Source: Arthrobacter humicola (GTDB taxonomy: Bacteria; Actinomycetota; Actinomycetes; Actinomycetales; Micrococcaceae). From it: 64,000 nucleotides of DNA. The stretch is from assembly GCF_022803015.1 (NCBI RefSeq), contig NZ_JAFKON010000008.1, forward strand, positions 186,001 to 250,000. Reading direction: 5' to 3'. The translations under genes were made by a program, and so were the position numbers. Each line of letters begins with the position of its first letter. Position 1 is the stretch's first letter. The notes under the pieces are model-generated. The model saw only the letters and a program-made list of their open reading frames with translations. It did not search any database and had not been told where the DNA came from. Below, piece after piece: positions 1 to 64,000 of the stretch.

Positions 1-218
1 TCCTCGTCGAAGCGGAAGTTCGCGATCCCCTCGAGGAGCCGGCCGGTGCCGGCCACGATGCCGTACCGGCGCCCGGCCGGCAGTCCCCGGGCGAAGGCCT
101 GGAAGACGGACCGGCGGTGCGCGGCCCCGGAGTGGAGGGCCGCCTGGAACATGGTCAGCTCATAGTGGTCGGTAAAAAGGGAGGTCCGGGGTCCGTCCGG
201 TCCGGCCGAAGTGTCCAT
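1..218 (-). CDS. pncB: Nicotinate phosphoribosyltransferase, N-terminal part only
   Basis: The first 72 codons are visible and the gene runs off the left edge of the window. The product joins nicotinate to PRPP to make nicotinate mononucleotide in cytoplasmic NAD salvage. The translated N-terminus carries the family motif TDHYELTM, followed by a stretch rich in RRSVF, ARGLP and RYGIVAGTGRLLE that is typical of actinobacterial PncB. The ATG lies at 218. The gene points leftwards, away from the neighbouring repeat, and follows the DsbA-like gene in the same direction with a 130 bp gap. Identification rests on the N-terminus alone, but the motif is distinctive. Confidence 0.85.
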   Translation of the reverse strand, partial: MDTSAGPDGPRTSLFTDHYELTMFQAALHSGAAHRRSVFQAFARGLPAGRRYGIVAGTGRLLEGIANFRFDE

Positions 219-270
219 GATCAACTCTAGGCCGGGCCGCCCGAAGCCGCAGGATGCCGCCAGTGCCGGG

Positions 271-335
271 AGTTCGCCGGAAACGCCCCGAGTCGCCGGA
301 AACTTCCGGCGAGTCCGGGAGTCTCCGGCGACTTC
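271..335. repeat. Nested palindromic intergenic repeat, copy 1
   Basis: The outer arms are AGTTCGCCGGA and an imperfect reverse complement ending at 334. The inner hairpin is perfect: TCGCCGGAA (293-301), loop AC, TTCCGGCGA (304-312). It lies just 3' of the DsbA-like gene (stop at 349) and upstream of pncB. It is the same unit as the copies at 32901, 34288, 37289, 39990 and 41165. It has no T-tract, so a terminator role is possible but not proven. Confidence 0.8.
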
Positions 336-348
336 GACGATGCCGGGC

Positions 349-1083
349 TCAGACGGGGCAGCCGTCCGGGCCGCAGGCGCCGGATTCCGCGTGGGAATCG
401 GTGGTGGCATCCGCAGCTTCCGCGCCGGCGCCCACCATGACCAGCGGGTGGCTGTCCTGCCACGCCTGCTCGAGGGCGGCGGTGAAGGTTTCGGCGGGCT
501 GGGCGCCGGAGAGTCCGAACTTCCGGTCGATCACGAAGAACGGGACGCCGCTGATGCCCAGGGCGCGGGCCTCGGCGATGTCGTTGCGGACGGCGTCGGC
601 GTAGGTGTCCGTGCTGAACAGTTCGGCCAGGTCGCCGGCGTCGAGTCCGAGGTCAAGGCCCAGAGCGGTCAGGTACTCCTGGCTGCCGATGTCTTTGCCG
701 TGCTCGAAGTGGTCGCTGAGCAGGCGTTCCTTCGCAGCGTCCTGCTTGCCATAGGCGGCCGCGAGGTGGATCAGCCGGTGGGCCGTGAAGCTGTTGGCGA
801 CCACGACGGCGTCGAACCGGTAGTTCAGCCCTTCGCCCTTGGCCTGGGCCGCAACGTGCTCGAACATCTGCGATACCTGCGCCGGAGCCATGCCCTTGCG
901 CGTGCTGAGATAGTCCAGTTCGGTGCCGTCGTAGTGCTCCGGGAGCGTGGGGTCCAGCTGGTAGCTGCGCCACTGCACCTCCACGGAATCACGGTGCGGG
1001 AAGGCCGCGAGGGCGGTTTCGAAACGGCGTTTGCCGATGTAGCACCAGGGGCAGGCGACGTCGGACCAGATCTCAATCTTCAT
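349..1083 (-). CDS. DsbA/FrnE-family thioredoxin-fold oxidoreductase
   Basis: This 244-residue protein has a thioredoxin fold with an inserted helical domain, as in the FrnE / 2-hydroxychromene-2-carboxylate isomerase group of DsbA-like proteins. The N-terminus MKIEIWSDVACPWCYIGK places the redox motif CPWC near residue 12. The cis-proline loop is seen as SGVPFFVIDRKFGLSGAQ near residue 180. There is no signal peptide, so it is probably cytoplasmic. A longer reading with 22 more residues is possible, but that extension is Gly/Pro-rich and unlike the family, so the ATG at 1083 is preferred. The C-terminus ends with two cysteines (ACGPDGC). The natural substrate is unknown. Confidence 0.85.
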   Translation of the reverse strand: MKIEIWSDVACPWCYIGKRRFETALAAFPHRDSVEVQWRSYQLDPTLPEHYDGTELDYLSTRKGMAPAQVSQMFEHVAAQAKGEGLNYRFDAVVVANSFTAHRLIHLAAAYGKQDAAKERLLSDHFEHGKDIGSQEYLTALGLDLGLDAGDLAELFSTDTYADAVRNDIAEARALGISGVPFFVIDRKFGLSGAQPAETFTAALEQAWQDSHPLVMVGAGAEAADATTDSHAESGACGPDGCPV

Positions 1084-1138
1084 GCCCGCAACAACCGCGC
1101 CGCCGCCGGGTCCATTCCCCGGCGGCCTGTCGGCTTCG

Positions 1139-1675
1139 TCACGACGCAACCGGGCGCTCCATCACGAAGTCGTGTTCCACGGTGGTGCCCAGCTGGAAGG
1201 ACTTGGTGCCGACCTTGCGGAAGCCGGACTTTTCGTAGAACCGGATGGCCCGGGCATTCTGGCTGTTGACGCCGAGCCAGAGCCCGCGGGCGCCGGCCGC
1301 CGCGGCCGCGCCGATGCTTGCATGCATCAGTTCGGCCGCGGCGCCGAGCCCGTGGTGCTCCGGGTGGACGTAGCACTTGCTGAGCTCGGTGCACGGCAGT
1401 TCACTCAGGACCGCGGCCACCTCCGGGTCCCGGGCGGGGCGGGCCACCAGCAGGCTGTAGCCGCGGAGGTCGCCGTCGGCGTCGATCACCAGCACCGTGA
1501 CCGCCGGATCTGCCAGATAAGCCCGGAAGTTGGCCTCGCTCAGGGTATTGGCGAGGTGCGCCGCGATGTCCTCCGGCCGGGATTCCGGCGGGCACGCCAG
1601 CGGGAAGGTGACGGCCGCAAGCGCTGCCAGCCTCCCGGCGTCGTCCGCGGTGGCTGTTCGGAGTATGTGGGTCAT
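1139..1675 (-). CDS. GNAT-family N-acetyltransferase
   Basis: This 178-residue protein is a single GNAT domain. The acetyl-CoA loop (motif A) is visible as VHPEHHGLGAAAELM around residue 105. It is followed by the C-terminal NSQNARAIRFYEKSGF segment typical of the family, in which the tyrosine usually acts as general acid. The substrate cannot be read from the sequence. It is co-directional with the DsbA-like gene 55 bp downstream and may be co-transcribed with it. The ATG at 1675 opens the recognisable domain directly. Confidence 0.85.
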   Translation of the reverse strand: MTHILRTATADDAGRLAALAAVTFPLACPPESRPEDIAAHLANTLSEANFRAYLADPAVTVLVIDADGDLRGYSLLVARPARDPEVAAVLSELPCTELSKCYVHPEHHGLGAAAELMHASIGAAAAAGARGLWLGVNSQNARAIRFYEKSGFRKVGTKSFQLGTTVEHDFVMERPVAS

Positions 1676-1710
1676 GGGGGATCTCCCGGCAGATGGTGAA
1701 TTTCTCTCCG

Positions 1711-1747
1711 GCCAACGCCGTCAAACGGCGCATCCAGCGGCGTTGGC
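1711..1747 (-). terminator. Hairpin downstream of the sugar ABC operon
   Basis: GCCAACGCCG (1711-1720) pairs perfectly with CGGCGTTGGC (1738-1747). An alternative internal hairpin, CGCCG-tcaaa-CGGCG (1716-1730), competes with it. It lies 50 bp past the stop of the epimerase gene, which ends the leftward sugar operon. There is no U-tract, so Rho-independent termination is only a possibility. Confidence 0.45.
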
Positions 1748-1796
1748 TGTCCCTAGAAGACTCTAGCGGTGGTAGTCGCCATGCCCTGCAGCGCAC

Positions 1797-2645
1797 TCAC
1801 AGGCTGCGCAGGAAAGCCAGGCCACTTTCAGCCAACTCGTCCTGGCTTGGAGCCAGGGGACGCCAGATCGACGCCGCGACGGCAATGGCGGCATTGTCGA
1901 CCGTGAAACTTTCAATGTTGAGGGGCCCCGTGTAGCCCACTTCATTCAGGACCTGCAGGAAGCCTTTCCAATCGGTCTGGTCCCCACCGGGCGCGCCGCG
2001 GTCGTTGCCGCAGACTTGCACGTGCACCAGATGCTCTCCGGCGGTCCGGACCGCCGCGGCCACCGAACGCTCCTCGATGTGAAGGTGGTAGCTGTCCAAC
2101 GCGAGGCCGACTCCGTTCCCGAGCAGCGGTCCAAGGGCCTCAAGTGCCTGGTCCACCGTGTTAATCAGCGATGTTTCATACCTGTTCAAGGGTTCGATGC
2201 CAAGCACCACGCCCGCCTCCTGAGCCCGGGCCGCGACCGGCTGGAGGTTTCGGCGCAGCTCCGCGTAGGCGTCCCGTCGCTGCTCCCGCGACATTCGCCA
2301 GACCCGGCCAGTTCGGGAGTAGAACGGCCCACAGACAGTAGGCGAACCGATGCTGCTGGCCATGGTGATGCAGGCTGACAGGTAGGCCTGGGTCCTTTCC
2401 ACGGCAGCCTGATCCGCCGCCACCAGGTCTCGCCCCGGTGCCATGGCCCCCACCACGAACGGTTTCAGCCCGTTTCTCTCGAGGGATTCCACCACTGCTG
2501 CGGACGTGAAATCGCCCTCGTTTTCCAGCGGCAGTTCGACGGCGTCAAACCCTATGGTGGCGATTTTCGCCAACAGCCCGGGAAGGTTGGAGTCGGTCAA
2601 GGGGGATTCCCAGACCCAGGTGCTGATTCCGGTCAGACGCTCCAA
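1797..2645 (-). CDS. Ketose 3-epimerase-like sugar isomerase (xylose isomerase-like TIM barrel)
   Basis: The protein is about 282 residues and belongs to the xylose-isomerase-like TIM-barrel superfamily, closest in pattern to D-tagatose/D-allulose 3-epimerases. The metal-site segments IEPLNRYET, LDSYHLHIEE and a late GPLNIESF are present. The start chosen is a TTG at 2645: GAAGGAG lies 5 bases before it, and those bases would otherwise encode residues 2-4 of a longer ATG-started form (2660). It is the last gene of the ABC transporter operon, 91 bp after the binding-protein gene. The likely role is epimerising or processing the imported sugar or a keto-sugar derived from it. The exact substrate is unknown. 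Confidence 0.75.
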   Translation of the reverse strand: MERLTGISTWVWESPLTDSNLPGLLAKIATIGFDAVELPLENEGDFTSAAVVESLERNGLKPFVVGAMAPGRDLVAADQAAVERTQAYLSACITMASSIGSPTVCGPFYSRTGRVWRMSREQRRDAYAELRRNLQPVAARAQEAGVVLGIEPLNRYETSLINTVDQALEALGPLLGNGVGLALDSYHLHIEERSVAAAVRTAGEHLVHVQVCGNDRGAPGGDQTDWKGFLQVLNEVGYTGPLNIESFTVDNAAIAVAASIWRPLAPSQDELAESGLAFLRSL

Positions 2646-2736
2646 GCTGTCTCCTTCCATCTGTTTGTCCTGCCGACTGTTCCAGACGCGGCGGTCCCGC
2701 GGGGAGGGGGTATTTCGCGGGACCGCGGGGGCTGCG

Positions 2737-3957
2737 TCAGGGAATCTGCCGTTTCTGCCAGACCTCCGGGTAGCCGGCCAGGTCCTCGCCGCCGAACTTG
2801 GCGTAGTGCCCGCTGGGCATGCCCTGGTTACGCTGTAGCCACTGGTCCAGTTCGTCCTTGAGGATGGGCTTCTGCGGCAGGACCCATTCGGCCGGAATCG
2901 GCTCGCCCTTGAAGACCTTTTCCAAGGCCAGCAGCGGGGTCCGCCATTGGAAGTTGGAATAGACCGGGGCCATGGCGTCGATCCCGGTTTGCTTCCACTT
3001 GGTCAGGAAGCTCATCTCATCTTCGCCGGTCATCACGGGCAGCTTCTTGCCGGCATCCTCAAAGGCCTCGAGGGCAGCCACCGCACCGTCTCCGGCGTCC
3101 ATCCACACGCCCTTGACGTCACCTGTGGCCAATTCATCGGAGATGATGTTCTTGATCTTCGTGGGGTCGGCGCCGGTGAAGTAGTCCTTGGCCTGGATTC
3201 CCTTTTCCTCGAAGATCTTCTTGGCCGCCGCCCAGCGGTGCTCCAGGACATCCACACCCGGGAGGATGCGAAGGGCAACCACCTTGTCCCCGGACTGAAG
3301 CCTTTCACTCAGGAAAGTGGCGGTGTCGATGCCCCAGGCGAACCCACCGATCGGGTGGATGAACGTGGTGGCGCAGTCAGTCTCTACACCGCGGTCAAAC
3401 ACCACCACGGGTTTGCCTGTCTCGCAGGCACGTTCAACGGCTTGGGTGAGGGCGGCCGTGGAATTAGGTGAAATGACGAACGCATCGCATTTGCCCTCGG
3501 CGATGAAATAGTCAATGTCGGCAATTTGGGTGTTGTCATTGTCCTTGGCGTCCCGGGTCTCCATTTCAGAAATGACGCCGGTGCCCTGGAGTGCCTTGAG
3601 CTGCTGGTTCATGGTGATCCACCCGGTTTGCCGCCAGGGGTTGGAGATGGAGGCGTTGGCGAAGCAGACCTTGTGCGCTCCCGGGGCCTTGAACTTGGAC
3701 GTGTCCCTCATCGGGCCCGCGATGTACTGCAGATAGGGCTGCTCCGGGTTCCCTTCAAAGGTTGCCGACCGCTGCTGGTTCTGTGTGTCGTAGAGCGACT
3801 GGTCAAACCAGTCTTTGCTTGCCGGACTGGATGCCGCCGCAGAGCCGGTGCCAGTCCCTGTCGTTTGGGTGGCGGATGGTTCGGTGGTACATCCGGTCAG
3901 GGCCACCAGCGGCAATGCTGCGGCAAGGGCGATCGCGCGGACAGAGTTATTGCGCAT
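2737..3957 (-). CDS. Sugar ABC transporter substrate-binding lipoprotein
   Basis: This 406-residue periplasmic-binding-protein type 1 (ribose/galactose-like) protein should capture a sugar outside the membrane and hand it to the two permeases encoded upstream. A signal peptide ends in a lipobox ALTGC with Cys23 as the predicted lipidated residue, followed by a Thr/Ser/Ala-rich linker. Segments such as AFVISPNSTAALTQAVERA and GKPVVVFDRGV are typical of the family. The ATG overlaps the stop of the upstream permease by one base (TGATG), implying translational coupling. The ligand cannot be deduced. The neighbouring epimerase and dehydrogenases suggest a hexose-like or anhydro-sugar ligand. Confidence 0.9.
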   Translation of the reverse strand: MRNNSVRAIALAAALPLVALTGCTTEPSATQTTGTGTGSAAASSPASKDWFDQSLYDTQNQQRSATFEGNPEQPYLQYIAGPMRDTSKFKAPGAHKVCFANASISNPWRQTGWITMNQQLKALQGTGVISEMETRDAKDNDNTQIADIDYFIAEGKCDAFVISPNSTAALTQAVERACETGKPVVVFDRGVETDCATTFIHPIGGFAWGIDTATFLSERLQSGDKVVALRILPGVDVLEHRWAAAKKIFEEKGIQAKDYFTGADPTKIKNIISDELATGDVKGVWMDAGDGAVAALEAFEDAGKKLPVMTGEDEMSFLTKWKQTGIDAMAPVYSNFQWRTPLLALEKVFKGEPIPAEWVLPQKPILKDELDQWLQRNQGMPSGHYAKFGGEDLAGYPEVWQKRQIP

Positions 3958-5066
3958 CAGACTCTTCCTCCTTGTTCGGTGCCCTCGGCGGGCGTGGGTG
4001 CTGCGGCCAATTGGTGCTGTTCGTCATGGGCAGCGGAACTGGCCCCCTTGCGCTTGCGCTGCCACGACCTGGATGCTGCGGCCACGGCGATGATGATGAT
4101 TGCTCCTTGGACCGTGTCCCGCCACGTCGCCTGGAGACCCATGAAGTTCAGAAGGGTAAACAAGGACTCGAGGGCGAACGCCCCCGCCGCGGCGGACAGG
4201 ACCCAGCCGCGCCCCCCGCCCAGCACAACGCCCCCGAGGACGACGGCGGTAATCGCCGTGAACTCGTACCCGCGCCCAACCGACGGATGCACGCCCGCGT
4301 AACCCACGAGCAGGATGCCGGCCACGGTGGCCGACAGCGAAGACATCATGAAGGCCCGCGTCCGCACCCACCAGACGCGCGAGCCGGCGAGTGCGGCCGC
4401 CGAAGGATTGTCCCCGACCGCGATAAGCATGCGGCCGTAGGGGCGGCGCATCAGGACGAACCCCGCGACCGCCGCCGCTGTCAGGATAATGACCGGGTAC
4501 GGAATGATGTCCAGAACCGGAACGTCCTGGATGCCGCCGCGCCCGATCTGCCGGAAGCTGTCCGCAGGGTTCCCCTGGGCCGCGCCGCCGGTCCAGTAGA
4601 GGACCAGCCCGAGAAGCGCCAGCATCATGCCCAGCGTGACAATGAAACTCGGGACTTTTAGCAAGGTTGTGATCAATCCGTTCACCAGTCCGATGAAGGC
4701 GCCCAGCACCAGCATCAGGACCAGCACGGGGATCACCTTGGAATCGTCCTGCCGTATCAGGTTGCCGGCAACGATGACCTGCATCGTCACGACCGATCCC
4801 ATCGACAGGTCGAATTCCCCGGCGACAATGACGAAGTACTGGCCGATGGCGGCAATGGCAATGGGGGCAGTCCTGCCGACGAACCGGATGAAGGAACCCG
4901 GCTCCCCGAAGGACGGGTTTAGGACGATGATCGTCGCCAGGAGGCCGGTCAGCAGGACGAAGACGGCGCCGCCGGGGGTGCGCACGGCGCGCAGGAGCCG
5001 CTCGGAACGGCTGGCACGGTTCTGCTTGAGAATGGCGCTGCGCTCGGAGTTCAAAGCCGTACTCAT
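3957..5066 (-). CDS. Sugar ABC transporter permease (ribose type)
   Basis: This 369-residue integral membrane protein is of the RbsC/XylH permease family, with about 8-10 hydrophobic segments. The EAA-like region typical of this family can be seen in GDNPSAAALAGSRVWWVR, and the sequence ends with a charged cytoplasmic tail of about 35 residues rich in Arg/Lys/Gln. Its start overlaps the end of the preceding permease gene by four bases (ATGA), so the two permeases probably form a heterodimer. They are encoded by one transcript with the ATPase and the binding protein. Confidence 0.9.
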   Translation of the reverse strand: MSTALNSERSAILKQNRASRSERLLRAVRTPGGAVFVLLTGLLATIIVLNPSFGEPGSFIRFVGRTAPIAIAAIGQYFVIVAGEFDLSMGSVVTMQVIVAGNLIRQDDSKVIPVLVLMLVLGAFIGLVNGLITTLLKVPSFIVTLGMMLALLGLVLYWTGGAAQGNPADSFRQIGRGGIQDVPVLDIIPYPVIILTAAAVAGFVLMRRPYGRMLIAVGDNPSAAALAGSRVWWVRTRAFMMSSLSATVAGILLVGYAGVHPSVGRGYEFTAITAVVLGGVVLGGGRGWVLSAAAGAFALESLFTLLNFMGLQATWRDTVQGAIIIIAVAAASRSWQRKRKGASSAAHDEQHQLAAAPTPAEGTEQGGRV

Positions 5067-6100
5067 GGCCCCTCCACGGGCACAGGCTGGGCCGCGGGCG
5101 TTTCCACGGACCCTTTTGCGGGGAACCGTTCCGGTCTGCTGACGATCCGGCGACGGGCATAGACGGCGACGGCGACGACGATGACTACGCCCCTGACCAC
5201 ATCCTTCAGGAACGGGTTGACCTGCATGACGGACATGATGTTGTCCAACATGGCAAAGATCAGCACGCCGCCGAGGGTGCCGGTGATAGTCCCCTTGCCG
5301 CCGGAGAGCAACGTGCCCCCGAGCACAACTGCTGCGATGGAGAGCAGGTCGTAGCCGCCCTGGGAACCCACAGTGGGACTGCCCACGCCCAGCCTGCTGG
5401 CAAGGAGCAGCCCTGCCATTCCCGCCAGTACTGAACAGATGACATGCGCCGTAATGACCGGCACGTCAACGCGGATTCCGGATGTACGGGCGACGGCAAT
5501 GTCGCCGCCGACAGCGTACAGGTGGTGGCCGACGCGGGTGCGGTGCAGGAGCAGGCCGGCCAGGCCCGCGCAGGCCAGCATGATGATCGTGGAGATCGGG
5601 ACCGGGCCGATCCCCGTGGCTCCGACGAGGCGGAACGCAAGCGGTGTCTCGCCGAAGCTGCCCTTAAAATTGGTGGCGAGGAAGCCACTGATGATCAGGC
5701 CCACACCAAGCGTGGCGATGAATCCATGCACATTCAGGCGGGCGACGATCAGCCCGTTCGCGAGTCCAATGACCGCTGCGGTGCCCAGCGTCAGCAGGAC
5801 TCCGGACAAGACGTTGTTTGGATTGTTGGCCATCACCCCGGCAGCGATGAGGCTGGCCAGGCTGGTGACGTAGGGAACTGACAGATCCAGGCTGCCTGCC
5901 AGGATGACCAGTGTCTGGCCGATCGCGATGAAGCCCAGAACACTGGTTCCTGTCAGGATGCTCGAGATATTTCCTGGGCTGAAGAAACTCCGCCCGATGG
6001 AGTTCACCAGCAACACTCCCAGGATGAGTGTCACCAGCGCCACCAGGTAGACGATCTGCGTGGAGGACAGTCTCTGGAAGAAGCTTGCTCGTTGTTTCAT
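5063..6100 (-). CDS. Sugar ABC transporter permease (ribose type)
   Basis: This 345-residue RbsC-like permease has a short charged N-terminus (MKQRASFFQRLSS) followed by multiple membrane segments. It contains the family segment AVGGDIAVARTSGIRVDVP, and VVLGGTLLSGGKGTITGTLGG near the C-terminal third. It is the second gene of the transporter operon, overlapping the ATPase stop by four bases and the next permease start by four bases. Two different permease genes rather than one implies a heterodimeric channel. Confidence 0.9.
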   Translation of the reverse strand: MKQRASFFQRLSSTQIVYLVALVTLILGVLLVNSIGRSFFSPGNISSILTGTSVLGFIAIGQTLVILAGSLDLSVPYVTSLASLIAAGVMANNPNNVLSGVLLTLGTAAVIGLANGLIVARLNVHGFIATLGVGLIISGFLATNFKGSFGETPLAFRLVGATGIGPVPISTIIMLACAGLAGLLLHRTRVGHHLYAVGGDIAVARTSGIRVDVPVITAHVICSVLAGMAGLLLASRLGVGSPTVGSQGGYDLLSIAAVVLGGTLLSGGKGTITGTLGGVLIFAMLDNIMSVMQVNPFLKDVVRGVVIVVAVAVYARRRIVSRPERFPAKGSVETPAAQPVPVEGP

Positions 6101-7677
6101 GCCTCTCCTTCGGGTGCTGTCCTGGCGCCGGTTCCCAGCTGGAGGATGGCTTCTTCCGACGTACCGGCAGGCAGTTCGCCGACGAGCCGGCCATCACGCA
6201 TGACAAGGATCCGGTCCGACATTCCAATAACCTCCGGAAGCTCGCTGGAGGCCATCAAAATGGCCTTGCCCTCCGCCGCGAGCTGGCGCATCAGCCGGTA
6301 CACCGCCACCTTGGCTCCCACGTCAATGCCACGGGTGGGTTCATCCAGCAGGACGAGCAGGGGGCGGATAGCCAGCCACTTGGCGAGGACCACTTTTTGC
6401 TGGTTGCCGCCCGACAGGTACTGCACCTCCTGGTCCAGGTCCCGGGCGATAACTTCGAGGGAGGAGAATACGCCCGGGATTTCTGTCCTGACGGCTCCCG
6501 TGCGGCGCGGAAAGACCGACCTGATGACACTGAGTGCGTTGTCCAGGATGGACTGGTTCAGGCTCAGGCCCTCAGCCTTGCGGTCCTCTGTGATCAGGGC
6601 CATCCGGGCCCGCACGCCTTGGCGGGGCGACTTGGGCAGCAGCTCCCCACCGGCCATTTTCATCGTTCCGCGGGTGAACGGTGCTGCGCCAAAAATGCCA
6701 TGAAGCAATTCCGTGCGCCCGGACCCTTGAAGTCCTGCCAGGCCGACAATCTCGCCGGGCTGGATACTGAGGCTGATCCCGTCCAGCTGGCCGTTTCCGG
6801 CGCCTTGCAACTCGAGGATCGGCTTCTCCTCGGGACCGTCCGGCGTCAGATCCTCCCGGGGTAACTTGTCCGGGAAGAACGCCGAGATGGGCCGGCCCAC
6901 CATTAGCCGGACCAGCTGGGCGTCGTCGAGTTTGGAGGCGGGTAGGGTGCTGACCACCTTGCCGTCTTTCAGGACGGTGATGACGTCACAAAGGTCGAAC
7001 ACTTCGCGGAGCCGGTGGGAGACGTAGAGGATGGCCGTGCCACGTTCACGGAGGCGTGCCACTATCTCGTAGAGAAGTCCGACCTCGGCGCCGGCCAGGG
7101 CCGCAGTGGGTTCGTCCATGGAGATGATCCGGGCGTCGTAGCTTACCGCCTTCGCGATCTCCACTACCTGCTGCTCAGCCACCGTCAGGCTCCGCACCTG
7201 CGTGCTGGGCCGGATGGCGGCGATCCCCAGGGAGTCAAGCAACTCCGCCGTTTGCGAATTCATCAGGGTCTTGTTCACGAGCAGTCCGCGGCGCGGCTCC
7301 CGGCCAAGGTAGATGTTCTCGGCCACCGTCCGGTCGGGGAGGAGGTTGAACTCCTGGAACACCGATGACAGCCCCGCTTCGTGTGCCTTCGTGGGATGGC
7401 TGAAAGTCACTTCCTGGCCGTCCAGGAGTACGGTTCCGGCGTCGGGTTGGTACACCCCGGCCAGCACCTTCATCAGGGTGGACTTGCCCGCGCCGTTTTC
7501 CCCCACGAGCCCGTGTACCTGGCCCCGGTGAAGGCTGAGATGGGCATCCTCCAGTACGGGTACGCCGAAAAAACTCTTGGTCAGTCCGCGGACTTCCAGG
7601 ATTGGCGGGGGAGCCGGAGAGCCGGAATGGAGCGCCTCGGAAGCATTCACGGCATCAGTTTCGTTGTGGTTCTCCAT
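6097..7677 (-). CDS. Sugar ABC transporter ATP-binding protein (RbsA/MglA type)
   Basis: This protein of about 526 residues has two ABC domains. The N-terminal domain has Walker A GENGAGKST and Walker B ISMDEPTAAL. The C-terminal domain has the degenerate P-loop GSGRTEL, signature LSGGNQQK and Walker B VLLDEPTRGID. This asymmetry is normal for the ribose/galactose importer ATPases. The ATG at 7677 is preferred over a GTG five codons upstream, because GGAGGG lies seven bases before the ATG and would fall inside the longer form. It is the first gene of the operon ATPase-permease-permease-binding protein-epimerase. It has its own promoter and a palindromic operator. Confidence 0.9.
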   Translation of the reverse strand: MENHNETDAVNASEALHSGSPAPPPILEVRGLTKSFFGVPVLEDAHLSLHRGQVHGLVGENGAGKSTLMKVLAGVYQPDAGTVLLDGQEVTFSHPTKAHEAGLSSVFQEFNLLPDRTVAENIYLGREPRRGLLVNKTLMNSQTAELLDSLGIAAIRPSTQVRSLTVAEQQVVEIAKAVSYDARIISMDEPTAALAGAEVGLLYEIVARLRERGTAILYVSHRLREVFDLCDVITVLKDGKVVSTLPASKLDDAQLVRLMVGRPISAFFPDKLPREDLTPDGPEEKPILELQGAGNGQLDGISLSIQPGEIVGLAGLQGSGRTELLHGIFGAAPFTRGTMKMAGGELLPKSPRQGVRARMALITEDRKAEGLSLNQSILDNALSVIRSVFPRRTGAVRTEIPGVFSSLEVIARDLDQEVQYLSGGNQQKVVLAKWLAIRPLLVLLDEPTRGIDVGAKVAVYRLMRQLAAEGKAILMASSELPEVIGMSDRILVMRDGRLVGELPAGTSEEAILQLGTGARTAPEGEA

Positions 7678-7699
7678 CGATGCGCCCTCCACGAGCTAA

Positions 7700-7728
7700 C
7701 TGTTACAGCACCGGTTCTGATCCGTCAA
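7700..7728 (-). promoter_or_regulatory. Predicted promoter of the sugar ABC operon
   Basis: On the minus strand a -35 box TTGACG (7723-7728) and a -10-like TAACAG (7700-7705) are separated by 17 bases. The -35 matches consensus at five of six positions. The -10 is weak. It lies 22 bases or more upstream of the ATPase start, and the palindrome at 7731-7748 begins two bases beyond the -35. Confidence 0.5.
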
Positions 7729-7730
7729 GA

Positions 7731-7748
7731 AGTGAACGAGCGTTCACT
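7731..7748. promoter_or_regulatory. Palindromic operator AGTGAACG-AG-CGTTCACT
   Basis: This perfect inverted repeat has 8-base arms and a 2-base centre. It sits two bases upstream of the predicted -35 of the ABC operon, in the 94 bp gap after the TIM-barrel gene ending at 7772. The GAACGnnCGTTC pattern resembles many TetR- or LacI-type operators. The cognate regulator is not certain; the ROK gene at 12138 is one candidate. Confidence 0.65.
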
Positions 7749-7771
7749 ATTGCCGCTTTCCGGCCGGTCTC

Positions 7772-8767
<996 letters not shown>

Positions 8768-8768
8768 G

Positions 8769-9962
8769 TCAGGCTCCTTCGGTAGTGGTCTGGGTGGTCC
8801 GTGCGGACGGGGTGAGCTGGATGAGTGAACCTTTGGCGGCGGCGCTTTCCTCCACGGCCGCGAGGATCCGCTGGACGCTCAGGCCGTCCTCGAACGACGG
8901 CGACGGCTGGGTTCCGGTGCCCACCGCGACGAGGAAGTCGCGGATCTCGTGCGTGAACGTGTGTTCCCAGCCGATCACGTGGCCCTGCGGCCACCATGCT
9001 TCAAGGTACGGGTGCTCGGGTTCGCTGACCAGGATGCGGCGGAAGCCCTGTTCGCGGACCGGCAGTGTGGCGTCCAGGAAGCCGAGCTCGTTTAGGTCCT
9101 CCAAGTCGAACAGCAAGGCACCCTTGTCACCATAGATCTCCAGCTTCAGCGAGTTTTTCTGTCCGGTGGCCACCCGGGAGACCTCCACGGAGGCGATGGC
9201 CCCGGAGGCGAGGGTCAGCATGACCCAGGCGGCGTCGTCGACCGTCACCTCCTCGAGCCCGGCGGCGCCCGGGCGCTGCCGGGTGAAGGTGTGCAGCCGG
9301 CCGGAGACCTCGGTGACCGGCTCGCTTAGGAGGAACAGCACCTGGTCGATCGCGTGCGAGGCGATGTCGCCCAGCGCGCCGGAGCCGGCGGTGTCCTTGT
9401 TCAGCCGCCAGGTCATGGGCACGTCCGGGTCCACGAGCCAGTCCTGCAGGTAGGCGGCGCGGACGTGCCGGACGGCGCCGAGCCGGCCCTCGACGATCAG
9501 CTCCCGGGCCAGCGCCAGGGCCGGGACCCGGCGGTAGTTGAAGCCGATCATGGACTGCACGCCTTCCTCCTGCGCGGCCCGGGCCGCCTCCGCCATGGCC
9601 TCGGCCTCGGCGAGGGTGTTGGCCAGCGGCTTCTCGACCAGGACGTGCTTGCCGGCGGCCAGCGCGGCGATGGCGATTTCCGCGTGCATGAACCCCGGCG
9701 TGCAAATATCGACGATCTGGATGTCATCGCGGGCGATCACCTCGCGCCAGTCCGTGGCGGACTCGGCCCAGCCGTACTTTGCGGCCGCCTCGGCGACGCC
9801 GTCCCGGTCGCGGCCGACCAGGACGCACCGTTCGAACGCCGGGACGTCGAAGTAGCTGGCAACATTCCGCCAGGCGTTCGAGTGGGCCTTGCCCATGAAC
9901 GCGTACCCGATCATGGCCACTCCCAAAGTGGGAGGGCCGGGGCTGGTTTCGTGGGAATTCAT
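8769..9962 (-). CDS. Gfo/Idh/MocA-family sugar dehydrogenase
   Basis: This 397-residue NAD(P)-dependent oxidoreductase has an N-terminal Rossmann fold (IGYAFMGKAHS near residue 18) and the family catalytic segment EKPLANT near residue 117. The C-terminal domain holds NYRRVPALALA, YLQDWLVDPD and SGALGDIASHAIDQ, the region with the catalytic Asp and His. These segments resemble those of levoglucosan dehydrogenase and other enzymes that oxidise sugar C3 to a ketone. That is a pattern match from memory, not an alignment. It forms an operon with two TIM-barrel genes and a second Gfo/Idh gene. Confidence 0.85.
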   Translation of the reverse strand: MNSHETSPGPPTLGVAMIGYAFMGKAHSNAWRNVASYFDVPAFERCVLVGRDRDGVAEAAAKYGWAESATDWREVIARDDIQIVDICTPGFMHAEIAIAALAAGKHVLVEKPLANTLAEAEAMAEAARAAQEEGVQSMIGFNYRRVPALALARELIVEGRLGAVRHVRAAYLQDWLVDPDVPMTWRLNKDTAGSGALGDIASHAIDQVLFLLSEPVTEVSGRLHTFTRQRPGAAGLEEVTVDDAAWVMLTLASGAIASVEVSRVATGQKNSLKLEIYGDKGALLFDLEDLNELGFLDATLPVREQGFRRILVSEPEHPYLEAWWPQGHVIGWEHTFTHEIRDFLVAVGTGTQPSPSFEDGLSVQRILAAVEESAAAKGSLIQLTPSARTTQTTTEGA

Positions 9963-9971
9963 TGCTGGTCC

Positions 9972-11129
9972 CTAGAGTGTGGAAGCGGTGGGGTCCCAGT
10001 CCTCGGGGAGGGCTGCGGAGGTGGGGGCCGAGCTTTCCACATCGATGAACGTGCCGGAACCGACCGACTCGGAGATCGAGACCATGGTGTCCAGGACGTG
10101 GTAGGCGAGGTTGCCGGTGGCGCGGTGCGGGACGCCGGCGCGGATGGAGCGGGCCATGTCCAGCACGCCCATGCCGCGGCCCTGGCTGGGGCCGGTGGCC
10201 GGAACAACGGTCCATTCCTCGTCGCCGGCGCGCCAAAGCCTGATGTCGCCGTCGAAGTAGTTCGGATCCGGCAGCGAGATGGTGGCCTCCGTCCCGGTGA
10301 TCTCCACGAAGCCCATCCGCAGCCGCGGGGACTCGAAGCTGAACACGCTGTGGGAGGACGCGCCGGACTCGAACTGGGCCATGGCGGACACGTGGGTGGG
10401 GACCTCGACCGTGAATTCCTCGCCGGCCTGGGGCCCGGAACCGATGACCCGGACCTCCTTGGCCTTGGAACCGGTCGCGGCCACGCGGCGCACGGAGCCG
10501 AACGTCTGCACCAGGGCCGTGAGGTAATACGGGCCCATATCGAACAGGGGACCGGCGCCGTGCTGGAAGAGGAATGCGGGGTTGGGGTGCCACGATTCCG
10601 GCCCGGGCGTCTGGAACGTGGTCATGGCCGTCAGCGGGGTGCCGATGTCGCCGCGTTCGATCAGCCGCCGCGCAGTCTGCAGCCCGGCGCCCAGGAACGT
10701 GTCCGGGGCGCAGCCCAGCCGCAGCCCCGCGGCGTCGGCCAATTTCAGCAGGCCAAGGCCGGAATCGCGGTCGAGCGAGAACGGCTTTTCCGTCCAGACG
10801 TGTTTGCCGGCATTGACGGCGGCCGTGGCCACTTCCACGTGCGCGGCCGGGATGGTCAGGTTGACGATGATTTCGACGTCGGGGTGGTTCAGGGCGGCGT
10901 CCACCCCGCCCCACTCCGGGATGCCGTATTCCTTGGCCCGCGCCTCGGCCGCCTCTTCGAAGAGATCGGCGATCACGTGGACCTTAAGGTCGGGGAAGAC
11001 GGTCAGGTTGTCCAGGTACTGCTGGCTGATGTTGCCGGCGCCGACGACGGCGACGCCCACCGGGCCGCGGCCGGTGGCACGGTTCGGTGATACCTGGTTC
11101 ACCGTTACCCGGTTCGCTGCGGCGCTCAT
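9972..11129 (-). CDS. Gfo/Idh/MocA-family oxidoreductase
   Basis: This 385-residue NAD(P)-dependent dehydrogenase has the Rossmann motif VVGAGNISQQYL near residue 30 and the catalytic segment TEKPFSLDRDSG near 115. The C-terminal domain holds GAGPLFDMGPYYLTAL. Translation probably starts at the ATG at 11129, which overlaps the stop of the upstream TIM-barrel gene (ATGA). An upstream in-frame reading is out of register with the neighbouring gene. With the second dehydrogenase nine bases downstream, the pair could supply the oxidising and reducing steps of a keto-sugar route, which is an inference from co-occurrence. Confidence 0.85.
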   Translation of the reverse strand: MSAAANRVTVNQVSPNRATGRGPVGVAVVGAGNISQQYLDNLTVFPDLKVHVIADLFEEAAEARAKEYGIPEWGGVDAALNHPDVEIIVNLTIPAAHVEVATAAVNAGKHVWTEKPFSLDRDSGLGLLKLADAAGLRLGCAPDTFLGAGLQTARRLIERGDIGTPLTAMTTFQTPGPESWHPNPAFLFQHGAGPLFDMGPYYLTALVQTFGSVRRVAATGSKAKEVRVIGSGPQAGEEFTVEVPTHVSAMAQFESGASSHSVFSFESPRLRMGFVEITGTEATISLPDPNYFDGDIRLWRAGDEEWTVVPATGPSQGRGMGVLDMARSIRAGVPHRATGNLAYHVLDTMVSISESVGSGTFIDVESSAPTSAALPEDWDPTASTL

Positions 11130-11881
11130 GCATTCACGCCCTGCGCGTTGGCGGAACCGCTTTGCAGGTAGCCCAGGCTCTGGGCGATGCCGTCGAAGAT
11201 GTCGCCGGAGTAGTCGTCGAATTCCACGACGCCGACTTCCAGGGACTGCGCCGCGGCGATGACGTCCCGCACGGCGATCTTGCCCTGCCCGGCCGGCTGC
11301 TGCGCCTTGGTGTCCGTGGAGACGGGGCCGTCCTTGATGTGGATGAACCTGACCCTGTCGCCGAGGCGCTGCAGCAGCTGCACCGGGTCCTGGCCGCCGA
11401 CGGCCGCCCAATAGGTGTCCACTTCCAGGACGAGTTCCGGGTCGAGGAGTCCCTCGAAGTACTCCAGCGCGGTCTGGCCCTCGATGCTGGACTCCAGCTC
11501 CCAGGCGTGGTTGTGGTAGCCGACGCGGATGCCGTACCCGGCGCCCTTCTTGGCCGCGGCGTTGAGCTTCGCTGCGGTGGCCTGGATGTCCTCGGCCGAC
11601 TGCCAGTGCTCGGCTGGCAGGTAGGGATCGATCACCGTGCTGATGCCCAACTCCTTGGCCGCGGCGAAGATTTCGTCCTGGTCCTGGCTCAGCAGCGGGG
11701 CGTGGCCGGACGGGGCGGTCAGGCCGTTTTCCTTCAGGGCGGCGCCGAGCTCGGCGGCCGTCGCCACGAAGTTGTAGGGCTCAACCTGGGTGAAGCCGAG
11801 CTGGGCGACCTTTTTGATGGTGCCGGGCAGGTCTTCCTGGAGGGCGTTGCGGAGGGTGTACAGCTGGATTGAGTAAGACAC
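11126..11881 (-). CDS. Sugar phosphate isomerase/epimerase-like TIM-barrel protein
   Basis: This protein of 251 residues starts at a GTG (11881), with AAAGGAA four bases before it, and begins VSYSIQLYTLRNALQ. It is a xylose-isomerase-like TIM barrel with the metal-site segments YHNHAWELE, LEVDTYWAAVGG and FIHIKDGPV. It is the first gene of the leftward run that continues with two Gfo/Idh dehydrogenases and another TIM barrel, and it is divergent from the ROK regulator. It is probably an isomerase, lyase or hydratase acting on a keto-sugar. The substrate is unknown. Confidence 0.8.
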   Translation of the reverse strand: MSYSIQLYTLRNALQEDLPGTIKKVAQLGFTQVEPYNFVATAAELGAALKENGLTAPSGHAPLLSQDQDEIFAAAKELGISTVIDPYLPAEHWQSAEDIQATAAKLNAAAKKGAGYGIRVGYHNHAWELESSIEGQTALEYFEGLLDPELVLEVDTYWAAVGGQDPVQLLQRLGDRVRFIHIKDGPVSTDTKAQQPAGQGKIAVRDVIAAAQSLEVGVVEFDDYSGDIFDGIAQSLGYLQSGSANAQGVNA

Positions 11882-12047
11882 GGGATTCCTTTGCACGAGT
11901 TCGGCTTCGAAGGTGAGAGGGACAGCCCTGACAGCGGGAAGGGGGCGTCCACTCCGTTTGATTCTGCGCGAGGAAGGACTGCACGCCCATGGGCAGCGAG
12001 ATGATTTGTCTGGAGCGGAGGAACACGATGGCTCTAAGCTAGGGAAG

Positions 12048-12071
12048 CTTTTGCCGGGCGTCAAGCAAAAG
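12048..12071. promoter_or_regulatory. Inverted repeat between the TIM-barrel operon and the ROK gene
   Basis: CTTTTGC (12048-12054) and GCAAAAG (12065-12071) form 7-base arms with a 10-base spacer. It is one of the few AT-rich stretches in the 256 bp divergent region. It is a candidate ROK operator only by position. Confidence 0.35.
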
Positions 12072-12137
12072 GTGGAAACCACGTGTCGATCTTTGTGAAG
12101 CGTGACATGCAGAAGATCTCCGTGCTATCACTTACTC

Positions 12138-13349
12138 ATGAGTACGCCCACCGGCACCGAGCCCGCAGCCCCCGGGGCCGGCGGCAGCCTGTCCCGCGCC
12201 GGAGACCTCTTCCAGCTCCTGCGCGACGGCAAGGCCCGGACCCGCGCGGAGCTGGCCCTGACCACCGGGCTCGCCCGGTCCACTGTCGCTTCCCGCGTCG
12301 ACGCGCTGATGGTCTCTGGCCTTGTTGGCCCGGCGGGGGAGGCGAGCTCCAGCGGCGGCAGGCCGCCGTCGCGCTTTGCCTTCAACCCGGCCGCCCGCGT
12401 CGTCCTGGCCGTGGATGTCGGGGCCACCCACGTGATCATCGCCGTTACGGATCTCAGCGGGAAGGTACTCGCCGAGCACCGGCTGGCGCAGGATGTCGCC
12501 GACGGCCCGGTGGTTGTCCTGGACCGCGTGGTCGATGAAGGGCTGCGGCTGCTCGCCGGGGCCGGCCGGGGCGCCGCGGATCTGGCTGGCGCCGGGATCG
12601 GGCTCCCGGGGCCGGTGGAGCACGCCACCGGCATGCCGGTGAAGCCGCCGATCATGCCCGGCTGGGACGGGTTCGACGTCGTCCGCCATGTCCAGCGGTC
12701 CCTCCCGGTGCCGGTCCTGGTGGACAACGACGTGAACATCATGGCGCTGGGGGAGCGCACGGCGCACTGGCCCGACGACGAAAACTTCCTGTTCATCAAG
12801 GTGGCCACCGGCATCGGGGCGGGCATCATCAGCAGCGGCCAGCTCCAGCGCGGGGCCAACGGGACGGCCGGCGACCTTGGTCACGTCCGGGTTCCGCGCG
12901 GCGATGACGTGCTGTGCCGCTGCGGGAACTACGGCTGCCTGGAAGCCCTGGCGTCCGGGCCTGCCGTCGCCAAGGCGCTGACGCAGCAGGGCCTGCCGGC
13001 GCACGACGGCGGTGATGTGCTGCGCCTGGTCGCCGAGGGCAACCTGCAGGCCATCCAGGCGCTGCGGCAGGCCGGCAGGGACCTCGGCGACGTCCTCTCC
13101 ACGGTCGTGAACCTGCTGAATCCCTCAATGATTGTCATCGGCGGAAGCCTCGGCCAGGCCGGGGAGCACCTCATGGCCGGAGTCCGCGAGGTGGTCTACC
13201 GGCGCTCGCTGCCCCTGGCCACGACCCACCTGCGGATCGGCGTGTCCCGGGCCGGGGACCAGGCCGCGATCCTCGGTGCCAGCCAGATGGTCACCCAGCA
13301 CGTACTCTCGCCCGCCGTCATTGAGGCGACCCTGCAGGCCACGGGCTAG
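12138..13349 (+). CDS. ROK-family transcriptional regulator
   Basis: This 403-residue protein has an N-terminal winged helix-turn-helix (ARTRAELALTTGLARSTVASRVDAL, about residues 35-60) joined to a ROK sugar-kinase-like domain. Visible are the glycine-rich GAGIGLPGPVEHATG, DNDVNIMALGE and the zinc motif CRCGNYGCLEAL, which fits the CxCGxxGCxE consensus. ROK repressors usually sense a sugar or sugar phosphate. It is divergent from the TIM-barrel/Gfo-Idh operon, so it is the natural candidate regulator of the sugar cluster. The ATG at 12138 is preferred over an in-frame start 12 codons upstream, because the extension is Cys/Arg-rich and lies in the promoter region. Confidence 0.9.
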   Translation: MSTPTGTEPAAPGAGGSLSRAGDLFQLLRDGKARTRAELALTTGLARSTVASRVDALMVSGLVGPAGEASSSGGRPPSRFAFNPAARVVLAVDVGATHVIIAVTDLSGKVLAEHRLAQDVADGPVVVLDRVVDEGLRLLAGAGRGAADLAGAGIGLPGPVEHATGMPVKPPIMPGWDGFDVVRHVQRSLPVPVLVDNDVNIMALGERTAHWPDDENFLFIKVATGIGAGIISSGQLQRGANGTAGDLGHVRVPRGDDVLCRCGNYGCLEALASGPAVAKALTQQGLPAHDGGDVLRLVAEGNLQAIQALRQAGRDLGDVLSTVVNLLNPSMIVIGGSLGQAGEHLMAGVREVVYRRSLPLATTHLRIGVSRAGDQAAILGASQMVTQHVLSPAVIEATLQATG

Positions 13350-13375
13350 GGCCCGCCGGCCCCGGCCCGGAATTT

Positions 13376-14854
13376 TCAGCGCAGCTGGAAAATGGTGCGG
13401 TGCCAGTCCTTTTCCGCGCTGCCGCTCAGCTCGAACATCACGTGCTTGACCTGGGTGTATTCCTCGAAGGAGTAGGCGGACATGTCCTTGCCGAAGCCGG
13501 ACTGCTTGAAGCCGCCGTGCGGCATCTCGGAGATGATCGGGATGTGGTCATTGACCCACACGCAGCCCGCGTTGATCTCCCGGGTCGCGCGCATGGCCCG
13601 GTGCACATTGCTGGTCCAAGCGGAGGCCGCCAGCCCGTAGACAGTGTCGTTGGCCAGGCGGATGGCCTCGTCATCGTCGTCGAAAGGCAATACCACCAGC
13701 ACCGGGCCGAACACTTCATCCTTGACGATCTCGCTGTCCAGGGCGGCGTCAATGATGAGCGTTGGCGGGTAGAAGGCACCACGGGCCAGGACGCCTTCGC
13801 TGGGGATTTCGCCGCCGGTGAGCACCTTCGCATAGCCGCGGGCACGCTCAACCATTCCCGCGACGTGCTCGCGGTGCTTGACTGAGACCAAGGAACCGAG
13901 GTCCGCGCCCTCGTCGTCCTGCAAGCCCAGGCGGATGTCCCGGAAACGCGTCGCGAGCTTGTCCACGAATTCCTGATAGATGGAACGGTGCACAATGGCC
14001 CGTGTGGCCGCCGTGCAGTCCTGGCCCGAGTTGATCAGGCTCCCGGCGACCGCGCCGTGCACTGCGGCGTCCACGTCGGCGTCCTCGAAGACCACGAACG
14101 GCGCCTTGCCGCCCAGCTCGAGATGAACCCGCTTGGTGTTGACGGCCGCGGCTTCCAGCACGGTGCGGCCGATCGCGGTGGAGCCGGTGAAGGAAACCAT
14201 GTCTACGCCTTCGTGGCGCATCAGTGCCGCGCCCACTTCGGGGCCGGTGCCCACCAGGACGTTGACGACGCCTGGCGGCAGCCCGGCGTCGTTGAGCGCC
14301 TGGGCGAACATTACTGACGTCAGGGGTGTGATCTCGGCCGGCTTGAGGACGATGGTGTTGCCGGCGGCGATGGCGGGAAGAATTTTCCATGCCGCCATCT
14401 GGAGGGGATAGTTCCAGGGTGCAATTGAGCCCACCACGCCGATGGGTTCGCGACGAATGCTGGAGGTGTGATCTGGCGAATACTCGGCCGTTGCCTTGCC
14501 TTCTAGGTGGCGCGCGGCGCCTGCGAAGAACTCAATGTTGTCGATGGTGCCCGGGACGTCAAAACCCCTGGTCAACCGGAGGGGTTTGCCGGTCTGGCTG
14601 CTCTCCACACGGGCGAATTCCTCGGCTCGCTCCGTCAGGATCGACGCGAAACGGTGCAGTATCGCGGACCGTTCGCCCGGTGCCGTGCGGGCCCACGTGG
14701 CGAAGGCCGCGCGGGCTGCCGCGACAGCGCGGTCAACGTCGGCCGCACTGGCAAGGTCCACGGTGGCCACCACCCCGCCGGTGGCGGGGTTCACGACGTC
14801 GTGCGTGTGGGTGGAAGTGCCCTGCTCGGTGCGGCCGTTGATGAATTGGTACAT
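13376..14854 (-). CDS. Aldehyde dehydrogenase, gamma-aminobutyraldehyde dehydrogenase-like
   Basis: This 492-residue NAD(P)-dependent aldehyde dehydrogenase has the catalytic Glu in ELGGKAPFVVF and the nucleophilic Cys in SGQDCTAATRA, spaced as usual for the superfamily. NAD-binding segments APWNYPLQ and FTGSTAIG are also clear. The GQDCTA context is characteristic of aminobutyraldehyde and related amino-aldehyde dehydrogenases. It is downstream of and co-directional with the TetR gene. It probably oxidises the aldehyde released by the FAD enzyme at 22745. The reported function is family-level, and the precise aldehyde is unknown. Confidence 0.88.
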   Translation of the reverse strand: MYQFINGRTEQGTSTHTHDVVNPATGGVVATVDLASAADVDRAVAAARAAFATWARTAPGERSAILHRFASILTERAEEFARVESSQTGKPLRLTRGFDVPGTIDNIEFFAGAARHLEGKATAEYSPDHTSSIRREPIGVVGSIAPWNYPLQMAAWKILPAIAAGNTIVLKPAEITPLTSVMFAQALNDAGLPPGVVNVLVGTGPEVGAALMRHEGVDMVSFTGSTAIGRTVLEAAAVNTKRVHLELGGKAPFVVFEDADVDAAVHGAVAGSLINSGQDCTAATRAIVHRSIYQEFVDKLATRFRDIRLGLQDDEGADLGSLVSVKHREHVAGMVERARGYAKVLTGGEIPSEGVLARGAFYPPTLIIDAALDSEIVKDEVFGPVLVVLPFDDDDEAIRLANDTVYGLAASAWTSNVHRAMRATREINAGCVWVNDHIPIISEMPHGGFKQSGFGKDMSAYSFEEYTQVKHVMFELSGSAEKDWHRTIFQLR

Positions 14855-14948
14855 GATGCTCCCTCGGGGGATGGATGGGTAGTTGATGCCGGGGCGACGC
14901 CCGTGACGCGGCTCCCTACTACCGGACCCCCTGTTGGAGGGTTCCCGG

Positions 14949-15641
14949 CTAGCGGGTGCCCTCGCGCTCGGCGGAATCGAGAATGGCGCTGAGGCCCGCG
15001 GCGAAGACGTTCAGGCTGTCAAGCCCCAGGAGCCGATCGCGGTGTTCCTCGATCAGCGGGAAGCCGCTGACCGAAGCGACTGCAACCGCCTGGAGCCAGG
15101 GCTCGTGGCCGTCAGAGCTCGGTTTGGCCAGCACTTCCTGGGCGATGCCGGATCCGTGCCCCAGAGTGTAGCTCTCCAGCGCGCCGTAGTAGTGCACGAG
15201 CCGGTCCCCGGATAGACCGGCGTCCCGCAGGCAACCGAGGACGAATTCGATGCAGTGCAGTTCGCCCTGGCCGAAGGTGTCGGTGGCAAAGGCGTCGCAG
15301 CCAATCGACGGGTACTTGATGAAGACTTCGATCAGGGTGTGGAGGTAGCGCTCCAGGCGGGGCCGCCAGTCCAGGGGCGCGTCTGAAGCGTTTGCTTCTT
15401 CAAGCGCCATGGAGAAGAGCCTGTCCAGCGCCGCGCGCAGGATCGCGTCCCGGTTGCGGAAGTGGCGGTACATGGCGGTGGGGTTCACATCGAGTGCCTC
15501 GCCGAGGCTCTTGAACGTGAAGCGGGACTGGGGTTCGTCCCGTGCAAGTTCCAGCACGGCGTCGACGATCATGTCTGCATCGAGACGTACTCGCCGGTCC
15601 GTGGGCTGTTCCTCGACTCGACCGGGCCTGGGCTGGGCCAC
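14949..15641 (-). CDS. TetR-family transcriptional regulator
   Basis: This 230-residue protein has an N-terminal TetR helix-turn-helix (FTFKSLGEALDVNPTAMYRHFRNRD, about residues 40-64) and a C-terminal all-helical ligand domain. It is divergent from the amidohydrolase/ABC/oxidase operon. A perfect palindrome overlapping the promoter (15736-15752) is the obvious binding site. Its own transcript probably also reads on into the aldehyde dehydrogenase 94 bp downstream. The ligand is presumably the amine, amide or aldehyde metabolised by the cluster, which is inference. Confidence 0.88.
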   Translation of the reverse strand: MAQPRPGRVEEQPTDRRVRLDADMIVDAVLELARDEPQSRFTFKSLGEALDVNPTAMYRHFRNRDAILRAALDRLFSMALEEANASDAPLDWRPRLERYLHTLIEVFIKYPSIGCDAFATDTFGQGELHCIEFVLGCLRDAGLSGDRLVHYYGALESYTLGHGSGIAQEVLAKPSSDGHEPWLQAVAVASVSGFPLIEEHRDRLLGLDSLNVFAAGLSAILDSAEREGTR

Positions 15642-15735
15642 GTATCACCGCCTCTCCTGAAGTTCTTTTCCCTGCGTGCGATCCCCACGGTACACGAGTC
15701 CCGGCACTCCTAGTCAAAGGTATTGTCATTGCCGT

Positions 15736-15752
15736 TGTCAACGCCGTTGACA
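15736..15752. promoter_or_regulatory. TetR-type operator TGTCAACG-C-CGTTGACA
   Basis: This perfect palindrome has 8-base arms around one central base. Its right arm contains TTGACA, the exact -35 consensus for the rightward operon. Its left arm is TTGACA when read on the minus strand. It lies in the 171 bp between the divergent TetR and amidohydrolase genes, so binding would occlude promoters in both directions. Confidence 0.7.
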
Positions 15753-15775
15753 TTCTGTTGATGGCCACATAGTGT
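15747..15775 (+). promoter_or_regulatory. Promoter of the amidohydrolase/ABC/oxidase operon
   Basis: The -35 is TTGACA (15747-15752), followed by a 17-base spacer and a -10-like TAGTGT (15770-15775). The start codon follows at 15813 with GAGGAAGGG before it. The -35 is perfect and embedded in the palindromic operator. The -10 is weak. Confidence 0.6.
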
Positions 15776-15812
15776 GACGCAGGACACCAGAAGTTTGCGA
15801 GGAAGGGAACCC

Positions 15813-17480
15813 ATGGCCTGCGCTGAGACGATTTTTGAGAACGGTTGGATATACACGGGCGAGGACGAGCGCCCTGTCCGCGCCGCCCTGGCTGTTGCCG
15901 GCGGGCGTGTACTGGCAGTAGGGGACGGCGCGGAATTAGCCTCGCTGGCCACCAGCGCCACAATCCGCGTGGATCTGCGCGGACGCCTCCTCATCCCCGG
16001 GTTTCAAGATGCCCACGTCCACCCGATCATGGCCGGCGTCGAACACCTGCAGTGCGACCTCACCCAGACCACCAGTGCCGAGGAGGCAGTGGCCGCGGTG
16101 CGCGGCTACGCCGAGTCACATCCCGACGAGCCGTGGATCCTCGGCGCGGGCTGGTCGATGGACTGCTTTGCTGGTGGAACGCCCACCCGGCAGATGCTGG
16201 ACGCGGTGGTGTCTGACCGCCCGGTGCTGGTCCAGAACCGGGACCACCACGGGGCCTGGGCCAATACAAAGGCCCTTGAACTGGCGGGGATCGACGCCGG
16301 GACGCCGGACCCCGACGGCGGCCGTCTCGAACGTGAGGCCGACGGCTACCCCGCAGGCACCATCCATGAGGGTGCGATGGGACTCTTTGACCACGTGCAC
16401 CCGGGCATCTCACCGGAACAGGCCTACGAAGGGTTGCTCTGGGCGCAGGAGCTCATGCTCTCCTATGGCATCACGGCGTGGCAGGATGCCTGGGTGGGTA
16501 CCTCCCAGAGCCCATTCGGGGACACCCTGGAGACTTACCTCAAGGCGCTCGACGCCGATGAACTCCGGGTCCGCGTCCGGGCAGCGCAGTGGTGGGACCG
16601 CTCAGCCGGCCGGGGACAGCTCGCCGAAATCCTGGCGCGCCGCGATCGTGTCGCCGACGCCTGCGATCCGCTGCGGTTGTCCGCGGCAACGGTGAAGGTC
16701 ATGGTGGATGGGGTGGCGGAGAACTTCACAGCCGCCATGCACACGCCGTACCGCGATCGCCACGGACACCACACGGACAACCACGGCATCGAGTTCTTTG
16801 ACCCTGCGCAGCTGCGGGAGTTCGTCACAGACCTCGACGCCAACGGGTTCCAGGTCCACTTCCACGCACTGGGCGACCGCGCCGTCACCAATGCGCTCGA
16901 CGCCGTCGAGCAGGCACGCACTGTCAATGGCCCCGGCACTAACCGCCACCATCTCGCCCACCTTCAGGTGGTCCGCACGGCGGACGTGCCGCGTTTCGCG
17001 GCCCTCGGGGCAGCAGCCAACCTCCAAGCACTCTGGGCCTGCCACGAAGAACAATTGGACGTACTGACGCTACCTTTCCTGGAGGCCGATGCTGAGGAAA
17101 GGCACTACCCCTTCGGCGAACTCGCGGCGGCAGGGGCACATCTTGCCGCGGGAAGTGATTGGGCAGTCTCGTCGCCCAACCCCGTCCTGGCCATCCACGT
17201 TGCCGTGAACAGAGTGGAGCCAGGTGGCGCGCAGCAAGCGCTCGGCCCGGAACATAACAAACTCTCCCTCAAGCAGATCCTTGATGCCTACACCCAGGGC
17301 ACCGCGTGGATCAACCACCTGGACTCGGACACCGGCATCATCCGCCCCGGGGCCCTCGCCGACCTGGCGATCCTTGACCGGAACCTCTTCGACATCCCCG
17401 CGGAGGAACTGCACACCGTCCAAGTGGACGAAACCTGGATTGCCGGCGAGCGCGTCTTTGCCCGGCTGGATCCGTCATAG
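15813..17480 (+). CDS. Amidohydrolase, YtcJ / N-substituted formamide deformylase-like
   Basis: This 555-residue metal-dependent hydrolase of the amidohydrolase_3 group has the metal motif DAHVHP near residue 70. Further ligands appear in FHALGDRAV, HLAHLQVV and GSDWAVSSP. Family members include N-substituted formamide deformylase (NfdA) of Arthrobacter pascens, which releases an amine and formate; many others have unknown substrates. GAGGAAGGG lies five bases before the ATG at 15813, which decides the start over an in-frame codon 39 bases upstream. It is the first gene of an operon with a peptide-type ABC importer and an FAD oxidase. A plausible job is hydrolysing an imported N-acylated amine. 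Confidence 0.82.
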   Translation: MACAETIFENGWIYTGEDERPVRAALAVAGGRVLAVGDGAELASLATSATIRVDLRGRLLIPGFQDAHVHPIMAGVEHLQCDLTQTTSAEEAVAAVRGYAESHPDEPWILGAGWSMDCFAGGTPTRQMLDAVVSDRPVLVQNRDHHGAWANTKALELAGIDAGTPDPDGGRLEREADGYPAGTIHEGAMGLFDHVHPGISPEQAYEGLLWAQELMLSYGITAWQDAWVGTSQSPFGDTLETYLKALDADELRVRVRAAQWWDRSAGRGQLAEILARRDRVADACDPLRLSAATVKVMVDGVAENFTAAMHTPYRDRHGHHTDNHGIEFFDPAQLREFVTDLDANGFQVHFHALGDRAVTNALDAVEQARTVNGPGTNRHHLAHLQVVRTADVPRFAALGAAANLQALWACHEEQLDVLTLPFLEADAEERHYPFGELAAAGAHLAAGSDWAVSSPNPVLAIHVAVNRVEPGGAQQALGPEHNKLSLKQILDAYTQGTAWINHLDSDTGIIRPGALADLAILDRNLFDIPAEELHTVQVDETWIAGERVFARLDPS

Positions 17481-17517
17481 AACCGGGACGCCTTTCATGA
17501 TTAGAGGAAGGAAGCGC

Positions 17518-19161
17518 ATGGCTCCCACACGCTTATCGCGTCGACGGCTGGGCGCCGTCGTCGCTGGTTGCTCGGCCATTGGCCTCATGCTCAGCGGGTG
17601 CGGCACAACTGCGGGCGGCACCGTCGCCGCCAAATTCACCCTGAGCAATTCGACGCCCAAACCCAACAAGGAAATTGACCAGTTCAGCTGGGCGCTCTAC
17701 GCCGAGCCGTTTTCGCTCGACTACGCCTACGCGTTCGACTACCCGGACAACCAGGTCCTCGCAAACATGTGCGAATCGCTCTTCCGTTGGAACCCCGACC
17801 TGACCTCCGCGCCGGGGCTGGCAACCAAATTTGAGCACCCTGACGACCTGACCTGGGTGTACACCATCCGGCAGGGAGTCCACTTCCACGACGGCAGCCT
17901 CCTGACGGCCGCGGACGTGGTGGCCTCGCTCAAGCGGCATGTCGATGAGAAGGTCGGTTCCTTCTGGGCTTCCTCCTTTGAACGAGTGGCCGACATCCAG
18001 AAGACCGGCGACTACGAGGTCACCATCACCACCAGTGTCCCGGATTACGCCTTGAACTCCGCGCTGGTCGGGGCGCCCGGTGTCGTGGAATCCGCCAAGA
18101 CCCTCGCCAAGGACGGCGCGGACTACGGCAACGCCACCGCAGGCGTTAATTGTACGGGCCCCTTTGAATTTGACCACTGGGACGCCGGGGAGGGCATCAC
18201 GCTCAAGCGCTTCGACGACTACTGGGACCCAAACCTCAGGGCCAAGGCGAAGCAGATGACCTTTAAGATCCTCCCCGACGCCAATGCACGGGTTAACGCC
18301 CTGCAGACCGGCGAGATCGATGGCAGTTGGCAGGTTCCCTCCAACGCACTGGACATCCTCAAAGCCAACACAGACGCCGGAAACGTCTACTTTGGCAACG
18401 ACACTTCGGTGCAAAGCCTGGTCACATCAAATCTCAACGGCGTCTTCGGTGACGTCAGGGTCCGCAAGGCCCTCATGATGGCCATCAACCGTGAGGCGCT
18501 CCTTCAGGCGGCAGAGCAGGGCTACGGCAAGACGACCGATGCGCTGACCACCAGGAACGTGTGGGTGGGTGCCCAGCCTTCCACGGTCAATTCGGCCTTC
18601 GAATCGCCCGACAAACAGGACTACAACCTTGACGAGGCCAGGCGCCTCATCAAGGAAGCCGGCGCTACAGGCAAGAAATTCGTCTACGCGACGGCGTCCC
18701 TCACCGCGGCCTTCGACATCACCTCGCGTGCCGTTGCTTCCGCTGCCCGGGAAATCGGCCTGGCACCGGAGATTCAGACCATGTCCAATGACAAGTACAC
18801 GACGCTGTTCTCCGACCCCGAGGCCCGCAAGGGTGTCGATCTCTTCGAGACGTCCTGGTACCTCTCCAGCGCCGAACCCCTTGAAATGTACTCCGTGCTC
18901 CGTACCGGCGATTTCAGCAATTACGGTGGCTGGTCCAACGCCGAGTACGACCAACTCATCAACAGCGCGGTCGGCACCGAAGACGACGCCGAGCGAAACC
19001 GGCTCACGGCCCAGGCGGCGAAAATCGCCAGCCAGGACGTGGTCTGGTCCCCGCTCTATGAGACCGTCACCGCACTGTGGCTCGGCAAGCGCATCACAGG
19101 CGTGACGCCGTCGATCAACTACATGTACTACCCCTGGGCAGCAACGATTGGAGGCCGGTAG
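17518..19161 (+). CDS. Peptide-type ABC transporter substrate-binding lipoprotein
   Basis: This 547-residue SBP family 5 (DppA/OppA-like) protein binds an oligopeptide, amine conjugate or similar solute outside the membrane. The signal peptide begins MAPTRLSRRRLG and ends with lipobox LSGC, Cys28. Twin-arginine-like RRR is present, but the lipobox dominates. The family segment TYTIRQGVHFHDGS-like appears as VYTIRQGVHFHDGSLLTAADV. The start at 17518 is chosen for GAGGAAGGA five bases upstream. An ATG at 17497 is also in frame. It lies 37 bp after the amidohydrolase and is followed at once by the permease. Confidence 0.9.
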   Translation: MAPTRLSRRRLGAVVAGCSAIGLMLSGCGTTAGGTVAAKFTLSNSTPKPNKEIDQFSWALYAEPFSLDYAYAFDYPDNQVLANMCESLFRWNPDLTSAPGLATKFEHPDDLTWVYTIRQGVHFHDGSLLTAADVVASLKRHVDEKVGSFWASSFERVADIQKTGDYEVTITTSVPDYALNSALVGAPGVVESAKTLAKDGADYGNATAGVNCTGPFEFDHWDAGEGITLKRFDDYWDPNLRAKAKQMTFKILPDANARVNALQTGEIDGSWQVPSNALDILKANTDAGNVYFGNDTSVQSLVTSNLNGVFGDVRVRKALMMAINREALLQAAEQGYGKTTDALTTRNVWVGAQPSTVNSAFESPDKQDYNLDEARRLIKEAGATGKKFVYATASLTAAFDITSRAVASAAREIGLAPEIQTMSNDKYTTLFSDPEARKGVDLFETSWYLSSAEPLEMYSVLRTGDFSNYGGWSNAEYDQLINSAVGTEDDAERNRLTAQAAKIASQDVVWSPLYETVTALWLGKRITGVTPSINYMYYPWAATIGGR

Positions 19162-19163
19162 CC

Positions 19164-20183
19164 GTGGCTGTGACCCAACTGGCAGCACCACCCGCCCCAC
19201 CGACCCCCGCAACGAAGAAAAGCCCGACGGCGGCACCATTAGCCCTGGTGCTCCGCAGGGTAGGAACGCTGCTGATCACCCTGTTCTTCGCCTCACTGAT
19301 CGTGTTCTTCTCACGCTTTGTCCTGCCGGGCGACCCGGCGCGCTTCCTCCTGCGCGGCCGGAGCCCCAAACCGGAGGCCCTCGCGGAGATCACCAAGCAG
19401 TTCGGCCTGGACAAGCCTCCGATCGAGCAGTATTTCACGTGGATCGGAGGCATCCTCCACGGTGACTGGGGCCGCTCGCTGACCTACCGCCAGAGCGTGA
19501 GCGATGTGCTGCTCAACCGCCTGCCCGTGACGCTGGAACTCGTGGCCCTGGCCGCCGTCTTCATCACAGGCCTGGGCCTCATTGCCGGCATGCTCGCAAG
19601 CTTGAACAAGGGCGGCTGGGACCGCTTCATCCTCATCACGGTCACGGCAGCCGGTGCCATACCCCCGTTCGTTGCGGCGATTGTCCTGACCGCCCTCTTC
19701 GCGGTCCAGTTGGGGTGGTTTCCTTCCTTCGGCAGCGGTGATGAAGGGCCGAGCCGGCTTTGGCACCTGACACTCCCTGCCCTGGCGCTGGGCGTGACCT
19801 TCATTGCCTTCATGGCCCGGGTGACGCGTTCCTCAATGAACGAACAACTCACCCGCGAACACGTGGAGGTGGCCACCAGCCGCGGCCTCACACGCAGTTC
19901 CGTGGTGTTCCGGCACGTGCTCCGCAACGCCCTGGGCCCCATCCTGACAGTGAGCGGTGTACTGATCGCCGGCCTTCTGGTCTCCAGTGCCATCGTGGAA
20001 CAGACATTCGGCCTGACCGGGATCGGCCAGCTTCTGGTCCAGTCGATCGACCGGCTCGACTTCGCGGTGGTTCAGGCGATCGTCATGATCATTGTCACGG
20101 CATTCGTCCTGGCCAACACGGTAGTCGATCTCATCCAACCCCTCATTGACCCGCGGATCGCCGCAGGAACGGAGTCCCGATGA
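19164..20183 (+). CDS. Peptide-type ABC transporter permease (DppB-like)
   Basis: This 339-residue protein has a membrane anchor at about residue 35 and the BPD_transp_1 domain. The family's N-terminal region and the EAA loop HVEVATSRGLTRSSVVFRHVL-like segment (near residue 235) are visible. The start is a GTG at 19164, nine bases after GGAGG. The first 25 residues are Pro/Ala/Thr-rich. It follows the binding protein by two bases and overlaps the next permease by four (ATGA). It forms the channel with the DppC-like subunit. Confidence 0.9.
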   Translation: MAVTQLAAPPAPPTPATKKSPTAAPLALVLRRVGTLLITLFFASLIVFFSRFVLPGDPARFLLRGRSPKPEALAEITKQFGLDKPPIEQYFTWIGGILHGDWGRSLTYRQSVSDVLLNRLPVTLELVALAAVFITGLGLIAGMLASLNKGGWDRFILITVTAAGAIPPFVAAIVLTALFAVQLGWFPSFGSGDEGPSRLWHLTLPALALGVTFIAFMARVTRSSMNEQLTREHVEVATSRGLTRSSVVFRHVLRNALGPILTVSGVLIAGLLVSSAIVEQTFGLTGIGQLLVQSIDRLDFAVVQAIVMIIVTAFVLANTVVDLIQPLIDPRIAAGTESR

Positions 20184-21037
20184 CTCTCACAGGAACGCTT
20201 CCCCTCCTGAGGACCCACCGCTACGGAAGCCTCCTGTCGGTCACGGGTTGGGTGGCAGTGACGGTAACGCTCGTCGTTGTGCTTCTCTCCCTGCTCGCCC
20301 CGGTCCTGGCCCCGTACGATCCGGACTTCGTCGATCTTTCCAGCGTGCTGGGCGGGCCAAGCAGCGCCCACTTGCTCGGCACCGATGCCCTGGGCCGCGA
20401 CATGCTCAGCCGCCTCATGTTCGGGGGGCGTACCTCGCTCGTCGGCCCGTTGATTGTGGTGGCAGCGTCCACGGTCCTGGGCCTGCTCTTGGGCCTGGCA
20501 GCCGGATGGACGGACGGCTGGATCAGCAGGATCCTGACCCGCGTCTTCGACCTGCTCTTCGCCTTCCCCGCACTGCTGCTCGCCATGCTGGCCATTGCCA
20601 TCTTCGGCAAGGGCCTCATAGCGCCGATCCTGGCCATGACCATCAGCTACATCCCGTACGTGGCGCGTTTGACGCAGCAGTTGGTGGTCGCCGAACGGAG
20701 CCGGCCATATGTCCAGGCCTACCGGGTGCTGGGATTCCGGACTCCCTGGGTGGTGCTGGGACGGGTGATGCCAAACCTGGTGCCCACCGTTGGCGCCCAG
20801 TCCACGCTCAACTTCGGCTATGTGCTCGCCGACCTCGCGGCACTGTCCTTTATTGGCCTCGGCATCCAGCCGCCAACCTCCGACTGGGGAGCCATGATCG
20901 AGGAGGCCCGGGGCGCACTGCTCGGCGGCCACGTGCTGCCGGCCTTTCTGCCCGCGCTCGTCGTCGTTCTTATTGTCGTATCCATCAACGTCATCGGTGA
21001 GGAACTCTCCGACCGGATTGGAGGCAAGCTTTCATGA
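20180..21037 (+). CDS. Peptide-type ABC transporter permease (DppC-like)
   Basis: This 285-residue inner-membrane permease has the DppC-type entry segment LLGTDALGRDMLSRLMFGGR near residue 60 and the EAA-loop segment YVQAYRVLGFRTPWVVLGRVMPN. It overlaps the upstream permease stop and the downstream ATPase start by four bases each. The tight coupling indicates one transporter expressed in fixed ratios. Confidence 0.92.
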   Translation: MTLTGTLPLLRTHRYGSLLSVTGWVAVTVTLVVVLLSLLAPVLAPYDPDFVDLSSVLGGPSSAHLLGTDALGRDMLSRLMFGGRTSLVGPLIVVAASTVLGLLLGLAAGWTDGWISRILTRVFDLLFAFPALLLAMLAIAIFGKGLIAPILAMTISYIPYVARLTQQLVVAERSRPYVQAYRVLGFRTPWVVLGRVMPNLVPTVGAQSTLNFGYVLADLAALSFIGLGIQPPTSDWGAMIEEARGALLGGHVLPAFLPALVVVLIVVSINVIGEELSDRIGGKLS

Positions 21038-22638
21038 GCAAGCTCCTTGAAATTGACCAGTTCACGCTGCACTTCCCCGGCCGCGGGGCGCTCCTGAACG
21101 AGGTCTCACTGCACGTCGACGATGGCGAGGCCGTCGCCCTGGTGGGCGAATCTGGTTCCGGGAAATCGCTCACCACCCGGGCCGCTCTGGGGCTCTTTCC
21201 GGAAACCTCCAGGCTTTCCGGGTCTGTGAAGGTACAGGGCCTGGACACGACGAGTGCCCCGGCGGCCAAGTTGCTGCAACTGCGCCGCAACCGCGCCTCC
21301 ATGATCTTCCAGGACCCGCGCGCCGGCATCAACCCGGTACGCACGGTGGGGGATTTCCTCACCGAGACGCTGGTGAGATGGCGCGGCCTGAGCCGGGAAG
21401 AATCGGTCGAGCGGGCCATCACGCAGCTGGAACAGGTGGGCCTGCGGCGGACCAAAGAGATGATGCGGCAGTATCCGCACCAGCTGTCCGGGGGCATGCT
21501 CCAGCGTGTCATGATTGCGGCCGCGCTGCTCGATTCGCCCGAACTGCTCTTGTGCGACGAGCCGACCACAGCCCTGGACGTCACCACTCAGGCCGGGATT
21601 CTCGAATTGCTGCGCGAACAGCAACAGGCGCGGGCCATGGGCATGCTGTTCATCACGCACGACCTGAACCTCGCCGCCTCCCTGTGCGACCGCGTCTACG
21701 TTTTGCGCAAGGGCGAAGTTGTGGAGCATGGCGCGGCATGCGACGTGTTCTTGAGCCCGCAGGCGGACTACACCCGCCAGCTGGTCGGCGCCACGCCGCG
21801 CATCGAGCTCGACAAGGTCCCGACAGCGCCCGCGGCCGACGGCACCATGCCGCTGCTCTCGGTCAAGGGCCTGGGCCGGCGCTATGAGTTGCCGGGCGGG
21901 GAAATGCTGACCGCCCTGAACGACGCCACGTTCACCCTTGCCCCTGGCGGCTCCCTGGGCGTTGTGGGCGAGTCAGGTTCGGGCAAGTCCACGTTGGCGC
22001 GAATGATTGTCGCGCTCGAGACGGCCGATGAGGGCGAACTCGCGATCAACGGCCGGGTCCGGGCGCCACGTCCGCTCCGGGCCCGTGAGCGCAAGCTCCT
22101 GGCCAAAGACGTTCAGATTGTCTTCCAGGATCCCTACCTTTCCCTGGATCCGAGGATTGCCGTGGGTAAGGCGGTGGCGGATGTTTTCCGGCTCCACCAG
22201 GGACAGGGGCGGGCAGACGCCGTGCAGAGCGCCCGGGAGCTTCTCGAACGCGTGGGCATCGGCCCGGAGCGTTTCGAATCCAAACCGCGGGCACTTTCGG
22301 GCGGGCAGCGGCAGCGCGTGGCGATTGCCAAGGCCCTCGCCGCGCGGCCCAAGCTGCTGGTCCTGGACGAGGCCACCAGTGCCCTGGACGTCTCGGTCCA
22401 GGCGCAAGTGCTGGAGCTCGTGGAGGAAGTGCGGGAGCAGCTGGGCCTGACCATTCTCTTCGTGACCCACGATCTCGCGGTGGTTTCCAGGCTGTGCGCG
22501 GAGCTTCTTGTGCTGCAGCAAGGCCAGATCGTGGAGCAAGGGCCCACGGCGAAGATCTTGTCTGCTCCCACCAGCGACTACACCCGCACGCTCCTCGACT
22601 CACGGCCGAGGGCCCTCTGGGAAGAGCAGCCCGCTTAG
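21034..22638 (+). CDS. Fused two-domain ABC ATPase of the peptide-type importer (DppDF-like)
   Basis: This 534-residue protein contains two complete ABC modules. Domain 1 has Walker A GESGSGKSL, signature LSGGMLQRV and Walker B LLLCDEPTTALD. Domain 2 has GESGSGKST, LSGGQRQRV and LLVLDEATSALD. Both signatures look catalytically intact. In many bacteria these are two separate proteins (DppD and DppF); the fusion is common in actinobacteria. It completes the import system with the binding protein and two permeases. There is a 106 bp gap to the FAD oxidase gene. Confidence 0.92.
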   Translation: MSKLLEIDQFTLHFPGRGALLNEVSLHVDDGEAVALVGESGSGKSLTTRAALGLFPETSRLSGSVKVQGLDTTSAPAAKLLQLRRNRASMIFQDPRAGINPVRTVGDFLTETLVRWRGLSREESVERAITQLEQVGLRRTKEMMRQYPHQLSGGMLQRVMIAAALLDSPELLLCDEPTTALDVTTQAGILELLREQQQARAMGMLFITHDLNLAASLCDRVYVLRKGEVVEHGAACDVFLSPQADYTRQLVGATPRIELDKVPTAPAADGTMPLLSVKGLGRRYELPGGEMLTALNDATFTLAPGGSLGVVGESGSGKSTLARMIVALETADEGELAINGRVRAPRPLRARERKLLAKDVQIVFQDPYLSLDPRIAVGKAVADVFRLHQGQGRADAVQSARELLERVGIGPERFESKPRALSGGQRQRVAIAKALAARPKLLVLDEATSALDVSVQAQVLELVEEVREQLGLTILFVTHDLAVVSRLCAELLVLQQGQIVEQGPTAKILSAPTSDYTRTLLDSRPRALWEEQPA

Positions 22639-22697
22639 TTCGACATCTATGCCGGCGCCTGTACAACCAACGTGTGCCACCAACCCAGGTGCCTCGG

Positions 22698-22730
22698 GCA
22701 CTCGCAAAGTGCTCACAAAGCACTCACAAA
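22698..22730 (+). repeat. Three tandem 11-base repeats before the FAD oxidase gene
   Basis: GCACTCGCAAA (22698-22708), GTGCTCACAAA (22709-22719) and GCACTCACAAA (22720-22730) stand head to tail. Their GCACT/AGTGC cores can pair in two mutually exclusive hairpins. The array ends just before the ribosome site AGGAGAG of the gene starting at 22745. It may be an operator with one-helical-turn spacing or an RNA switch-like element; neither is shown. Confidence 0.6.
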
Positions 22731-22744
22731 TAGGAGAGATTCCA

Positions 22745-24160
22745 GTGCATACGACCGTTTTTGAGCGGAGCTTCCCGGGCTCGGCAATTGTTGAGCAGGC
22801 TTTGGCAGACACCGTGCACCGACCATTCTGGATCGACGATCTGGGCGATGACGTGGTTCGGTACCCCCAGCTTGAGAGTGAGCTTCAAGCCGATCTCGTT
22901 GTAGTGGGCGCGGGCTACACAGGCCTGTGGACGGCCCTGCGGGCCAAAGAAAGCAATCCGGAACTTGACGTAATTGTCGTCGAGGCGCAACGCGTCGGCT
23001 GGGCCGCGTCCGGCCGCAATGGCGGGTTCTGCGTTGCGAGCCTGACGCATGGCTATGAGAACGGCAAGAACCGCTGGCCCAAGGAACTGGACCAGTTGGA
23101 GCGCCTGGGCATGGAAAACCTGGACGGGATCCAGGAGACCGTTGAGCGTTATCAGATCGATTGCGACTTCGAGCGCACGGGCGAGTTCAACGTGGCCGTG
23201 GAACCGCACCATGTTGAATGGCTTAAGAGCGACGGCGGGGGTGGGGTTTTCCTTGACACGGATGCGATGCGCGCGTCGGTGAATTCGCCAACCTATCTCG
23301 CCGGCCGTTGGCACAAGGACGGGGCCGCCATGATCCATCCCGCCAAACTTGCCGCGGGACTGGCGCGGGCGGCGACGGAGCTCGGCGTGCAAATCTTCGA
23401 AGAGTCCCGCGTCAGCGGGCTGGAGGAGTTGCCTGACGGCGTCCGCGTGCACACGGGATCCGGCGGCGTTCGGGCCAAGCAGGTAGCCCTGGCCACCAAT
23501 GTCTTCCCCTCCCTCCTGAAACGGAACAGCTTCATGACCGTGCCGGTCTACGACTACGCGCTCATGACCGAGCCGCTCACGGACGAACAGCTCGCCGCCA
23601 TTGGCTGGAAGGAACGCCAAGGCATCGGCGACATGGCCAATCAATTCCACTACTACCGCTTGAGCAAGGACAACCGCATTCTTTTCGGCGGCTACGACGC
23701 CATCTATTACGCGGGGCGCCAGGTGAAGGAGGCGTACGAGGACCGGGAGGAGACGTTCAGGAAGCTGGCCAGCCACTTCTTCACGACGTTTCCGCAGCTT
23801 GAGGGATTGAAGTTCAGCCACAAGTGGGGAGGCGCCATCGACTCCAGCACCCAGTTCTGCACCTTTTTCGGTACGGCCCGAAAGGGACGGGTGGCCTATG
23901 CCGCAGGCTTCACGGGCCTGGGTGTCGCATCCACCCGCTTTGCCGCCGATGTCATGCTGGACCTGCTGGGCGGGCAGGAAACCGAGCGGACGCGCCTTGA
24001 GATGGTGCGCAAACGCCCGCTCCCGTTCCCGCCCGAGCCCTTCGCTTCGATTGGGATCAACCTGACCCGCTGGTCGATGGACCGGGCCGATCACAATGCG
24101 GGCAAGCGGAACCTTATCCTCAAGACGCTCGACGCCGTGGGGCTGGGTTTCGACTCCTAG
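22745..24160 (+). CDS. FAD-dependent amine oxidoreductase (PuuB/DAO-like)
   Basis: This 471-residue protein has the N-terminal dinucleotide motif VVGAGYTGLWTA (about residue 55) and ASGRNGGFC, typical of the DAO family that includes gamma-glutamylputrescine oxidase. The C-terminal FAD segment is GFTGLGVASTRFAADV. It probably oxidises an amine to an imine/aldehyde with release of ammonia or a smaller amine. The start is a GTG at 22745 with AGGAGAG spaced six bases upstream. Much longer in-frame readings have no support. It follows the importer genes and precedes the cupin, and pairs logically with the aldehyde dehydrogenase at 13376. Confidence 0.88.
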   Translation: MHTTVFERSFPGSAIVEQALADTVHRPFWIDDLGDDVVRYPQLESELQADLVVVGAGYTGLWTALRAKESNPELDVIVVEAQRVGWAASGRNGGFCVASLTHGYENGKNRWPKELDQLERLGMENLDGIQETVERYQIDCDFERTGEFNVAVEPHHVEWLKSDGGGGVFLDTDAMRASVNSPTYLAGRWHKDGAAMIHPAKLAAGLARAATELGVQIFEESRVSGLEELPDGVRVHTGSGGVRAKQVALATNVFPSLLKRNSFMTVPVYDYALMTEPLTDEQLAAIGWKERQGIGDMANQFHYYRLSKDNRILFGGYDAIYYAGRQVKEAYEDREETFRKLASHFFTTFPQLEGLKFSHKWGGAIDSSTQFCTFFGTARKGRVAYAAGFTGLGVASTRFAADVMLDLLGGQETERTRLEMVRKRPLPFPPEPFASIGINLTRWSMDRADHNAGKRNLILKTLDAVGLGFDS

Positions 24161-24195
24161 ACACCCCCATTGACCCCACCAGAGGAGACCCAGCA

Positions 24196-24543
24196 ATGAC
24201 GGACTCAGCGGCCGAGCACACAGCGGCACTCGGTCTTGACCTGAAACACGAGCCGCTTTCCGCCGACAAGGTTGTTCTGGGCAATCCCAGCACAGCGGTT
24301 CGCGAGCTTGAGGACCTGGCGGGATGCGGCGTCGGCATATGGGAAATGACCCCGGGCACTGCCACTGATACCGAGGCCGAGGAGGTCTTTGTCGTCCTGA
24401 GCGGGAAGGCCCGCCTCGTGTTCCTCGACGACGGAAGCACCTTGGACGTCGCAACTGGCGACATCGTACGGCTGCGCCAAGGTCAACGGACGTCGTGGAC
24501 CGTCACCGAGACGCTTCGCAAGATCTATTTCGCGGGCCAATAG
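24196..24543 (+). CDS. Small cupin-domain protein
   Basis: This 115-residue single cupin of the cupin_3 (DUF861/EutQ-like) type shows GIWEMTPGTATDTEAEEVFVVLSGKARLVF and GDIVRLRQGQRTSW, the two cupin motifs. The first motif lacks the usual pair of histidines, so a catalytic metal site is doubtful. AGAGGAG lies upstream of the ATG. It is the last gene of the amine operon, 35 bp after the FAD oxidase. Cupins of this kind often accompany PuuB-like oxidases. Its exact job is unknown. Confidence 0.85.
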   Translation: MTDSAAEHTAALGLDLKHEPLSADKVVLGNPSTAVRELEDLAGCGVGIWEMTPGTATDTEAEEVFVVLSGKARLVFLDDGSTLDVATGDIVRLRQGQRTSWTVTETLRKIYFAGQ

Positions 24544-24649
24544 CCCCGCCCCGGAAACGTCACATTCCGCGGGTGCGGCAGGGGCCCGTGATAGCAATGG
24601 GACTGATGAAAGCATATTTCTGCCCGGCCGCCGGGCAACGGCCCACCCC

Positions 24650-25834
24650 ATGAGCGGCGTGGCCCGGGCGCCGCGCGGCTGGCTCCTCATGCTCGCGATC
24701 GGGCTGATCGCGCTGAACATGCGCGGCCCGTTGGTGGCGGTTGCCCCGGTGATCGCCCAACTGGAGGACGATCTCGGGTTTACCCCGGTGGAATTGGGAT
24801 TCCTGACCGGCATTCCGGTGCTGTGCTTTGCCCTCGCCGCGCCCCTGGCCTCGCTGGCCGGACGCAAGCTGGGGCCCGAGTTCGCCATCACCCTGACCCT
24901 GCTCGGCGTGCTCTTCGGCGTCGTGGTCCGCTCGGCCGGCGGTGGTGCCCTGGTCATGCTGGGCACGGTGATCCTCGGCGTCGCCATCACGATCGGCAAC
25001 ATCGTGGTCCCGCTGATCATCCGCCGTGACTTCACCCCCGCCCGGCAAGGCGCGGCAATGGGCACCTACACCGCGGCACTGAACATCGGCTCGTTCCTGA
25101 CCTCCATGGTGTCGGCGCCGCTGGCTGACCTGCTGGGCTGGCGGCCCGCGATTGCCGCCAGTGGCCTGTTCGCGGTGGCGGCTGCCGCCGTGTGGGTGAT
25201 TGCGGTTGGCCGGCGGGCATTCATACCTGCTGCCATCCCCGCGGCGGACCCGCGGCGGCCCGGCAAGCTCACCTCGCGGTGGATCACGGCAGCGCTGACC
25301 TTCGGGTTCGCCGGGCAGGCGTTCTCGTACTACGGAGTGACCGCCTGGCTGCCAAGCCTGCTCTCTGACGAACTCGGCATGTCGCCGGCAGCCGCCGGGG
25401 CGGGGTCCTCGCTCTTCCAGATCCTGGCCATTGTGGGCGGACTGGGCGTGCCGCTGGCGGCCCGGTTCGCCAGTACGACGGCGGTGGGCCTCGCCCTTGG
25501 GCTGCTGTGGCTCACCGTACCCGTGGGCCTGCTGCTCGCACCGGAGCTGTGGTGGCTGTGGTGTTCCTTCGGCGGTGTGGCCCAGGGCGGCGGCATCACG
25601 CTGATCTTCCTGGCCATAATCCGGCTGGCGCGGGACCAGGCCTCGGCGGCCCGGATGTCCGCCGTCGTCCAGGGGACGGGATACTCCTTCGGGGCAGTGG
25701 CGCCGACCCTGCTGGGCTACGTCCACGGGACCACCGGCGCCTGGACCGGCCCGCTGCTGATGATCCTGTGCTCGGTGGCCGCGTTCATCCTGGGCACCTC
25801 CCTGTCACTGCGGCGGGTGCCGAAGCCCCACTGA
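24650..25834 (+). CDS. MFS transporter, CynX/NimT family
   Basis: This 394-residue membrane protein has about 12 predicted membrane segments. The N-terminus carries LIALNMRGPLVAVAPVI, the hallmark of the cyanate/2-nitroimidazole transporter branch (CynX/NimT) of the major facilitator superfamily. A Pro-rich cytoplasmic loop (PAAIPAADPRRPGK) separates the halves. Substrates of most members are unknown, so cyanate transport should not be assumed; no cyanase lies nearby. It appears monocistronic, 106 bp after the cupin gene and convergent with aceB. Confidence 0.85.
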   Translation: MSGVARAPRGWLLMLAIGLIALNMRGPLVAVAPVIAQLEDDLGFTPVELGFLTGIPVLCFALAAPLASLAGRKLGPEFAITLTLLGVLFGVVVRSAGGGALVMLGTVILGVAITIGNIVVPLIIRRDFTPARQGAAMGTYTAALNIGSFLTSMVSAPLADLLGWRPAIAASGLFAVAAAAVWVIAVGRRAFIPAAIPAADPRRPGKLTSRWITAALTFGFAGQAFSYYGVTAWLPSLLSDELGMSPAAAGAGSSLFQILAIVGGLGVPLAARFASTTAVGLALGLLWLTVPVGLLLAPELWWLWCSFGGVAQGGGITLIFLAIIRLARDQASAARMSAVVQGTGYSFGAVAPTLLGYVHGTTGAWTGPLLMILCSVAAFILGTSLSLRRVPKPH

Positions 25835-25868
25835 TTCGCTGTCGCGCGCCGGGGTGATTTCAGTCGAG

Positions 25869-25917
25869 ACGACAGGTAAGGCCCATGTTCGCGGGGAACA
25901 TGGGCCTTACCTGTCGT
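25869..25917. terminator. Perfect 22-base inverted repeat between convergent genes
   Basis: Arms at 25869-25890 and 25896-25917 are exactly complementary, with a 5-base loop (GCGGG). It includes ACATGGGCCTTACC on the right arm. It lies between the convergent MFS gene (stop 25834) and aceB (stop 26054). It is a plausible bidirectional terminator although neither strand has a T-tract after the stem. A mobile palindrome is the alternative. Confidence 0.6.
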
Positions 25918-26053
25918 ACCGACGCCGTTGTCGAGTACGGGGGGATTTTCCGTTGCTGGACTGCCACCCGGATTTCGGGGTGCCTGTTGCGAAGGGCCTG
26001 GCAGCCCAGCCAACGGAAATCTGTGCGGACCCGGTTGCCCGGGACGCGGAGTC

Positions 26054-27718
26054 CTACGCCGGAAGCAGTGCGGGGTCCCCGCTGGCGACGCCGGCGCCGT
26101 CGCGCGCTTCATGCAGGAAGCGGTCGTAGGCCGGCAGTGTCAGGAAGGCCGGGAACTCGGTGCTGAGGGTGACTTCCTCGAAGATGTCCCGCGCGTCGGC
26201 GAAACGGTCTCCTTCGAAGCGCTCCAGCTTGGCGAATTCCTCGTCCAGCATGTCCTCCACCCACTCCCGGGTGATCACGTCGCCGTGGTCGGTGATGGCG
26301 CGGGCGAAGATCCACTGCCACAGCTGCGAGCGGGAGATTTCCGCGGTGGCGGCGTCCTCCATCAGGTTGTGGATGGCCACCGCGCCGTTGCCGCGCAGCC
26401 ACGACTCGATGTAGCGGATCCCCACTTCGATGTTGTTCCGGATGCCCTGTTCGGTGATGGTTCCGGTGGTCGTGGAGATGTCCAGGAGCGCGCGGTCGTC
26501 CGCGGTGACGTCCTCACGGAGGCGCTCGAGCTGGTTCGGACGCTCGCCGAGGACGGCGTCGAACACCTCGCGGCAGACCGGCACCAGGTCCGGGTGCGCC
26601 ACCCAGGAGCCGTCGAAGCCGTCGCCGGCCTCGCGGGTCTTGTCCGCGCGGACCTTCTCGAAGGCGATCGCGTTGGCATCCTGGTCCTTGCGGTTGGGGA
26701 CAGCCGCGGCCATGCCGCCGATCGCCATGGCGCCGCGCTTGTGGCAGGCCCGGACGAGCTGTTCTGTGTAGGCGCGCATGAACGGCTGGGTCATGGTGAC
26801 CTGGCCGCGGTCCGGGAGCACGAAGCGCGGGCCGCGGGTGCGGAAGTTCTTGATCAGGGAGAAGATGTAGTCCCAGCGGCCGGCGTTCAGGCCCGCGGCG
26901 TGGTCCCGGAGTTCGTAGAGGATCTCCTCCATTTCGAACGCCGCGGTGATCGTCTCGATCAGCACGGTCGCGCGGATGGTGCCCTGCGGGATGCCCAGCA
27001 GGTCCTGCGCCATGATGAAGATGTCGTTCCACAGCCGGGCCTCGAGGTGGTTCTCGATCTTCGGCAGGTAGAAGTACGGGCCTTTGCCCTGGGCGATCAG
27101 GCGGCGGGCGTTGTGGAAGAAGTACAGGCCAAAGTCCACGATCCCGCCGGCAATAGGCGTGCCATCGATGAGCATGTGCTTTTCCGGCAGGTGCCAGCCG
27201 CGGGGGCGGACCACGACTGTGGGCAGTTCCCCGGCCGGGCGCAGCTTGTACTCCTTGCCCTCCGGGGAAGTGAAGTCGATCCGGCGTTCCAGCGCGTCCG
27301 TGAGGTTCAGCTGGCCCTGGATCACGTTGCGCCAGGACGGCGTGGAGGAGTCCTCCATGTCCGCGAGCCACACCTTGGCGCCGGAGTTCAGCGCGTTGAT
27401 GGTCATCTTCTTGTCGACCGGCCCGGTGATTTCCACGCGGCGGTCCTCCAAGCCCGGGGCCGGAGGAGCGACGCGCCAGTTCGGGTCGTTGCGGACGGAC
27501 TCGGTCTCGCGCAGGAACCGCGGGTCCCGGCCCTTGGAGATCTGCTGGCGGCGTTCCTGCCGTGCCTGCAGCAGCTCCCGACGGCGCCCTGCCGTGGCCT
27601 TGTGCAGCTTGGCAACAAACGCCAGCGCGTCCGGCGTGAGGACCTCGCCCTGCCGGCAAATCGGCTGCGCGGTCAACGTGATCCCGTTGATAGTGAAGTT
27701 GTCAGTGAAGCTGTTCAT
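26054..27718 (-). CDS. aceB: Malate synthase A
   Basis: This 554-residue enzyme condenses glyoxylate with acetyl-CoA to malate, the second step of the glyoxylate shunt. The family signature region is visible as [14 protein letters not shown], with [15 protein letters not shown] and an N-terminal [12 protein letters not shown]. The ATG at 27718 has AAGGAGA seven bases before it. Longer readings up to 27871 run into the aceA-aceB intergenic hairpin. It lies downstream of aceA in the same direction with a 199 bp gap, so it probably has its own promoter or depends on read-through past the hairpin. Confidence 0.95.
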
Positions 27719-27814
27719 TTCAAATCTCCTTAGAGAAGAAGCAAGTTCGACGGCGGTTGGCGACGTGCGCACGAGGCGGCGGGCCGGATGCTCCGGAAGC
27801 GTGCGTAAAAGGGG

Positions 27815-27863
27815 CCCCATTGCCGCCCAGTCGACGTGTGTAGTGTCGAAGGCGGCAATGGGG
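27815..27863 (-). terminator. Bipartite hairpin after aceA
   Basis: CCCCATTGCCGCC (27815-27827) and GGCGGCAATGGGG (27851-27863) form a perfect 13-base stem. Inside it TCGAC (27831-27835) pairs with GTCGA (27845-27849). On the minus strand the stem is followed by CCCCTTTTACG, so a short T-run is present. It probably terminates or attenuates aceA transcription before aceB. Confidence 0.6.
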
Positions 27864-27917
27864 AATAGCACGCGGAGGAGTATTCGGTCCGATGGCGGAA
27901 GCGCCGCCGTCGGGTGT

Positions 27918-29249
27918 CTAGTGGAACTGGCCTTCTTCGGTGGATCCCACCAGGGCCAGGGTGGATGCGTTCGGGTTGAGCGCGGTGGCGATGTCGTCGA
28001 AGTAGCCGGTGCCGACTTCGCGCTGGTGCTTGGTGGCGGTGTAGCCGCGGGACTCGGAGGCGAATTCCTTCTCCTGCAGCTCGACGTACGCGCTCATGCC
28101 TTCCCGGGCGTAGCCGTGGGCGAGGTCGAACATCGAGTAGTTCAGGGCGTGGAAGCCGGCCAGGGTGATGAACTGGAAGGTGAAGCCCATGGCGCCGAGT
28201 TCGCGCTGGAACTTCGCGATCGTGGCGTCGTCGAGGTGCTTGCGCCAGTTGAACGACGGCGAGCAGTTGTAGGAGAGCATCTGGTCCGGGAACTCGACCT
28301 TGACGGATTCGGCGAACTTGCGGGCCAGTTCCAGGTCCGGGGTACCCGTCTCCATCCAGATGAGGTCGGAGTACGGGGCGTAGGCCTTGGCGCGGGCGAT
28401 GCAGGGTTCGATCCCGTTGCGGACCTTGTAGAAGCCCTCCGGGGTGCGGACCGGCTGGCCGCCTTCGCGGAGGATGAATTCCTGGTCACGCTCGTCGACG
28501 TCGGAGGTGATCAGGGTGGCCGCCTCGGCGTCGGTGCGGGCGATGATGACCGACGGGGTACCGGCGACGTCGGCGGCGAGCCGGGCCGCGTTCAGCGTCC
28601 GGACGTGCTGCTGGGTGGGGATCAGGACCTTGCCGCCGAGGTGGCCGCACTTCTTTTCCGAGGCGAGCTGGTCTTCCCAGTGCACGCCCGCGGCGCCGGC
28701 CTGGATCATGGACTTCATGAGCTCGTAGGCGTTCAGCGGGCCGCCGAAGCCTGCCTCGGCGTCGGCCACGATCGGGACCATCCAGTCCTCGACGGTCTGG
28801 ATGCCCTCGGAGAACTCGATCTGGTCCGCGCGGAGCAGGGCGTTGTTGATGCGCCGGACCACCGTGGGAACGGAATTGGCGGGGTAGAGCGACTGGTCCG
28901 GGTAGGTGTGGCCGGAGTTGTTGGCGTCCGCGGCGACCTGCCAGCCGGAGAGGTAGATGGCGCGGAGGCCGGCCTTGACCTGCTGCACGGCCTGGTTGCC
29001 GGTCAGGGCGCCGAGGGCGTTGGTGTAGCCGCCGGTCTTGTGCTCTTCGGTGAGCTGCTTCCACAGCTTTTCGGAGCCGCGCCGGGCGAGGGTGTGTTCT
29101 TCGGAGACGCGGCCGCGGAGGCGGATGACGTCGGAGGCCTTGTAGTCCCGGGTCACACCTTCCCAGCGCGGGTTGGCGGCCCACTCGAGCTCCAGTGCGG
29201 CGGCCTGCTGTTCGGGCGTCTGCTGGGTGGGCTCAAATGCTGCAGTCAT
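27918..29249 (-). CDS. aceA: Isocitrate lyase
   Basis: This 443-residue enzyme splits isocitrate into succinate and glyoxylate, the entry step of the glyoxylate shunt for growth on acetate or fatty acids. The catalytic cysteine motif KKCGHLGGK is clear near residue 195, with [11 protein letters not shown] before it and the metal-binding region [10 protein letters not shown] upstream. The length is typical of bacterial ICL. The ATG at 29249 has AAGGAGA five bases upstream. It is divergent from ramB, the usual regulator of this gene in Corynebacterium. Confidence 0.97.
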
Positions 29250-29349
29250 CTTTGTCTCCTTGGTGGGTCCGGGGCCGGTCAGTCTGCGTCTCTGCAGAGC
29301 CTGGTTGGTTGTTCCCGGATAGTGAATCTTTCCGTGAGTTCTACTTTTC

Positions 29350-29425
29350 TGCACTTTCCAAGGGGTTTCTAGACCAAAGCTATGGAAAGAAATGCACTTC
29401 TTCGCGTATTCTCAAGAAATGCACT
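29350..29425. promoter_or_regulatory. aceA/ramB divergent control region with three TGCACT repeats
   Basis: TGCACT occurs at 29350-29355, 29393-29398 and 29420-29425. The last two are part of the longer direct repeat AAGAAATGCACT. The region is AT-rich compared with its surroundings and holds the divergent promoters. The repeats are candidate sites for RamB or another regulator. They do not closely match the published corynebacterial RamB motif. Confidence 0.45.
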
Positions 29426-30903
29426 CAACCAGCTGGAACCGCCAAGCCCTTGCGTCGTCCGCGCCCGCAGCGCCGGACGTGGATGTCATCAGCTTGGGCC
29501 GGCGCGTCCGGCATCTGCGCAAGGCGGCAGGGCTCACGCTCGACGACCTGAGTGCCGCCGTCGGGACGGCCCCCAGCCAGCTGAGTCTGATGGAAAACGG
29601 CAAACGCGAGCCCAAGCTGGGTCTGCTCCAGCAGCTTGCTGCGGCACTCGGGGTGAGCATCGACGAACTGCTCGGCGCGGAGCCGCCCAACCGGCGTGCG
29701 GCGCTGGAGATCGAGCTGGAACGGTACCAGCGCAGCCCCATCTATGAGTCCCTGAATCTGCCCAAGATCCGCATCAGTTCGCGGCTTCCGATGGATGTGC
29801 TGGAGTCCATGGTGGGCCTGCAGCATGAGCTTGAACGCCGGCTCAATGAGCAGGTCGCGACGCCGGAGGAGGCCCGCCGCGCGAACGGTGAACTGCGCGC
29901 GATGATGCGCGAGAGGAACAACTATTTCCCCGAGTATGAGGCCGAGGCGCAGAAGGTCCTGGCCTCGGTGGGCCACACCAGCGGTCCGCTGTCCCACCAC
30001 GTCATTTCGGACATCGCCGGGCATCTCGGATTCAGCCTCCACCATGTGGGTGATCTCCCTCATTCCACGCGTTCGGTGACTGATCTTAAGAACCGCCGAA
30101 TTTATCTCACGCAGAACGCCCGCAGCGATCACGACCCCCGTTCGGTGCTGCTGCAGGCGCTGGGCCATTACGTCCTGGGCCACCAGACGCCGAACAACTA
30201 CGGCGATTTCCTGATGCAGCGCGTGGCCACGAACTACTTCGCCGCCGCGCTGCTGCTGCCCGAGCAGGCTACCGTGGCATTCCTGCAGGAGGCCAAGCAG
30301 GCCAAGGAAATCGCGGTCGAGGACATCCGGGATGCCTTCGCGGTGTCCTACGAGACCGCCGCGCACCGCTTCACAAACCTGGCCACCCAGCACCTGGGCA
30401 TCCGCACGCACTTCCAGAAGACGCACAAGAGCGGCATCATCTACAAGGCCTACGAGAACGACGGCGTGACGTTCCCGCAGGACCACACCGGCGCCATCGA
30501 GGGTCAGTTCTCGTGCCGGAACTGGACGTCCCGGGTGGTGTTCGACGTCCCGGACAAGTTCAGCGCCTACAACCAGTACACTGACACCCCGGCCGGGACG
30601 TACTGGTGCACGGCCCGGACGGAACGCTCCGCGAACGGGGAGTTCTCCCTGTCCGTGGGTGTCCCGTATGCGCACGTGAAGTGGTTCCGCGGCCGCGACA
30701 CCACCGAGCGGTCCAAGTCCACCTGCCCGGACGAAAGCTGCTGCCGCCGCCCGCCGGCGTCGCTGACCGCCGAATGGGCCGGGAACGCCTGGCCCTCGGC
30801 CCGGGCCCACTCCCACCTGCTGGCGGCCATGCCGCCGGGCGCCTTCCCGGGCGTGGACGAGACCGAGGTCTACTCCTTCCTGCAGGCGCACTCGGGGAGC
30901 TGA
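29419..30903 (+). CDS. ramB: RamB-type regulator of acetate metabolism (XRE helix-turn-helix with degenerate M78 domain)
   Basis: The protein is about 494 residues. An N-terminal XRE helix-turn-helix (LRKAAGLTLDDLSAAVGTAPSQLSLMENGK) is followed by an ImmA/IrrE-like region and a C-terminal ligand or oligomerisation domain. In Corynebacterium glutamicum the homologue controls aceA, aceB and acetate activation. The protease site HExxH is replaced by ALGHYVLGH, so peptidase activity is unlikely. A C-terminal CPDESCC cluster is present. Two in-frame ATGs, at 29392 and 29419, each lie in a copy of the same repeat. Neither has a strong ribosome site, so the start is uncertain and a leaderless mRNA is possible. 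Confidence 0.9.
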   Translation: MHSTSWNRQALASSAPAAPDVDVISLGRRVRHLRKAAGLTLDDLSAAVGTAPSQLSLMENGKREPKLGLLQQLAAALGVSIDELLGAEPPNRRAALEIELERYQRSPIYESLNLPKIRISSRLPMDVLESMVGLQHELERRLNEQVATPEEARRANGELRAMMRERNNYFPEYEAEAQKVLASVGHTSGPLSHHVISDIAGHLGFSLHHVGDLPHSTRSVTDLKNRRIYLTQNARSDHDPRSVLLQALGHYVLGHQTPNNYGDFLMQRVATNYFAAALLLPEQATVAFLQEAKQAKEIAVEDIRDAFAVSYETAAHRFTNLATQHLGIRTHFQKTHKSGIIYKAYENDGVTFPQDHTGAIEGQFSCRNWTSRVVFDVPDKFSAYNQYTDTPAGTYWCTARTERSANGEFSLSVGVPYAHVKWFRGRDTTERSKSTCPDESCCRRPPASLTAEWAGNAWPSARAHSHLLAAMPPGAFPGVDETEVYSFLQAHSGS

Positions 30904-31061
30904 CCCTCCCTCAGTTCCTGCGGGTTCCTCCTGGACCCTCCCTCAGATCCTGCCCGTTACTGCTCGTCGCTCCCTCATTTCCTGCGGCTTTCGGTGCGTC
31001 GCTCCCGCACATCAGGTGAGGGAGCGTCCGGGAGTTTGCTGCAGAAGGTGAGGGAGCGTCC
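30904..31061. repeat. Intergenic array of CTCCCTCA repeats with inverted copies
   Basis: Three direct units (CTCCCTCAGTTCCTGC, CTCCCTCAGATCCTGC, CTCCCTCATTTCCTGC) start about 31-32 bases apart. They are followed by a degenerate CTCCCGCACATC and two inverted copies (GAGGGAGCG near 31018-31028 and 31050-31058). The centre GCTCCCGCAC/GTGAGGGAGC can fold. The array fills most of the gap between ramB and poxB and encodes nothing visible. It is not a CRISPR, because the spacers are too short and the units degenerate. Confidence 0.6.
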
Positions 31062-31090
31062 CCTTGGGCGTGGCTGACCGCAGGGCAGAC

Positions 31091-31096
31091 TATATT
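31091..31096 (+). promoter_or_regulatory. Possible -10 box of poxB
   Basis: TATATT stands 45 bases upstream of the poxB start in GC-rich surroundings. No convincing -35 is found at the right distance, so this is a weak call. Confidence 0.3.
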
Positions 31097-31140
31097 GGCC
31101 TGTGTCAGCTCATCGATCTATCTCGCGGGAGCGTGCGCCC

Positions 31141-32889
31141 ATGGCCAAGGAACTTGCCACCCAGCTCATCGAACAACTCCAGGCTGCCGGCGTGCAGCGG
31201 ATCTACGGGATTGTGGGGGACAGCCTCAACCCGATTGTCGACGCCGTCCGCAAGACCGGCGGCTCGCAACAGGGCGGTATCGATTGGATCCATGTCCGGC
31301 ATGAGGAGGCGGCCGCATTCGCCGCGGCGGCGGAAGCCCAACTGACCGGCCGGCTCGCGGTGTGCGCCGGCTCCTGCGGGCCCGGCAACCTGCACCTGAT
31401 CAACGGCCTGTATGACGCCAACCGTTCCGGGGCGCCGGTGCTGGCCATCGCCTCGCACATCCCCAGCAAGCAGATCGGCAGCAGTTTCTTCCAGGAAACC
31501 CACCCCGACCGGCTCTTCAACGAGTGCTCGGTCTACTCCGAGCTGATCAGCACCGCGGAGCAGGCGCCCCGCGTCATGCACAGCGCCATCCAGCACGCCG
31601 TCGGCCTAAGGGGCGTCGCCGTCGTGACCCTTCCCGGTGACATCGCCGGCCTGGAGGCGACGGCCGAAACGCCGGCCCCGGCGACCTTCCGGCCGGCGGC
31701 GCTGATGCCGGACCCCGCGAGTGTGCAGGAACTGGCCGACGCCATCAACGCCGCCGGCAAGGTGGCCATCTTTGCCGGTGCCGGCGTCGAGGGCGCGCAC
31801 GACGAGGTGATTGCGCTCGCCGGGCTGATCGCGGCGCCGATCGGCCACAGCCTCCGCGGCAAAGACTTCATGCAGTACGACAACGCCTATGACATCGGCA
31901 TGACCGGGCTGCTGGGTTACGGCGCCGCGGCCGAGGGCATCGAGGACGCGGACCTGCTGATCCTGCTGGGAACGGACTTCCCGTACGACCAGTTCCTCCC
32001 CGGAACCCGGACGGCGCAGGTGGACCGGGCCGCGCACAAACTGGGGCGGCGGACCGACGTCGACGTCGCAGTGCACGGCGACGTCCTCCCCACCCTTGCC
32101 GCCCTCATGCCGTTGGTCACGGCCAAGAAGAGTCGCCGTTTCCTGGATGCGATGCTGAAGAAGCACGACCGGCTCATGAACAAGGCCGTGGGGGCGTACA
32201 CCCGCAACGTCGGGACGAAACAGCCGATCCACCCGGAATATGCTGCCTCCCTGCTGGACCAGGTGGCGGCGAGGGACGCGATTTTCACGGCGGACACCGG
32301 CATGTGCAATGTCTGGACCGCCCGGTACATCAACCCGCTGGGCACCCGCCGGCTGATCGGCTCGTACCTGCACGGGTCCATGGCCAACGCGCTGCCGCAC
32401 GCGATCGGCGCCCAGCTGGCCTACCCCGGCCGGCAGGTGGTTTCGGTCTCCGGCGACGGCGGCCTGTCGATGCTGCTGGGCGAGCTCATCACGGTCGCCG
32501 CGCACCGGCTGCCCGTGAACGTGGTGGTCTTCAACAACTCCACCCTGGGCATGGTGAAACTCGAGATGCTGGTGGACGGGCTCCCGGACTTCGGCGTCGA
32601 CGTCCCGGACGCCAACTACGCGGACGTTGCCCGGGCCCTGGGCTTCCACGCCGAGCGCGTCACGGATCCGTCCCGCATCGAGGCTGCGTACCGGGAAGCC
32701 TTCGCCCACCCCGGCCCGTCGCTGGTGGAGCTCATCACGGACCCCAAGGCGCTGTCCCTCCCGCCGAAGATCAAGGGCGCGCAGGTCCTGGGCTTCGCCA
32801 CGGCCATGTCCAAAGTGGTCCTGAACCGGGGTGCCGGCGAGGCCGTCAGTATGGCACGGAGCAACCTGCGGAACGTCCCGCGGCGCTAG
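31141..32889 (+). CDS. poxB: Pyruvate dehydrogenase (quinone) / pyruvate oxidase
   Basis: This 582-residue ThDP- and FAD-dependent enzyme decarboxylates pyruvate to acetate and CO2 and passes electrons to quinone at the membrane surface. The catalytic Glu lies in VRHEEAAAFAAAAEAQ near residue 55. The ThDP-binding motif is GDGGLSMLLGE, ending at VVVFNNSTLG. Length and order of domains match actinobacterial Pqo. The ATG at 31141 is preferred because MAKELATQLIEQL is the usual beginning; an in-frame start 13 codons earlier lies at the promoter. Acetate made here feeds the same acetyl-CoA pool that the nearby glyoxylate shunt uses. Confidence 0.9.
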   Translation: MAKELATQLIEQLQAAGVQRIYGIVGDSLNPIVDAVRKTGGSQQGGIDWIHVRHEEAAAFAAAAEAQLTGRLAVCAGSCGPGNLHLINGLYDANRSGAPVLAIASHIPSKQIGSSFFQETHPDRLFNECSVYSELISTAEQAPRVMHSAIQHAVGLRGVAVVTLPGDIAGLEATAETPAPATFRPAALMPDPASVQELADAINAAGKVAIFAGAGVEGAHDEVIALAGLIAAPIGHSLRGKDFMQYDNAYDIGMTGLLGYGAAAEGIEDADLLILLGTDFPYDQFLPGTRTAQVDRAAHKLGRRTDVDVAVHGDVLPTLAALMPLVTAKKSRRFLDAMLKKHDRLMNKAVGAYTRNVGTKQPIHPEYAASLLDQVAARDAIFTADTGMCNVWTARYINPLGTRRLIGSYLHGSMANALPHAIGAQLAYPGRQVVSVSGDGGLSMLLGELITVAAHRLPVNVVVFNNSTLGMVKLEMLVDGLPDFGVDVPDANYADVARALGFHAERVTDPSRIEAAYREAFAHPGPSLVELITDPKALSLPPKIKGAQVLGFATAMSKVVLNRGAGEAVSMARSNLRNVPRR

Positions 32890-32900
32890 GGGCCCGGCGA

Positions 32901-32962
32901 GTTCGCCGGAAGCTGCCCGGTTCGCCGGATATGTCCGGCGAACCGGAGACATTCCGGCGAAC
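32901..32962. repeat. Nested palindromic intergenic repeat, copy 2
   Basis: Outer arms GTTCGCCGGAA (32901-32911) and TTCCGGCGAAC (32952-32962) are perfectly complementary. Inner arms GGTTCGCCGGA (32919-32929) and TCCGGCGAACC (32934-32944) are also perfect, with loop TATG. It sits 11 bases after poxB and 30 bases before the serpin gene. Confidence 0.85.
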
Positions 32963-32992
32963 TGCGCACCCATCGAGGCGAAAGGTGTGGCC

Positions 32993-34264
32993 ATGAAAGA
33001 TCACCGCGTGGCGAAAATTGTGGCGGCGGGAACCATCGCGGTGCTCACGGCTTGTGCGCCCCCGGTACCAGGGCTTGTGAAGGCCGACGGCGTCGAACGG
33101 GTTCCGGTGGACCGCGCCGCGTACGCTGCCGAATTCCAGGCATTCCGGGCTTCCGCCCTGACGTTGGGAGCCGCGCTGCTGGCCGACGGCGGTGACGGGG
33201 CCGAAGGGAACGTGGTGTCGTCCCCCGGCAGCCTGCTGATCGCGCTCGCCATGCTGCGGGCAGGGGCGTCCGGGGAGACCGCCGTCGAAATGGACCAGGT
33301 GCTGGGGCTCCCGGACGGCAACCGGGATGAGGCCATGAACGCCCTGCTCGAGTCCCTGGCGGCGTATGACGGTGATCCCGGCTCGGTCGACGAAAAGGAT
33401 CCGCCCCGGAAGCCGGTCATGCATGCGGCCAACGGTCTGTTTGTGGACAAGGATGTACCAACCGGGAGGAACTACCTGGAAACCCTTGCCCGGCACTACG
33501 GCACCGGGGTGTACCCCGTGGATTTCCGGGATGAGGCCGCCACGAGGCCGGCCCTGGATGCCTGGGTGGACCGGAACACGGGCGGCCGGATCAAGAAAGC
33601 ACCCGCGGAGTACGATCGCGACAACACGTTCAGCCTCCTCAATGCCCTGTACTTCGCCGCGGCGTGGCAGTCTCCTTTCGACCCGAACGACACCTCGGAC
33701 GGACCTTTCACGACCTCAGGTGGCGAGGAAATCAGCGTGCCGACCATGTACAACTCGCTGCAGCTGGCCTATGCGGAGGGCCCTGGCTGGCGGGCGGTGG
33801 AGCTGCCATACGCAGAAGGTTTTGCCATGCGGCTGGTGCTGCCCGGTCCAGGCGTTGGGCCGGAGACCCTCACGGCGGCCAAGCTGGCGGCAATTGCGGC
33901 GGCCCTGGACACGGCCCAGGAGGTCTCCGCACTGATCTCCCTGCCCAAGTGGGACCACAAGAGCACCTTCGACCTGCGGAAGGTATTTGAAGCGCTGGGA
34001 CTGGCCAGGACCCTGGTGACCACCGAAGATTTCGACGCCATCCAGCCGAAGCTGACGCTTACGCAGGCCGCCCAGGCCGCCGACATCACCGTTGCCGAGA
34101 AGGGAACGGTGGCCGCCGCCGTGACGCAGATCAACGGCGCCGTGACCGGTGTGCGGCCCCTCCCGGACCAGACCATCGACTTCGACCGGCCGTTCCTCTA
34201 CCAGGTCGTGCACACCGAAACCGGGCTCCCGGTCTTCATGGGGAAGGTCGCGGACCCGCGCTGA
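32993..34264 (+). CDS. Serpin-family protease inhibitor, predicted lipoprotein
   Basis: This 423-residue protein has a lipobox VLTAC with Cys21, so it is probably anchored outside the cell membrane, followed by a full serpin fold. Visible serpin landmarks are NVVSSPGSLLIALAML, NALYFAAAWQSPF, the hinge EKGTVAAAVTQ before the reactive loop, and the C-terminal FDRPFLYQVVHTETGLPVFMGKV. The small residues in the hinge match inhibitory serpins rather than non-inhibitory ones. The bait region follows at about NGAVTGVRPLPDQ. Serpins are uncommon in bacteria. The target protease is unknown. It stands alone between two palindromic repeats. Confidence 0.9.
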   Translation: MKDHRVAKIVAAGTIAVLTACAPPVPGLVKADGVERVPVDRAAYAAEFQAFRASALTLGAALLADGGDGAEGNVVSSPGSLLIALAMLRAGASGETAVEMDQVLGLPDGNRDEAMNALLESLAAYDGDPGSVDEKDPPRKPVMHAANGLFVDKDVPTGRNYLETLARHYGTGVYPVDFRDEAATRPALDAWVDRNTGGRIKKAPAEYDRDNTFSLLNALYFAAAWQSPFDPNDTSDGPFTTSGGEEISVPTMYNSLQLAYAEGPGWRAVELPYAEGFAMRLVLPGPGVGPETLTAAKLAAIAAALDTAQEVSALISLPKWDHKSTFDLRKVFEALGLARTLVTTEDFDAIQPKLTLTQAAQAADITVAEKGTVAAAVTQINGAVTGVRPLPDQTIDFDRPFLYQVVHTETGLPVFMGKVADPR

Positions 34265-34287
34265 CGGGTGGCCTACCGGCACCCACA

Positions 34288-34347
34288 TCGCCGGAAGCCC
34301 TCCAGTTCGCCACAAACTTCCGGCGAATTGGAGGGACTCCGGCGAAC
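34288..34347. repeat. Nested palindromic intergenic repeat, copy 3
   Basis: Left arm from 34288 (TCGCCGGAAGCCCTCCAGTT) pairs with the right arm ending at 34346 (AATTGGAGGGACTCCGGCGA), with only a few mismatches over 24 bases. It lies between the convergent serpin and DUF1801 genes, where a bidirectional terminator would be expected. Confidence 0.8.
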
Positions 34348-34355
34348 TCGGCGGC

Positions 34356-34718
34356 TTAGGGAGTCCCGCTCCGGCGCTCTTGTGCCAAGGCCGCCGCCAC
34401 TTTTCCAATCAGCTCGTACGGGACAGGCTTCCGCAACGGGAACTTCAGGCTGCCCTTCGCTGCGCGGTAGGGGGCGAGTTCCGTGCTCAGCGATTCGTCG
34501 CCGTCGGGCACGGGGTAGACGGAGATGTGGTGCGCCCAGCCCGCGAAATAGACGACGTATTTGCCCCCGAGCGTGATCGTCGGGATGCCGTAACTGATCA
34601 TCTCCCCTGATCCTGGTACCGCGGCATGGCAGTGCCGCCGGATCTCCTGCAGCGCCTCCTGCACGTCAGCAGGAAACGAGGCGATGTATTCCTCCACGGA
34701 CTCAAAGTGCTGTGCCAT
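34356..34718 (-). CDS. DUF1801 (YdhG-like) domain protein
   Basis: This 120-residue protein begins MAQHFESVEEYIASFP, with the GEMISYGIPTITLGGKYVVYFAGW core and a C-terminal KGSLKFPLRKPVP segment. All are characteristic of the DUF1801/YdhG group with a YjbR/frataxin-like fold. The biochemical function is unknown. The ATG at 34718 has GAGGAAA upstream. An in-frame start 20 codons earlier overlaps the kinase stop. It follows the PdxK-like kinase in the same direction by 31 bp. Confidence 0.85.
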   Translation of the reverse strand: MAQHFESVEEYIASFPADVQEALQEIRRHCHAAVPGSGEMISYGIPTITLGGKYVVYFAGWAHHISVYPVPDGDESLSTELAPYRAAKGSLKFPLRKPVPYELIGKVAAALAQERRSGTP

Positions 34719-34749
34719 TGCCGTTTCCTCCAATGATCCCAGCAACGAG

Positions 34750-35646
34750 TTAGCGCGGGCCGCCCTGCCACAAGGCATCGAACGGGGCGCCCGAGGCCAC
34801 GCGGTTCCGGATGCCGGCGGTCACAAACGCCTTCGCCGTCCGGGCGGCGGCCAGCGGCGTCGCGCCCTTGGCGAGCTCGGCCGTCACCGCCGCGGCCAAT
34901 GAGCACCCGGCGCCGGAGACTGCCACCTCGCCCACCTTCGGGGCGGACAGGACTTCCAGGGTTTCGCCGTCATAGTAGACGTCGACGGCGTCGGGGCCTT
35001 CGAGCCGCACGCCGCCCTTGGCGAGCACCGCGGCGCCGCTGAGCTCATGGATGCGGACCGCGGCGGCCTTGAGGGACTCGACGTCGGTGATCTCCAGCCC
35101 GGAGAGCGACTCGGCCTCGAAATGGTTGGGGGTGACGAAGGTGGCCAGCGGCAGGATGTGGGACTTGAGCGCCTGGTCGGTGTCCAGGGCGTGGCCCGGC
35201 TCCTGGCCCTTGCAGATCAGCACCGGATCCAGCACCACGTTGGCGAACTGCCCGGCCGCCAGCGCCGCGGCCACGGTCGAAATCGTCGCCGGGCTGCCCA
35301 GCATGCCGATCTTGACGGTGTCCAGCACGGCCGGTGCGCCGGAGGCGGCACCGTAAGCCGCCGTCGTCGCTTCCAGCTGGTCCGCGATGACCTGCTGGTC
35401 CACCGGGACAAAGCGGTGGTTCCAGTTGTCCTTGGGGTCGAAGGACACGATGCAGGTCAGGTTCGCGATCCCGAAGACGCCGAGTTCCTGGAACGTCTTC
35501 AGGTCAGCCTGCGCGCCGGCGCCGCCGGTCGCTTCGGAGCCTGCGATGGTCAGCGCGACGGCGGGGGAGGAGGCGGGCCCGGTAGCTGTATCGGAAGCAG
35601 CAGCGCCATCCGCCAGGGCGGTGGAATCGAATGCGGTAGAAGTCAT
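34750..35646 (-). CDS. pdxK: Pyridoxine/pyridoxal kinase of the ThiD type (PdxK-like)
   Basis: The protein is about 298 residues. After a 30-residue Ser/Thr/Ala-rich leader the ThiD-family ribokinase fold starts at ALTIAGSEATGGAGAQADLKTFQE. The segment IVSFDPKDNWNHRF and the late GAGC motif (VAVSGAGCSLAAAV) fit the Gram-positive PdxK branch, in which a Cys replaces the usual catalytic-loop Asp. Some members also phosphorylate hydroxymethylpyrimidine, so thiamine salvage is the alternative. The ATG at 35646 is preferred; a longer form would extend through the repeats at 35690-35720. It is divergent from the MHS transporter. Confidence 0.8.
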   Translation of the reverse strand: MTSTAFDSTALADGAAASDTATGPASSPAVALTIAGSEATGGAGAQADLKTFQELGVFGIANLTCIVSFDPKDNWNHRFVPVDQQVIADQLEATTAAYGAASGAPAVLDTVKIGMLGSPATISTVAAALAAGQFANVVLDPVLICKGQEPGHALDTDQALKSHILPLATFVTPNHFEAESLSGLEITDVESLKAAAVRIHELSGAAVLAKGGVRLEGPDAVDVYYDGETLEVLSAPKVGEVAVSGAGCSLAAAVTAELAKGATPLAAARTAKAFVTAGIRNRVASGAPFDALWQGGPR

Positions 35647-35689
35647 GGTCCCATCCTGCCATCCCGCCAAATCCGCCAGCATTGTGCTC

Positions 35690-35720
35690 ATGAACAAACA
35701 TTCCATGAACAGTATGAACA
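35690..35720. promoter_or_regulatory. Three ATGAACA direct repeats in a divergent promoter region
   Basis: ATGAACA is present at 35690-35696, 35705-35711 and 35714-35720, all in the same orientation, in an AT-rich island between the divergent kinase and MHS transporter genes. It is a candidate binding site for an unidentified regulator. Confidence 0.5.
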
Positions 35721-35803
35721 AAACCTGAGTGTTCCGGATCACGCGGGCTAGGGTGGCGGACGGTGTTGCTTACCGGCGGCGCCGGATCCAGGAAGGTTCA
35801 TTG

Positions 35804-37267
35804 ATGAGCACCCAACTGACCGAAGCGGCCCAGACCCGGAAAGCCGTCGGCAACATCCTCAAAGGCTCGGCCGGCAACCTTGTCGAGTGGTACGACCTCT
35901 ACGTCTACACCGTGTTCGCGGCCTACTTCCAGGCGCACTTCTTCAACTCCAAGGACGAGCTCCAGGCCGGCCTCGAGGCGATGGCCGTCTTCTCGACGTC
36001 GTTCCTGATGCGCCCGATCGGTGCCTGGTTCTTTGGCCGTTACGCCGACCGCAAGGGCCGCAAGGCCGCGCTGACACTGAGCGTGACCATGATGTCTGCG
36101 GGCTCTTTCGCGATCGCGGTGCTGCCCACCCAGGACGTGATCGGCCTGTGGGCCTTGATCCTGCTGGTCCTCATCCGCGTGATCCAGGGCTTCTCCGTGG
36201 GCGGTGAGTACGGCACCAGCGCCACGTACATGTCCGAGGCTGCCACCTCCAAGCGCCGCGGCTTCTTCTCCAGCTTCCAGTACGTCACCCTGGTCGGCGG
36301 CCAGATGCTGGCACTGCTGGTCCTTGTGGTCCTGCAGAACGCCATGCCCAAGGCCGAGCTGACCGAGTGGGGGTGGCGCATCCCGTTCGCGGTGGGCGGC
36401 GTGGCCGCGCTGGTGGTCCTGTGGCTGCGGCGCTCCATGGAGGAAACCGTCTCGGCCGAACAGCTCGAGGCCGCAAAGTCCCCTGCCGTGGGAGGCCAGG
36501 CGCAGCCCGGGACCATGAAGCTGCTGTTCACCAGCTACTGGAAGCCGCTCATGATCTGCATCGGAATCACCCTTGGCGGCACGGTGGCGTTCTACACGTA
36601 CACCAACTTCATCCTGAAGTTCATGAACGATACCTCCGGCATCGCCAAGACGGACACGTCGGTCATCAACTTCTGGGCACTGTTCATCTTCATGCTGCTC
36701 CAGCCGGTCTACGGCATCATCTCGGACAAGGTCGGCCGCAAACCGCTGCTGCTGTGGTTCGGCATCACCGGCGTCCTGTTCACCTGGCCGCTCCTGTCCG
36801 CGCTCGCCGGGACCAAGGATCCGATCACCGCGTTCCTGCTCATGATGGGCGGCCTGCTGATCGTAGGCGGCTACACGTCCATCAACGCCCTGGTGAAGGC
36901 CGAACTCTTCCCCGCGTCCATCCGTGCCCTCGGGGTGGGCCTGGGCTACGCGATCGCCAACTCTCTCTTCGGCGGCACCGTCCCGCTCATCGGCGCTGCA
37001 CTGCAGAAGACCGGGCAGGAAGAGCTGTTCTTCACCTACGTCACCGTGGCCATCGGCATCTCCCTGCTGGTCTACATCTTCGCCCTGAAGAACAAGAAGT
37101 CCACGCACCTGGACCACGAGCAGGGCCACGCCTGGGCGGCTGCGGGTCCGGACGCGGCCCCGGGGGCGGCTGCTGGTCCGGACTCTGCTGCGGATGCGGC
37201 TGCTGGTGGTCCGGGCGGCGGCGGCAGGGACGAGGACAAGGACCTCATCGACGCCTCGCGCCGCTAG
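35804..37267 (+). CDS. MFS transporter, metabolite:H+ symporter (MHS) family
   Basis: This 487-residue protein has 12 predicted membrane segments and begins with the MHS signature NLVEWYDLYVYTVFAAYF. The loop FGRYADRKGRKAAL and the motif FSVGGEYGTSATYMSEAA are typical of KgtP/ProP-like carriers of dicarboxylates, osmolytes or amino acids. The substrate is unknown. After the last membrane segment comes a cytoplasmic tail of about 50 residues with repeated Ala/Gly/Pro/Asp (GPDAAPGAAAGPDSAADAAA), absent from most relatives. The start has GGAAGG eight bases before the ATG at 35804. It is monocistronic and convergent with the ABC-2 pair. Confidence 0.88.
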   Translation: MSTQLTEAAQTRKAVGNILKGSAGNLVEWYDLYVYTVFAAYFQAHFFNSKDELQAGLEAMAVFSTSFLMRPIGAWFFGRYADRKGRKAALTLSVTMMSAGSFAIAVLPTQDVIGLWALILLVLIRVIQGFSVGGEYGTSATYMSEAATSKRRGFFSSFQYVTLVGGQMLALLVLVVLQNAMPKAELTEWGWRIPFAVGGVAALVVLWLRRSMEETVSAEQLEAAKSPAVGGQAQPGTMKLLFTSYWKPLMICIGITLGGTVAFYTYTNFILKFMNDTSGIAKTDTSVINFWALFIFMLLQPVYGIISDKVGRKPLLLWFGITGVLFTWPLLSALAGTKDPITAFLLMMGGLLIVGGYTSINALVKAELFPASIRALGVGLGYAIANSLFGGTVPLIGAALQKTGQEELFFTYVTVAIGISLLVYIFALKNKKSTHLDHEQGHAWAAAGPDAAPGAAAGPDSAADAAAGGPGGGGRDEDKDLIDASRR

Positions 37268-37288
37268 GGCAGGCCGCAGGCCGTCCTC

Positions 37289-37354
37289 GAATTCGCCGGA
37301 AGCGCGCCGGGTCGCCGTATGTTTACGGCGACCCGGCGCGTTTCCGGCGAACTC
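37289..37354. repeat. Nested palindromic intergenic repeat, copy 4 (best copy)
   Basis: Two 31-base arms (37289-37319 and 37324-37354) pair at 29 of 31 positions plus one wobble, with loop TGTT. The arm starts GAATTCGCCGGAAGCG and ends GGGTCGCCGTA. It lies between convergent genes (MHS transporter and ABC-2 permease). This is the longest continuous stem of the family. Confidence 0.85.
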
Positions 37355-37405
37355 GCGGCCTAAGGAGCGAAGGGACGGCGACAACGACGGCGGCCCGGGC
37401 CCACG

Positions 37406-38188
37406 CTATTGGGCGTTGTCTGCGAACCGCAGCTGCAGGATCGTTGCGGTGGTGCCCGCCACGAACGTTCCCGCGAGCACAACATAGCTGCCTGGCGGGA
37501 GCGAGCCGACAGGATCGGCCACCATACCGATCAGCAGCGGGACGATCGAATAGGGGAACCACTCCGCCCAGCCGGTCTTGCCGAACAGATTGCCCAGGGC
37601 CAGCATCACGAGCGAGAAAGCGATGGGGGCCACTTCGCCTCGGCTCCACACTGCGATCCAGGCGACCACAGGCGCGAGCAGGAACGAGATCGTCGCAGCG
37701 AGGAGCACGTGTGCGATTCCCGCCGCGGCCAACTCTGCCGAGAACCCCGGCAGCCCCAACACCAGTCCGACCGCCATGGCCTCGACGAGGACTATGACGA
37801 TGAGCGCCGTCCACCACACGGCCGCGACCGCCAGCTTGGCGACGGCGAACCAATGACGGGCCACGGGCAGCGCGAGCATGTTCTTGGCGGTGGCATCACC
37901 GTACTCCCGGCCAAACAGGTAGGCGATGATGAAGGTCAGCAGCAGCATCCCGCCGACACCGAAGACCAGCGTGAGCATGTAGAAGTATTGGAGCCACGTC
38001 GCCTCAAGCCCGGCAAGGCTCGCTTTGGTACCCAGAAGCCCCAGCTGGGCCGCCCGCCCCGGTTCGCGCACGATCCACATGAAAAGCGCAATACCGAGCG
38101 GCATGATCGCGAGCACCGCCAGCGTGGCCCACGTCGCCTTGGCACGGTGGAGCTTCATGAACTCGGTGCCAAGAACCTGACCGAACAT
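37406..38188 (-). CDS. ABC-2 type transporter permease
   Basis: This 260-residue membrane protein has six predicted membrane segments and begins MFGQVLGTEFMKLHRAKATW, the usual entry of ABC-2 (BcrB/NatB-like) exporters. The loop YLFGREYGDATAKNMLALPV is the characteristic cytoplasmic segment after the second helix. The ATG at 38188 overlaps the ATPase stop by one base (TGATG). An upstream in-frame TTG is not needed. With the ATPase it should form a two-gene exporter. The exported substance cannot be inferred; related pairs act in antibiotic or sodium efflux. Confidence 0.88.
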   Translation of the reverse strand: MFGQVLGTEFMKLHRAKATWATLAVLAIMPLGIALFMWIVREPGRAAQLGLLGTKASLAGLEATWLQYFYMLTLVFGVGGMLLLTFIIAYLFGREYGDATAKNMLALPVARHWFAVAKLAVAAVWWTALIVIVLVEAMAVGLVLGLPGFSAELAAAGIAHVLLAATISFLLAPVVAWIAVWSRGEVAPIAFSLVMLALGNLFGKTGWAEWFPYSIVPLLIGMVADPVGSLPPGSYVVLAGTFVAGTTATILQLRFADNAQ

Positions 38189-39012
38189 CAAACCGCGCCG
38201 CCTTCGGACGAAGCGCCGGTCCTCCGGCCATCGGCACCGCGCGCATCGCCCGTCCGCGCCAGGAAGTAGCGCTCCAGATCCAGTGTGAGCAGCGCCTGCT
38301 CGCGCTCTTCCGGGGTGTAGGCGTCGGTCGCGAACGCGCGCGCCTTCGCGGCGAGTTCGTCGCGCGACGACTCCTCGATGAGACGGCCGTCGTGGACGAT
38401 ACCGATGCGGTCGGCCAGGTGAGCGACCTCGGCGAGGATGTGGCTCGACATGAAGACGGTGGCGCCGCGATTGTCGGCGAGCGAACGGAGCAGCTCGCGG
38501 ATCTCGACTATGCCGGCCGGATCAAGGCCGTTGGCGGGCTCGTCGAGCACGAGCAGTTCGGGGGAGTGCAGCAGTGCGCGGGCGAGGGCTAGACGCTGTT
38601 TGTTGCCGAGCGAGAGCTGCCCGGCGCGCCGATCGGCATAAGGATCCAAGCGCAGCAGCGTGATCGAGTCGGCGACCGACCGCGGCGGCGAGCCGGTGAG
38701 CCGGCGCTGGATGTCCAGATTCTCGCGCACGGTGAGGTTGGGGTAGGCGGTCGCGGTCTCGACGAGGAAGCCAACGCGGGCGAACACAGCGGTCTCGCCA
38801 GGGATGATGCGCTTGCCCAGGACGGTCACCTCCCCGCTGCTCGGCCGGATCAGGCCGAGCATCATGCGGATGGTTGTCGTTTTGCCCGCCCCGTTCCTGC
38901 CGAGGAACCCGTAGATCTCGCCCCGGCGGACGTCGAGGTTGAGCGAGTCGACGGCGGTGACGTCGCGGTACCGCTTGACGAGGGCGCGCGTGGAAACTGC
39001 GGTGTCAGGCAT
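38188..39012 (-). CDS. ABC transporter ATP-binding protein (BcrA-like exporter)
   Basis: This 274-residue single ABC domain has Walker A GRNGAGKTT, the signature LSLGNKQRLALA (a variant of LSGGQ), Walker B LLVLDEPANGLD and the switch His in MSSHILAEV. The short C-terminal tail after about residue 215 is typical of drug-export ATPases. GGAGGAG lies before the ATG at 39012. It couples to the overlapping ABC-2 permease gene. No two-component or other regulator gene accompanies it. Confidence 0.9.
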   Translation of the reverse strand: MPDTAVSTRALVKRYRDVTAVDSLNLDVRRGEIYGFLGRNGAGKTTTIRMMLGLIRPSSGEVTVLGKRIIPGETAVFARVGFLVETATAYPNLTVRENLDIQRRLTGSPPRSVADSITLLRLDPYADRRAGQLSLGNKQRLALARALLHSPELLVLDEPANGLDPAGIVEIRELLRSLADNRGATVFMSSHILAEVAHLADRIGIVHDGRLIEESSRDELAAKARAFATDAYTPEEREQALLTLDLERYFLARTGDARGADGRRTGASSEGGAV

Positions 39013-39127
39013 GGGGCTCCTCCTTGGCCCCATCCTGCCACCACGCCCGGAGCGTTCACAGGGTGAAGCTGCGGCTGCATCAGGCTCCCGCGCCGTCGGG
39101 TGCGAGAATGGAGGCGGTTCCGGCTGC

Positions 39128-39158
39128 TTGTGTTACCGGGACCGTCCAGTGCTAATAC
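39128..39158 (+). promoter_or_regulatory. Possible promoter of the queuosine precursor transporter gene
   Basis: TTGTGT (39128-39133) and TAATAC (39153-39158) are spaced by 19 bases. CGGCTG/TGTTA upstream and TAATACAGCCG downstream can also pair as a bulged stem (39121-39163), so the same bases could be a leader structure. The start codon is 70 bases further on. Confidence 0.35.
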
Positions 39159-39227
39159 AGCCGGCCGCCCAGCGTGTTCCCTTTGCGGGTGTGGGCCGCC
39201 GAGCGAACCACTACGAATGGAATACCC

Positions 39228-39923
39228 ATGACTTCCGCCAAGACCTTCCCGGCGTCAGCCGCACCAAGGTTCGCCTCGATCGGATCCCCACATTTCGGCA
39301 TCATGCTCGCTGTCATGGCCGTGGTGCTGATCCTGTCCAACATCGGGGCGTCCAAGGGCGTAGCGATCGGCCCCGTCATCACCGACGGGGGCTTCTTCCT
39401 CTTCCCGCTGGCGTACATCCTGGGCGATGTCATCAGCGAGGTCTACGGCTTCAAAGTGGCGCGCAAGGCCATCATCACCAGCTTTGCGCTGTCCGTCTTC
39501 GCGTCGCTCTGCTACTGGGTCATCATCGCCCTTCCGGGGTTCGACAACGAATACGGTTCCGTCAAGCAGGCAGCTCTGGAAGGCGCACTGGGACCGGTCC
39601 CGCAGATTGTGCTGGCATCGCTGCTGGCCTTCCTCGCCGGCCAGACCATCAACTCCTGGATCCTGGTGAAGATGAAGGCGCGGACCGGGGAAAGGTCCCT
39701 GTGGGCGCGCATCATGGGCTCCTCCGTGGCGGGTGAGTTCGTGGACACCCTGATTTTCTGCAGCATCGCCGCATCCGTGATCGGGATTACCGACGCCGCG
39801 ATGTTCGTGAACTACGTCCTCGTGGGCTTCCTCTACAAGACCCTCGTGGAGTTCGCCTTCGTCCCGCTGACCTCGCTCGCCATCGGCTGGGTCAAGAAGC
39901 GCGAACCGAGCTACGGCGCCTAG
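39228..39923 (+). CDS. Queuosine precursor transporter, YhhQ/VUT family
   Basis: This 231-residue protein has six predicted membrane segments. Family landmarks are VVLILSNIGASKGV, LFPLAYILGDVISEVYGF, GQTINSWILVKMK and the final YKTLVEFAFVPLTSLAIGWVK region. Escherichia coli YhhQ imports preQ0 and preQ1 for tRNA queuosine. The tgt gene is 1.4 kb away, while no preQ1 biosynthesis gene is seen in the window, which suggests salvage of a queuosine precursor. The ATG at 39228 is preferred because the transporter domain follows. The extra 18 residues of the longer frame are not family-like. Confidence 0.88.
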   Translation: MTSAKTFPASAAPRFASIGSPHFGIMLAVMAVVLILSNIGASKGVAIGPVITDGGFFLFPLAYILGDVISEVYGFKVARKAIITSFALSVFASLCYWVIIALPGFDNEYGSVKQAALEGALGPVPQIVLASLLAFLAGQTINSWILVKMKARTGERSLWARIMGSSVAGEFVDTLIFCSIAASVIGITDAAMFVNYVLVGFLYKTLVEFAFVPLTSLAIGWVKKREPSYGA

Positions 39924-39989
39924 GACTCCTCCTCATCCTCCGGCCGCCGGCCAGTTGGGAGCCGGCCGGTTCGGAGCCAGCAGCCGCCC

Positions 39990-40053
39990 AATTCGCCGGA
40001 AACCCGCGGTGTCGCCGTAAGTTTCCGACGACATGGCGCGCTACCGGCGAATT
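39990..40053. repeat. Nested palindromic intergenic repeat, copy 5
   Basis: AATTCGCCGG (39990-39999) and CCGGCGAATT (40044-40053) are perfect outer arms. The interior is degenerate (GTCGCCGTAA...TTTCCGACGAC). It lies between the convergent transporter and AbiEi-like genes. Confidence 0.75.
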
Positions 40054-40107
40054 CGAGTCTTTGGGGTGCGGGCTGCGGGGTGCCGGGCGCCGCAACGCAT
40101 TCGACGC

Positions 40108-41049
40108 TCAGGGGTACCGGCGGCCGGCCAGCGCATGCAGCAGACGGTGCTTGAATTCCTGCTCGCGAAAGAGGTCCTTCCACTCCACGCGGACGAACCG
40201 CCAGCCCTCTTCCACCAAGGCCTTCTCCCGGCGCCGTTCCTCGAAGAGCACCTCGGCCGTGGGACTGTAGTCGAAGTACTTGATTTTGCCGTCGAACTCG
40301 AGGGCGACCTTTTCCTCCTTCCATGCAAAGTCCAGGCGATGGCGCCCGGCGCGGCTCGACACTTCCAGCTGCGGCTCAGGTGGCCGGATCCGCAGCCGCA
40401 GGATCAGGTCGCGGGTCAGGGTCTCGCCGGGAGATTCGGAGCGCGGATCGGCCGCGGCCAGGACGCGGCGGAAAGTCCGAATGCCCCGGCGGCCGTCCAG
40501 ATCATCTGCCATGGCCTGCAGGGCGCCCGGGTCCGCGCCGAGTCGAAGCGCGTGGTCGGTGAGGATCAACGCCTGCCTGTAGGGCAGCAGCATGGCGCAG
40601 TCGGCCGTCGTGCGCTCCAGGGAAGTGGTCCGGAGGCCGTTCACCACGGCGACGTCATGGTCGGCGAAGGGGCGCGTGTGGCAGCGGACGTCCCTGCCGT
40701 GACGCTCGTTCGAAGGCCGTACCTTCTGGAGGACATGGATCACGTCATCCACTTCCCACAGGTGGAGAAGGCGGAGGCGCGCTGCGGAAGTGTGGCTGTA
40801 GTGGAAGGCACCTGTCGACGTCGTACGCGTTCCGTGGGCATGCGCGTAGATGAGCTGCCGGCTCCGGACAGTAGGCGACTGGACGTTCCAGAGACTGGCG
40901 CGGATGTAGCAGCCGTGCCGGAGCCGGACGAGAGTGCCTGAATCGAGGAGCGAGCGGATGGCGCGCGAGCTGAAGCCGAGATCCAGGAGCTGTTCGGTGC
41001 GCCAGAGGTTACCGGTCGGCGGCAGCTCCAGCACGGGGTTATGCGTCAT
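40108..41049 (-). CDS. AbiEi-like N-terminal domain fused to a Vsr/DUF559-type nuclease fold
   Basis: This 313-residue protein has an N-terminal winged-helix region (LWRTEQLLDLGFSSRAIRSLLDSGTLVRLRHGCYIRA) matching the AbiEi antitoxin N-terminus. The middle part holds VVNGLRTTSLERTTADCAM. The C-terminal part has HRLDFAWKEEKVALEFDGK, which fits the D-(E)-xK core of Vsr-like endonucleases. Such proteins are common in actinobacteria as orphans; no AbiEii toxin is adjacent. The function is unproven: a DNA repair, regulatory or defence role is possible. It lies between yhhQ and tgt but reads separately. Confidence 0.75.
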   Translation of the reverse strand: MTHNPVLELPPTGNLWRTEQLLDLGFSSRAIRSLLDSGTLVRLRHGCYIRASLWNVQSPTVRSRQLIYAHAHGTRTTSTGAFHYSHTSAARLRLLHLWEVDDVIHVLQKVRPSNERHGRDVRCHTRPFADHDVAVVNGLRTTSLERTTADCAMLLPYRQALILTDHALRLGADPGALQAMADDLDGRRGIRTFRRVLAAADPRSESPGETLTRDLILRLRIRPPEPQLEVSSRAGRHRLDFAWKEEKVALEFDGKIKYFDYSPTAEVLFEERRREKALVEEGWRFVRVEWKDLFREQEFKHRLLHALAGRRYP

Positions 41050-41164
41050 GCCACCAGCTTCGGCCGCCGCAGGAGCGGGCGGGAGGCCCCGCCGTCGCTA
41101 TGTGGATAACACGAGAGCGCCGCACCTTGGCTTCTTTTGGGGACGGCTGCTTTGGACGCCGCCC

Positions 41165-41229
41165 AATTCGCCGGAACTTGGCGAGGGCGCCGCAAAGTTA
41201 CGGCGAAGTCGGTGGTTTCCCGCGAATTC
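41165..41229. repeat. Nested palindromic intergenic repeat, copy 6 (degenerate)
   Basis: Outer arms AATTCGCCGG and CCGCGAATTCG flank GGGCGCCGCAAAGTTACGGCGAA-like inner arms with several mismatches. It lies about 78 bases 3' of tgt and upstream of the AbiEi-like gene. Confidence 0.65.
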
Positions 41230-41306
41230 GAGAGGCCGGCCGCTTCGGGTGGGAACGCGGGCGGTGGTGCCGCGGACGATGAGGTCCGGCTCGACGCCGG
41301 GACGCC

Positions 41307-42605
41307 CTAGGAGTAGTAGTTCGCCAGGGTCTCGGTCTTGAACTCGAAGAACTTGCCTGCCTCGATGGCGAGCCGGGCGTCGTCGACCATCTTCACCACG
41401 AAGCGCTCGTTGTGGATCGAGATCAGGGTGGCCGAGACCATCTCCTTGGCCTTGAACAGGTGATGGATGTAGGCCCGCGAATAGTTCAGGCAGGCGTAGC
41501 AGTCGCAGCCTTCCTGCAGCGGGCCGAAGTCGCGTTTGTACTTGGCGCCGGAGAGGTTGAACCGGCCGGTGGGGTGGTAGAACGCCGAGTTGCGGGCCAC
41601 CCGGGTGGGGGAGACGCAGTCGAAGGTGTCCGCGCCGTTTTCAATGGCCGTGAAGATGTCGTCCGGTTCGGAGATGCCCAGCAGGTGCCGCGGCTTGTTC
41701 TCCGGCAGTTCCTCGTTGCACCAGCGCACGATCGTGCCGAGGTTCTCTTTCTCCAGCGCCCCGCCGATCCCGAAGCCGTCGAAGTTCATGGCGCCGAGAT
41801 CGCGGCAGGCCTTGCGGCGCAGGTCCTCGTATTGGGCGCCCTGGATCACCCCGAACAGGGCCTGGTAGGGCTTGCCGGCGCGCTCGTCCGTGAGCCGCAA
41901 GTGCTCGGTGATGCACCGCTCGGCCCAGCGCCGGGTCCGCTCCAGGGACTCCTCCTGGTAGCCGCGGGAGTTCTGCAGCGTGGTGAGCTCGTCGAACGCG
42001 AACATGATGTCCGCGCCGATCTGGTGCTGGACGTTCATGGAGATCTCGGGGCTGAAGCGGTGCCGGTCGCCGTTGAGATGGCTCTTGAACCACACGCCTT
42101 CCTCGTCCACGTGGGCCAGGCGTTCTTTCCCGGGGGCGACGGCGTCGTCGGGCCCTGAATTGTCCACCGACTTCATGTCGATGACCTTCTTGAACCCGGA
42201 GCCCAGGCTCATCACCTGGAAACCACCGGAATCGGTGAACGTGGGCCCGCGCCAGTTCATGAACGCGCCCAGGCCGCCGGCCTCGTCCAGGATGTCCGCG
42301 CCCGGCTGCAGGTACAGGTGGTAGGCGTTGGCCAGCACCGCCTGCGCGCCGAGTTCGGCGATGGATTCCGGCAGCACGGACTTGACCGTGGCCTTGGTGC
42401 CGACGGCGATGAACGCCGGGGTCTGGATCTCCCCGTGCGGGGTGGCGATGGTGCCGGTCCGGCCCAGGAACTCACCGCCGTTGGCGGCAACCTGCCCGGC
42501 CGACGGCGGGCACGCCTCGCTCAGGCGTTTGCCCACGCGGAAGGAGAATTCGGACTGCCGGGCGGGCGCGGGGGACGAAGACGCGAAGTCAGGATTGGCT
42601 GGCAC
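41307..42605 (-). CDS. tgt: tRNA-guanine transglycosylase
   Basis: This 432-residue enzyme exchanges G34 in GUN-anticodon tRNAs for a 7-deazaguanine precursor (preQ1 in most bacteria, queuine in some). The substrate pocket motif TDSGGFQVMS, the catalytic Asp in ADTFDCVSPTRVARN and the zinc site CDCYAC followed by His in the HNERF segment are all present. The GTG at 42605 opens a 45-residue N-terminal extension rich in Ser/Pro/Ala before the TIM barrel begins at EFLGRTGTIATPHG. Together with the YhhQ transporter it points to queuosine salvage. Confidence 0.95.
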   Translation of the reverse strand: MPANPDFASSSPAPARQSEFSFRVGKRLSEACPPSAGQVAANGGEFLGRTGTIATPHGEIQTPAFIAVGTKATVKSVLPESIAELGAQAVLANAYHLYLQPGADILDEAGGLGAFMNWRGPTFTDSGGFQVMSLGSGFKKVIDMKSVDNSGPDDAVAPGKERLAHVDEEGVWFKSHLNGDRHRFSPEISMNVQHQIGADIMFAFDELTTLQNSRGYQEESLERTRRWAERCITEHLRLTDERAGKPYQALFGVIQGAQYEDLRRKACRDLGAMNFDGFGIGGALEKENLGTIVRWCNEELPENKPRHLLGISEPDDIFTAIENGADTFDCVSPTRVARNSAFYHPTGRFNLSGAKYKRDFGPLQEGCDCYACLNYSRAYIHHLFKAKEMVSATLISIHNERFVVKMVDDARLAIEAGKFFEFKTETLANYYS

Positions 42606-42638
42606 GGTTCAAGTGTGCCAGCTAACGCAGCTCAGGAC

Positions 42639-43364
42639 TCAGTGGACGGGATCCGATGTGGGGTAGTTCTCAGCCCGCCACTTGTCCCAGTAGTCGCGGA
42701 CCGCCTCCAGCTGGTGGGCCCCGAGGTCGTAGGTGGAGACGATTGCGAGGGATCCGCCGTCGGGCCGGACGTCGGCGATGGCGGGCTGGTCCGCCACGAT
42801 CAGCAGGCCGTCCCCGTGCTCGGCATAGTTGTGGACCGTCAGGCCCACCTGGTGGTTGCTGCGGAACCACACTTTGCCGGAGATTTCCTCGCCCGTGGGC
42901 AGGGTGAGCGAATACGGGTCCCCCGGCGACGGGACATCATTGAGCCCCAGTTTCTCTATCGCGGAACCGCCGGAGCCGGGCACGGAGAAGAAGAAGGTCC
43001 GGCGCTTGCCGTGCGGGTGCCGTTCCAGGGAGAAGCGCAACTGGTGGAGGAATGTCAACCAGCCCTGGGTGATGTCCTCGTCCCAGGCCGCCCACTCGGA
43101 ATTGTGGTCGATTGCCGCCCGGGTGACGCTGACCTCCGTGCCCGTGGGGACAGGTTTCAGGGTGAAAACGTCGCCGCCGTCGACCACCAGGGAGGTGTGG
43201 TCGGCGCCTTCGACCACATTGGGGCCGAAGTAGATTTCGTTGATTTCGGCCTCTTGGTCATCGGCCACCCAGCCGTGCCATTGGGCGATCTTGGCGGGTT
43301 CGCGCAGCATGGTCCAAACTTGCTGCGCGTCGGAATTGATCACAACGCTCAGATTGTTCGTCAT
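42639..43364 (-). CDS. SRPBCC (AHSA1/START-like) domain protein
   Basis: This 241-residue protein has an N-terminal SRPBCC domain: VVINSDAQQVWTMLREPAKIAQWHGW, then GGDVFTLKPVPTGTEVSVTRA, and EDITQGWLTFLHQLRF as the usual C-terminal helix of that domain. The remaining 100 residues are a less recognisable beta-rich region (SGKVWFRSNHQVGLTVHNYAEHG). It probably binds a hydrophobic ligand or acts as a stress co-chaperone-like factor. No function is assigned. It lies 33 bases upstream of tgt in the same direction and may be co-transcribed with it. Confidence 0.8.
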   Translation of the reverse strand: MTNNLSVVINSDAQQVWTMLREPAKIAQWHGWVADDQEAEINEIYFGPNVVEGADHTSLVVDGGDVFTLKPVPTGTEVSVTRAAIDHNSEWAAWDEDITQGWLTFLHQLRFSLERHPHGKRRTFFFSVPGSGGSAIEKLGLNDVPSPGDPYSLTLPTGEEISGKVWFRSNHQVGLTVHNYAEHGDGLLIVADQPAIADVRPDGGSLAIVSTYDLGAHQLEAVRDYWDKWRAENYPTSDPVH

Positions 43365-43416
43365 GGGGTGAATCTACAACTCCGTGCCCGCCACGGGTAG
43401 GGCCCAACGCTAGACC

Positions 43417-44499
43417 TCAGGCGCGGACCGATTCGAGCTCGTTGGCGATCCGGCGTTCCAGCTCAACGGTGCCGATCGTTTCGGAGCCGCCGTGCGCGCG
43501 CAGGAACAGGAGCGCCTCGAGCCGCAGCAGGCGCCAGTCGCGTTCCGCATCCTGGTTCGCGTTGTCGATCGAGCGGAAGATTTCCTTGTCGTACAGGTTG
43601 GGCTCGTTGAGCGAGCGCTGGCGCACCTTGGCGTTGATCCTGGCCTTGAACGGGTCCGTTTCCATGGCCTCCGGCGCGCGGAGCAGTTTCTCGTAGATCC
43701 CGGCGCGCTGGTCCTGACCCAGCTGGCGGCAGATGTAGCTGGAGAGCGCCAGCGATGACTCCACGGAGGCCCAGCGGTCGGGGTTGCCGTCGAACGGCAG
43801 GACGTTGAGCAGGTCCGCGACCGCCAGGGCGTTGTCGGGGTCCTTGAGGGTGACGAAGAGCTCGTGCGCGAGGTCGCTGAGATCCTTCAGGCAGCTCCCG
43901 GACTTGGTGTTGATGCCCTTGGCGAGCCGTTCACTGAGCAGGAGCACCCCGACGGCGCCCGGATGGGCCTCGGCCGCGGCCTCCACCACCGACTCCGGCG
44001 TGCCGTCGGGTGCCGGGATGAGCGCCAGGTCCGCTTCGCTGGGTCCGCTCACGGCGGGGGGCGCAACAGGCTGGGGAGGAACGACGACGGCGGCGGCCGC
44101 CGTATTGTCGGGCCCGGCAGCGTCGGAGCCAGGTGCGTCGGACCCAGCAGTGTCGGATTCAGCTGCGTCGGGCCCAGGTGCGACCGGCTCAGCCTCGTCC
44201 GGCGCGGGGGCGCCGAAATCGGAAGGAGCTGGCGTGCCGGTCGCGCCGCCGTCGGACGCCGGGGTGCCGGCCCCGGCGTCGTCCGTAACGCGGACCAGTG
44301 ATCCCGCCGCGATCCGCAGCACACCGCCACCGCTGAGGGTCGCCAACACCATGGCGGGAGTCCCAAAGTCGTCGGTTTCGACATCCACGCGATGGATCTC
44401 GGCGGAGCGGTTTCCGTCGGGCAGAATCAGGTGGTCACCGGCCCGCAGAGATCCAGCCTGCTGTTCACTGTAGTTCCGGGAGGCTGGGGGGTGGGTCAT
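43417..44499 (-). CDS. Hypothetical protein with an acidic Pro/Ala linker
   Basis: I do not recognise the family with confidence. This 360-residue protein has three parts. Residues 1-75 form a beta-rich domain (LRAGDHLILPDGNRSAEIHRV). Residues about 75-150 are low-complexity Ala/Pro/Asp/Gly with short repeats such as DAAESDTAGSDAPGSDAAG. The C-terminal 200 residues are helical and fairly charged (DLAHELFVTLKDPDNALAVADLL) and end with ETIGTVELERRIANELE. There is no signal peptide or membrane segment. It lies 53 bp upstream of the SRPBCC gene. Confidence 0.7.
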   Translation of the reverse strand: MTHPPASRNYSEQQAGSLRAGDHLILPDGNRSAEIHRVDVETDDFGTPAMVLATLSGGGVLRIAAGSLVRVTDDAGAGTPASDGGATGTPAPSDFGAPAPDEAEPVAPGPDAAESDTAGSDAPGSDAAGPDNTAAAAVVVPPQPVAPPAVSGPSEADLALIPAPDGTPESVVEAAAEAHPGAVGVLLLSERLAKGINTKSGSCLKDLSDLAHELFVTLKDPDNALAVADLLNVLPFDGNPDRWASVESSLALSSYICRQLGQDQRAGIYEKLLRAPEAMETDPFKARINAKVRQRSLNEPNLYDKEIFRSIDNANQDAERDWRLLRLEALLFLRAHGGSETIGTVELERRIANELESVRA

Positions 44500-44561
44500 C
44501 GGGAGTCCTTAAAGTTCTCTTGCGGTCCGCCCAACAGTCTACAAAATCGGCCGCACGAAGT

Positions 44562-44593
44562 CGGGGACGCAGGGGAGCCCCCGAGAGTCCCCG
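44562..44593 (-). terminator. Hairpin downstream of the Nudix-like gene
   Basis: CGGGGAC (44562-44568) pairs with GTCCCCG (44587-44593), and an inner GGG/CCC pairing is possible. It is 27 bases past the stop of the gene at 44620. The T-run (GATTTTG on the minus strand) is about 15 bases away, so it is weak as a Rho-independent terminator. Confidence 0.4.
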
Positions 44594-44619
44594 GCCGGCG
44601 CCGGGCCCAAGGGAACCGG

Positions 44620-45159
44620 CTAGTTGCCGACTCCCGCGAAAGCCAGGGCCTGCCGGATCAGGGCCCCCCGGCCGCCGCTGAATTCGAGCTGCACGTCCGT
44701 GCCCATGACCTCCTGCGGGGTCATCCAGGTCAGCTCAAGGGCGTCCTGCCGTGGGGAGCATTCGCCGGTCACAGGAATGATGTACGCCAGGGCAACGGCG
44801 TGCTGGCGGTCGTCCGTGAAGCCGGTATGGGACGGCGACGGGAAGTACTCGGCCACGGTGAACGGCACCGGGCTGACCGGAAGCTGCGGGAAGGCGAGCG
44901 GGCCCAGGTCCTTCTCCATGTGGCGGAGCAGGGCGGCGCGGATGGTCTCGCGGTAGAGAACGCGGCCGGACACCAGGGACCGGACCATGGTGCCGTCCTC
45001 GTCGGCCTGCAGGAGGGTGCCGACCTCGTTCACGAACCCTAGGGGGTCCAGCCGGACCGGAACGGCCTCGACATAGACCATCGGCAGCCTGCCCCGCGCT
45101 TCGAACAGGTCGTCGTCGGAGAGCCAGCCGGGATTCGGGTCAGGGGTGCGCACATTCAT
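44620..45159 (-). CDS. Nudix-like protein of the DUF4916 group
   Basis: This 179-residue protein resembles the DUF4916 branch of Nudix-fold proteins: MVYVEAVPVRLDPLGFVNEVGTLLQADEDGTMVRSLVSGRVL followed by RETIRAALLRHMEKDLGP and LELTWMTPQEVMG. The position of the Nudix box holds no canonical GX5EX7REUXEEXGU motif, so hydrolase activity is doubtful. It is a single-gene unit between the hypothetical protein gene and the PucR gene. The function is unknown. Confidence 0.75.
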   Translation of the reverse strand: MNVRTPDPNPGWLSDDDLFEARGRLPMVYVEAVPVRLDPLGFVNEVGTLLQADEDGTMVRSLVSGRVLYRETIRAALLRHMEKDLGPLAFPQLPVSPVPFTVAEYFPSPSHTGFTDDRQHAVALAYIIPVTGECSPRQDALELTWMTPQEVMGTDVQLEFSGGRGALIRQALAFAGVGN

Positions 45160-45197
45160 GGTTAAGTTCTACCCCATCCCGTCCCCGAACCCCGGCG

Positions 45198-46391
45198 TCA
45201 CGCCCAAGCGACGACGAGCCGGGCCGTCTGCGCCGGGACCGCCAGGTCCACGCCTGTCAGATCCTGAAAGCGGCTGATCCGGTTGAGGATGGTGTTGCGG
45301 TGGCAGAAGAGCTGCTGCGCTGTCGCCGTAATGCTCCCTGTTTCCAAGTAATGCTGGACGGTTTCTTTCAGCCGCTCCCGTTCGCCGCCGCGGCACCCGG
45401 ACAGGCCGGCCTCAAGGTCGGCCAGCAGGTCCAGGCCGACGTCGAGCATTTGCTGCTTGGCCAGCCGGGCCCAGGCGGCCTCCGCTGACAGGGGCCCGGA
45501 ATCGGAAGGCCGCAGCAGGGAGGCGAGGCTTCCGGCCGTGCGGGCGGCCGCGGGCAGCGCCCGCAGCCCGGCGACGCCCGGAACATAACCGCATGGGATG
45601 TCGGTCAACGCGGCGGGAACAGAGTGCCGGGCGCCGTCCCGGTATGGCGGGAGCGGCCAGAACGCGTAGGTGTTCCCACCGAATTCGTGGACGAAGAACC
45701 GGCTGCGAGTCTGTTGCCCGGAGCCCAGGCTGGTCGCGGCCGTTCGGAGACTCACTGCTGCGTCGCCACTGGCCGCCACGAGTCCGAAGCGGGCGGTCGA
45801 GTCCACGCCGAGGGCGGCGGCGACCTGGCTGACGGTCTCCGCGGTGGGGCTAGCCTGGTTGAAGAGCCGGGCAATGAATTCGCGGCGGATGCTGGACTCC
45901 TCCTGGGCCATCCGCACGCGTTCGGTCAGATAGCTCGTGTGGGTGCGCGTGGCGAATTGGTCCACGACGCGCCAGACCCTGTCCACACTGGATGCCAGCA
46001 GCGCGGCGTCCTCGGCATCGGCGATCTGCAGCAGGCCTTCCCAGATGATGCTGAAGTCCAGCCGGACGGCCGAGATGAGCGCCTCCGGCGGGATGCCGGC
46101 CCGGGCGCGTTTGGCGCCCAGATCGGCAGCAAATTCGAGGAGCGACTCCATCGCCGGACCAAGGGTGGACTGCTGCCGGAGTTCCTGTCCGCGCAGCCCG
46201 TCCACCAAGCGCCTGAATGTTTCGCGCGCAGTCACTTCGAGATCGCCGGAGCCCACCTGTTTTTCGGCATACTCGGGGATGTCACGGACCCTCGCCGTAA
46301 ATGTTTCGGCCAGCGTGTCCAGCCGCCCGTGGAGCAGCTCCACCAGTTCGGCCCAGCGCAGGGAATCACCCGGCGAATGAAAATTGTGCAT
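45198..46391 (-). CDS. PucR/CdaR-family transcriptional regulator
   Basis: This 397-residue regulator has a C-terminal PucR helix-turn-helix (HYLETGSITATAQQLFCHRNTILNRISRFQDLTG), a middle GGDEF-like/CdaR dimerisation region and an N-terminal sensor helix bundle (LLHGRLDTLAETFTARVRD). Family members activate purine, amino-acid or other nitrogen-source genes. The gene is divergent from the transporter/ThDP/aldehyde dehydrogenase/amidohydrolase operon and should control it. The effector is presumably the operon substrate. Confidence 0.88.
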   Translation of the reverse strand: MHNFHSPGDSLRWAELVELLHGRLDTLAETFTARVRDIPEYAEKQVGSGDLEVTARETFRRLVDGLRGQELRQQSTLGPAMESLLEFAADLGAKRARAGIPPEALISAVRLDFSIIWEGLLQIADAEDAALLASSVDRVWRVVDQFATRTHTSYLTERVRMAQEESSIRREFIARLFNQASPTAETVSQVAAALGVDSTARFGLVAASGDAAVSLRTAATSLGSGQQTRSRFFVHEFGGNTYAFWPLPPYRDGARHSVPAALTDIPCGYVPGVAGLRALPAAARTAGSLASLLRPSDSGPLSAEAAWARLAKQQMLDVGLDLLADLEAGLSGCRGGERERLKETVQHYLETGSITATAQQLFCHRNTILNRISRFQDLTGVDLAVPAQTARLVVAWA

Positions 46392-46428
46392 TCACACATT
46401 TTAGGCATGGAAATGCGTGATGCAATGC
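46388..46428. promoter_or_regulatory. Cluster of GCAT/ATGC half-sites before the MHS operon
   Basis: GCAT occurs at 46388 and 46405, and ATGC at 46413, 46420 and 46425, including the palindrome GCAT-ggaa-ATGC (46405-46416). The cluster begins at the PucR start codon. It is a candidate PucR operator by position only. Confidence 0.35.
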
Positions 46429-46544
46429 TAGTTTTTTGGACGAAATGTACTGGCAGAATGGAACAAGAGAAACCGGGTGAGCGCAGTCACACCCCGTCGG
46501 CCTTATCGGCCGGTTCCATCCCTTCCGCATTATTTGGAGTAATC

Positions 46545-47882
46545 ATGGCAAGCAGCGCAAGCAACGCCACCACCACCGCCAGTCCGCAGTTGCCCCGGGT
46601 TGTCGATGAGAGCGTGGCCAAGAAAGTCGCCCTCGCGGCCCTCGTCGGAACGGCGCTGGAGTGGTACGACTTCTTCCTGTTCACCACGGCCGCAGCGCTG
46701 GTGTTCAACGCGCAGTACTTCGTGTCCCAGGACCCCTTCGTCTCGGCCATGAGCTCCTTTGCCACCCTGGCCGTGGGCTTCGTGGCCCGCCCGATCGGCG
46801 GCTTCATCTTCGGGGCCCTGGGGGACAAGGTGGGGCGCAAGAAGATCCTGATGGTCACCATCGTGGGCATCGGCCTCGTGACCGGGCTCATCGGCCTGCT
46901 CCCGAACTACATGACGATCGGCGTCGCGGCCCCCATTCTGCTGGTTGCCCTGCGCATCCTGCAGGGCCTCGCCGTCGGCGGCGAGTGGAGCGGCGCGGTG
47001 ATCATCGCAGTCGAAAACGCCCCGGTTGCCAAGCGCGCCCGCTACGCTGCCCTCCCGCAGCTCGGCTCGCCTATCGGCACCATCCTGTCCTCCGGCGGCT
47101 TCTTCGGAATGCTCTACCTGGTGGGCCAAGCCAACTTCGATGCCTGGGGCTGGCGCATCCCGTTCATCGCGGCGATCCCGCTGCTGGCCATCTCGATGTG
47201 GATCCGCAGCAAGCTCAGCGAGTCCCCGGAATTCGAAGCCCTCATGGAGTCCGGCGAGACCGAGCACGCCCCCATCCGCGGCGTCCTGACGAAGAGCTGG
47301 CGCCAGATCCTGGTGGGCATGTGCTCGGCGCTGCTGGGCATCGGCGGCTTCTACCTCATCACCAGCTTCGTAGTCTTCTACGGCACCAAGGTGCTCAAGA
47401 TGCCCTACGAAACCTTGCTTCTCGGCTCGCTCCTCGCTGCCGTCTTCGAAATCTTCGCCCTGATCTGGGCCGGGCGCATGGGCGAGAAATACGGTGCCAG
47501 CAAGGTCATCCTCTGGGGCGGCATCGCATCCGCCGTCATCGCCGTGCCGGTCTTCCTGGCCATCGACACCGCCAACCCCGCCCTGGTCATCATCGCCATG
47601 ATCATCGGCGTGTGCACCCTGTCCATCCCTTACGCGGTGTCCGGAACGGCCCTGACCGCACTCTTCGCCACAAAGGTCCGGTACACCGGCGTCGCCATCA
47701 CCTCCAACAGCGCGGGCGTCATCTCCGGCTTCGTGCCGCTGATCGCCACCGCCCTCGTGGCCGCCAATGGCAACTCATTCTGGCCCGGCGCCATCATCTT
47801 GCTGGTGGTGTCCGTATTGACCGCGCTGTCCGGCATTTTCCTCCCCGCACTGAGTATCGAAGAAAAGGGAATGAAGCATTGA
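46545..47882 (+). CDS. MFS transporter, metabolite:H+ symporter (MHS) family
   Basis: This 445-residue protein has 12 predicted membrane segments and the MHS entry motif GTALEWYDFFLFTTAAALVF. Further family loops are GALGDKVGRKKIL and LQGLAVGGEWSGAVIIAVENA. It is expected to import an organic acid or amino-acid-like compound with protons. The ATG at 46545 has TTTGGAG spaced six bases upstream. It is the first gene of the five-gene operon; its stop overlaps the TTG start of the ThDP enzyme. The substrate is probably that of the hydrolases downstream. Confidence 0.9.
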   Translation: MASSASNATTTASPQLPRVVDESVAKKVALAALVGTALEWYDFFLFTTAAALVFNAQYFVSQDPFVSAMSSFATLAVGFVARPIGGFIFGALGDKVGRKKILMVTIVGIGLVTGLIGLLPNYMTIGVAAPILLVALRILQGLAVGGEWSGAVIIAVENAPVAKRARYAALPQLGSPIGTILSSGGFFGMLYLVGQANFDAWGWRIPFIAAIPLLAISMWIRSKLSESPEFEALMESGETEHAPIRGVLTKSWRQILVGMCSALLGIGGFYLITSFVVFYGTKVLKMPYETLLLGSLLAAVFEIFALIWAGRMGEKYGASKVILWGGIASAVIAVPVFLAIDTANPALVIIAMIIGVCTLSIPYAVSGTALTALFATKVRYTGVAITSNSAGVISGFVPLIATALVAANGNSFWPGAIILLVVSVLTALSGIFLPALSIEEKGMKH

Positions 47883-49504
47883 GTACAACAACCACCGCCG
47901 GGCACCTGATTGTTGCCCAGCTGGAACGAGCCGGTATCCAGCGCGTCTACGGTGTTCCCGGGGAGAGCTTCCTGGATGTGCTGGACGGCTTGCACGGATC
48001 CTCCATTGAAACCGTGGTGACCCGCCACGAAGGCGGCGCCGGGTTCATGGCCCTCGCCGAAGGCCGGCTCACGGAGCTTCCGGGCGTGGCCATGGTGACC
48101 CGTGGCCCCGGTGCAGCCAACGCCTTCATCGCCATCCACACCGCGCACCAGGACGCCACCCCGATGATCCTGTTCGTGGGCCTCATCCCGGTCGCGGACC
48201 GCGGCCGGGAGTCGTTCCAGGAATTCGAAATCAACGCCTGGTTCGGCAGCACCGCCAAGAAAGTCGTGACGCTCGACGACGCCGCCTCCGCCGCCCGCGT
48301 GGTTGACGACGCCATCTTCACAGCACTCAGCGGCCGGCCGGGACCCGTGGTGATCGGCCTGCCCGAAGACGTGCTGGTCCACGCGATCGAATCGGCCACG
48401 GTGGAGCCCCGGACCGTCGCCCGGACTGAACCTGCAGCAGCCGATCTCGCCGGCCTCGAGACGCGCCTGGCCGCGTCCAGGAAACCCCTGATCGTGGTGG
48501 GCGGCGAAGGCTGGGACCAGGCATCCTCCGACGCGCTGGCCGGCTGGGCCACCCGCCACGGCGTCCCGGTGCTCGCAGACTTCCGCGCCTACGACGCCGT
48601 CCCGCACAACAGCGACGCCTACGCCGGCTACCTCGGCTACGCCCGCAGCGACGCCAACGCCCGCCGCCTCGACGAGGCCGACCTGCTGGTCTTCGTCGGC
48701 TGCGTCCGCGCCGACGTGCTCTCCGACGGCTACAAGCGCGGACTGGATGCCGTCACCGTCGTCGCCCACCCCGGCGCCGATCTGCTCGGCCACTTCGGCC
48801 GGCTGGACCAGCACATCCCGGCCCACGTCGCGTCCTTCGCCAACGCACTCGCCGCCACGGAATCCGCGGTGGAACCCGCGGCCGGCTGGCTGACCGGGGC
48901 CCGCGCGGACTACGAAAAATTCTCCACCGCGCAGCCGGATGGAGGCACGGGGGTGGACCTCGCCGTCGTCATGGAAATCCTCAAGCAGGAAATGGACGAC
49001 GACGCCGTCATCACCTACGGGGCCGGGAACCACTCGCTGTGGCCGGCCCGCTACCTGAAGCACAACACCGCGAACTCACTCGCCGCACCCCGCAACGGGG
49101 CCATGGGCATGGGGATCCCGGCGGCGGTGGCTGCATCCCTGGCCTACCCCGGCCGCCAGGTGATTTCCGTGGCCGGTGACGGTTGCTTCATGATGAACGG
49201 CCAGGAAATGGCCACGGCCATGGGCCACGGCGGGAAGTTCATCGCCCTCGTGGTGGACAACGGCATCTTCGCCACGATCCGTGAGCACCAGGAAGGCCAC
49301 TACCCGGGCCGGCCCTCGGGCACACACATGACCAACCCGGACTTCGCCGCACTGGCCCGGTCCTACGGCGGCTACGGCGAACGGGTCGAGACGGCAGAGG
49401 ACTTCGGCGCCGCTTTCCGCCGTGCCGTCGACTCCGGGCTGCCGGCAGTCCTGCACCTCCCGCAGGACCCCACCACCCGCTCGCCCAAGACCGCCAGCAA
49501 CTGA
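47879..49504 (+). CDS. ThDP-dependent enzyme (acetolactate synthase/2-oxoacid decarboxylase-like)
   Basis: This 541-residue protein has the three-domain layout of the acetolactate synthase family. The catalytic Glu lies in TRHEGGAGFMALAEGR near residue 48. The ThDP motif GDGCFMMNGQEMATAM ends at LVVDNGIF. Regulatory partners of true acetolactate synthase are absent, so a decarboxylase or lyase role is more likely. The start is TTG at 47879, which overlaps the transporter stop as TTGA with AAGGGA upstream. Its neighbour is an aldehyde dehydrogenase, so it may convert a 2-oxoacid to an aldehyde that the dehydrogenase oxidises. Its substrate is unknown. Confidence 0.85.
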   Translation: MSTTTTAGHLIVAQLERAGIQRVYGVPGESFLDVLDGLHGSSIETVVTRHEGGAGFMALAEGRLTELPGVAMVTRGPGAANAFIAIHTAHQDATPMILFVGLIPVADRGRESFQEFEINAWFGSTAKKVVTLDDAASAARVVDDAIFTALSGRPGPVVIGLPEDVLVHAIESATVEPRTVARTEPAAADLAGLETRLAASRKPLIVVGGEGWDQASSDALAGWATRHGVPVLADFRAYDAVPHNSDAYAGYLGYARSDANARRLDEADLLVFVGCVRADVLSDGYKRGLDAVTVVAHPGADLLGHFGRLDQHIPAHVASFANALAATESAVEPAAGWLTGARADYEKFSTAQPDGGTGVDLAVVMEILKQEMDDDAVITYGAGNHSLWPARYLKHNTANSLAAPRNGAMGMGIPAAVAASLAYPGRQVISVAGDGCFMMNGQEMATAMGHGGKFIALVVDNGIFATIREHQEGHYPGRPSGTHMTNPDFAALARSYGGYGERVETAEDFGAAFRRAVDSGLPAVLHLPQDPTTRSPKTASN

Positions 49505-49516
49505 CCGGAGCCTGTC

Positions 49517-50944
49517 ATGATCACCCTGCACAACATCATCAACGGTGAGATCGTCCAAGGCAGCGCCGCAGACGGTTCAGCCGCTGCCGCCCTGCCCTTC
49601 TTCGACCCCGCCACCGGAGTCCAGCTCGGCACCGCCCCGGACAGCGACGCCGCCACCGTGGACCGCGCCTTCCAGGCCGCCCACACCGCCTTCCAGAGCT
49701 ACAAGCGGACCACCCCGGCCGAACGCCAAGCCATGATGCTCAAACTCGCCGACCTCATCGAAGCCAACGTCGACAGGCTCCTCGACGCCGAGGTGGCCTG
49801 CACCGGCAAGCCTCGCCAGGTGACCCGCGAGATCGAGATCCTCCGCGGCGCCGACCAGCTGCGCTTCTTTGCCGGCGCCTGCCGCGTGGTGTCCGGGACC
49901 GCCCAGACCGAATACGTCCACGGCTTTTCCTCCACCGTCCGGCGTGAACCCCTCGGCGTGGTCGCCCAGATCACCCCGTGGAACTACCCGTTCATGATGG
50001 CCATCTGGAAGATCGGACCGGCGCTCGCCGCCGGCAACACGCTTGTCCTGAAGCCGGCGGACACCACCCCCTGGTCCACCCTGGTCCTGGGCGAGCTGGC
50101 GCAGGAGGCCTACCCGGCCGGCGTCGTGAACGTCATCTGCGGTGGCCGAGGGACCGGTGCCGCCATGGTGGATCACGAGATCCCGGAAATGGTGTCCATC
50201 ACCGGCTCTACCCGGGCCGGGGCGCAGGTGATGTCCGCGGCGTCGAAGACCCTCAAGGACGTCCACCTGGAACTCGGCGGCAAGGCACCGGCGATCGTTT
50301 TCGCCGACACCGACATTGACCTGGCGGCCAGGGAGATCGCGCTCGGTGCGTTCTTCAACGCCGGGCAGGACTGCACCGCCGTGACCCGTGTGCTCGTCGA
50401 GGACTCCATCCACCAGGAGTTCGGCGCCGCGCTCGCCGCGGCAGCCGCAGCGCTGCAGGTGGGCGGCGACGCCGCGGACCTGGGCCCGCTGAACAGCGCC
50501 GCCCAGCTTGACCGGGTGGAAGGCTTCATGTCCCGGTTGCCCGCGAACGCCAGGGTCCTGGCCGGAGGCAAGCGGACGGGCGCCGGCTTCCACTTCGAAC
50601 CCACCGTCATCGACGGGGTGTTCCAGGCCGACGAGGTGGTCTGCGAGGAAATCTTTGGACCCGTCGTCACCATCCAGCCCTTCCGGGACGAGGCCGAAGC
50701 CTTGGAGCTGGCCAACGGGACCAAGTACGCGCTGGCCTCCAGCGTCTGGTCCAACAACCACGGAGTGGTTACCCGGGTCTCCAATGAGCTGGACTTCGGC
50801 GCCGTCTGGATCAACTGCCACCAGGTGATCCCGGCCGAGGCACCGCACGGCGGTTTCAAGCACTCCGGGACAGGCAAGGACCTCTCCGTCTTTGGCCTGG
50901 AGGACTACACCCGCATCAAGTCAGTCACCACCTCCCACCGCTAA
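49517..50944 (+). CDS. Aldehyde dehydrogenase, aminobutyraldehyde/betaine aldehyde-like
   Basis: This 475-residue NAD-dependent aldehyde dehydrogenase has TPWNYPFMMAIWK, ITGSTRAG, the catalytic Glu in ELGGKAPAIVF and the nucleophilic Cys in AGQDCTAVTR. It resembles the dehydrogenase at 13376 in the GQDCTA context, though the two differ widely elsewhere. It lies 12 bp after the ThDP gene and 19 bp before the amidohydrolase. It would oxidise the aldehyde formed in this pathway to its acid. Confidence 0.9.
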   Translation: MITLHNIINGEIVQGSAADGSAAAALPFFDPATGVQLGTAPDSDAATVDRAFQAAHTAFQSYKRTTPAERQAMMLKLADLIEANVDRLLDAEVACTGKPRQVTREIEILRGADQLRFFAGACRVVSGTAQTEYVHGFSSTVRREPLGVVAQITPWNYPFMMAIWKIGPALAAGNTLVLKPADTTPWSTLVLGELAQEAYPAGVVNVICGGRGTGAAMVDHEIPEMVSITGSTRAGAQVMSAASKTLKDVHLELGGKAPAIVFADTDIDLAAREIALGAFFNAGQDCTAVTRVLVEDSIHQEFGAALAAAAAALQVGGDAADLGPLNSAAQLDRVEGFMSRLPANARVLAGGKRTGAGFHFEPTVIDGVFQADEVVCEEIFGPVVTIQPFRDEAEALELANGTKYALASSVWSNNHGVVTRVSNELDFGAVWINCHQVIPAEAPHGGFKHSGTGKDLSVFGLEDYTRIKSVTTSHR

Positions 50945-50963
50945 AGAACCACGTAGGTAACCC

Positions 50964-52718
50964 TTGAAACTCGATCTGCTGCTGCGCAACGCGGACATCA
51001 TCACCATGGATGAGCGCCGCCCGCATGCCACCTCGCTGGGAGTCTGGCAGGGCCGGATTGTGGGCCTCGACGACGACCTGGCCGGCCTGGACGCGGCCGA
51101 AGTCCTGGACCTCGGCGGCGCCACCGTGACCCCCGGCTTCATCGACGCCCACTGCCACACCACCTGGTTCGGGCTCGGCCTGGGCGAACTGGACGTCTCC
51201 GCCGCGCGCGGCCTGACGCAGCTCTACGCCCTGCTGGAGGCCGGCATGGCGGCAGACAGCGCGCGGCCTGAGGCAGGGCAAGAGCCCGGGACCGGAGCGG
51301 CGCCGGACTGGCTGCTGGCCACCGGCTTCAGCCAGCAGCAGCACGGCGGCGAGTTCCCGGACATCACCGTTTTGGACCGGATCACGGGAAACCGGCCGCT
51401 GTTCATGCGGCACAACTCCGGGCACATGGCCGTAGTCAACACGGCCGCGCTCCGGCTGGCCGGCGCCGAACCGGCGTCGTTTCCGGATCCCGACGGCGGC
51501 GTCATTGTCCGCGACGCCGACGGCCGCCCCACCGGGCTGGTCCAGGAAACCGCGCAGCAGCTGATCCAGCAGCTGATCCTGCCGTACTCGTCCGAGGCGA
51601 TCGAAGCCGCACTGGACCGGGCCACCACCTACTACGCCGCGGAGGGCATCACGAGCTTCACCGAGGCCGGGATCGGCGGCGGCTGGATCGGCCACAGCCC
51701 CGTGGAGCTGGCCGCCTACCAGCGGGCGGCCTCCGCGGGCAGGCTCCACGCCCGGGCGCAGCTGATGCCCGTTCTGGATGTCCTCCACCCGCTCGGCGGG
51801 CAGCACCCGCCGGGCACCACGCCGGCCGGACTGGATCTGGGCATCGCCAGCGGCTTCGGCGGCGACTTCCTGTCCCTGGGCCCGGCGAAGGTTTTCCTGG
51901 ACGGGTCACTGCTCGGCGAAACGGCCGCGGTCAGCCATGACTACTGCAGCCACGGCGGGACGGACAACACCGGCAACACCGGCTACTTCCAGGCCGAACC
52001 GGACGCGCTCCGGGCAAAGATCGAGGCCGCCTACGCGGCCGGCTGGTCGATCGCGGCGCACGCCATCGGCGACCGCGCCGTTGACCTCGCGATCGACATC
52101 ATCACCGGCTGCGCCGCCAAATACGGCCCCCGGACCGTGCCCAACAGGATAGAACACGCCTCGATGACCCGGCCGGAACAGCTGCAACGGCTGGCCGCCG
52201 CGGACATCGCCGTCACCCCGCAGGCGAGCTTCTTCGCCGACGGCGGGGACGGCATGACGCTGTCCCTCGGCCCGGAACGGCTCGGTTGGGCCTACCGGGC
52301 GGCGTCGTTCCTGTCCGCCGGTGTGACACTCGCCGGCAGCTCCGACCGCCCCGTGGCCGACGGAAACGTGCTCCGCGGCATGCAGGCGTTCGTGGACCGG
52401 CGCACCGCCTCCGGGGCCGTGTTCGGGAACCCGGACGAGCGGCTGGGCCCGCTCCAGGCCTTGGCGGCCTACACCACCGGAGCCGCCGCAGCCACCGGCG
52501 CCTCCGGCGTCAAAGGCTCACTGACCGCCGGAAAGCTGGCCGACTTCACCGTCCTGTCGGGGTCCCCGCTTACCGCGGACAGCATCGCCGAACTCCAGGT
52601 GCTGGCCACCGCCGTCGGGGGGAACTTCACGTTCCGGAGCCCCGGCCTCACGTCCCCGGTTGCGGTCGATTCGGCCGCAACCGGTCCATTCTTCAGCACA
52701 GCCACCAATCGTTCATAG
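50964..52718 (+). CDS. Amidohydrolase, YtcJ / N-substituted formamide deformylase-like
   Basis: This 584-residue hydrolase is of the same amidohydrolase_3 group as the protein at 15813. Metal-ligand segments are DAHCHT near residue 60, AAHAIGDRAV, RIEHASM and GSSDRPVADGN. The last differs from the GSDWAV of the other protein, so the two are not recent duplicates. The start is a TTG at 50964 preceded by AGGTAA. It sits between the aldehyde dehydrogenase and the M20 amidase, so two hydrolytic steps are encoded side by side. The substrate is unknown; amides, formamides and ureido compounds are possibilities. Confidence 0.82.
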   Translation: MKLDLLLRNADIITMDERRPHATSLGVWQGRIVGLDDDLAGLDAAEVLDLGGATVTPGFIDAHCHTTWFGLGLGELDVSAARGLTQLYALLEAGMAADSARPEAGQEPGTGAAPDWLLATGFSQQQHGGEFPDITVLDRITGNRPLFMRHNSGHMAVVNTAALRLAGAEPASFPDPDGGVIVRDADGRPTGLVQETAQQLIQQLILPYSSEAIEAALDRATTYYAAEGITSFTEAGIGGGWIGHSPVELAAYQRAASAGRLHARAQLMPVLDVLHPLGGQHPPGTTPAGLDLGIASGFGGDFLSLGPAKVFLDGSLLGETAAVSHDYCSHGGTDNTGNTGYFQAEPDALRAKIEAAYAAGWSIAAHAIGDRAVDLAIDIITGCAAKYGPRTVPNRIEHASMTRPEQLQRLAAADIAVTPQASFFADGGDGMTLSLGPERLGWAYRAASFLSAGVTLAGSSDRPVADGNVLRGMQAFVDRRTASGAVFGNPDERLGPLQALAAYTTGAAAATGASGVKGSLTAGKLADFTVLSGSPLTADSIAELQVLATAVGGNFTFRSPGLTSPVAVDSAATGPFFSTATNRS

Positions 52719-52727
52719 GGGAAAACC

Positions 52728-53990
52728 GTGACCACTCAGACCTCTTTCAGCACCCGCGACGCCGCGTTCGTGCGGGACTTCCACATCATGAGCGAATTCG
52801 GCGCCACCGAGAACGGCGGCGTGGAACGCCAGGCCGCCAGCGTGCCGGACGGCCAGCAGCGGCAATGGCTCACCGGCCTGCTGGAGGCCAACGGCTTCAC
52901 CGTCCGTTTCGACCGGGCCGGCAACCAGTGGGGCCTGTACGAGGCCGTCCCGGGTGCCCCCTTCGTCGTGGTGGGTTCCCACATGGATTCCCAGCCGACG
53001 GCGGGACGCTACGACGGCGCGTACGGCGTGCTCGCCGCGGCCCATGCGGCGTTCCGGCTCGTGGAGCAGTGGGCCGCGGCCGGGGACGCCGGGCAGCCCC
53101 GGTTCAACATCGCGGTGGTCAACTGGTTCAACGAGGAGGGCTCCCGCTTCAAGCCGTCCATGATGGGCTCCTCCGTCTACACCGGAAAGCTCGAACTCGA
53201 AACCGCGCTGGCCACCACGGATGCGGCCGGAGTCTCGGTCCGCGAGGCCCTGGACGCGATCGGCTGCCGGGGCAGCTACGAGGGCCCCGAAGCCGCGTAC
53301 TGCGCCGAAATCCACATTGAACAGGGCCGGAGCATGGAACGCGAAGGCATCACCATCGGCCTGGTGAACTCCAACTGGGCGGCCAACAAATACGAGTTCG
53401 TGGTCCACGGCGAGCAGGCCCACACCGGCTCCACCGTGATCGCGGACCGGAAGGACGCGCTGCTGGGTGCGTCCATGATGGTGGTCGCCGCGCGGGAACT
53501 CGCCGACACCTTCCCCGGCGTGCTGCACACCTCCGTGGGACAACTGAACGTCTACCCCAACTCGCCCGTCGTGGTGCCGTCCCGGGTGAGCCTGCTGCTG
53601 GACCTGCGCAGCGCCGACGAGGCTGTCCTTGCCGAGGCCGACGCCTTGCTGGACGAGCGGATCGCCGGGATCGAACGGCTGGCGAACGTCACGGTGGAGC
53701 GCAACCACGCCCACACCTGGCCCGTGACCCCCTACCAGCCCGAAGGCGTGGAACTCGCAGCCAAGGTGGCGGCGGACCTGGGCCTGGCGAACAAGCAGGT
53801 CATGACCCTGGCCGGGCACGATTCGACCAACATGAAGGACCTGGTCCCGACGGTGATGCTGTTTGTGCCCAGTGTGGACGGGATCTCCCACAACGAGCAC
53901 GAATACACCACGGACGAGGACATCGTGGCCGGCCTGGCGATGCTCACCGAGGTAGTGAACCGGCTCTGCAACGGGGCGCTGGAGGACTGA
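52728..53990 (+). CDS. M20-family Zn hydrolase (allantoate/N-carbamoyl-amino-acid amidohydrolase-like)
   Basis: This 420-residue dinuclear-zinc hydrolase is of the AmaB/HyuC/AllC group. Metal-ligand and substrate segments are GSHMDSQPTAGRYDGAYGV near residue 85, NWFNEEGSRFKPSMMGS, HIEQGRSMER, GEQAHTGSTVIADR and AGHDSTNM. Family members cleave N-carbamoyl amino acids, allantoate or ureidoglycolate to ammonia and CO2 products. The start is a GTG at 52728, nine bases after the amidohydrolase stop. It is the last gene of the PucR-linked operon. The role of a ureido or amide intermediate is inferred from the family. Confidence 0.88.
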   Translation: MTTQTSFSTRDAAFVRDFHIMSEFGATENGGVERQAASVPDGQQRQWLTGLLEANGFTVRFDRAGNQWGLYEAVPGAPFVVVGSHMDSQPTAGRYDGAYGVLAAAHAAFRLVEQWAAAGDAGQPRFNIAVVNWFNEEGSRFKPSMMGSSVYTGKLELETALATTDAAGVSVREALDAIGCRGSYEGPEAAYCAEIHIEQGRSMEREGITIGLVNSNWAANKYEFVVHGEQAHTGSTVIADRKDALLGASMMVVAARELADTFPGVLHTSVGQLNVYPNSPVVVPSRVSLLLDLRSADEAVLAEADALLDERIAGIERLANVTVERNHAHTWPVTPYQPEGVELAAKVAADLGLANKQVMTLAGHDSTNMKDLVPTVMLFVPSVDGISHNEHEYTTDEDIVAGLAMLTEVVNRLCNGALED

Positions 53991-54023
53991 CCGCGGCCAC
54001 CAAGGGCTGAACTCCACAGGTCC

Positions 54024-54040
54024 TCCGCGGCCGCCGCGGA
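54024..54040. terminator. Short palindrome between convergent genes
   Basis: TCCGCGG (54024-54030), loop CCG, CCGCGGA (54034-54040) is a 7-base stem between the M20 hydrolase stop (53990) and the VOC gene stop (54068). No T-run follows. Confidence 0.35.
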
Positions 54041-54067
54041 ACCCCCAGGCGCATGGCCAGTGCCGTC

Positions 54068-54838
54068 TCAGGCGCCTTCCGGCTTCTGCGAGATCCAGAG
54101 CATCCCCCCGTTGGGGTTCCCAGGCAGGTCAGCCGCGTCCGGGTTGGCCACGTGCAGGGTCCGCCCGAAGGCCTCTTCCGTCAGGCTGACCCGGTGGCCG
54201 GCGGCCGCCAGGCGGTCCCGCAAGCCGGCGAGGTCGCCGGTGTATTCAAACCCCAGGCCGGTCCGGGCGGCGCCGCTGGCGGGCCGGACCATCAGCACAC
54301 CGCCGTTCTTCGCCGTGAAATCCGCGGTTTCGTCGTCGTCCGGGGCCGGCCGCAGCCGGGCGCCCATGTTCCGCAGGGTTTGCGCGGCGGAGGCCGCGTC
54401 CGGCGTGAACCAGACTTCGACGACGGCCAGGGCCGGATCGGCGTCCGCGCACTGCGCGCCGTGGGCGGCCTTGTCCGCGAAGAAGCCGAACCCGTCCTCG
54501 CCCGTGATCCGGCAGGTATCGCCGTGGCGGGCGCTGACCAGCTCGGCCGGGGTGGTCCCGTCCTCCGCGCCGGCCAGATTGGTGCGGCGCGCGAACTCCG
54601 CCAGATCCCCGACCTCGACGCCGAAGTCAGTCTTTCCATCCAGCACGATTCCGGCACCGGCACCGGCATCAGCCCCGGCGGCACCCGCCGCTACCCGGTG
54701 CAGCGCGAGGCGGCCCGAGCCGGCGTCGAACTCCTGCCAGTCGCCGTCGTCGACTGTGCGCACCATGCCGAGGGCGGACAGCAGGCCCTCCCACTGGTCC
54801 ATGCGGGAGGTGTAGTGGATCGGGCGGACGCGCAGCAT
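54068..54838 (-). CDS. VOC (glyoxalase/bleomycin resistance-like) family protein
   Basis: This 256-residue protein has two VOC-type halves. The first begins MLRVRPIHYTSRMDQWEGLLSALGM. The second is seen in DPALAVVEVWFTPDAASAAQTLRNMGARLR and GVLMVRPASG. It lacks an obvious full set of metal ligands, so it could be a binding protein rather than an enzyme. AAGGAGA five bases before the ATG at 54838 decides the start. It is divergent from the YdeI/OmpD-like gene. The function is unknown. Confidence 0.8.
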   Translation of the reverse strand: MLRVRPIHYTSRMDQWEGLLSALGMVRTVDDGDWQEFDAGSGRLALHRVAAGAAGADAGAGAGIVLDGKTDFGVEVGDLAEFARRTNLAGAEDGTTPAELVSARHGDTCRITGEDGFGFFADKAAHGAQCADADPALAVVEVWFTPDAASAAQTLRNMGARLRPAPDDDETADFTAKNGGVLMVRPASGAARTGLGFEYTGDLAGLRDRLAAAGHRVSLTEEAFGRTLHVANPDAADLPGNPNGGMLWISQKPEGA

Positions 54839-54930
54839 GGGATCTCCTTGCGAGGGACGGTTTTTGGCTCCTCCTGACATGGTGCCACCAAAGCACCCCT
54901 CCGGTCAGCACAGCAGGGCACAATGGGGCC

Positions 54931-55530
54931 ATGGCTGCTGAACTTGAGGAATTGCTGGTGAAGGACGCCGCCGAGTGGCGCGCCTGGCTGGAGCAGCACC
55001 ACGCGCAGAGTCCCGGCGTGTGGCTCGTGCTGCACAAAAAGGGCGGATCGGTGACGGAGCTGGACTACGAGGCCGCGCTGCAGGAGGCGCTGTGTTTCGG
55101 CTGGATCGACGGGCAGGGGCGGCGCCGGGACGAGGAAAGCTCATTCCAGCGGATGACCCGGCGGGGACCCAAGAGCGTGTGGTCGGCCCGGAACGTGGAG
55201 CGAATTGACCGCCTGGAGGCGGCGGGGCGGATGGCCCCCGCCGGGCAGGCGGCCGTCGCCGCCGCCAAGGCGGACGGGCGCTGGGAGGCCGCCTATTCGG
55301 GCGCGGCGACGGCGGAGGTCCCGGATGACCTCGCCGCCGCCATCGCGGCGGACCCGCGGGCGCAGGCGATGTTCGAGGTCCTGACGTCCGTGAACCGGTA
55401 TGCGCTGATCTACCGCACCAACTCGGTCAAGCAGGCCTCCACCCGGGAGAGGAAGATCGCCGGGTTCGTGGAGATGCTGGCCAGATTCGACACGCCGTAC
55501 CCGCAGACCAGGCGGCCCCCGGAACCGTAG
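54931..55530 (+). CDS. YdeI/OmpD-associated family protein
   Basis: This 199-residue protein contains YEAALQEALCFGWIDGQGRRRDEESSFQRMTRRGPKSVWSARN, the conserved core of the YdeI/OmpD-associated group (bacteriocin-resistance annotation in some databases). A Lys/Arg-rich C-terminus follows (YRTNSVKQASTRERKIAGFVEML). Its real function is unknown. It stands alone upstream of the PAP2 phosphatase gene. Confidence 0.85.
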   Translation: MAAELEELLVKDAAEWRAWLEQHHAQSPGVWLVLHKKGGSVTELDYEAALQEALCFGWIDGQGRRRDEESSFQRMTRRGPKSVWSARNVERIDRLEAAGRMAPAGQAAVAAAKADGRWEAAYSGAATAEVPDDLAAAIAADPRAQAMFEVLTSVNRYALIYRTNSVKQASTRERKIAGFVEMLARFDTPYPQTRRPPEP

Positions 55531-55609
55531 CGCTCGCCCGCCGCGCATCCCAGAGAATTCCCAGCGGCCTTGCTGGCTGCAGGGAGTTGCCTCTGGCAGG
55601 ATTGGGCGA

Positions 55610-56392
55610 ATGCTCCTTGCCCAGCGTGCCCCGCGACCCCCTGCCCGCCTGCCGCTGCCGTCCCAACAACGGCTCTTCTTCGTGGCAGCGGGCCTGTTAA
55701 TTGCGGGTGAGACGATCTTCTGGACCGTGCTCGCCGCCGTGCAGTCGAACAGCGGCGTGGCTGACCTGGACGGGCCCGTACACGACGGAATAGTGGCGTC
55801 CCGGACCCCCTTGGCCACCGCCATCCTGGCGGCCGTGACCACGGTGACGTCGCCGCTGTGGATGACGGTGATCGGCTGCGCCGTGGCACTGGCCTGGGCG
55901 GTCTTCAAGCGTGAAGTCTGGCGTCCAGCCCTGCTGGTCGGCGCTATGGCGGCCACCTTCGCGGTGTCCACGCTGGTGAAGCACGACGTCGGCCGGAGCC
56001 GGCCCGCCGCCAGCGGGTTCATGCTGGGACCGGACGACGCCCTGTCCTTTCCCTCCGGCCATACCTTCGGGGCCGGCGTCTTCCTGTGCGTCCTCAGTTA
56101 CCTGCTGCTGGCGGCCCGCGGCACGCGGACGGGCAAACGGACGACGTCGGTGCTCGGCTTCGCGGCAGCGGCTGCCGGGACACTGGTGGTTGCCTTCAGC
56201 CGCCTGTACCTGGGGTATCACTGGCTGACGGACGTGCTCGCCTCCATGGGCCTGGCGCTCGCCGTTACCGGGATCGTTATCCTGGCCGACGGGCTGCGCG
56301 CCGCCGCGGCCCCTTCCGGGCAACACCCAGTGGACGCGGGACCGTCAGAGTCCGACGCCCATCGCCTGGGCGATCACCACCGCCGAGGCTGA
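55610..56392 (+). CDS. PAP2-superfamily membrane phosphatase
   Basis: This 260-residue membrane protein has about five hydrophobic segments and the three PAP2 catalytic motifs: KHDVGRSRP, SFPSGHTFG and SRLYLGYHWLTD. The active site faces outward in this family; substrates include phosphatidic acid and polyprenyl diphosphates. The N-terminal 25 residues are Arg/Pro/Leu-rich. The 3' end overlaps the convergent debranching-enzyme gene by 48 bases. The substrate is not deducible. Confidence 0.88.
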   Translation: MLLAQRAPRPPARLPLPSQQRLFFVAAGLLIAGETIFWTVLAAVQSNSGVADLDGPVHDGIVASRTPLATAILAAVTTVTSPLWMTVIGCAVALAWAVFKREVWRPALLVGAMAATFAVSTLVKHDVGRSRPAASGFMLGPDDALSFPSGHTFGAGVFLCVLSYLLLAARGTRTGKRTTSVLGFAAAAAGTLVVAFSRLYLGYHWLTDVLASMGLALAVTGIVILADGLRAAAAPSGQHPVDAGPSESDAHRLGDHHRRG

Positions 56393-58273
56393 GGACCACG
56401 CCTGCGGGTGGCACGACGCCGGATACGGTACCGCGACGCTAGAGTCCTCGGCCCGCACCCCGGCGAACACCTCCGGCAACCGGTGCCCGAAGGAGGCCGC
56501 CGCCGCGATCAGGCCGTCGGCGAGGGTGCGTGCCTCTGCGACGAAACCGTCGGCCAGGAGGCCGCGGATCGCGATGGCGGTGTCGTGGCTCCAGACCGAG
56601 CCGCAGTGGTAGCTGAAGGGCCAAAACCCTGCGGCCCGCCGCGAAATCGTGTGCACGCCGTAGCCGGAGAACAGCTCGGGGCTCACCAGCCGGTCCGCGA
56701 CGATCCGGGCTTCGGCCGCGTCCAGGATGCCCGTGCCCAGCAGATGTCCCATGTTTGAGCCCGGGATGTCCAGGGGGACCCCGTGCCCGTCCAGCGCCAT
56801 GGCCGGGAACGGCCCGCCGTCGTCCTCAACCCAGAAGCGCTCCCGGAACCTGAGCCGGAGGGCCGCGGCGAAGTCGCGCAGCGCCTGAGCGCCCGGTTCC
56901 CCGAACGCGTCGAACAGTTCCGCCGTCTCCATGGCTCCCTGGTACGCGTAGCCCTGCACCTCTGACAGGGCGATAGGACCCTCGGCCTGCCGGCCGTCGC
57001 GGAACTGCATGGCGTCCCGGGAATCCTTCCAGCCCTGGTTGCTTAGGCCGTGGCCCGTGGAGTCACGGTAGCTGAGGAACCCGCCGTTGCCGGCTGCGCC
57101 GTCCGCTCCGGTGGAGCCGGCGGCGAGCAGCCACTCCGCGGCGCGAGCCGCGTTCGGCAGCAGCGACAGCACGGCGTCCTCGTCCCGGCCGGTGCGCCAG
57201 AGTTCACCGAGCAGGCAAAGCCATAACGGGGTGGAATCCACCGCCCCGAAGTACACCGGCGGCAGGCGCAGGTTCTGGCTCTCCAGCACCAGTTCCTTGG
57301 ACCGCAGTTCGTGCAGGATCTTGCCGGGTTCCTCGGCGGCCGCCGCGTCCGTCCGGGTGCCCTGGAAAGCAGCCAGCGCGCGCAGAGTGCCCGCCGCCAG
57401 CCCGTTGTCCGTGCCGGTGTCCAGAGGCAACAACAGCCGCGCAGCCCACAGCGAATCCCGTCCGAACAGCGTGAAGTACCAGGGCGCCCCGGCGGCGATG
57501 AACGGGGCGTCCGGCAGCTGGCGGGTGGCCAGGCGGAGCCCGGCCACGTCATCGAGGGAGTTATCCAGGAGCAGGCCCAGGGCCCCGGCCGGACCGGTCC
57601 GCGGCGGCCGGGCCGCGGGCGGGCGGGCAGCCACCACGGCGTCATCATGGTCGGTGAGGACGGCCTGCCATTCGGCCTCGAACGGCCGGCCCCGGCCCAG
57701 GGCTCCGCGCCAAGCGAGGTGGCCTTCCGGGGTGACGGCGCCGGGGGCCGCGACCGCCAGGGTCTTGCCACCCTCCTGCCAGCGCAGCGTGGACTCATCG
57801 GCAGAGACCGGCGCGGACGGGTCACGGAAGCGGCTGAGGCGGATCTGGGCCATGTCGGTGAAGTCGGCAGCGAGGGCTACGTCGATTTCGACGTCGAGGG
57901 AATCCAGCGAGGTGCGCAGCTGCAGGGTGTGCCGCACCACGCCCGGCGTCACCGTCCAGGTCTGGAGGAGCTCGACGGCGGGATCCTCCGTGGGTCCCGG
58001 GATGCCCCGGACCAGGCCCCGGACGCGCAGGACGCCGCCGGGCTCCGTCTCGACGGTGGCCGGTTCGGGTTCCAGGCCGTTGACGCGCACCAGCGCCCGG
58101 CAGAGCATCCGGGTATCGCCGTGGAGCAGCCCGGTGAACCCGGCCGGATCAGCGGAGTCACCGGCTCCGGGCGCTTTGACCTCACCGGCCAGGCGGCCGT
58201 CAGGGTCGAGCCACAGCTGGGTGGGGGCGGCAACGGAGCAGTGTTGGCGGTGCAGGCCTGGCTGAACAGTCAT
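56345..58273 (-). CDS. Glycogen debranching-type amylo-alpha-1,6-glucosidase
   Basis: This 642-residue protein has an N-terminal glycogen-debranching domain (beta-rich, residues about 20-230, including FTGLLHGDTRMLCRALVRVNG). It is followed by an alpha/alpha toroid with FTLFGRDSLWAARLLLPLDTGTDNGLAAGTLRALAAFQG and GKILHELRSKE. Near the C-terminus are GVHTISRRAAGFWPFSYHCGSVWSHDTAIA and ASCHPQAWSSASAVV. Members hydrolyse alpha-1,6 or related alpha-glucosidic bonds in glycogen-like or plant-derived glucans. It lacks a signal peptide. It is a single gene, not next to other glycogen genes. Confidence 0.85.
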   Translation of the reverse strand: MTVQPGLHRQHCSVAAPTQLWLDPDGRLAGEVKAPGAGDSADPAGFTGLLHGDTRMLCRALVRVNGLEPEPATVETEPGGVLRVRGLVRGIPGPTEDPAVELLQTWTVTPGVVRHTLQLRTSLDSLDVEIDVALAADFTDMAQIRLSRFRDPSAPVSADESTLRWQEGGKTLAVAAPGAVTPEGHLAWRGALGRGRPFEAEWQAVLTDHDDAVVAARPPAARPPRTGPAGALGLLLDNSLDDVAGLRLATRQLPDAPFIAAGAPWYFTLFGRDSLWAARLLLPLDTGTDNGLAAGTLRALAAFQGTRTDAAAAEEPGKILHELRSKELVLESQNLRLPPVYFGAVDSTPLWLCLLGELWRTGRDEDAVLSLLPNAARAAEWLLAAGSTGADGAAGNGGFLSYRDSTGHGLSNQGWKDSRDAMQFRDGRQAEGPIALSEVQGYAYQGAMETAELFDAFGEPGAQALRDFAAALRLRFRERFWVEDDGGPFPAMALDGHGVPLDIPGSNMGHLLGTGILDAAEARIVADRLVSPELFSGYGVHTISRRAAGFWPFSYHCGSVWSHDTAIAIRGLLADGFVAEARTLADGLIAAAASFGHRLPEVFAGVRAEDSSVAVPYPASCHPQAWSSASAVVIAQAMGVGL

Positions 58274-58437
58274 CCGCCTACCCTATGCCGGGCACTGGGC
58301 GGTCTCAATGCGCCACAGCCCGCCGCCGACCGCCTAACATGTCATGGCGTCGGCCGCCGGCCGCCGGAAGGTCCGCCGGCTGATATCGATCCGCTCTCCG
58401 AAGGATGCCTGCCGGGTGCCGGGTCCGGTTGACGGGG

Positions 58438-59517
58438 TCATGGTGCGGTCAGGGCTGATGCCACCGCTGTGCCCAGTTCTTCTGTGGTGGCGTTGCCGCC
58501 CATGTCGGGTGTGAGGGCTTGTTGCCCGCGGGCGAGCACGGTTTCCATAGCGGTGGTGATGGCGGCCGCAGCTTCGGGTTCTCCCAGGTGTTCGAGCATC
58601 ATGGCGGCGCACCAGATTTGCCCGATGGGGTTGGCGATGCCCTTGCCGGCGATATCCGGGGCGGAGCCGTGGACGGGCTCGAAGAGGCTGGGGAACTTGC
58701 GTTCGGGATTGATGTTGCCGCTGGGGGCGATGCCGATGGTTCCGGTGCAGGCCGGTCCGAGGTCGGAGAGGATATCGCCGAAGAGGTTGCTGGCGACGAC
58801 GACGTCGAACCAGTCGGGGTGCATGACAAAGTTAGCGGCCAGGATGTCGATGTGGTACTTGTCCACCTTGATCCCTGGGTACGCGGCGGACATGGCCTGC
58901 ACCCGTTCGTCCCAGTAGGGCATGGTGATGGAGATGCCGTTGCTCTTCGTGGCGGAAGTGAGGTGCTTTTTGGGCCGGCTCTGGGACAGATCGAAGGCGT
59001 ACTTCAGGATCCGGTCCACGCCGGTGCGGGTCATGACGGTTTCCTGGACCACCGTTTCGCGGTCGGTGCCTTCGAAGATCTTCCCGCCGATGCTGGAGTA
59101 TTCGCCTTCGGTATTTTCGCGCACGACGTAGAAGTCGACATCGCCCGGAACCCTCCCGACCAAAGGGCTGGGCACGCCGGGCAGAAGCTTGACCGGGCGC
59201 AGGCTGACGTACTGGTCGAAGTGGCGGCGGAACTGCAGGAGGCTGCCCCACAGTGAAACGTGGTCGGGGACGACGTCAGGCCACCCGACAGCGCCGAAGA
59301 AGATGGAATCGAACTGGTTCAGTTCCTCGAACCATCCGTCGGGCAGCATTTTCCCGTGCCGGGTGTAGTAGTCAGCCGAGGCGTAGTCGAATTGTTCATA
59401 GGTGAGGTTCAGGTCGAACGCTGAGCCGGCGGCGTCCAAGACGCGCAGTCCTTCGGGCACGACTTCGGTGCCGATTCCGTCGCCTGGAATGACTGCGATG
59501 CGGTGGTGTTTCGACAT
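58438..59517 (-). CDS. Tartrate dehydrogenase / D-malate-type dehydrogenase
   Basis: This 359-residue beta-decarboxylating dehydrogenase of the isopropylmalate/isocitrate family has IPGDGIGTEVVPEGL at the N-terminus and the signature LSDLGPACTGTIGIAPSGNIN with FEPVHGSAPDIAGKGIANP. This arrangement is typical of TtuC-like tartrate/D-malate dehydrogenases. It would oxidise L- or meso-tartrate (or D-malate) with NAD. AAGGAT precedes the ATG. It is the last gene of the tartrate operon, 35 bp after the hydroxyacid dehydrogenase. Confidence 0.88.
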   Translation of the reverse strand: MSKHHRIAVIPGDGIGTEVVPEGLRVLDAAGSAFDLNLTYEQFDYASADYYTRHGKMLPDGWFEELNQFDSIFFGAVGWPDVVPDHVSLWGSLLQFRRHFDQYVSLRPVKLLPGVPSPLVGRVPGDVDFYVVRENTEGEYSSIGGKIFEGTDRETVVQETVMTRTGVDRILKYAFDLSQSRPKKHLTSATKSNGISITMPYWDERVQAMSAAYPGIKVDKYHIDILAANFVMHPDWFDVVVASNLFGDILSDLGPACTGTIGIAPSGNINPERKFPSLFEPVHGSAPDIAGKGIANPIGQIWCAAMMLEHLGEPEAAAAITTAMETVLARGQQALTPDMGGNATTEELGTAVASALTAP

Positions 59518-59552
59518 CAGGATCCTTCTTTGTCGTTGTTAGGTATTCGGGG

Positions 59553-60500
59553 TTAGCGGTCCACCGGGTGTGCCGGTTCGCGGTTTTCGAGGACGTCAAT
59601 GACGGCGTGCGCGGCTGCCAGCCCGGCCCGTGTCCGTGCCTCGATCGTTTGTCCGGCGAGGTGGGAGGTGATGAGCACGTTGTTCAGGCCCCGAAGGGGG
59701 CTGTCGCCGTTCAGGGGTTCGCTCTCGAGCACGTCCAGCGCGGCACCGGCGATGGTGCCGTCGTAAAGTGCCTTGGCCAGGGCCTCTTCATCCACGAGTG
59801 AGCCGCGGGCCGTGTTGATGAGGACGGCGGTGGGTTTCATCGCCTGCAACCGGGGCGCGTCGATGAGTTTGCCTGTGCTCTGGCCTCCGCGGGTGTGCAG
59901 GGAGAGGTAGTCGGCGTCGCGGATGACGGCGTCGAGATCGGTGAACTGGACCGCGGTGTTATCGCGGTCGGGGTGGGCGGTGCTGACCAGGACGGTCATG
60001 CCGAGGGCGACAGCAAGGTTCGCGGTCGCGCGACCGCCGGGGCCGTAGCCGATGATGCCCAGGGTGGAACCGTGCAGTTCGTGGCCGGCTTCCCGTGGCC
60101 AGTGGCCTTGACGTACGGCGGCGGTGACCTCCACGAGGCGGCGTGCGGCCATGATGATCAGCCCGATGGTCAGTTCGGCGACCGAGTGGTGGTTTGTTCC
60201 GGGGGCGTTGCAGACCCTGATCCCTCGCGCCGCGGCGGCTTCGACGTCGATTGAGTCATACCCCACGCCGCTGCGCGCGATGACTTGCAGAGCGCCAGCG
60301 CCGGTGAGCATGTCGGCCGTGACCGTTTCGCTGGCGAGGATCGCGCCGGACATGCCATCGAACAACGAGCAGCGTTCCTCAAGGGTCCGCGGCCCCCGGG
60401 CTGGCGAGTAGACCGGTTCCAGACCGCGTTCCCGGAGGAGCTGGTCAACGGTGTCTCCGGGGTGGAGGTAGTCGGTGGTGATCAGGATGCGTGGAGCCAT
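59553..60500 (-). CDS. D-isomer-specific 2-hydroxyacid dehydrogenase
   Basis: This 315-residue NAD-dependent dehydrogenase has the cofactor motif GIIGYGPGGRATANL, a catalytic Arg in INTARGSLVDEE and the His-containing ITSHLAGQTIEAR. It may reduce or oxidise a 2-hydroxy acid such as hydroxypyruvate, glyoxylate or glycerate formed from tartrate. The ATG at 60500 opens the family-typical APRILITTDY; longer readings are Arg/Lys-rich and lie in the intergenic region. It lies between dctA and the tartrate dehydrogenase gene. Confidence 0.85.
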   Translation of the reverse strand: MAPRILITTDYLHPGDTVDQLLRERGLEPVYSPARGPRTLEERCSLFDGMSGAILASETVTADMLTGAGALQVIARSGVGYDSIDVEAAAARGIRVCNAPGTNHHSVAELTIGLIIMAARRLVEVTAAVRQGHWPREAGHELHGSTLGIIGYGPGGRATANLAVALGMTVLVSTAHPDRDNTAVQFTDLDAVIRDADYLSLHTRGGQSTGKLIDAPRLQAMKPTAVLINTARGSLVDEEALAKALYDGTIAGAALDVLESEPLNGDSPLRGLNNVLITSHLAGQTIEARTRAGLAAAHAVIDVLENREPAHPVDR

Positions 60501-60573
60501 GGTGCCGGTGGGTCCTCTCTTTGCTCGATCGGATGCGCGGCCGTCGGTGGCGGTGGCTTCCGGTCTACGCGGG

Positions 60574-60606
60574 CCAGGGCCGCCGCGGCTTGTGCGGCGG
60601 CCCTGG
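60574..60606 (-). terminator. GC-rich intra-operon hairpin between dctA and the hydroxyacid dehydrogenase
   Basis: CCAGGGCCGCCGC (60574-60586) pairs perfectly with GCGGCGGCCCTGG (60594-60606) around a 7-base loop. There is no T-run, so it may be an mRNA-stabilising or attenuating element rather than a strong terminator. Confidence 0.55.
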
Positions 60607-60618
60607 GGATCTTTGGTG

Positions 60619-61995
60619 TTAGTGGACCTCGATCTTTTCTGCTTCCACTTCGGTCGGTGTGTTTGACTCGATCTCGTTCTTTTTCTGGCCTGAGGCGTGC
60701 AGGGCTTTGCGGGCTTGTTCCGGGTCGAAGTCCTTTTCCCATTTGCCGACGACCACTGCTGCCATCGCGTTGCCGAGGACATTGATGAAGACGCGCCCTT
60801 CGTTCAGGAGCCGGTCGATGCCGACGATGAGTGCGAGGGCGGCCAGCGGGATGCCGCCCACGGAGCTCAAGGTGCTGGCCAGGACGATGAATGCGCCGCC
60901 GGCGATGCCCGCAGTGCCTTTGCTGGTGAGCATCATGACGCCGACCATGACGAGCTGCTGTTCCCAGGACAGGTCCATGCCGACAGCCTGGGCCAGGAAC
61001 ACGGAGGCCATGGTCAGGTAGACGGCGGATCCGTCGAGGTTGAAGGAGAACCCGGACGGGATCACGATGCCCACAGTCGACTTGCCGACGCCCATATTTT
61101 CGAGCTTCTTGATCAGCTGCGGGAGGACTGCTTCGCTGGAGCAGGTGCTCAGGGCGATCAGCAGTTCGGCCTTGAGGTAGCGCATCACCGTGAAGATGTT
61201 CAGTCCGCAGGCACGGGCGATAGCGCCCAGGACCACGACGACGTACACGATGCAGGTTCCGGTGAACAGCAGGACGAGGTAGCCCAGCTGCTGGAGGCTG
61301 GCTGTGCCGTAGTTGGCCACGACGGCCGCGAGTGCGCCGAACGTGCCGATGGGGGCAAGGCGCATGACCCAGCTGACGATTTTGAAGATAACAACGGACA
61401 GGGCCTGGATGCCCTTGGTGAGGAACGCGCCGGATTCTCCGGAGACGTTCAGGGCGGCACCGAACACGATGGAGACCATCAGCGCGGCGATGATGGTGTG
61501 GCCGGTCAGGGCCCCGAACAGTGATTCCGGGATGATGTTGCTGACGAATTCGAGACCATCGAAGCCTTTGTTGGCGGCCGCCGGCACTTTGCTTGCGTCC
61601 AGTTTGGACGGATCGATGTTCATGCCCGTGCCGGGGTGGAAGACGTTGGCGACCATCAGGCCGATCAGCATCGACACTAGTGACAGGGCGATGAAGTAGC
61701 CCAGGGCCTTGACGCCGATGCGGCCGGCTTTGCGCAGGCTGTCCATCGAGGCGATGCCCAAGGACACCACGCAGAACACCACAGGTATGACGATCATCTT
61801 CACCAAGGCGATGAACCAGTCACTGAGCGGGGTGAGCTGTTTGCCGACGGACGGCAGGAGCAGGCCGACGGCGATGCCCAGGACGGCGCCCAGGACGACT
61901 TGGAACCAGAGCTCGCGCAGCAGCCGGCCGAACCGGGATCGCTGCTTGGGCGGTTGGGCTGAGTGTTGCGGGTTCTGCATGGTGTGGGACGACAT
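60619..61995 (-). CDS. dctA: C4-dicarboxylate:cation symporter
   Basis: This 458-residue membrane carrier of the DAACS family imports C4-dicarboxylates with cations. The re-entrant loop motifs SFNLDGSAVYLTMA and LTSKGTAGIAGG and the early LVKMIVIPVVFCVV are unmistakable. In this operon tartrate is the probable cargo. AAAGGAG lies eight bases before the ATG at 61995. An N-terminal Gln/Pro/Arg-rich cytoplasmic segment precedes the first helix. It is flanked by hairpins on both sides. Confidence 0.93.
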   Translation of the reverse strand: MSSHTMQNPQHSAQPPKQRSRFGRLLRELWFQVVLGAVLGIAVGLLLPSVGKQLTPLSDWFIALVKMIVIPVVFCVVSLGIASMDSLRKAGRIGVKALGYFIALSLVSMLIGLMVANVFHPGTGMNIDPSKLDASKVPAAANKGFDGLEFVSNIIPESLFGALTGHTIIAALMVSIVFGAALNVSGESGAFLTKGIQALSVVIFKIVSWVMRLAPIGTFGALAAVVANYGTASLQQLGYLVLLFTGTCIVYVVVVLGAIARACGLNIFTVMRYLKAELLIALSTCSSEAVLPQLIKKLENMGVGKSTVGIVIPSGFSFNLDGSAVYLTMASVFLAQAVGMDLSWEQQLVMVGVMMLTSKGTAGIAGGAFIVLASTLSSVGGIPLAALALIVGIDRLLNEGRVFINVLGNAMAAVVVGKWEKDFDPEQARKALHASGQKKNEIESNTPTEVEAEKIEVH

Positions 61996-62040
61996 CGTGG
62001 GTGCTCCTTTGCACGTCAGACTGAGAAAATTGGGGAGGTG

Positions 62041-62071
62041 CGGTCCCGGGCAGTGGTGCTGCCCGGGACCG
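62041..62071 (-). terminator. Perfect 13-base hairpin between tarD and dctA
   Basis: CGGTCCCGGGCAG (62041-62053), loop TGGTG, CTGCCCGGGACCG (62059-62071). It lies 17 bases after the tarD stop. No T-run follows on the minus strand, so partial attenuation or mRNA 3'-end protection is the likelier use. Confidence 0.6.
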
Positions 62072-62088
62072 GGGCACTGCCGGATGGT

Positions 62089-63255
62089 TTAGTTGTGCAG
62101 TGCGCTCAGGACCTTGTAGAACTCAGCCTTGCCTTCGAGCCCGATGCCCGGCAGATCGCCCGGGGCCACGCGGCTGTTGACGATGACAGCATCGTCAGTG
62201 AAGCCGCCGGTGGGCTGGAACTCGCCCGGGTAGGATTCGTTGCCGCCGAGCTTGAGGGCTGCGGCAATATGCAGGGAGAACTGGTGTCCGCCGTGAGGGA
62301 TGCAGCGGCGTGAGGACCAGCCGTGCTGGGCGAGCATGTCCTGGATCCGGCGGTATTCGGTCAGGCCGTAGCTCAGGGCCGGGTCGACCTGGATGAAGTC
62401 GCGGTCCGGGCGCATGCCGCCGTAGCGGACCAGGTTCCGTGCGTCCTGGAGGGAGAACAGGTTCTCTCCGGTGGCGATCGGGTTCTTGTAGTGCTCAGAG
62501 AGGGTGGCGTTCAGGGCGTAGTCCAGCGGGTCGCCGACTTCCTCGTACCAGAACAGCCCGTACTGGTCGATGGCTTTGCCGTATTCCAGCGCGGTCTCGA
62601 GGTCGAACTTGCCGTTGACGTCCACCATGAGGCGGGAAGCGTCGCCGTCGAGGACCTCGATCACGGCTTCGATGCGGCGAAGGTCTTCGGCGAGGTCGGC
62701 GCCGCCGATCTTCATCTTGACCACGTTGTAGCCCTTGGCGAGGAAGCCGCGCATTTCGTTCTGCAGGTCCTCGAGGCTCTTGCCGGGTGCGTAGTAGCCG
62801 CCGGCTGCGTAGACGAAGACGTCCTTGTCCGGGTTTCCGTCGCCGTAGTGGTCTGAGATCCACCGGTAGAGCGGGACGCCAGCGATCTTCGCGGCAAGGT
62901 CGTGCAGGGCCATATCGGCGACGCCGACGGCGACTGAGCGTTCACCGTGTCCGCCGGGCTTTTCGTTGGACATCATCAGGTCCCACGCCTTTTCCGGCGA
63001 GAGCTGGCCGTCCTCATCGAGAAGGTCTTCGGACGGGGCATCCATGATGCGGGGAAGAATGCGGTCTTTCAGGATGCCTGTCGCGTTGTAGCGGCCGTTG
63101 GAGTTGAAGCCATAGCCAACCAGGGGCTTGCCGTCGACGAAGACATCGGAGACGAGGGCGATGATCGTGCAGTCCATCTTGGTGAAGTCAATGAAGGCGT
63201 TCCGGATCGAGGAACTGATGGGAATGGTGCCGACGTGGGCGGAAACGATTTTCAT
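62089..63255 (-). CDS. tarD: D-tartrate dehydratase (enolase superfamily)
   Basis: This 388-residue enzyme converts D-tartrate to oxaloacetate. The enolase-superfamily catalytic KMKIGG is at about residue 184. Metal-binding segments DVNGKFDLE, YEEVGDPLD and GENLFS follow, and the catalytic His lies in CIPHGGHQFSLH. The length and these motifs agree with TarD of Bradyrhizobium. AGGAGAG lies eight bases before the ATG at 63255. It leads the operon tarD-dctA-hydroxyacid dehydrogenase-tartrate dehydrogenase. Its promoter region carries the TCTTATAAGA operators. Confidence 0.9.
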   Translation of the reverse strand: MKIVSAHVGTIPISSSIRNAFIDFTKMDCTIIALVSDVFVDGKPLVGYGFNSNGRYNATGILKDRILPRIMDAPSEDLLDEDGQLSPEKAWDLMMSNEKPGGHGERSVAVGVADMALHDLAAKIAGVPLYRWISDHYGDGNPDKDVFVYAAGGYYAPGKSLEDLQNEMRGFLAKGYNVVKMKIGGADLAEDLRRIEAVIEVLDGDASRLMVDVNGKFDLETALEYGKAIDQYGLFWYEEVGDPLDYALNATLSEHYKNPIATGENLFSLQDARNLVRYGGMRPDRDFIQVDPALSYGLTEYRRIQDMLAQHGWSSRRCIPHGGHQFSLHIAAALKLGGNESYPGEFQPTGGFTDDAVIVNSRVAPGDLPGIGLEGKAEFYKVLSALHN

Positions 63256-63286
63256 CTTTGAATCTCTCCTGAGTGGGAATCTTATT

Positions 63287-63296
63287 TCTTATAAGA
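63287..63296. promoter_or_regulatory. TCTTATAAGA operator 1
   Basis: This perfect 10-base palindrome lies 32 bases upstream of the tarD start, flanked by TT and CC. It is the copy nearest tarD. Confidence 0.75.
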
Positions 63297-63350
63297 CCTG
63301 CATCGAGACTGACCCCAAGCGATGAAGGACATTAGCCCCTCGAACGAATA

Positions 63351-63360
63351 TCTTATAAGA
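63351..63360. promoter_or_regulatory. TCTTATAAGA operator 2
   Basis: Identical perfect palindrome, 64 bases from operator 1 and 67 from operator 3, centrally placed between the divergent genes. Confidence 0.75.
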
Positions 63361-63417
63361 CCTTGGATCAAAGGCTAGCCCAGGGGTGACGGGGGGCACA
63401 AGCCTTCCCGTGGAATT

Positions 63418-63427
63418 TCTTATAAGA
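63418..63427. promoter_or_regulatory. TCTTATAAGA operator 3
   Basis: Identical perfect palindrome, closest to the GntR gene, so it probably controls autoregulation. Confidence 0.75.
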
Positions 63428-63492
63428 TGTTTCCAAGGAACTACACTGTGAGCAACGGGGGCCACACCTCGGTAAGAGATTCGGAGCGGCAG

Positions 63493-64000
63493 ATGAGCAC
63501 CACGAACGTCTTTTCCAGTAAGGGCAGTCTCGCGTACAACGAACTCCGCCAGCTGATCCTCTCCGGTGGCCTTGCCCCCGGCTCGCGCATCTCCCAGTAC
63601 GAGCTGGCCGACAACATGCAAATGAGCATCACCCCCCTGCGAGAAGCGATCCGCCGGCTCTCAAGTGAGGGCCTGATCATCATGGACACCCACCGGGATT
63701 CCAGGGTGGCAACCATGAGCGCCTCCGAGGCACGGGAACTCCTTGAAGTCCGTCTCTCACTCGAACCATCGGCAACAGAACTGGCAGCCTCCCGCCGGAC
63801 TGACGCCGATATAGCAGCAATGCGCGCAGCCGCCGGGAAGCTCCTGCCTGTCACGCGGGTCTGGGGCGAGGAAGCGATCACAGTTCACCGGGAATTCCAC
63901 CGGGCCGTCTACGCCGCCTCGCACAACGACGTCATGATCAAGCTCCTTGATGACCTGTGGGACAAATCCGACCGCTACCGCCGCATCGGTCTCGAACTCC
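63493..64000 (+). CDS. GntR/FCD-family transcriptional regulator (partial)
   Basis: The first 169 residues are visible; the gene continues past the window. The N-terminal GntR winged helix (AYNELRQLILSGGLAPGSRISQYELADNMQMSITPLREAIRRL) is followed by the start of an FCD ligand domain (EARELLEVRLSLEPSATELAA, with HREFHRAVYAASHN). FCD regulators respond to organic acids. Two starts are possible: ATG at 63493 (GGAG six bases before) and an in-frame GTG at 63448 (AAGGAA seven bases before). It is divergent from the tartrate operon and is its likely repressor. Confidence 0.9.
   Translation, partial: MSTTNVFSSKGSLAYNELRQLILSGGLAPGSRISQYELADNMQMSITPLREAIRRLSSEGLIIMDTHRDSRVATMSASEARELLEVRLSLEPSATELAASRRTDADIAAMRAAAGKLLPVTRVWGEEAITVHREFHRAVYAASHNDVMIKLLDDLWDKSDRYRRIGLEL

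Follow-up and report, generated by a model that had tools for sequence, protein, structure and literature searches.

Gene content of the locus

The DNA analysed is from the soil actinobacterium Arthrobacter humicola (GCF_022803015.1, NZ_JAFKON010000008.1, positions 186,001-250,000 of the forward strand). The window is this whole stretch of 64,000 nt, and coordinates are window positions. Five genes occupy 46545-53990, with a divergent regulator gene and two inverted repeats upstream.

45198..46391, minus strand: PucR-type regulator (HTH_30), divergent, with a 153-bp intergenic region to the transporter gene
46385..46398, no strand: candidate operator TGTGCATTCACACA (TGTG-N6-CACA), overlapping the predicted PucR start codon
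46477..46490, no strand: second dyad, GTGA-N6-TCAC, between the PucR and transporter genes, kept in close Arthrobacter loci
46545..47882, plus strand: MHS-like MFS transporter (ATG start, 445 aa)
47879..49504, plus strand: ThDP enzyme, PRK08199 subfamily (TTG start, 541 aa), with a 4-bp overlap with the transporter gene
49517..50944, plus strand: aldehyde dehydrogenase (ALDH; ATG start, 475 aa), 12-bp gap after the ThDP gene
50964..52718, plus strand: YtcJ-family (Amidohydro_3) amidohydrolase (TTG start, 584 aa), 19-bp gap after the ALDH gene
52728..53990, plus strand: M20 hydrolase, allantoate amidohydrolase/carbamoylase family (GTG start, 420 aa), 9-bp gap after the YtcJ gene

All five frames are intact, the terminal stop being the sole stop in each, and the junctions (-4, 12, 19, and 9 bp) beside a divergent PucR-type gene bear out the original prediction of five tightly joined, PucR-linked genes. 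Pfam and NCBIfam likewise agree with the families it had named (transporter, ThDP, ALDH, YtcJ-type, and M20). Three terminator-like sites were observed in 46300-54200, against 3.8 expected from shuffles; all are within genes, therefore none splits the five genes. The sigma-70 promoter scan found a single weak site, also intragenic, and a convergent gene (54068-54880, minus strand) ends 77 bp past the M20 stop. Judged by the tight junctions and the conserved order, the five genes are probably one operon.

Enzymes and transporter

The ThDP enzyme belongs to the PRK08199 subfamily (NF006052, 579.3 bits, cut-off 539), of which we know of no characterised member. It scores 265.5 of the 538 bits needed for acetolactate synthase model TIGR00118 and 243.2 of 551 for TIGR02418, reaching at most 58 % of every AHAS/AlsS cut-off among those listed, and the true AHAS of this genome, at 743 bits, sits elsewhere. 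A true acetolactate synthase was rejected on these grounds; by family score the enzyme is predicted to be something else, in keeping with the original prediction. Glu51 and His470, the latter the side-chain specificity position, are present in 99 of 99 tree rows (98 distinct sequences). Where Bacillus AlsS has a Gln in the alignment (Gln487), all 99 rows have His. In a cyanobacterial 2-oxoglutarate decarboxylase, Lys471 is a docked substrate contact (PMC10418658), to which His470 corresponds by counting from the metal-binding residue, not by alignment.

The nearest solved structures are acetolactate synthases, at about 200 bits, and on that ground the enzyme might be a carboligase (acyloin- or acetolactate-like synthesis), so that the operon would condense an intermediate rather than shorten it. 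The low AHAS/AlsS scores and the invariant His at the AlsS Gln position argue against this, as does the neighbouring ALDH, which, where present, suits an aldehyde product; a carboligase is considered improbable.

The ALDH narrowly misses the gamma-aminobutyraldehyde dehydrogenase model NF010000 (587.8 bits, cut-off 615), which is nevertheless its nearest family; the best solved relative is 1wnb (411 bits). For the transporter, Pfam MFS_1 and Sugar_tr are both over cut-off, and the best NCBIfam match, TIGR00883 (MHS metabolite/H+ symporter), falls short of its cut-off (365.7 bits against 443).

The YtcJ enzyme matches PF07969 (276.7 bits), placing it in the YtcJ/Amidohydro_3 family, and its metal ligands (HxH 63/65, H366, H398, and D461) are invariant across 18 aligned relatives. 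Its AlphaFold model (mean pLDDT 84.8; 70 residues below 50) is nearest in fold to 3igh (Z 42.8, rmsd 3.3, 468 aligned residues). Uncharacterised archaeal hydrolases, 3igh and 3icj, rank first, followed by many amidohydrolases of varied function, therefore the fold comparison names no substrate. Surroundings of YtcJ relatives were viewed in 18 genomes besides the window, of 53 with such a relative; they adjoin a urease-like pair in L155, L157, L159, and L164. The N-substituted formamide deformylase NfdA is in the same Pfam family, and the operon could accordingly be read as an isonitrile-type formamide pathway with an NfdA-kind deformylase; according to the same source, that family spans many reactions, bile salt hydrolysis included (PMC13081902). 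By eye, no nitrile- or isonitrile-processing gene was recognised in the gene list of the window, and the formamide reading is highly improbable.

The M20 enzyme is a member of the hydantoinase/carbamoylase family (TIGR01879, 278.6 bits, cut-off 204) and also exceeds the cut-off of NF006772, the NCBIfam allantoate amidohydrolase subfamily (442.8 bits, cut-off 424). It retains the catalytic motifs and the carboxylate-binding Arg294. The substrate-site Asn, presumably N309 of yeast beta-alanine synthase, is replaced by Val281, and every ungapped row that is 46 % identical or more likewise has V or I there. Of the Asn and Arg expected in an N-carbamoyl amino acid or beta-ureidopropionate hydrolase, the enzyme thus has only the Arg; the binding residues do not bear out an orthodox carbamoylase, as had been supposed, and Val281 weakens that claim while being compatible with ureido hydrolysis. 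In other operons, M20 relatives adjoin a second amide hydrolase: an amidase in L125 (Pfam) and in L126, L127, and L137 (named by eye), and a CN hydrolase in L135.

The score on NF006772, the known pairing of hydantoinase with carbamoylase, and the urease-like pairs beside YtcJ relatives would fit a purine-ureide or hydantoin route, with YtcJ as a cyclic amidohydrolase, M20 as an allantoate amidohydrolase or carbamoylase, and the ThDP enzyme as glyoxylate carboligase (Gcl). The Val in place of Asn argues against it. So does the ThDP enzyme, which matches the Gcl model TIGR01504 at about 100 bits (cut-off 711) and, unlike Gcl, has retained the catalytic Glu. Elsewhere in the genome, a canonical Gcl (at C55; 1102 bits, cut-off 711) lies next to a distinct canonical allantoinase (563 bits, cut-off 358). 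With these and the AHAS accounted for elsewhere, purine ureides are unlikely to be the operon substrate, and a role as Gcl or in the main allantoin route was rejected; the rival as a whole is quite improbable. The earlier lean towards purines is not upheld, also because PucR-type regulators control GABA, proline, and alanine use as well (PMC7652997).

Conservation of the cluster

The neighbourhood search by which the original prediction was to be checked found a conserved cluster. Where the ThDP enzyme is at least 52 % identical and flank is sufficient, M20 is present in 54 of 55 retrieved loci and PucR in 54 of 55, many of these loci being close Arthrobacter relatives and the counts not independent events. 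Below 52 % identity neither is present (M20 0/11, PucR 0/11); this line was chosen after the loci were seen, and no locus falls between 49 % and 52 %. Neighbourhood genes were called by a simple script and named by eye unless Pfam or NCBIfam is given. The module occurs in Micrococcaceae, Microbacteriaceae, and Streptomycetaceae, with loci in Nocardiopsis, Streptomonospora, Amycolatopsis, and Brevibacterium; since the neighbourhood is conserved across genera, the arrangement is beyond chance. In 13 proteobacterial PRK08199 loci, no operon gene is beside the ThDP gene. Five PRK08199 neighbourhoods, one of them actinobacterial, were read by eye.

The core is ThDP-M20-PucR, to which is added an arm of either YtcJ or RidA/RraA with a second transporter. 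M20 occurs together with YtcJ or RidA in 50 of 55 loci, both arms are in one run in L062, and ALDH is a variable member (21/55). YtcJ-M20-PucR without an adjoining ThDP gene is found at three loci (L129, L133, and L138). For L138, a search at 1e-100 finds no ThDP match anywhere in its genome (G031), therefore decarboxylation is not obligatory in every relative. The RraA-like protein of relatives matches PF03737 and has, by eye, a Thr at what is presumably the catalytic Arg position of HMG/CHA aldolases.

Regulator and candidate operator

The regulator is PucR-type by its C-terminal HTH_30 (PF13556, 62.4 bits, cut-off 27). PF07905 (PucR N-terminal) is absent from the listed Pfam matches, and RsbRD_N and HTH_23 match only below cut-off. 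GabR of Corynebacterium glutamicum is a PucR-type local activator of nitrogen-compound use without a GGDEF-like domain (PMC7652997). The locus resembles gabTDP/GabR in having a regulator divergent from the operon and inverted repeats in the intergenic region; it differs in its enzymes, and GabR is put under PF07905, in that paper, whereas only HTH_30 passed here.

The dyad TGTGC-N(2-7)-CAC is present in 47 of 53 divergent PucR promoters, the regions from which the pattern itself was derived, against 1.31 expected by mononucleotide shuffling, and it is found with both arm types (YtcJ and RidA/RraA). Among 19 further PucR starts outside this set, 8 have the dyad (0.59 expected) and 5 have the strict form TGTGC-N4-GCAC (0.05 expected); L131, L133, and L166, three of the 8, have the loose form only. 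The dyad is missing at the other 11, including all four urease-like loci and four ThDP-bearing Streptomyces loci. These 19 are what remains of 26 starts (12 matches, 1.06 expected) after removal of loci already counted: the matches L130 (copy of L026), L134 (of L032), L142 (of L056), and L143 (of L019), and the misses L031, L041, and L048. The form in the window, TGTGCATTYNCAC, occurs once in the whole 4.7-Mb genome. This dyad is a candidate operator common to related loci. The second, GTGA-N6-TCAC, was counted in 19 of 43 intergenic regions, where mononucleotide shuffling would give 0.09; the window and its close relatives account for 18 of these.

Proposed pathway

There is about an even chance that this is a dedicated, PucR-controlled catabolic operon for an organic nitrogen acid with amide, formyl, or ureido bonds, acting through 2-oxo acid decarboxylation and aldehyde oxidation. 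The order first suggested, from amide or ureido cleavage through an oxo acid and decarboxylation to oxidation, is the best fit; within it the individual reactions and their sequence are our inference, as are what the regulator does and what the substrate is. Under control of the PucR-type local regulator, the MHS-like transporter would import the acid carrying amide-, formyl-, or ureido-type bonds, and the YtcJ and then the M20 enzyme would hydrolyse two C-N bonds in turn. The product would be a 2-oxo acid, formed at once or by way of an imine/enamine, a route which is considered because relatives carry RidA, a family that hydrolyses such species. The ThDP enzyme may then decarboxylate the 2-oxo acid to an aldehyde, which the ALDH would oxidise to an acid entering central metabolism. 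Since YtcJ and RidA/RraA alternate, the order of steps is left free. A five- or six-carbon omega-amido or omega-ureido 2-oxo acid, or a precursor, is a weakly held guess at the substrate. The scheme is favoured by the conserved core with either arm, the dyad common to both arm types and to PucR promoters outside the first set, the family scores and His470 of the ThDP enzyme, and the second amide hydrolases beside M20 relatives. Against it stand the variable ALDH, the alternating arms, the want of a characterised PRK08199 enzyme, the relatives without ThDP, and the 11 PucR starts lacking the dyad. It also counts against the scheme that the operon has no aminotransferase, dehydrogenase, or oxidase to convert an amino acid into a 2-oxo acid.

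That last absence weighs also on the reading of the operon as lysine-, arginine-, or citrulline-type amino acid breakdown, in which YtcJ would deacylate the side chain, ThDP and ALDH take one carbon off the 2-oxo acid, and M20 free the ureido or acyl group, giving GABA or 5-aminovalerate. The affinity of the ALDH to gamma-aminobutyraldehyde dehydrogenases suits it, as does L135, where M20 is beside a CN hydrolase (Pfam) and an L-lysine-monooxygenase-like flavoenzyme (791 bits to L-amino acid oxidase/monooxygenase 3we0), an alternative one-carbon-shortening route. However, among 13 well-flanked RidA/RraA-arm loci without YtcJ, 8 have an ALDH like that of L019; the single one scanned is SSADH-like. 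The Streptomyces epsilon-lysine acylase SmELA is classed as YtcJ-like (PMC10699109), but the metal residues published for SgELA (H76, H78, H330, H365, and D431) differ in spacing from those of the window YtcJ (63, 65, 366, 398, and 461). On the same numbering, the L165 homologue was rejected as an epsilon-lysine acylase, its HxH being at 63 rather than 76. Amino acid breakdown is unlikely.

The catabolic operon for a nitrogen acid may also be one case of a widespread, uncharacterised actinobacterial regulon for natural amides or ureides, a reading held at somewhat below even. Its regulator, of the PucR type and acting at a TGTGCAnnTGCACA-like operator, would govern exchangeable entry enzymes (YtcJ; RidA with the RraA-like protein; or an ArgE/DapE-type deacylase), each with its own MHS-like transporters, and a shared ThDP decarboxylase and M20 enzyme of a new substrate class. 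Such breakdown would be previously undescribed; no paper on this gene combination was found in the open-licence PMC literature.

Parts of the arrangement recall known systems. Arthrobacter hyu clusters combine a hydantoinase and an L-carbamoylase, and they share with the operon a metal amidohydrolase and an M20 enzyme of the hydantoinase/carbamoylase family, with a transporter; here, however, the amidohydrolase is YtcJ-type, M20 lacks the substrate-site Asn, and ThDP, ALDH, and PucR are extra. The Pseudomonas mandelamide/mandelate pathway has an amidase, a ThDP 2-oxo acid decarboxylase, and an aldehyde dehydrogenase in series, although the operon hydrolases are of other families, the mandelate-pathway ThDP enzyme is of another subfamily, and the operon has no mandelate dehydrogenase or racemase. 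In the Pseudomonas AruH/AruI arginine transaminase pathway, a ThDP 2-oxo acid decarboxylase is followed by an omega-amino/guanidino-aldehyde dehydrogenase (4-guanidinobutyraldehyde). The pairing of a ThDP enzyme with an omega-aminoaldehyde-type ALDH is alike, whereas the operon enzyme scores 195 bits on the 5-guanidino-2-oxopentanoate decarboxylase model NF005712 (cut-off 500) and the operon has no transaminase.

The substrate, once found, would help to name many genes that automatic annotation would label acetolactate-synthase-like or allantoate amidohydrolase. PRK08199 ThDP enzymes, the M20 clade with Val/Ile-281, and the YtcJ clade are three families that lack firm substrates and could be tested jointly, and a reporter built on the candidate operator could serve in the search for an inducer.

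A Micrococcaceae ThDP paralogue in this genome (L151) adjoins an amino acid permease and a glutaminase-like gene (named by eye); the surroundings of L153 and L154 differ from this context.

Organization of the operon

The operon is real and conserved; it is built from familiar families, is more structured than was visible from reading the sequence alone and is uncharacterised within what was searched. The original prediction of five genes with tight junctions is borne out, all five being intact and on one strand, with a 4 bp overlap and gaps of 12, 19 and 9 bp.

46545-47882, same strand as the other four: transporter, intact
47879-49504, same strand as the other four: ThDP enzyme, TTG start, 4 bp overlap with the transporter gene
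49517-50944, same strand as the other four: aldehyde dehydrogenase (ALDH), 12 bp gap after the ThDP gene
50964-52718, same strand as the other four: YtcJ-type amidohydrolase, 19 bp gap after the ALDH gene
52728-53990, same strand as the other four: M20 hydrolase, 9 bp gap after the YtcJ gene
45198-46391, divergent from the operon across 153 bp: PucR-type regulator (HTH_30, 62 bits)

The end of a convergent gene lies 77 bp beyond the M20 stop. Terminator-like sites across the operon stretch are no more numerous than expected by chance and all are intragenic. The top NCBIfam match of the transporter, TIGR00883, is under its cut-off, as is that of the ALDH to its nearest model, aminobutyraldehyde dehydrogenase (587.8 bits, cut-off 615). 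The YtcJ-type protein matches PF07969 (277 bits) and the M20 hydrolase passes the cut-offs of both NF006772 and TIGR01879.

Conserved core and entry arms

A scan with the ThDP protein, using one genome per species, gave 397 relatives, from which the best 79 loci were kept; their gene content was assessed by tblastn of the window proteins and a neighbourhood table. The ThDP protein is at least 52 % identical in 64 of these 79 loci, 55 of which have at least 4.5 kb of flank on both sides. Within 8 kb of the ThDP gene in these 55 loci, M20 and PucR are each present in 54, a conserved linkage in answer to the neighbourhood search originally proposed, followed by MFS1 (41), YtcJ (39), RraA (31), RidA (30), MFS2 (30), ALDH (21) and an SSADH-like ALDH2 (10). 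In the sole locus without M20 inside this distance (L025), it is about 9 kb away. Among the 15 loci with less than 52 % ThDP identity, neither M20 nor PucR was found in any of the 11 sufficiently flanked. The most frequent run among the 55 loci is MFS-ThDP-YtcJ-M20 (n=18), then the window's own order, MFS-ThDP-ALDH-YtcJ-M20 (n=16), and ThDP-M20 (n=12). From these counts and runs, the core of the module is therefore ThDP-M20-PucR.

There are two entry arms, YtcJ and MFS2-RidA-RraA. Both flank one PucR in 16 of the 18 loci nearest the window (L001-L016, L054 and L055, except L002 and L012), and in L062 the YtcJ and RidA/RraA arms are within a single gene run. The window is without the second arm; the best RraA matches in its genome are at most 35 % identical, whereas loci carrying this arm have RraA at least 45 % identical to the same query.

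The window PucR shares 96 % identity with its L002 counterpart and 77 % with the one in L012, yet only 63-68 % with the PucR proteins of the remaining 16 nearest Arthrobacter loci, unlike the other operon proteins (78-99 % to the closest Arthrobacter loci). The RidA/RraA/MFS2 arm is absent beside PucR in exactly the window, L002 and L012, and the PucR side of these three looks as if it had been exchanged. In L002 (17500-20712), RraA, three RidA-like stretches and MFS2 are placed downstream of the operon rather than beside PucR.

The ThDP enzyme

Among the best 25 models listed, the only cut-off passed is that of the PRK08199 subfamily, and scores against the acetolactate synthase models (AHAS and AlsS) are at most 58 % of their cut-offs; by family score, the enzyme is thus not a true acetolactate synthase, the case that was to count against the original prediction. 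The genome encodes its own AHAS (743 bits), glyoxylate carboligase (1102 bits), allantoinase (563 bits) and urease (963 bits) elsewhere.

A maximum-likelihood tree built from 99 ThDP rows (98 different) places the 79 operon enzymes within one 83-row group (SH-aLRT 95) with four more actinobacterial rows, two of which (L031 and L156) adjoin a YtcJ gene. Outside it are the Micrococcaceae paralogue and the proteobacterial rows. Operon-type enzymes are clustered, yet not a single clean clade, because the label requires three changes on the tree; fine placements are uncertain due to long branches, for which a warning was raised.

Glu51 and His470 are present in 99 of 99 rows. His470 is aligned opposite a Gln of Bacillus AlsS, which we take to be Gln487, and AHAS has Trp here. 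Solely by counting from the metal-binding residue, not by alignment, His470 corresponds to Lys471 of a cyanobacterial 2-oxoglutarate decarboxylase, a docked substrate contact according to PMC10418658.

The two hydrolases

The YtcJ metal ligands are invariant in 18 rows. The closest solved folds to its structure model (pLDDT 84.8), 3igh (Z 42.8, rmsd 3.3, 468 aligned) and then 3icj (Z 41.9, rmsd 3.8, 453 aligned), are both uncharacterised. Of 394 genomes, 53 have a YtcJ relative. The surroundings of YtcJ were inspected in 18 of them in addition to the window, and in four of these 18 it is adjoined by a fused urease gamma/beta gene and a urease-alpha-like gene. Scans of two of the four alpha-like proteins gave 582 and 561 bits, against a urease cut-off of 680; genome-wide, all four places scored 561 to 582 bits. 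Three of these genomes also have a urease above the cut-off, G472 being without one. In these urease-like operons (L155, L157, L159 and L164), YtcJ, an MHS-like transporter and PucR are beside the fused gamma/beta and alpha-like subunits. In L157, at what we take to be its position, the urease flap cysteine is by eye apparently replaced. Possibly, these proteins are a urease relative with another substrate.

Val281 of the M20 hydrolase aligns with an Asn of yeast beta-alanine synthase, presumably Asn309. At this position, the 96 rows of at least 55 % identity (window and duplicate gene copies counted) have Val (91), Ile (2) or gaps (3). Ile is also found in eight rows at 45-54 %, in which four genes are each represented two times, and the lone row below 45 % has Asn. 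The NEEG and HIEQG motifs are retained, as is Arg294, aligned with the carboxylate-binding Arg; in the Rhizobium enzyme, PMC10952681 describes an Arg291-carboxylate salt bridge.

In a class-wide set of 394 genomes, 13 have an M20 relative (≤1e-110) and five an ArgE/DapE-type deacylase, all five among the 13 and three from one genus. M20 relatives are adjoined by an amidase in L125 (Pfam) and in L126, L127 and L137 (by eye), and by a CN hydrolase and an L-lysine-monooxygenase-like enzyme (791 bits to 3we0) in L135. M20 therefore recurs alongside a second amide hydrolase; none was recognised beside M20 in L128 (46 %) and L136. At L125 (7728-11893), in the same genome, an M20 paralogue (52 %) is part of an MFS-M20-amidase run, an arrangement also seen in L126 and L127.

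Proposed function

The best account of the operon is a local catabolic unit in which a PucR-type regulator would control hydrolysis of amide- or ureido-type bonds, after which a 2-oxo acid would be decarboxylated and then oxidised, every reaction being inferred from family membership. The scheme itself leaves out a source for the 2-oxo acid, which may come from a transaminase encoded elsewhere or from hydrolysis to an imine or enamine, as suggested by RidA in relatives. PMC7652997 links PucR-type regulators to the use of purines as well as of GABA, proline and alanine; since they serve several nitrogen compounds, the regulator is no pointer to purines.

Candidate operator

The divergent PucR promoter has a dyad of the TGTGC-N-GCAC type. 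TGTGC-N(2-7)-CAC is present in 47 of 53 divergent PucR regions (1.31 expected by mononucleotide shuffling), although the pattern itself was drawn from regions of this kind, and a large share of the loci are near relatives; it is absent from L022, L031, L041, L048, L051 and L060. With the pattern fixed beforehand and copies of already counted loci removed, it was found at eight of 19 further PucR starts (0.59 expected), and the strict TGTGC-N4-GCAC at five (0.05 expected), including L167 and L168, where nothing but a transporter and an ArgE/DapE-type deacylase lies opposite PucR. The starts without a match in this set of 19 include those of all four urease-like loci, as well as those of Streptomyces loci L023, L024, L025 and L028, where PucR is not directly opposite ThDP. 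The window's form, TGTGCATTYNCAC, occurs once in the genome and overlaps the predicted PucR start codon, therefore the true start may be further in, or the site may serve autoregulation.

Other genes in the window

A further ThDP enzyme (31102-32889; 248 bits, under the AHAS cut-off) is encoded outside the operon. A second YtcJ-family gene (15774-17480; 31 % identical) is in a separate cluster, which also holds an aldehyde dehydrogenase (13376-14854, minus strand), a TetR-like gene and ABC transporter genes, partly named by eye.
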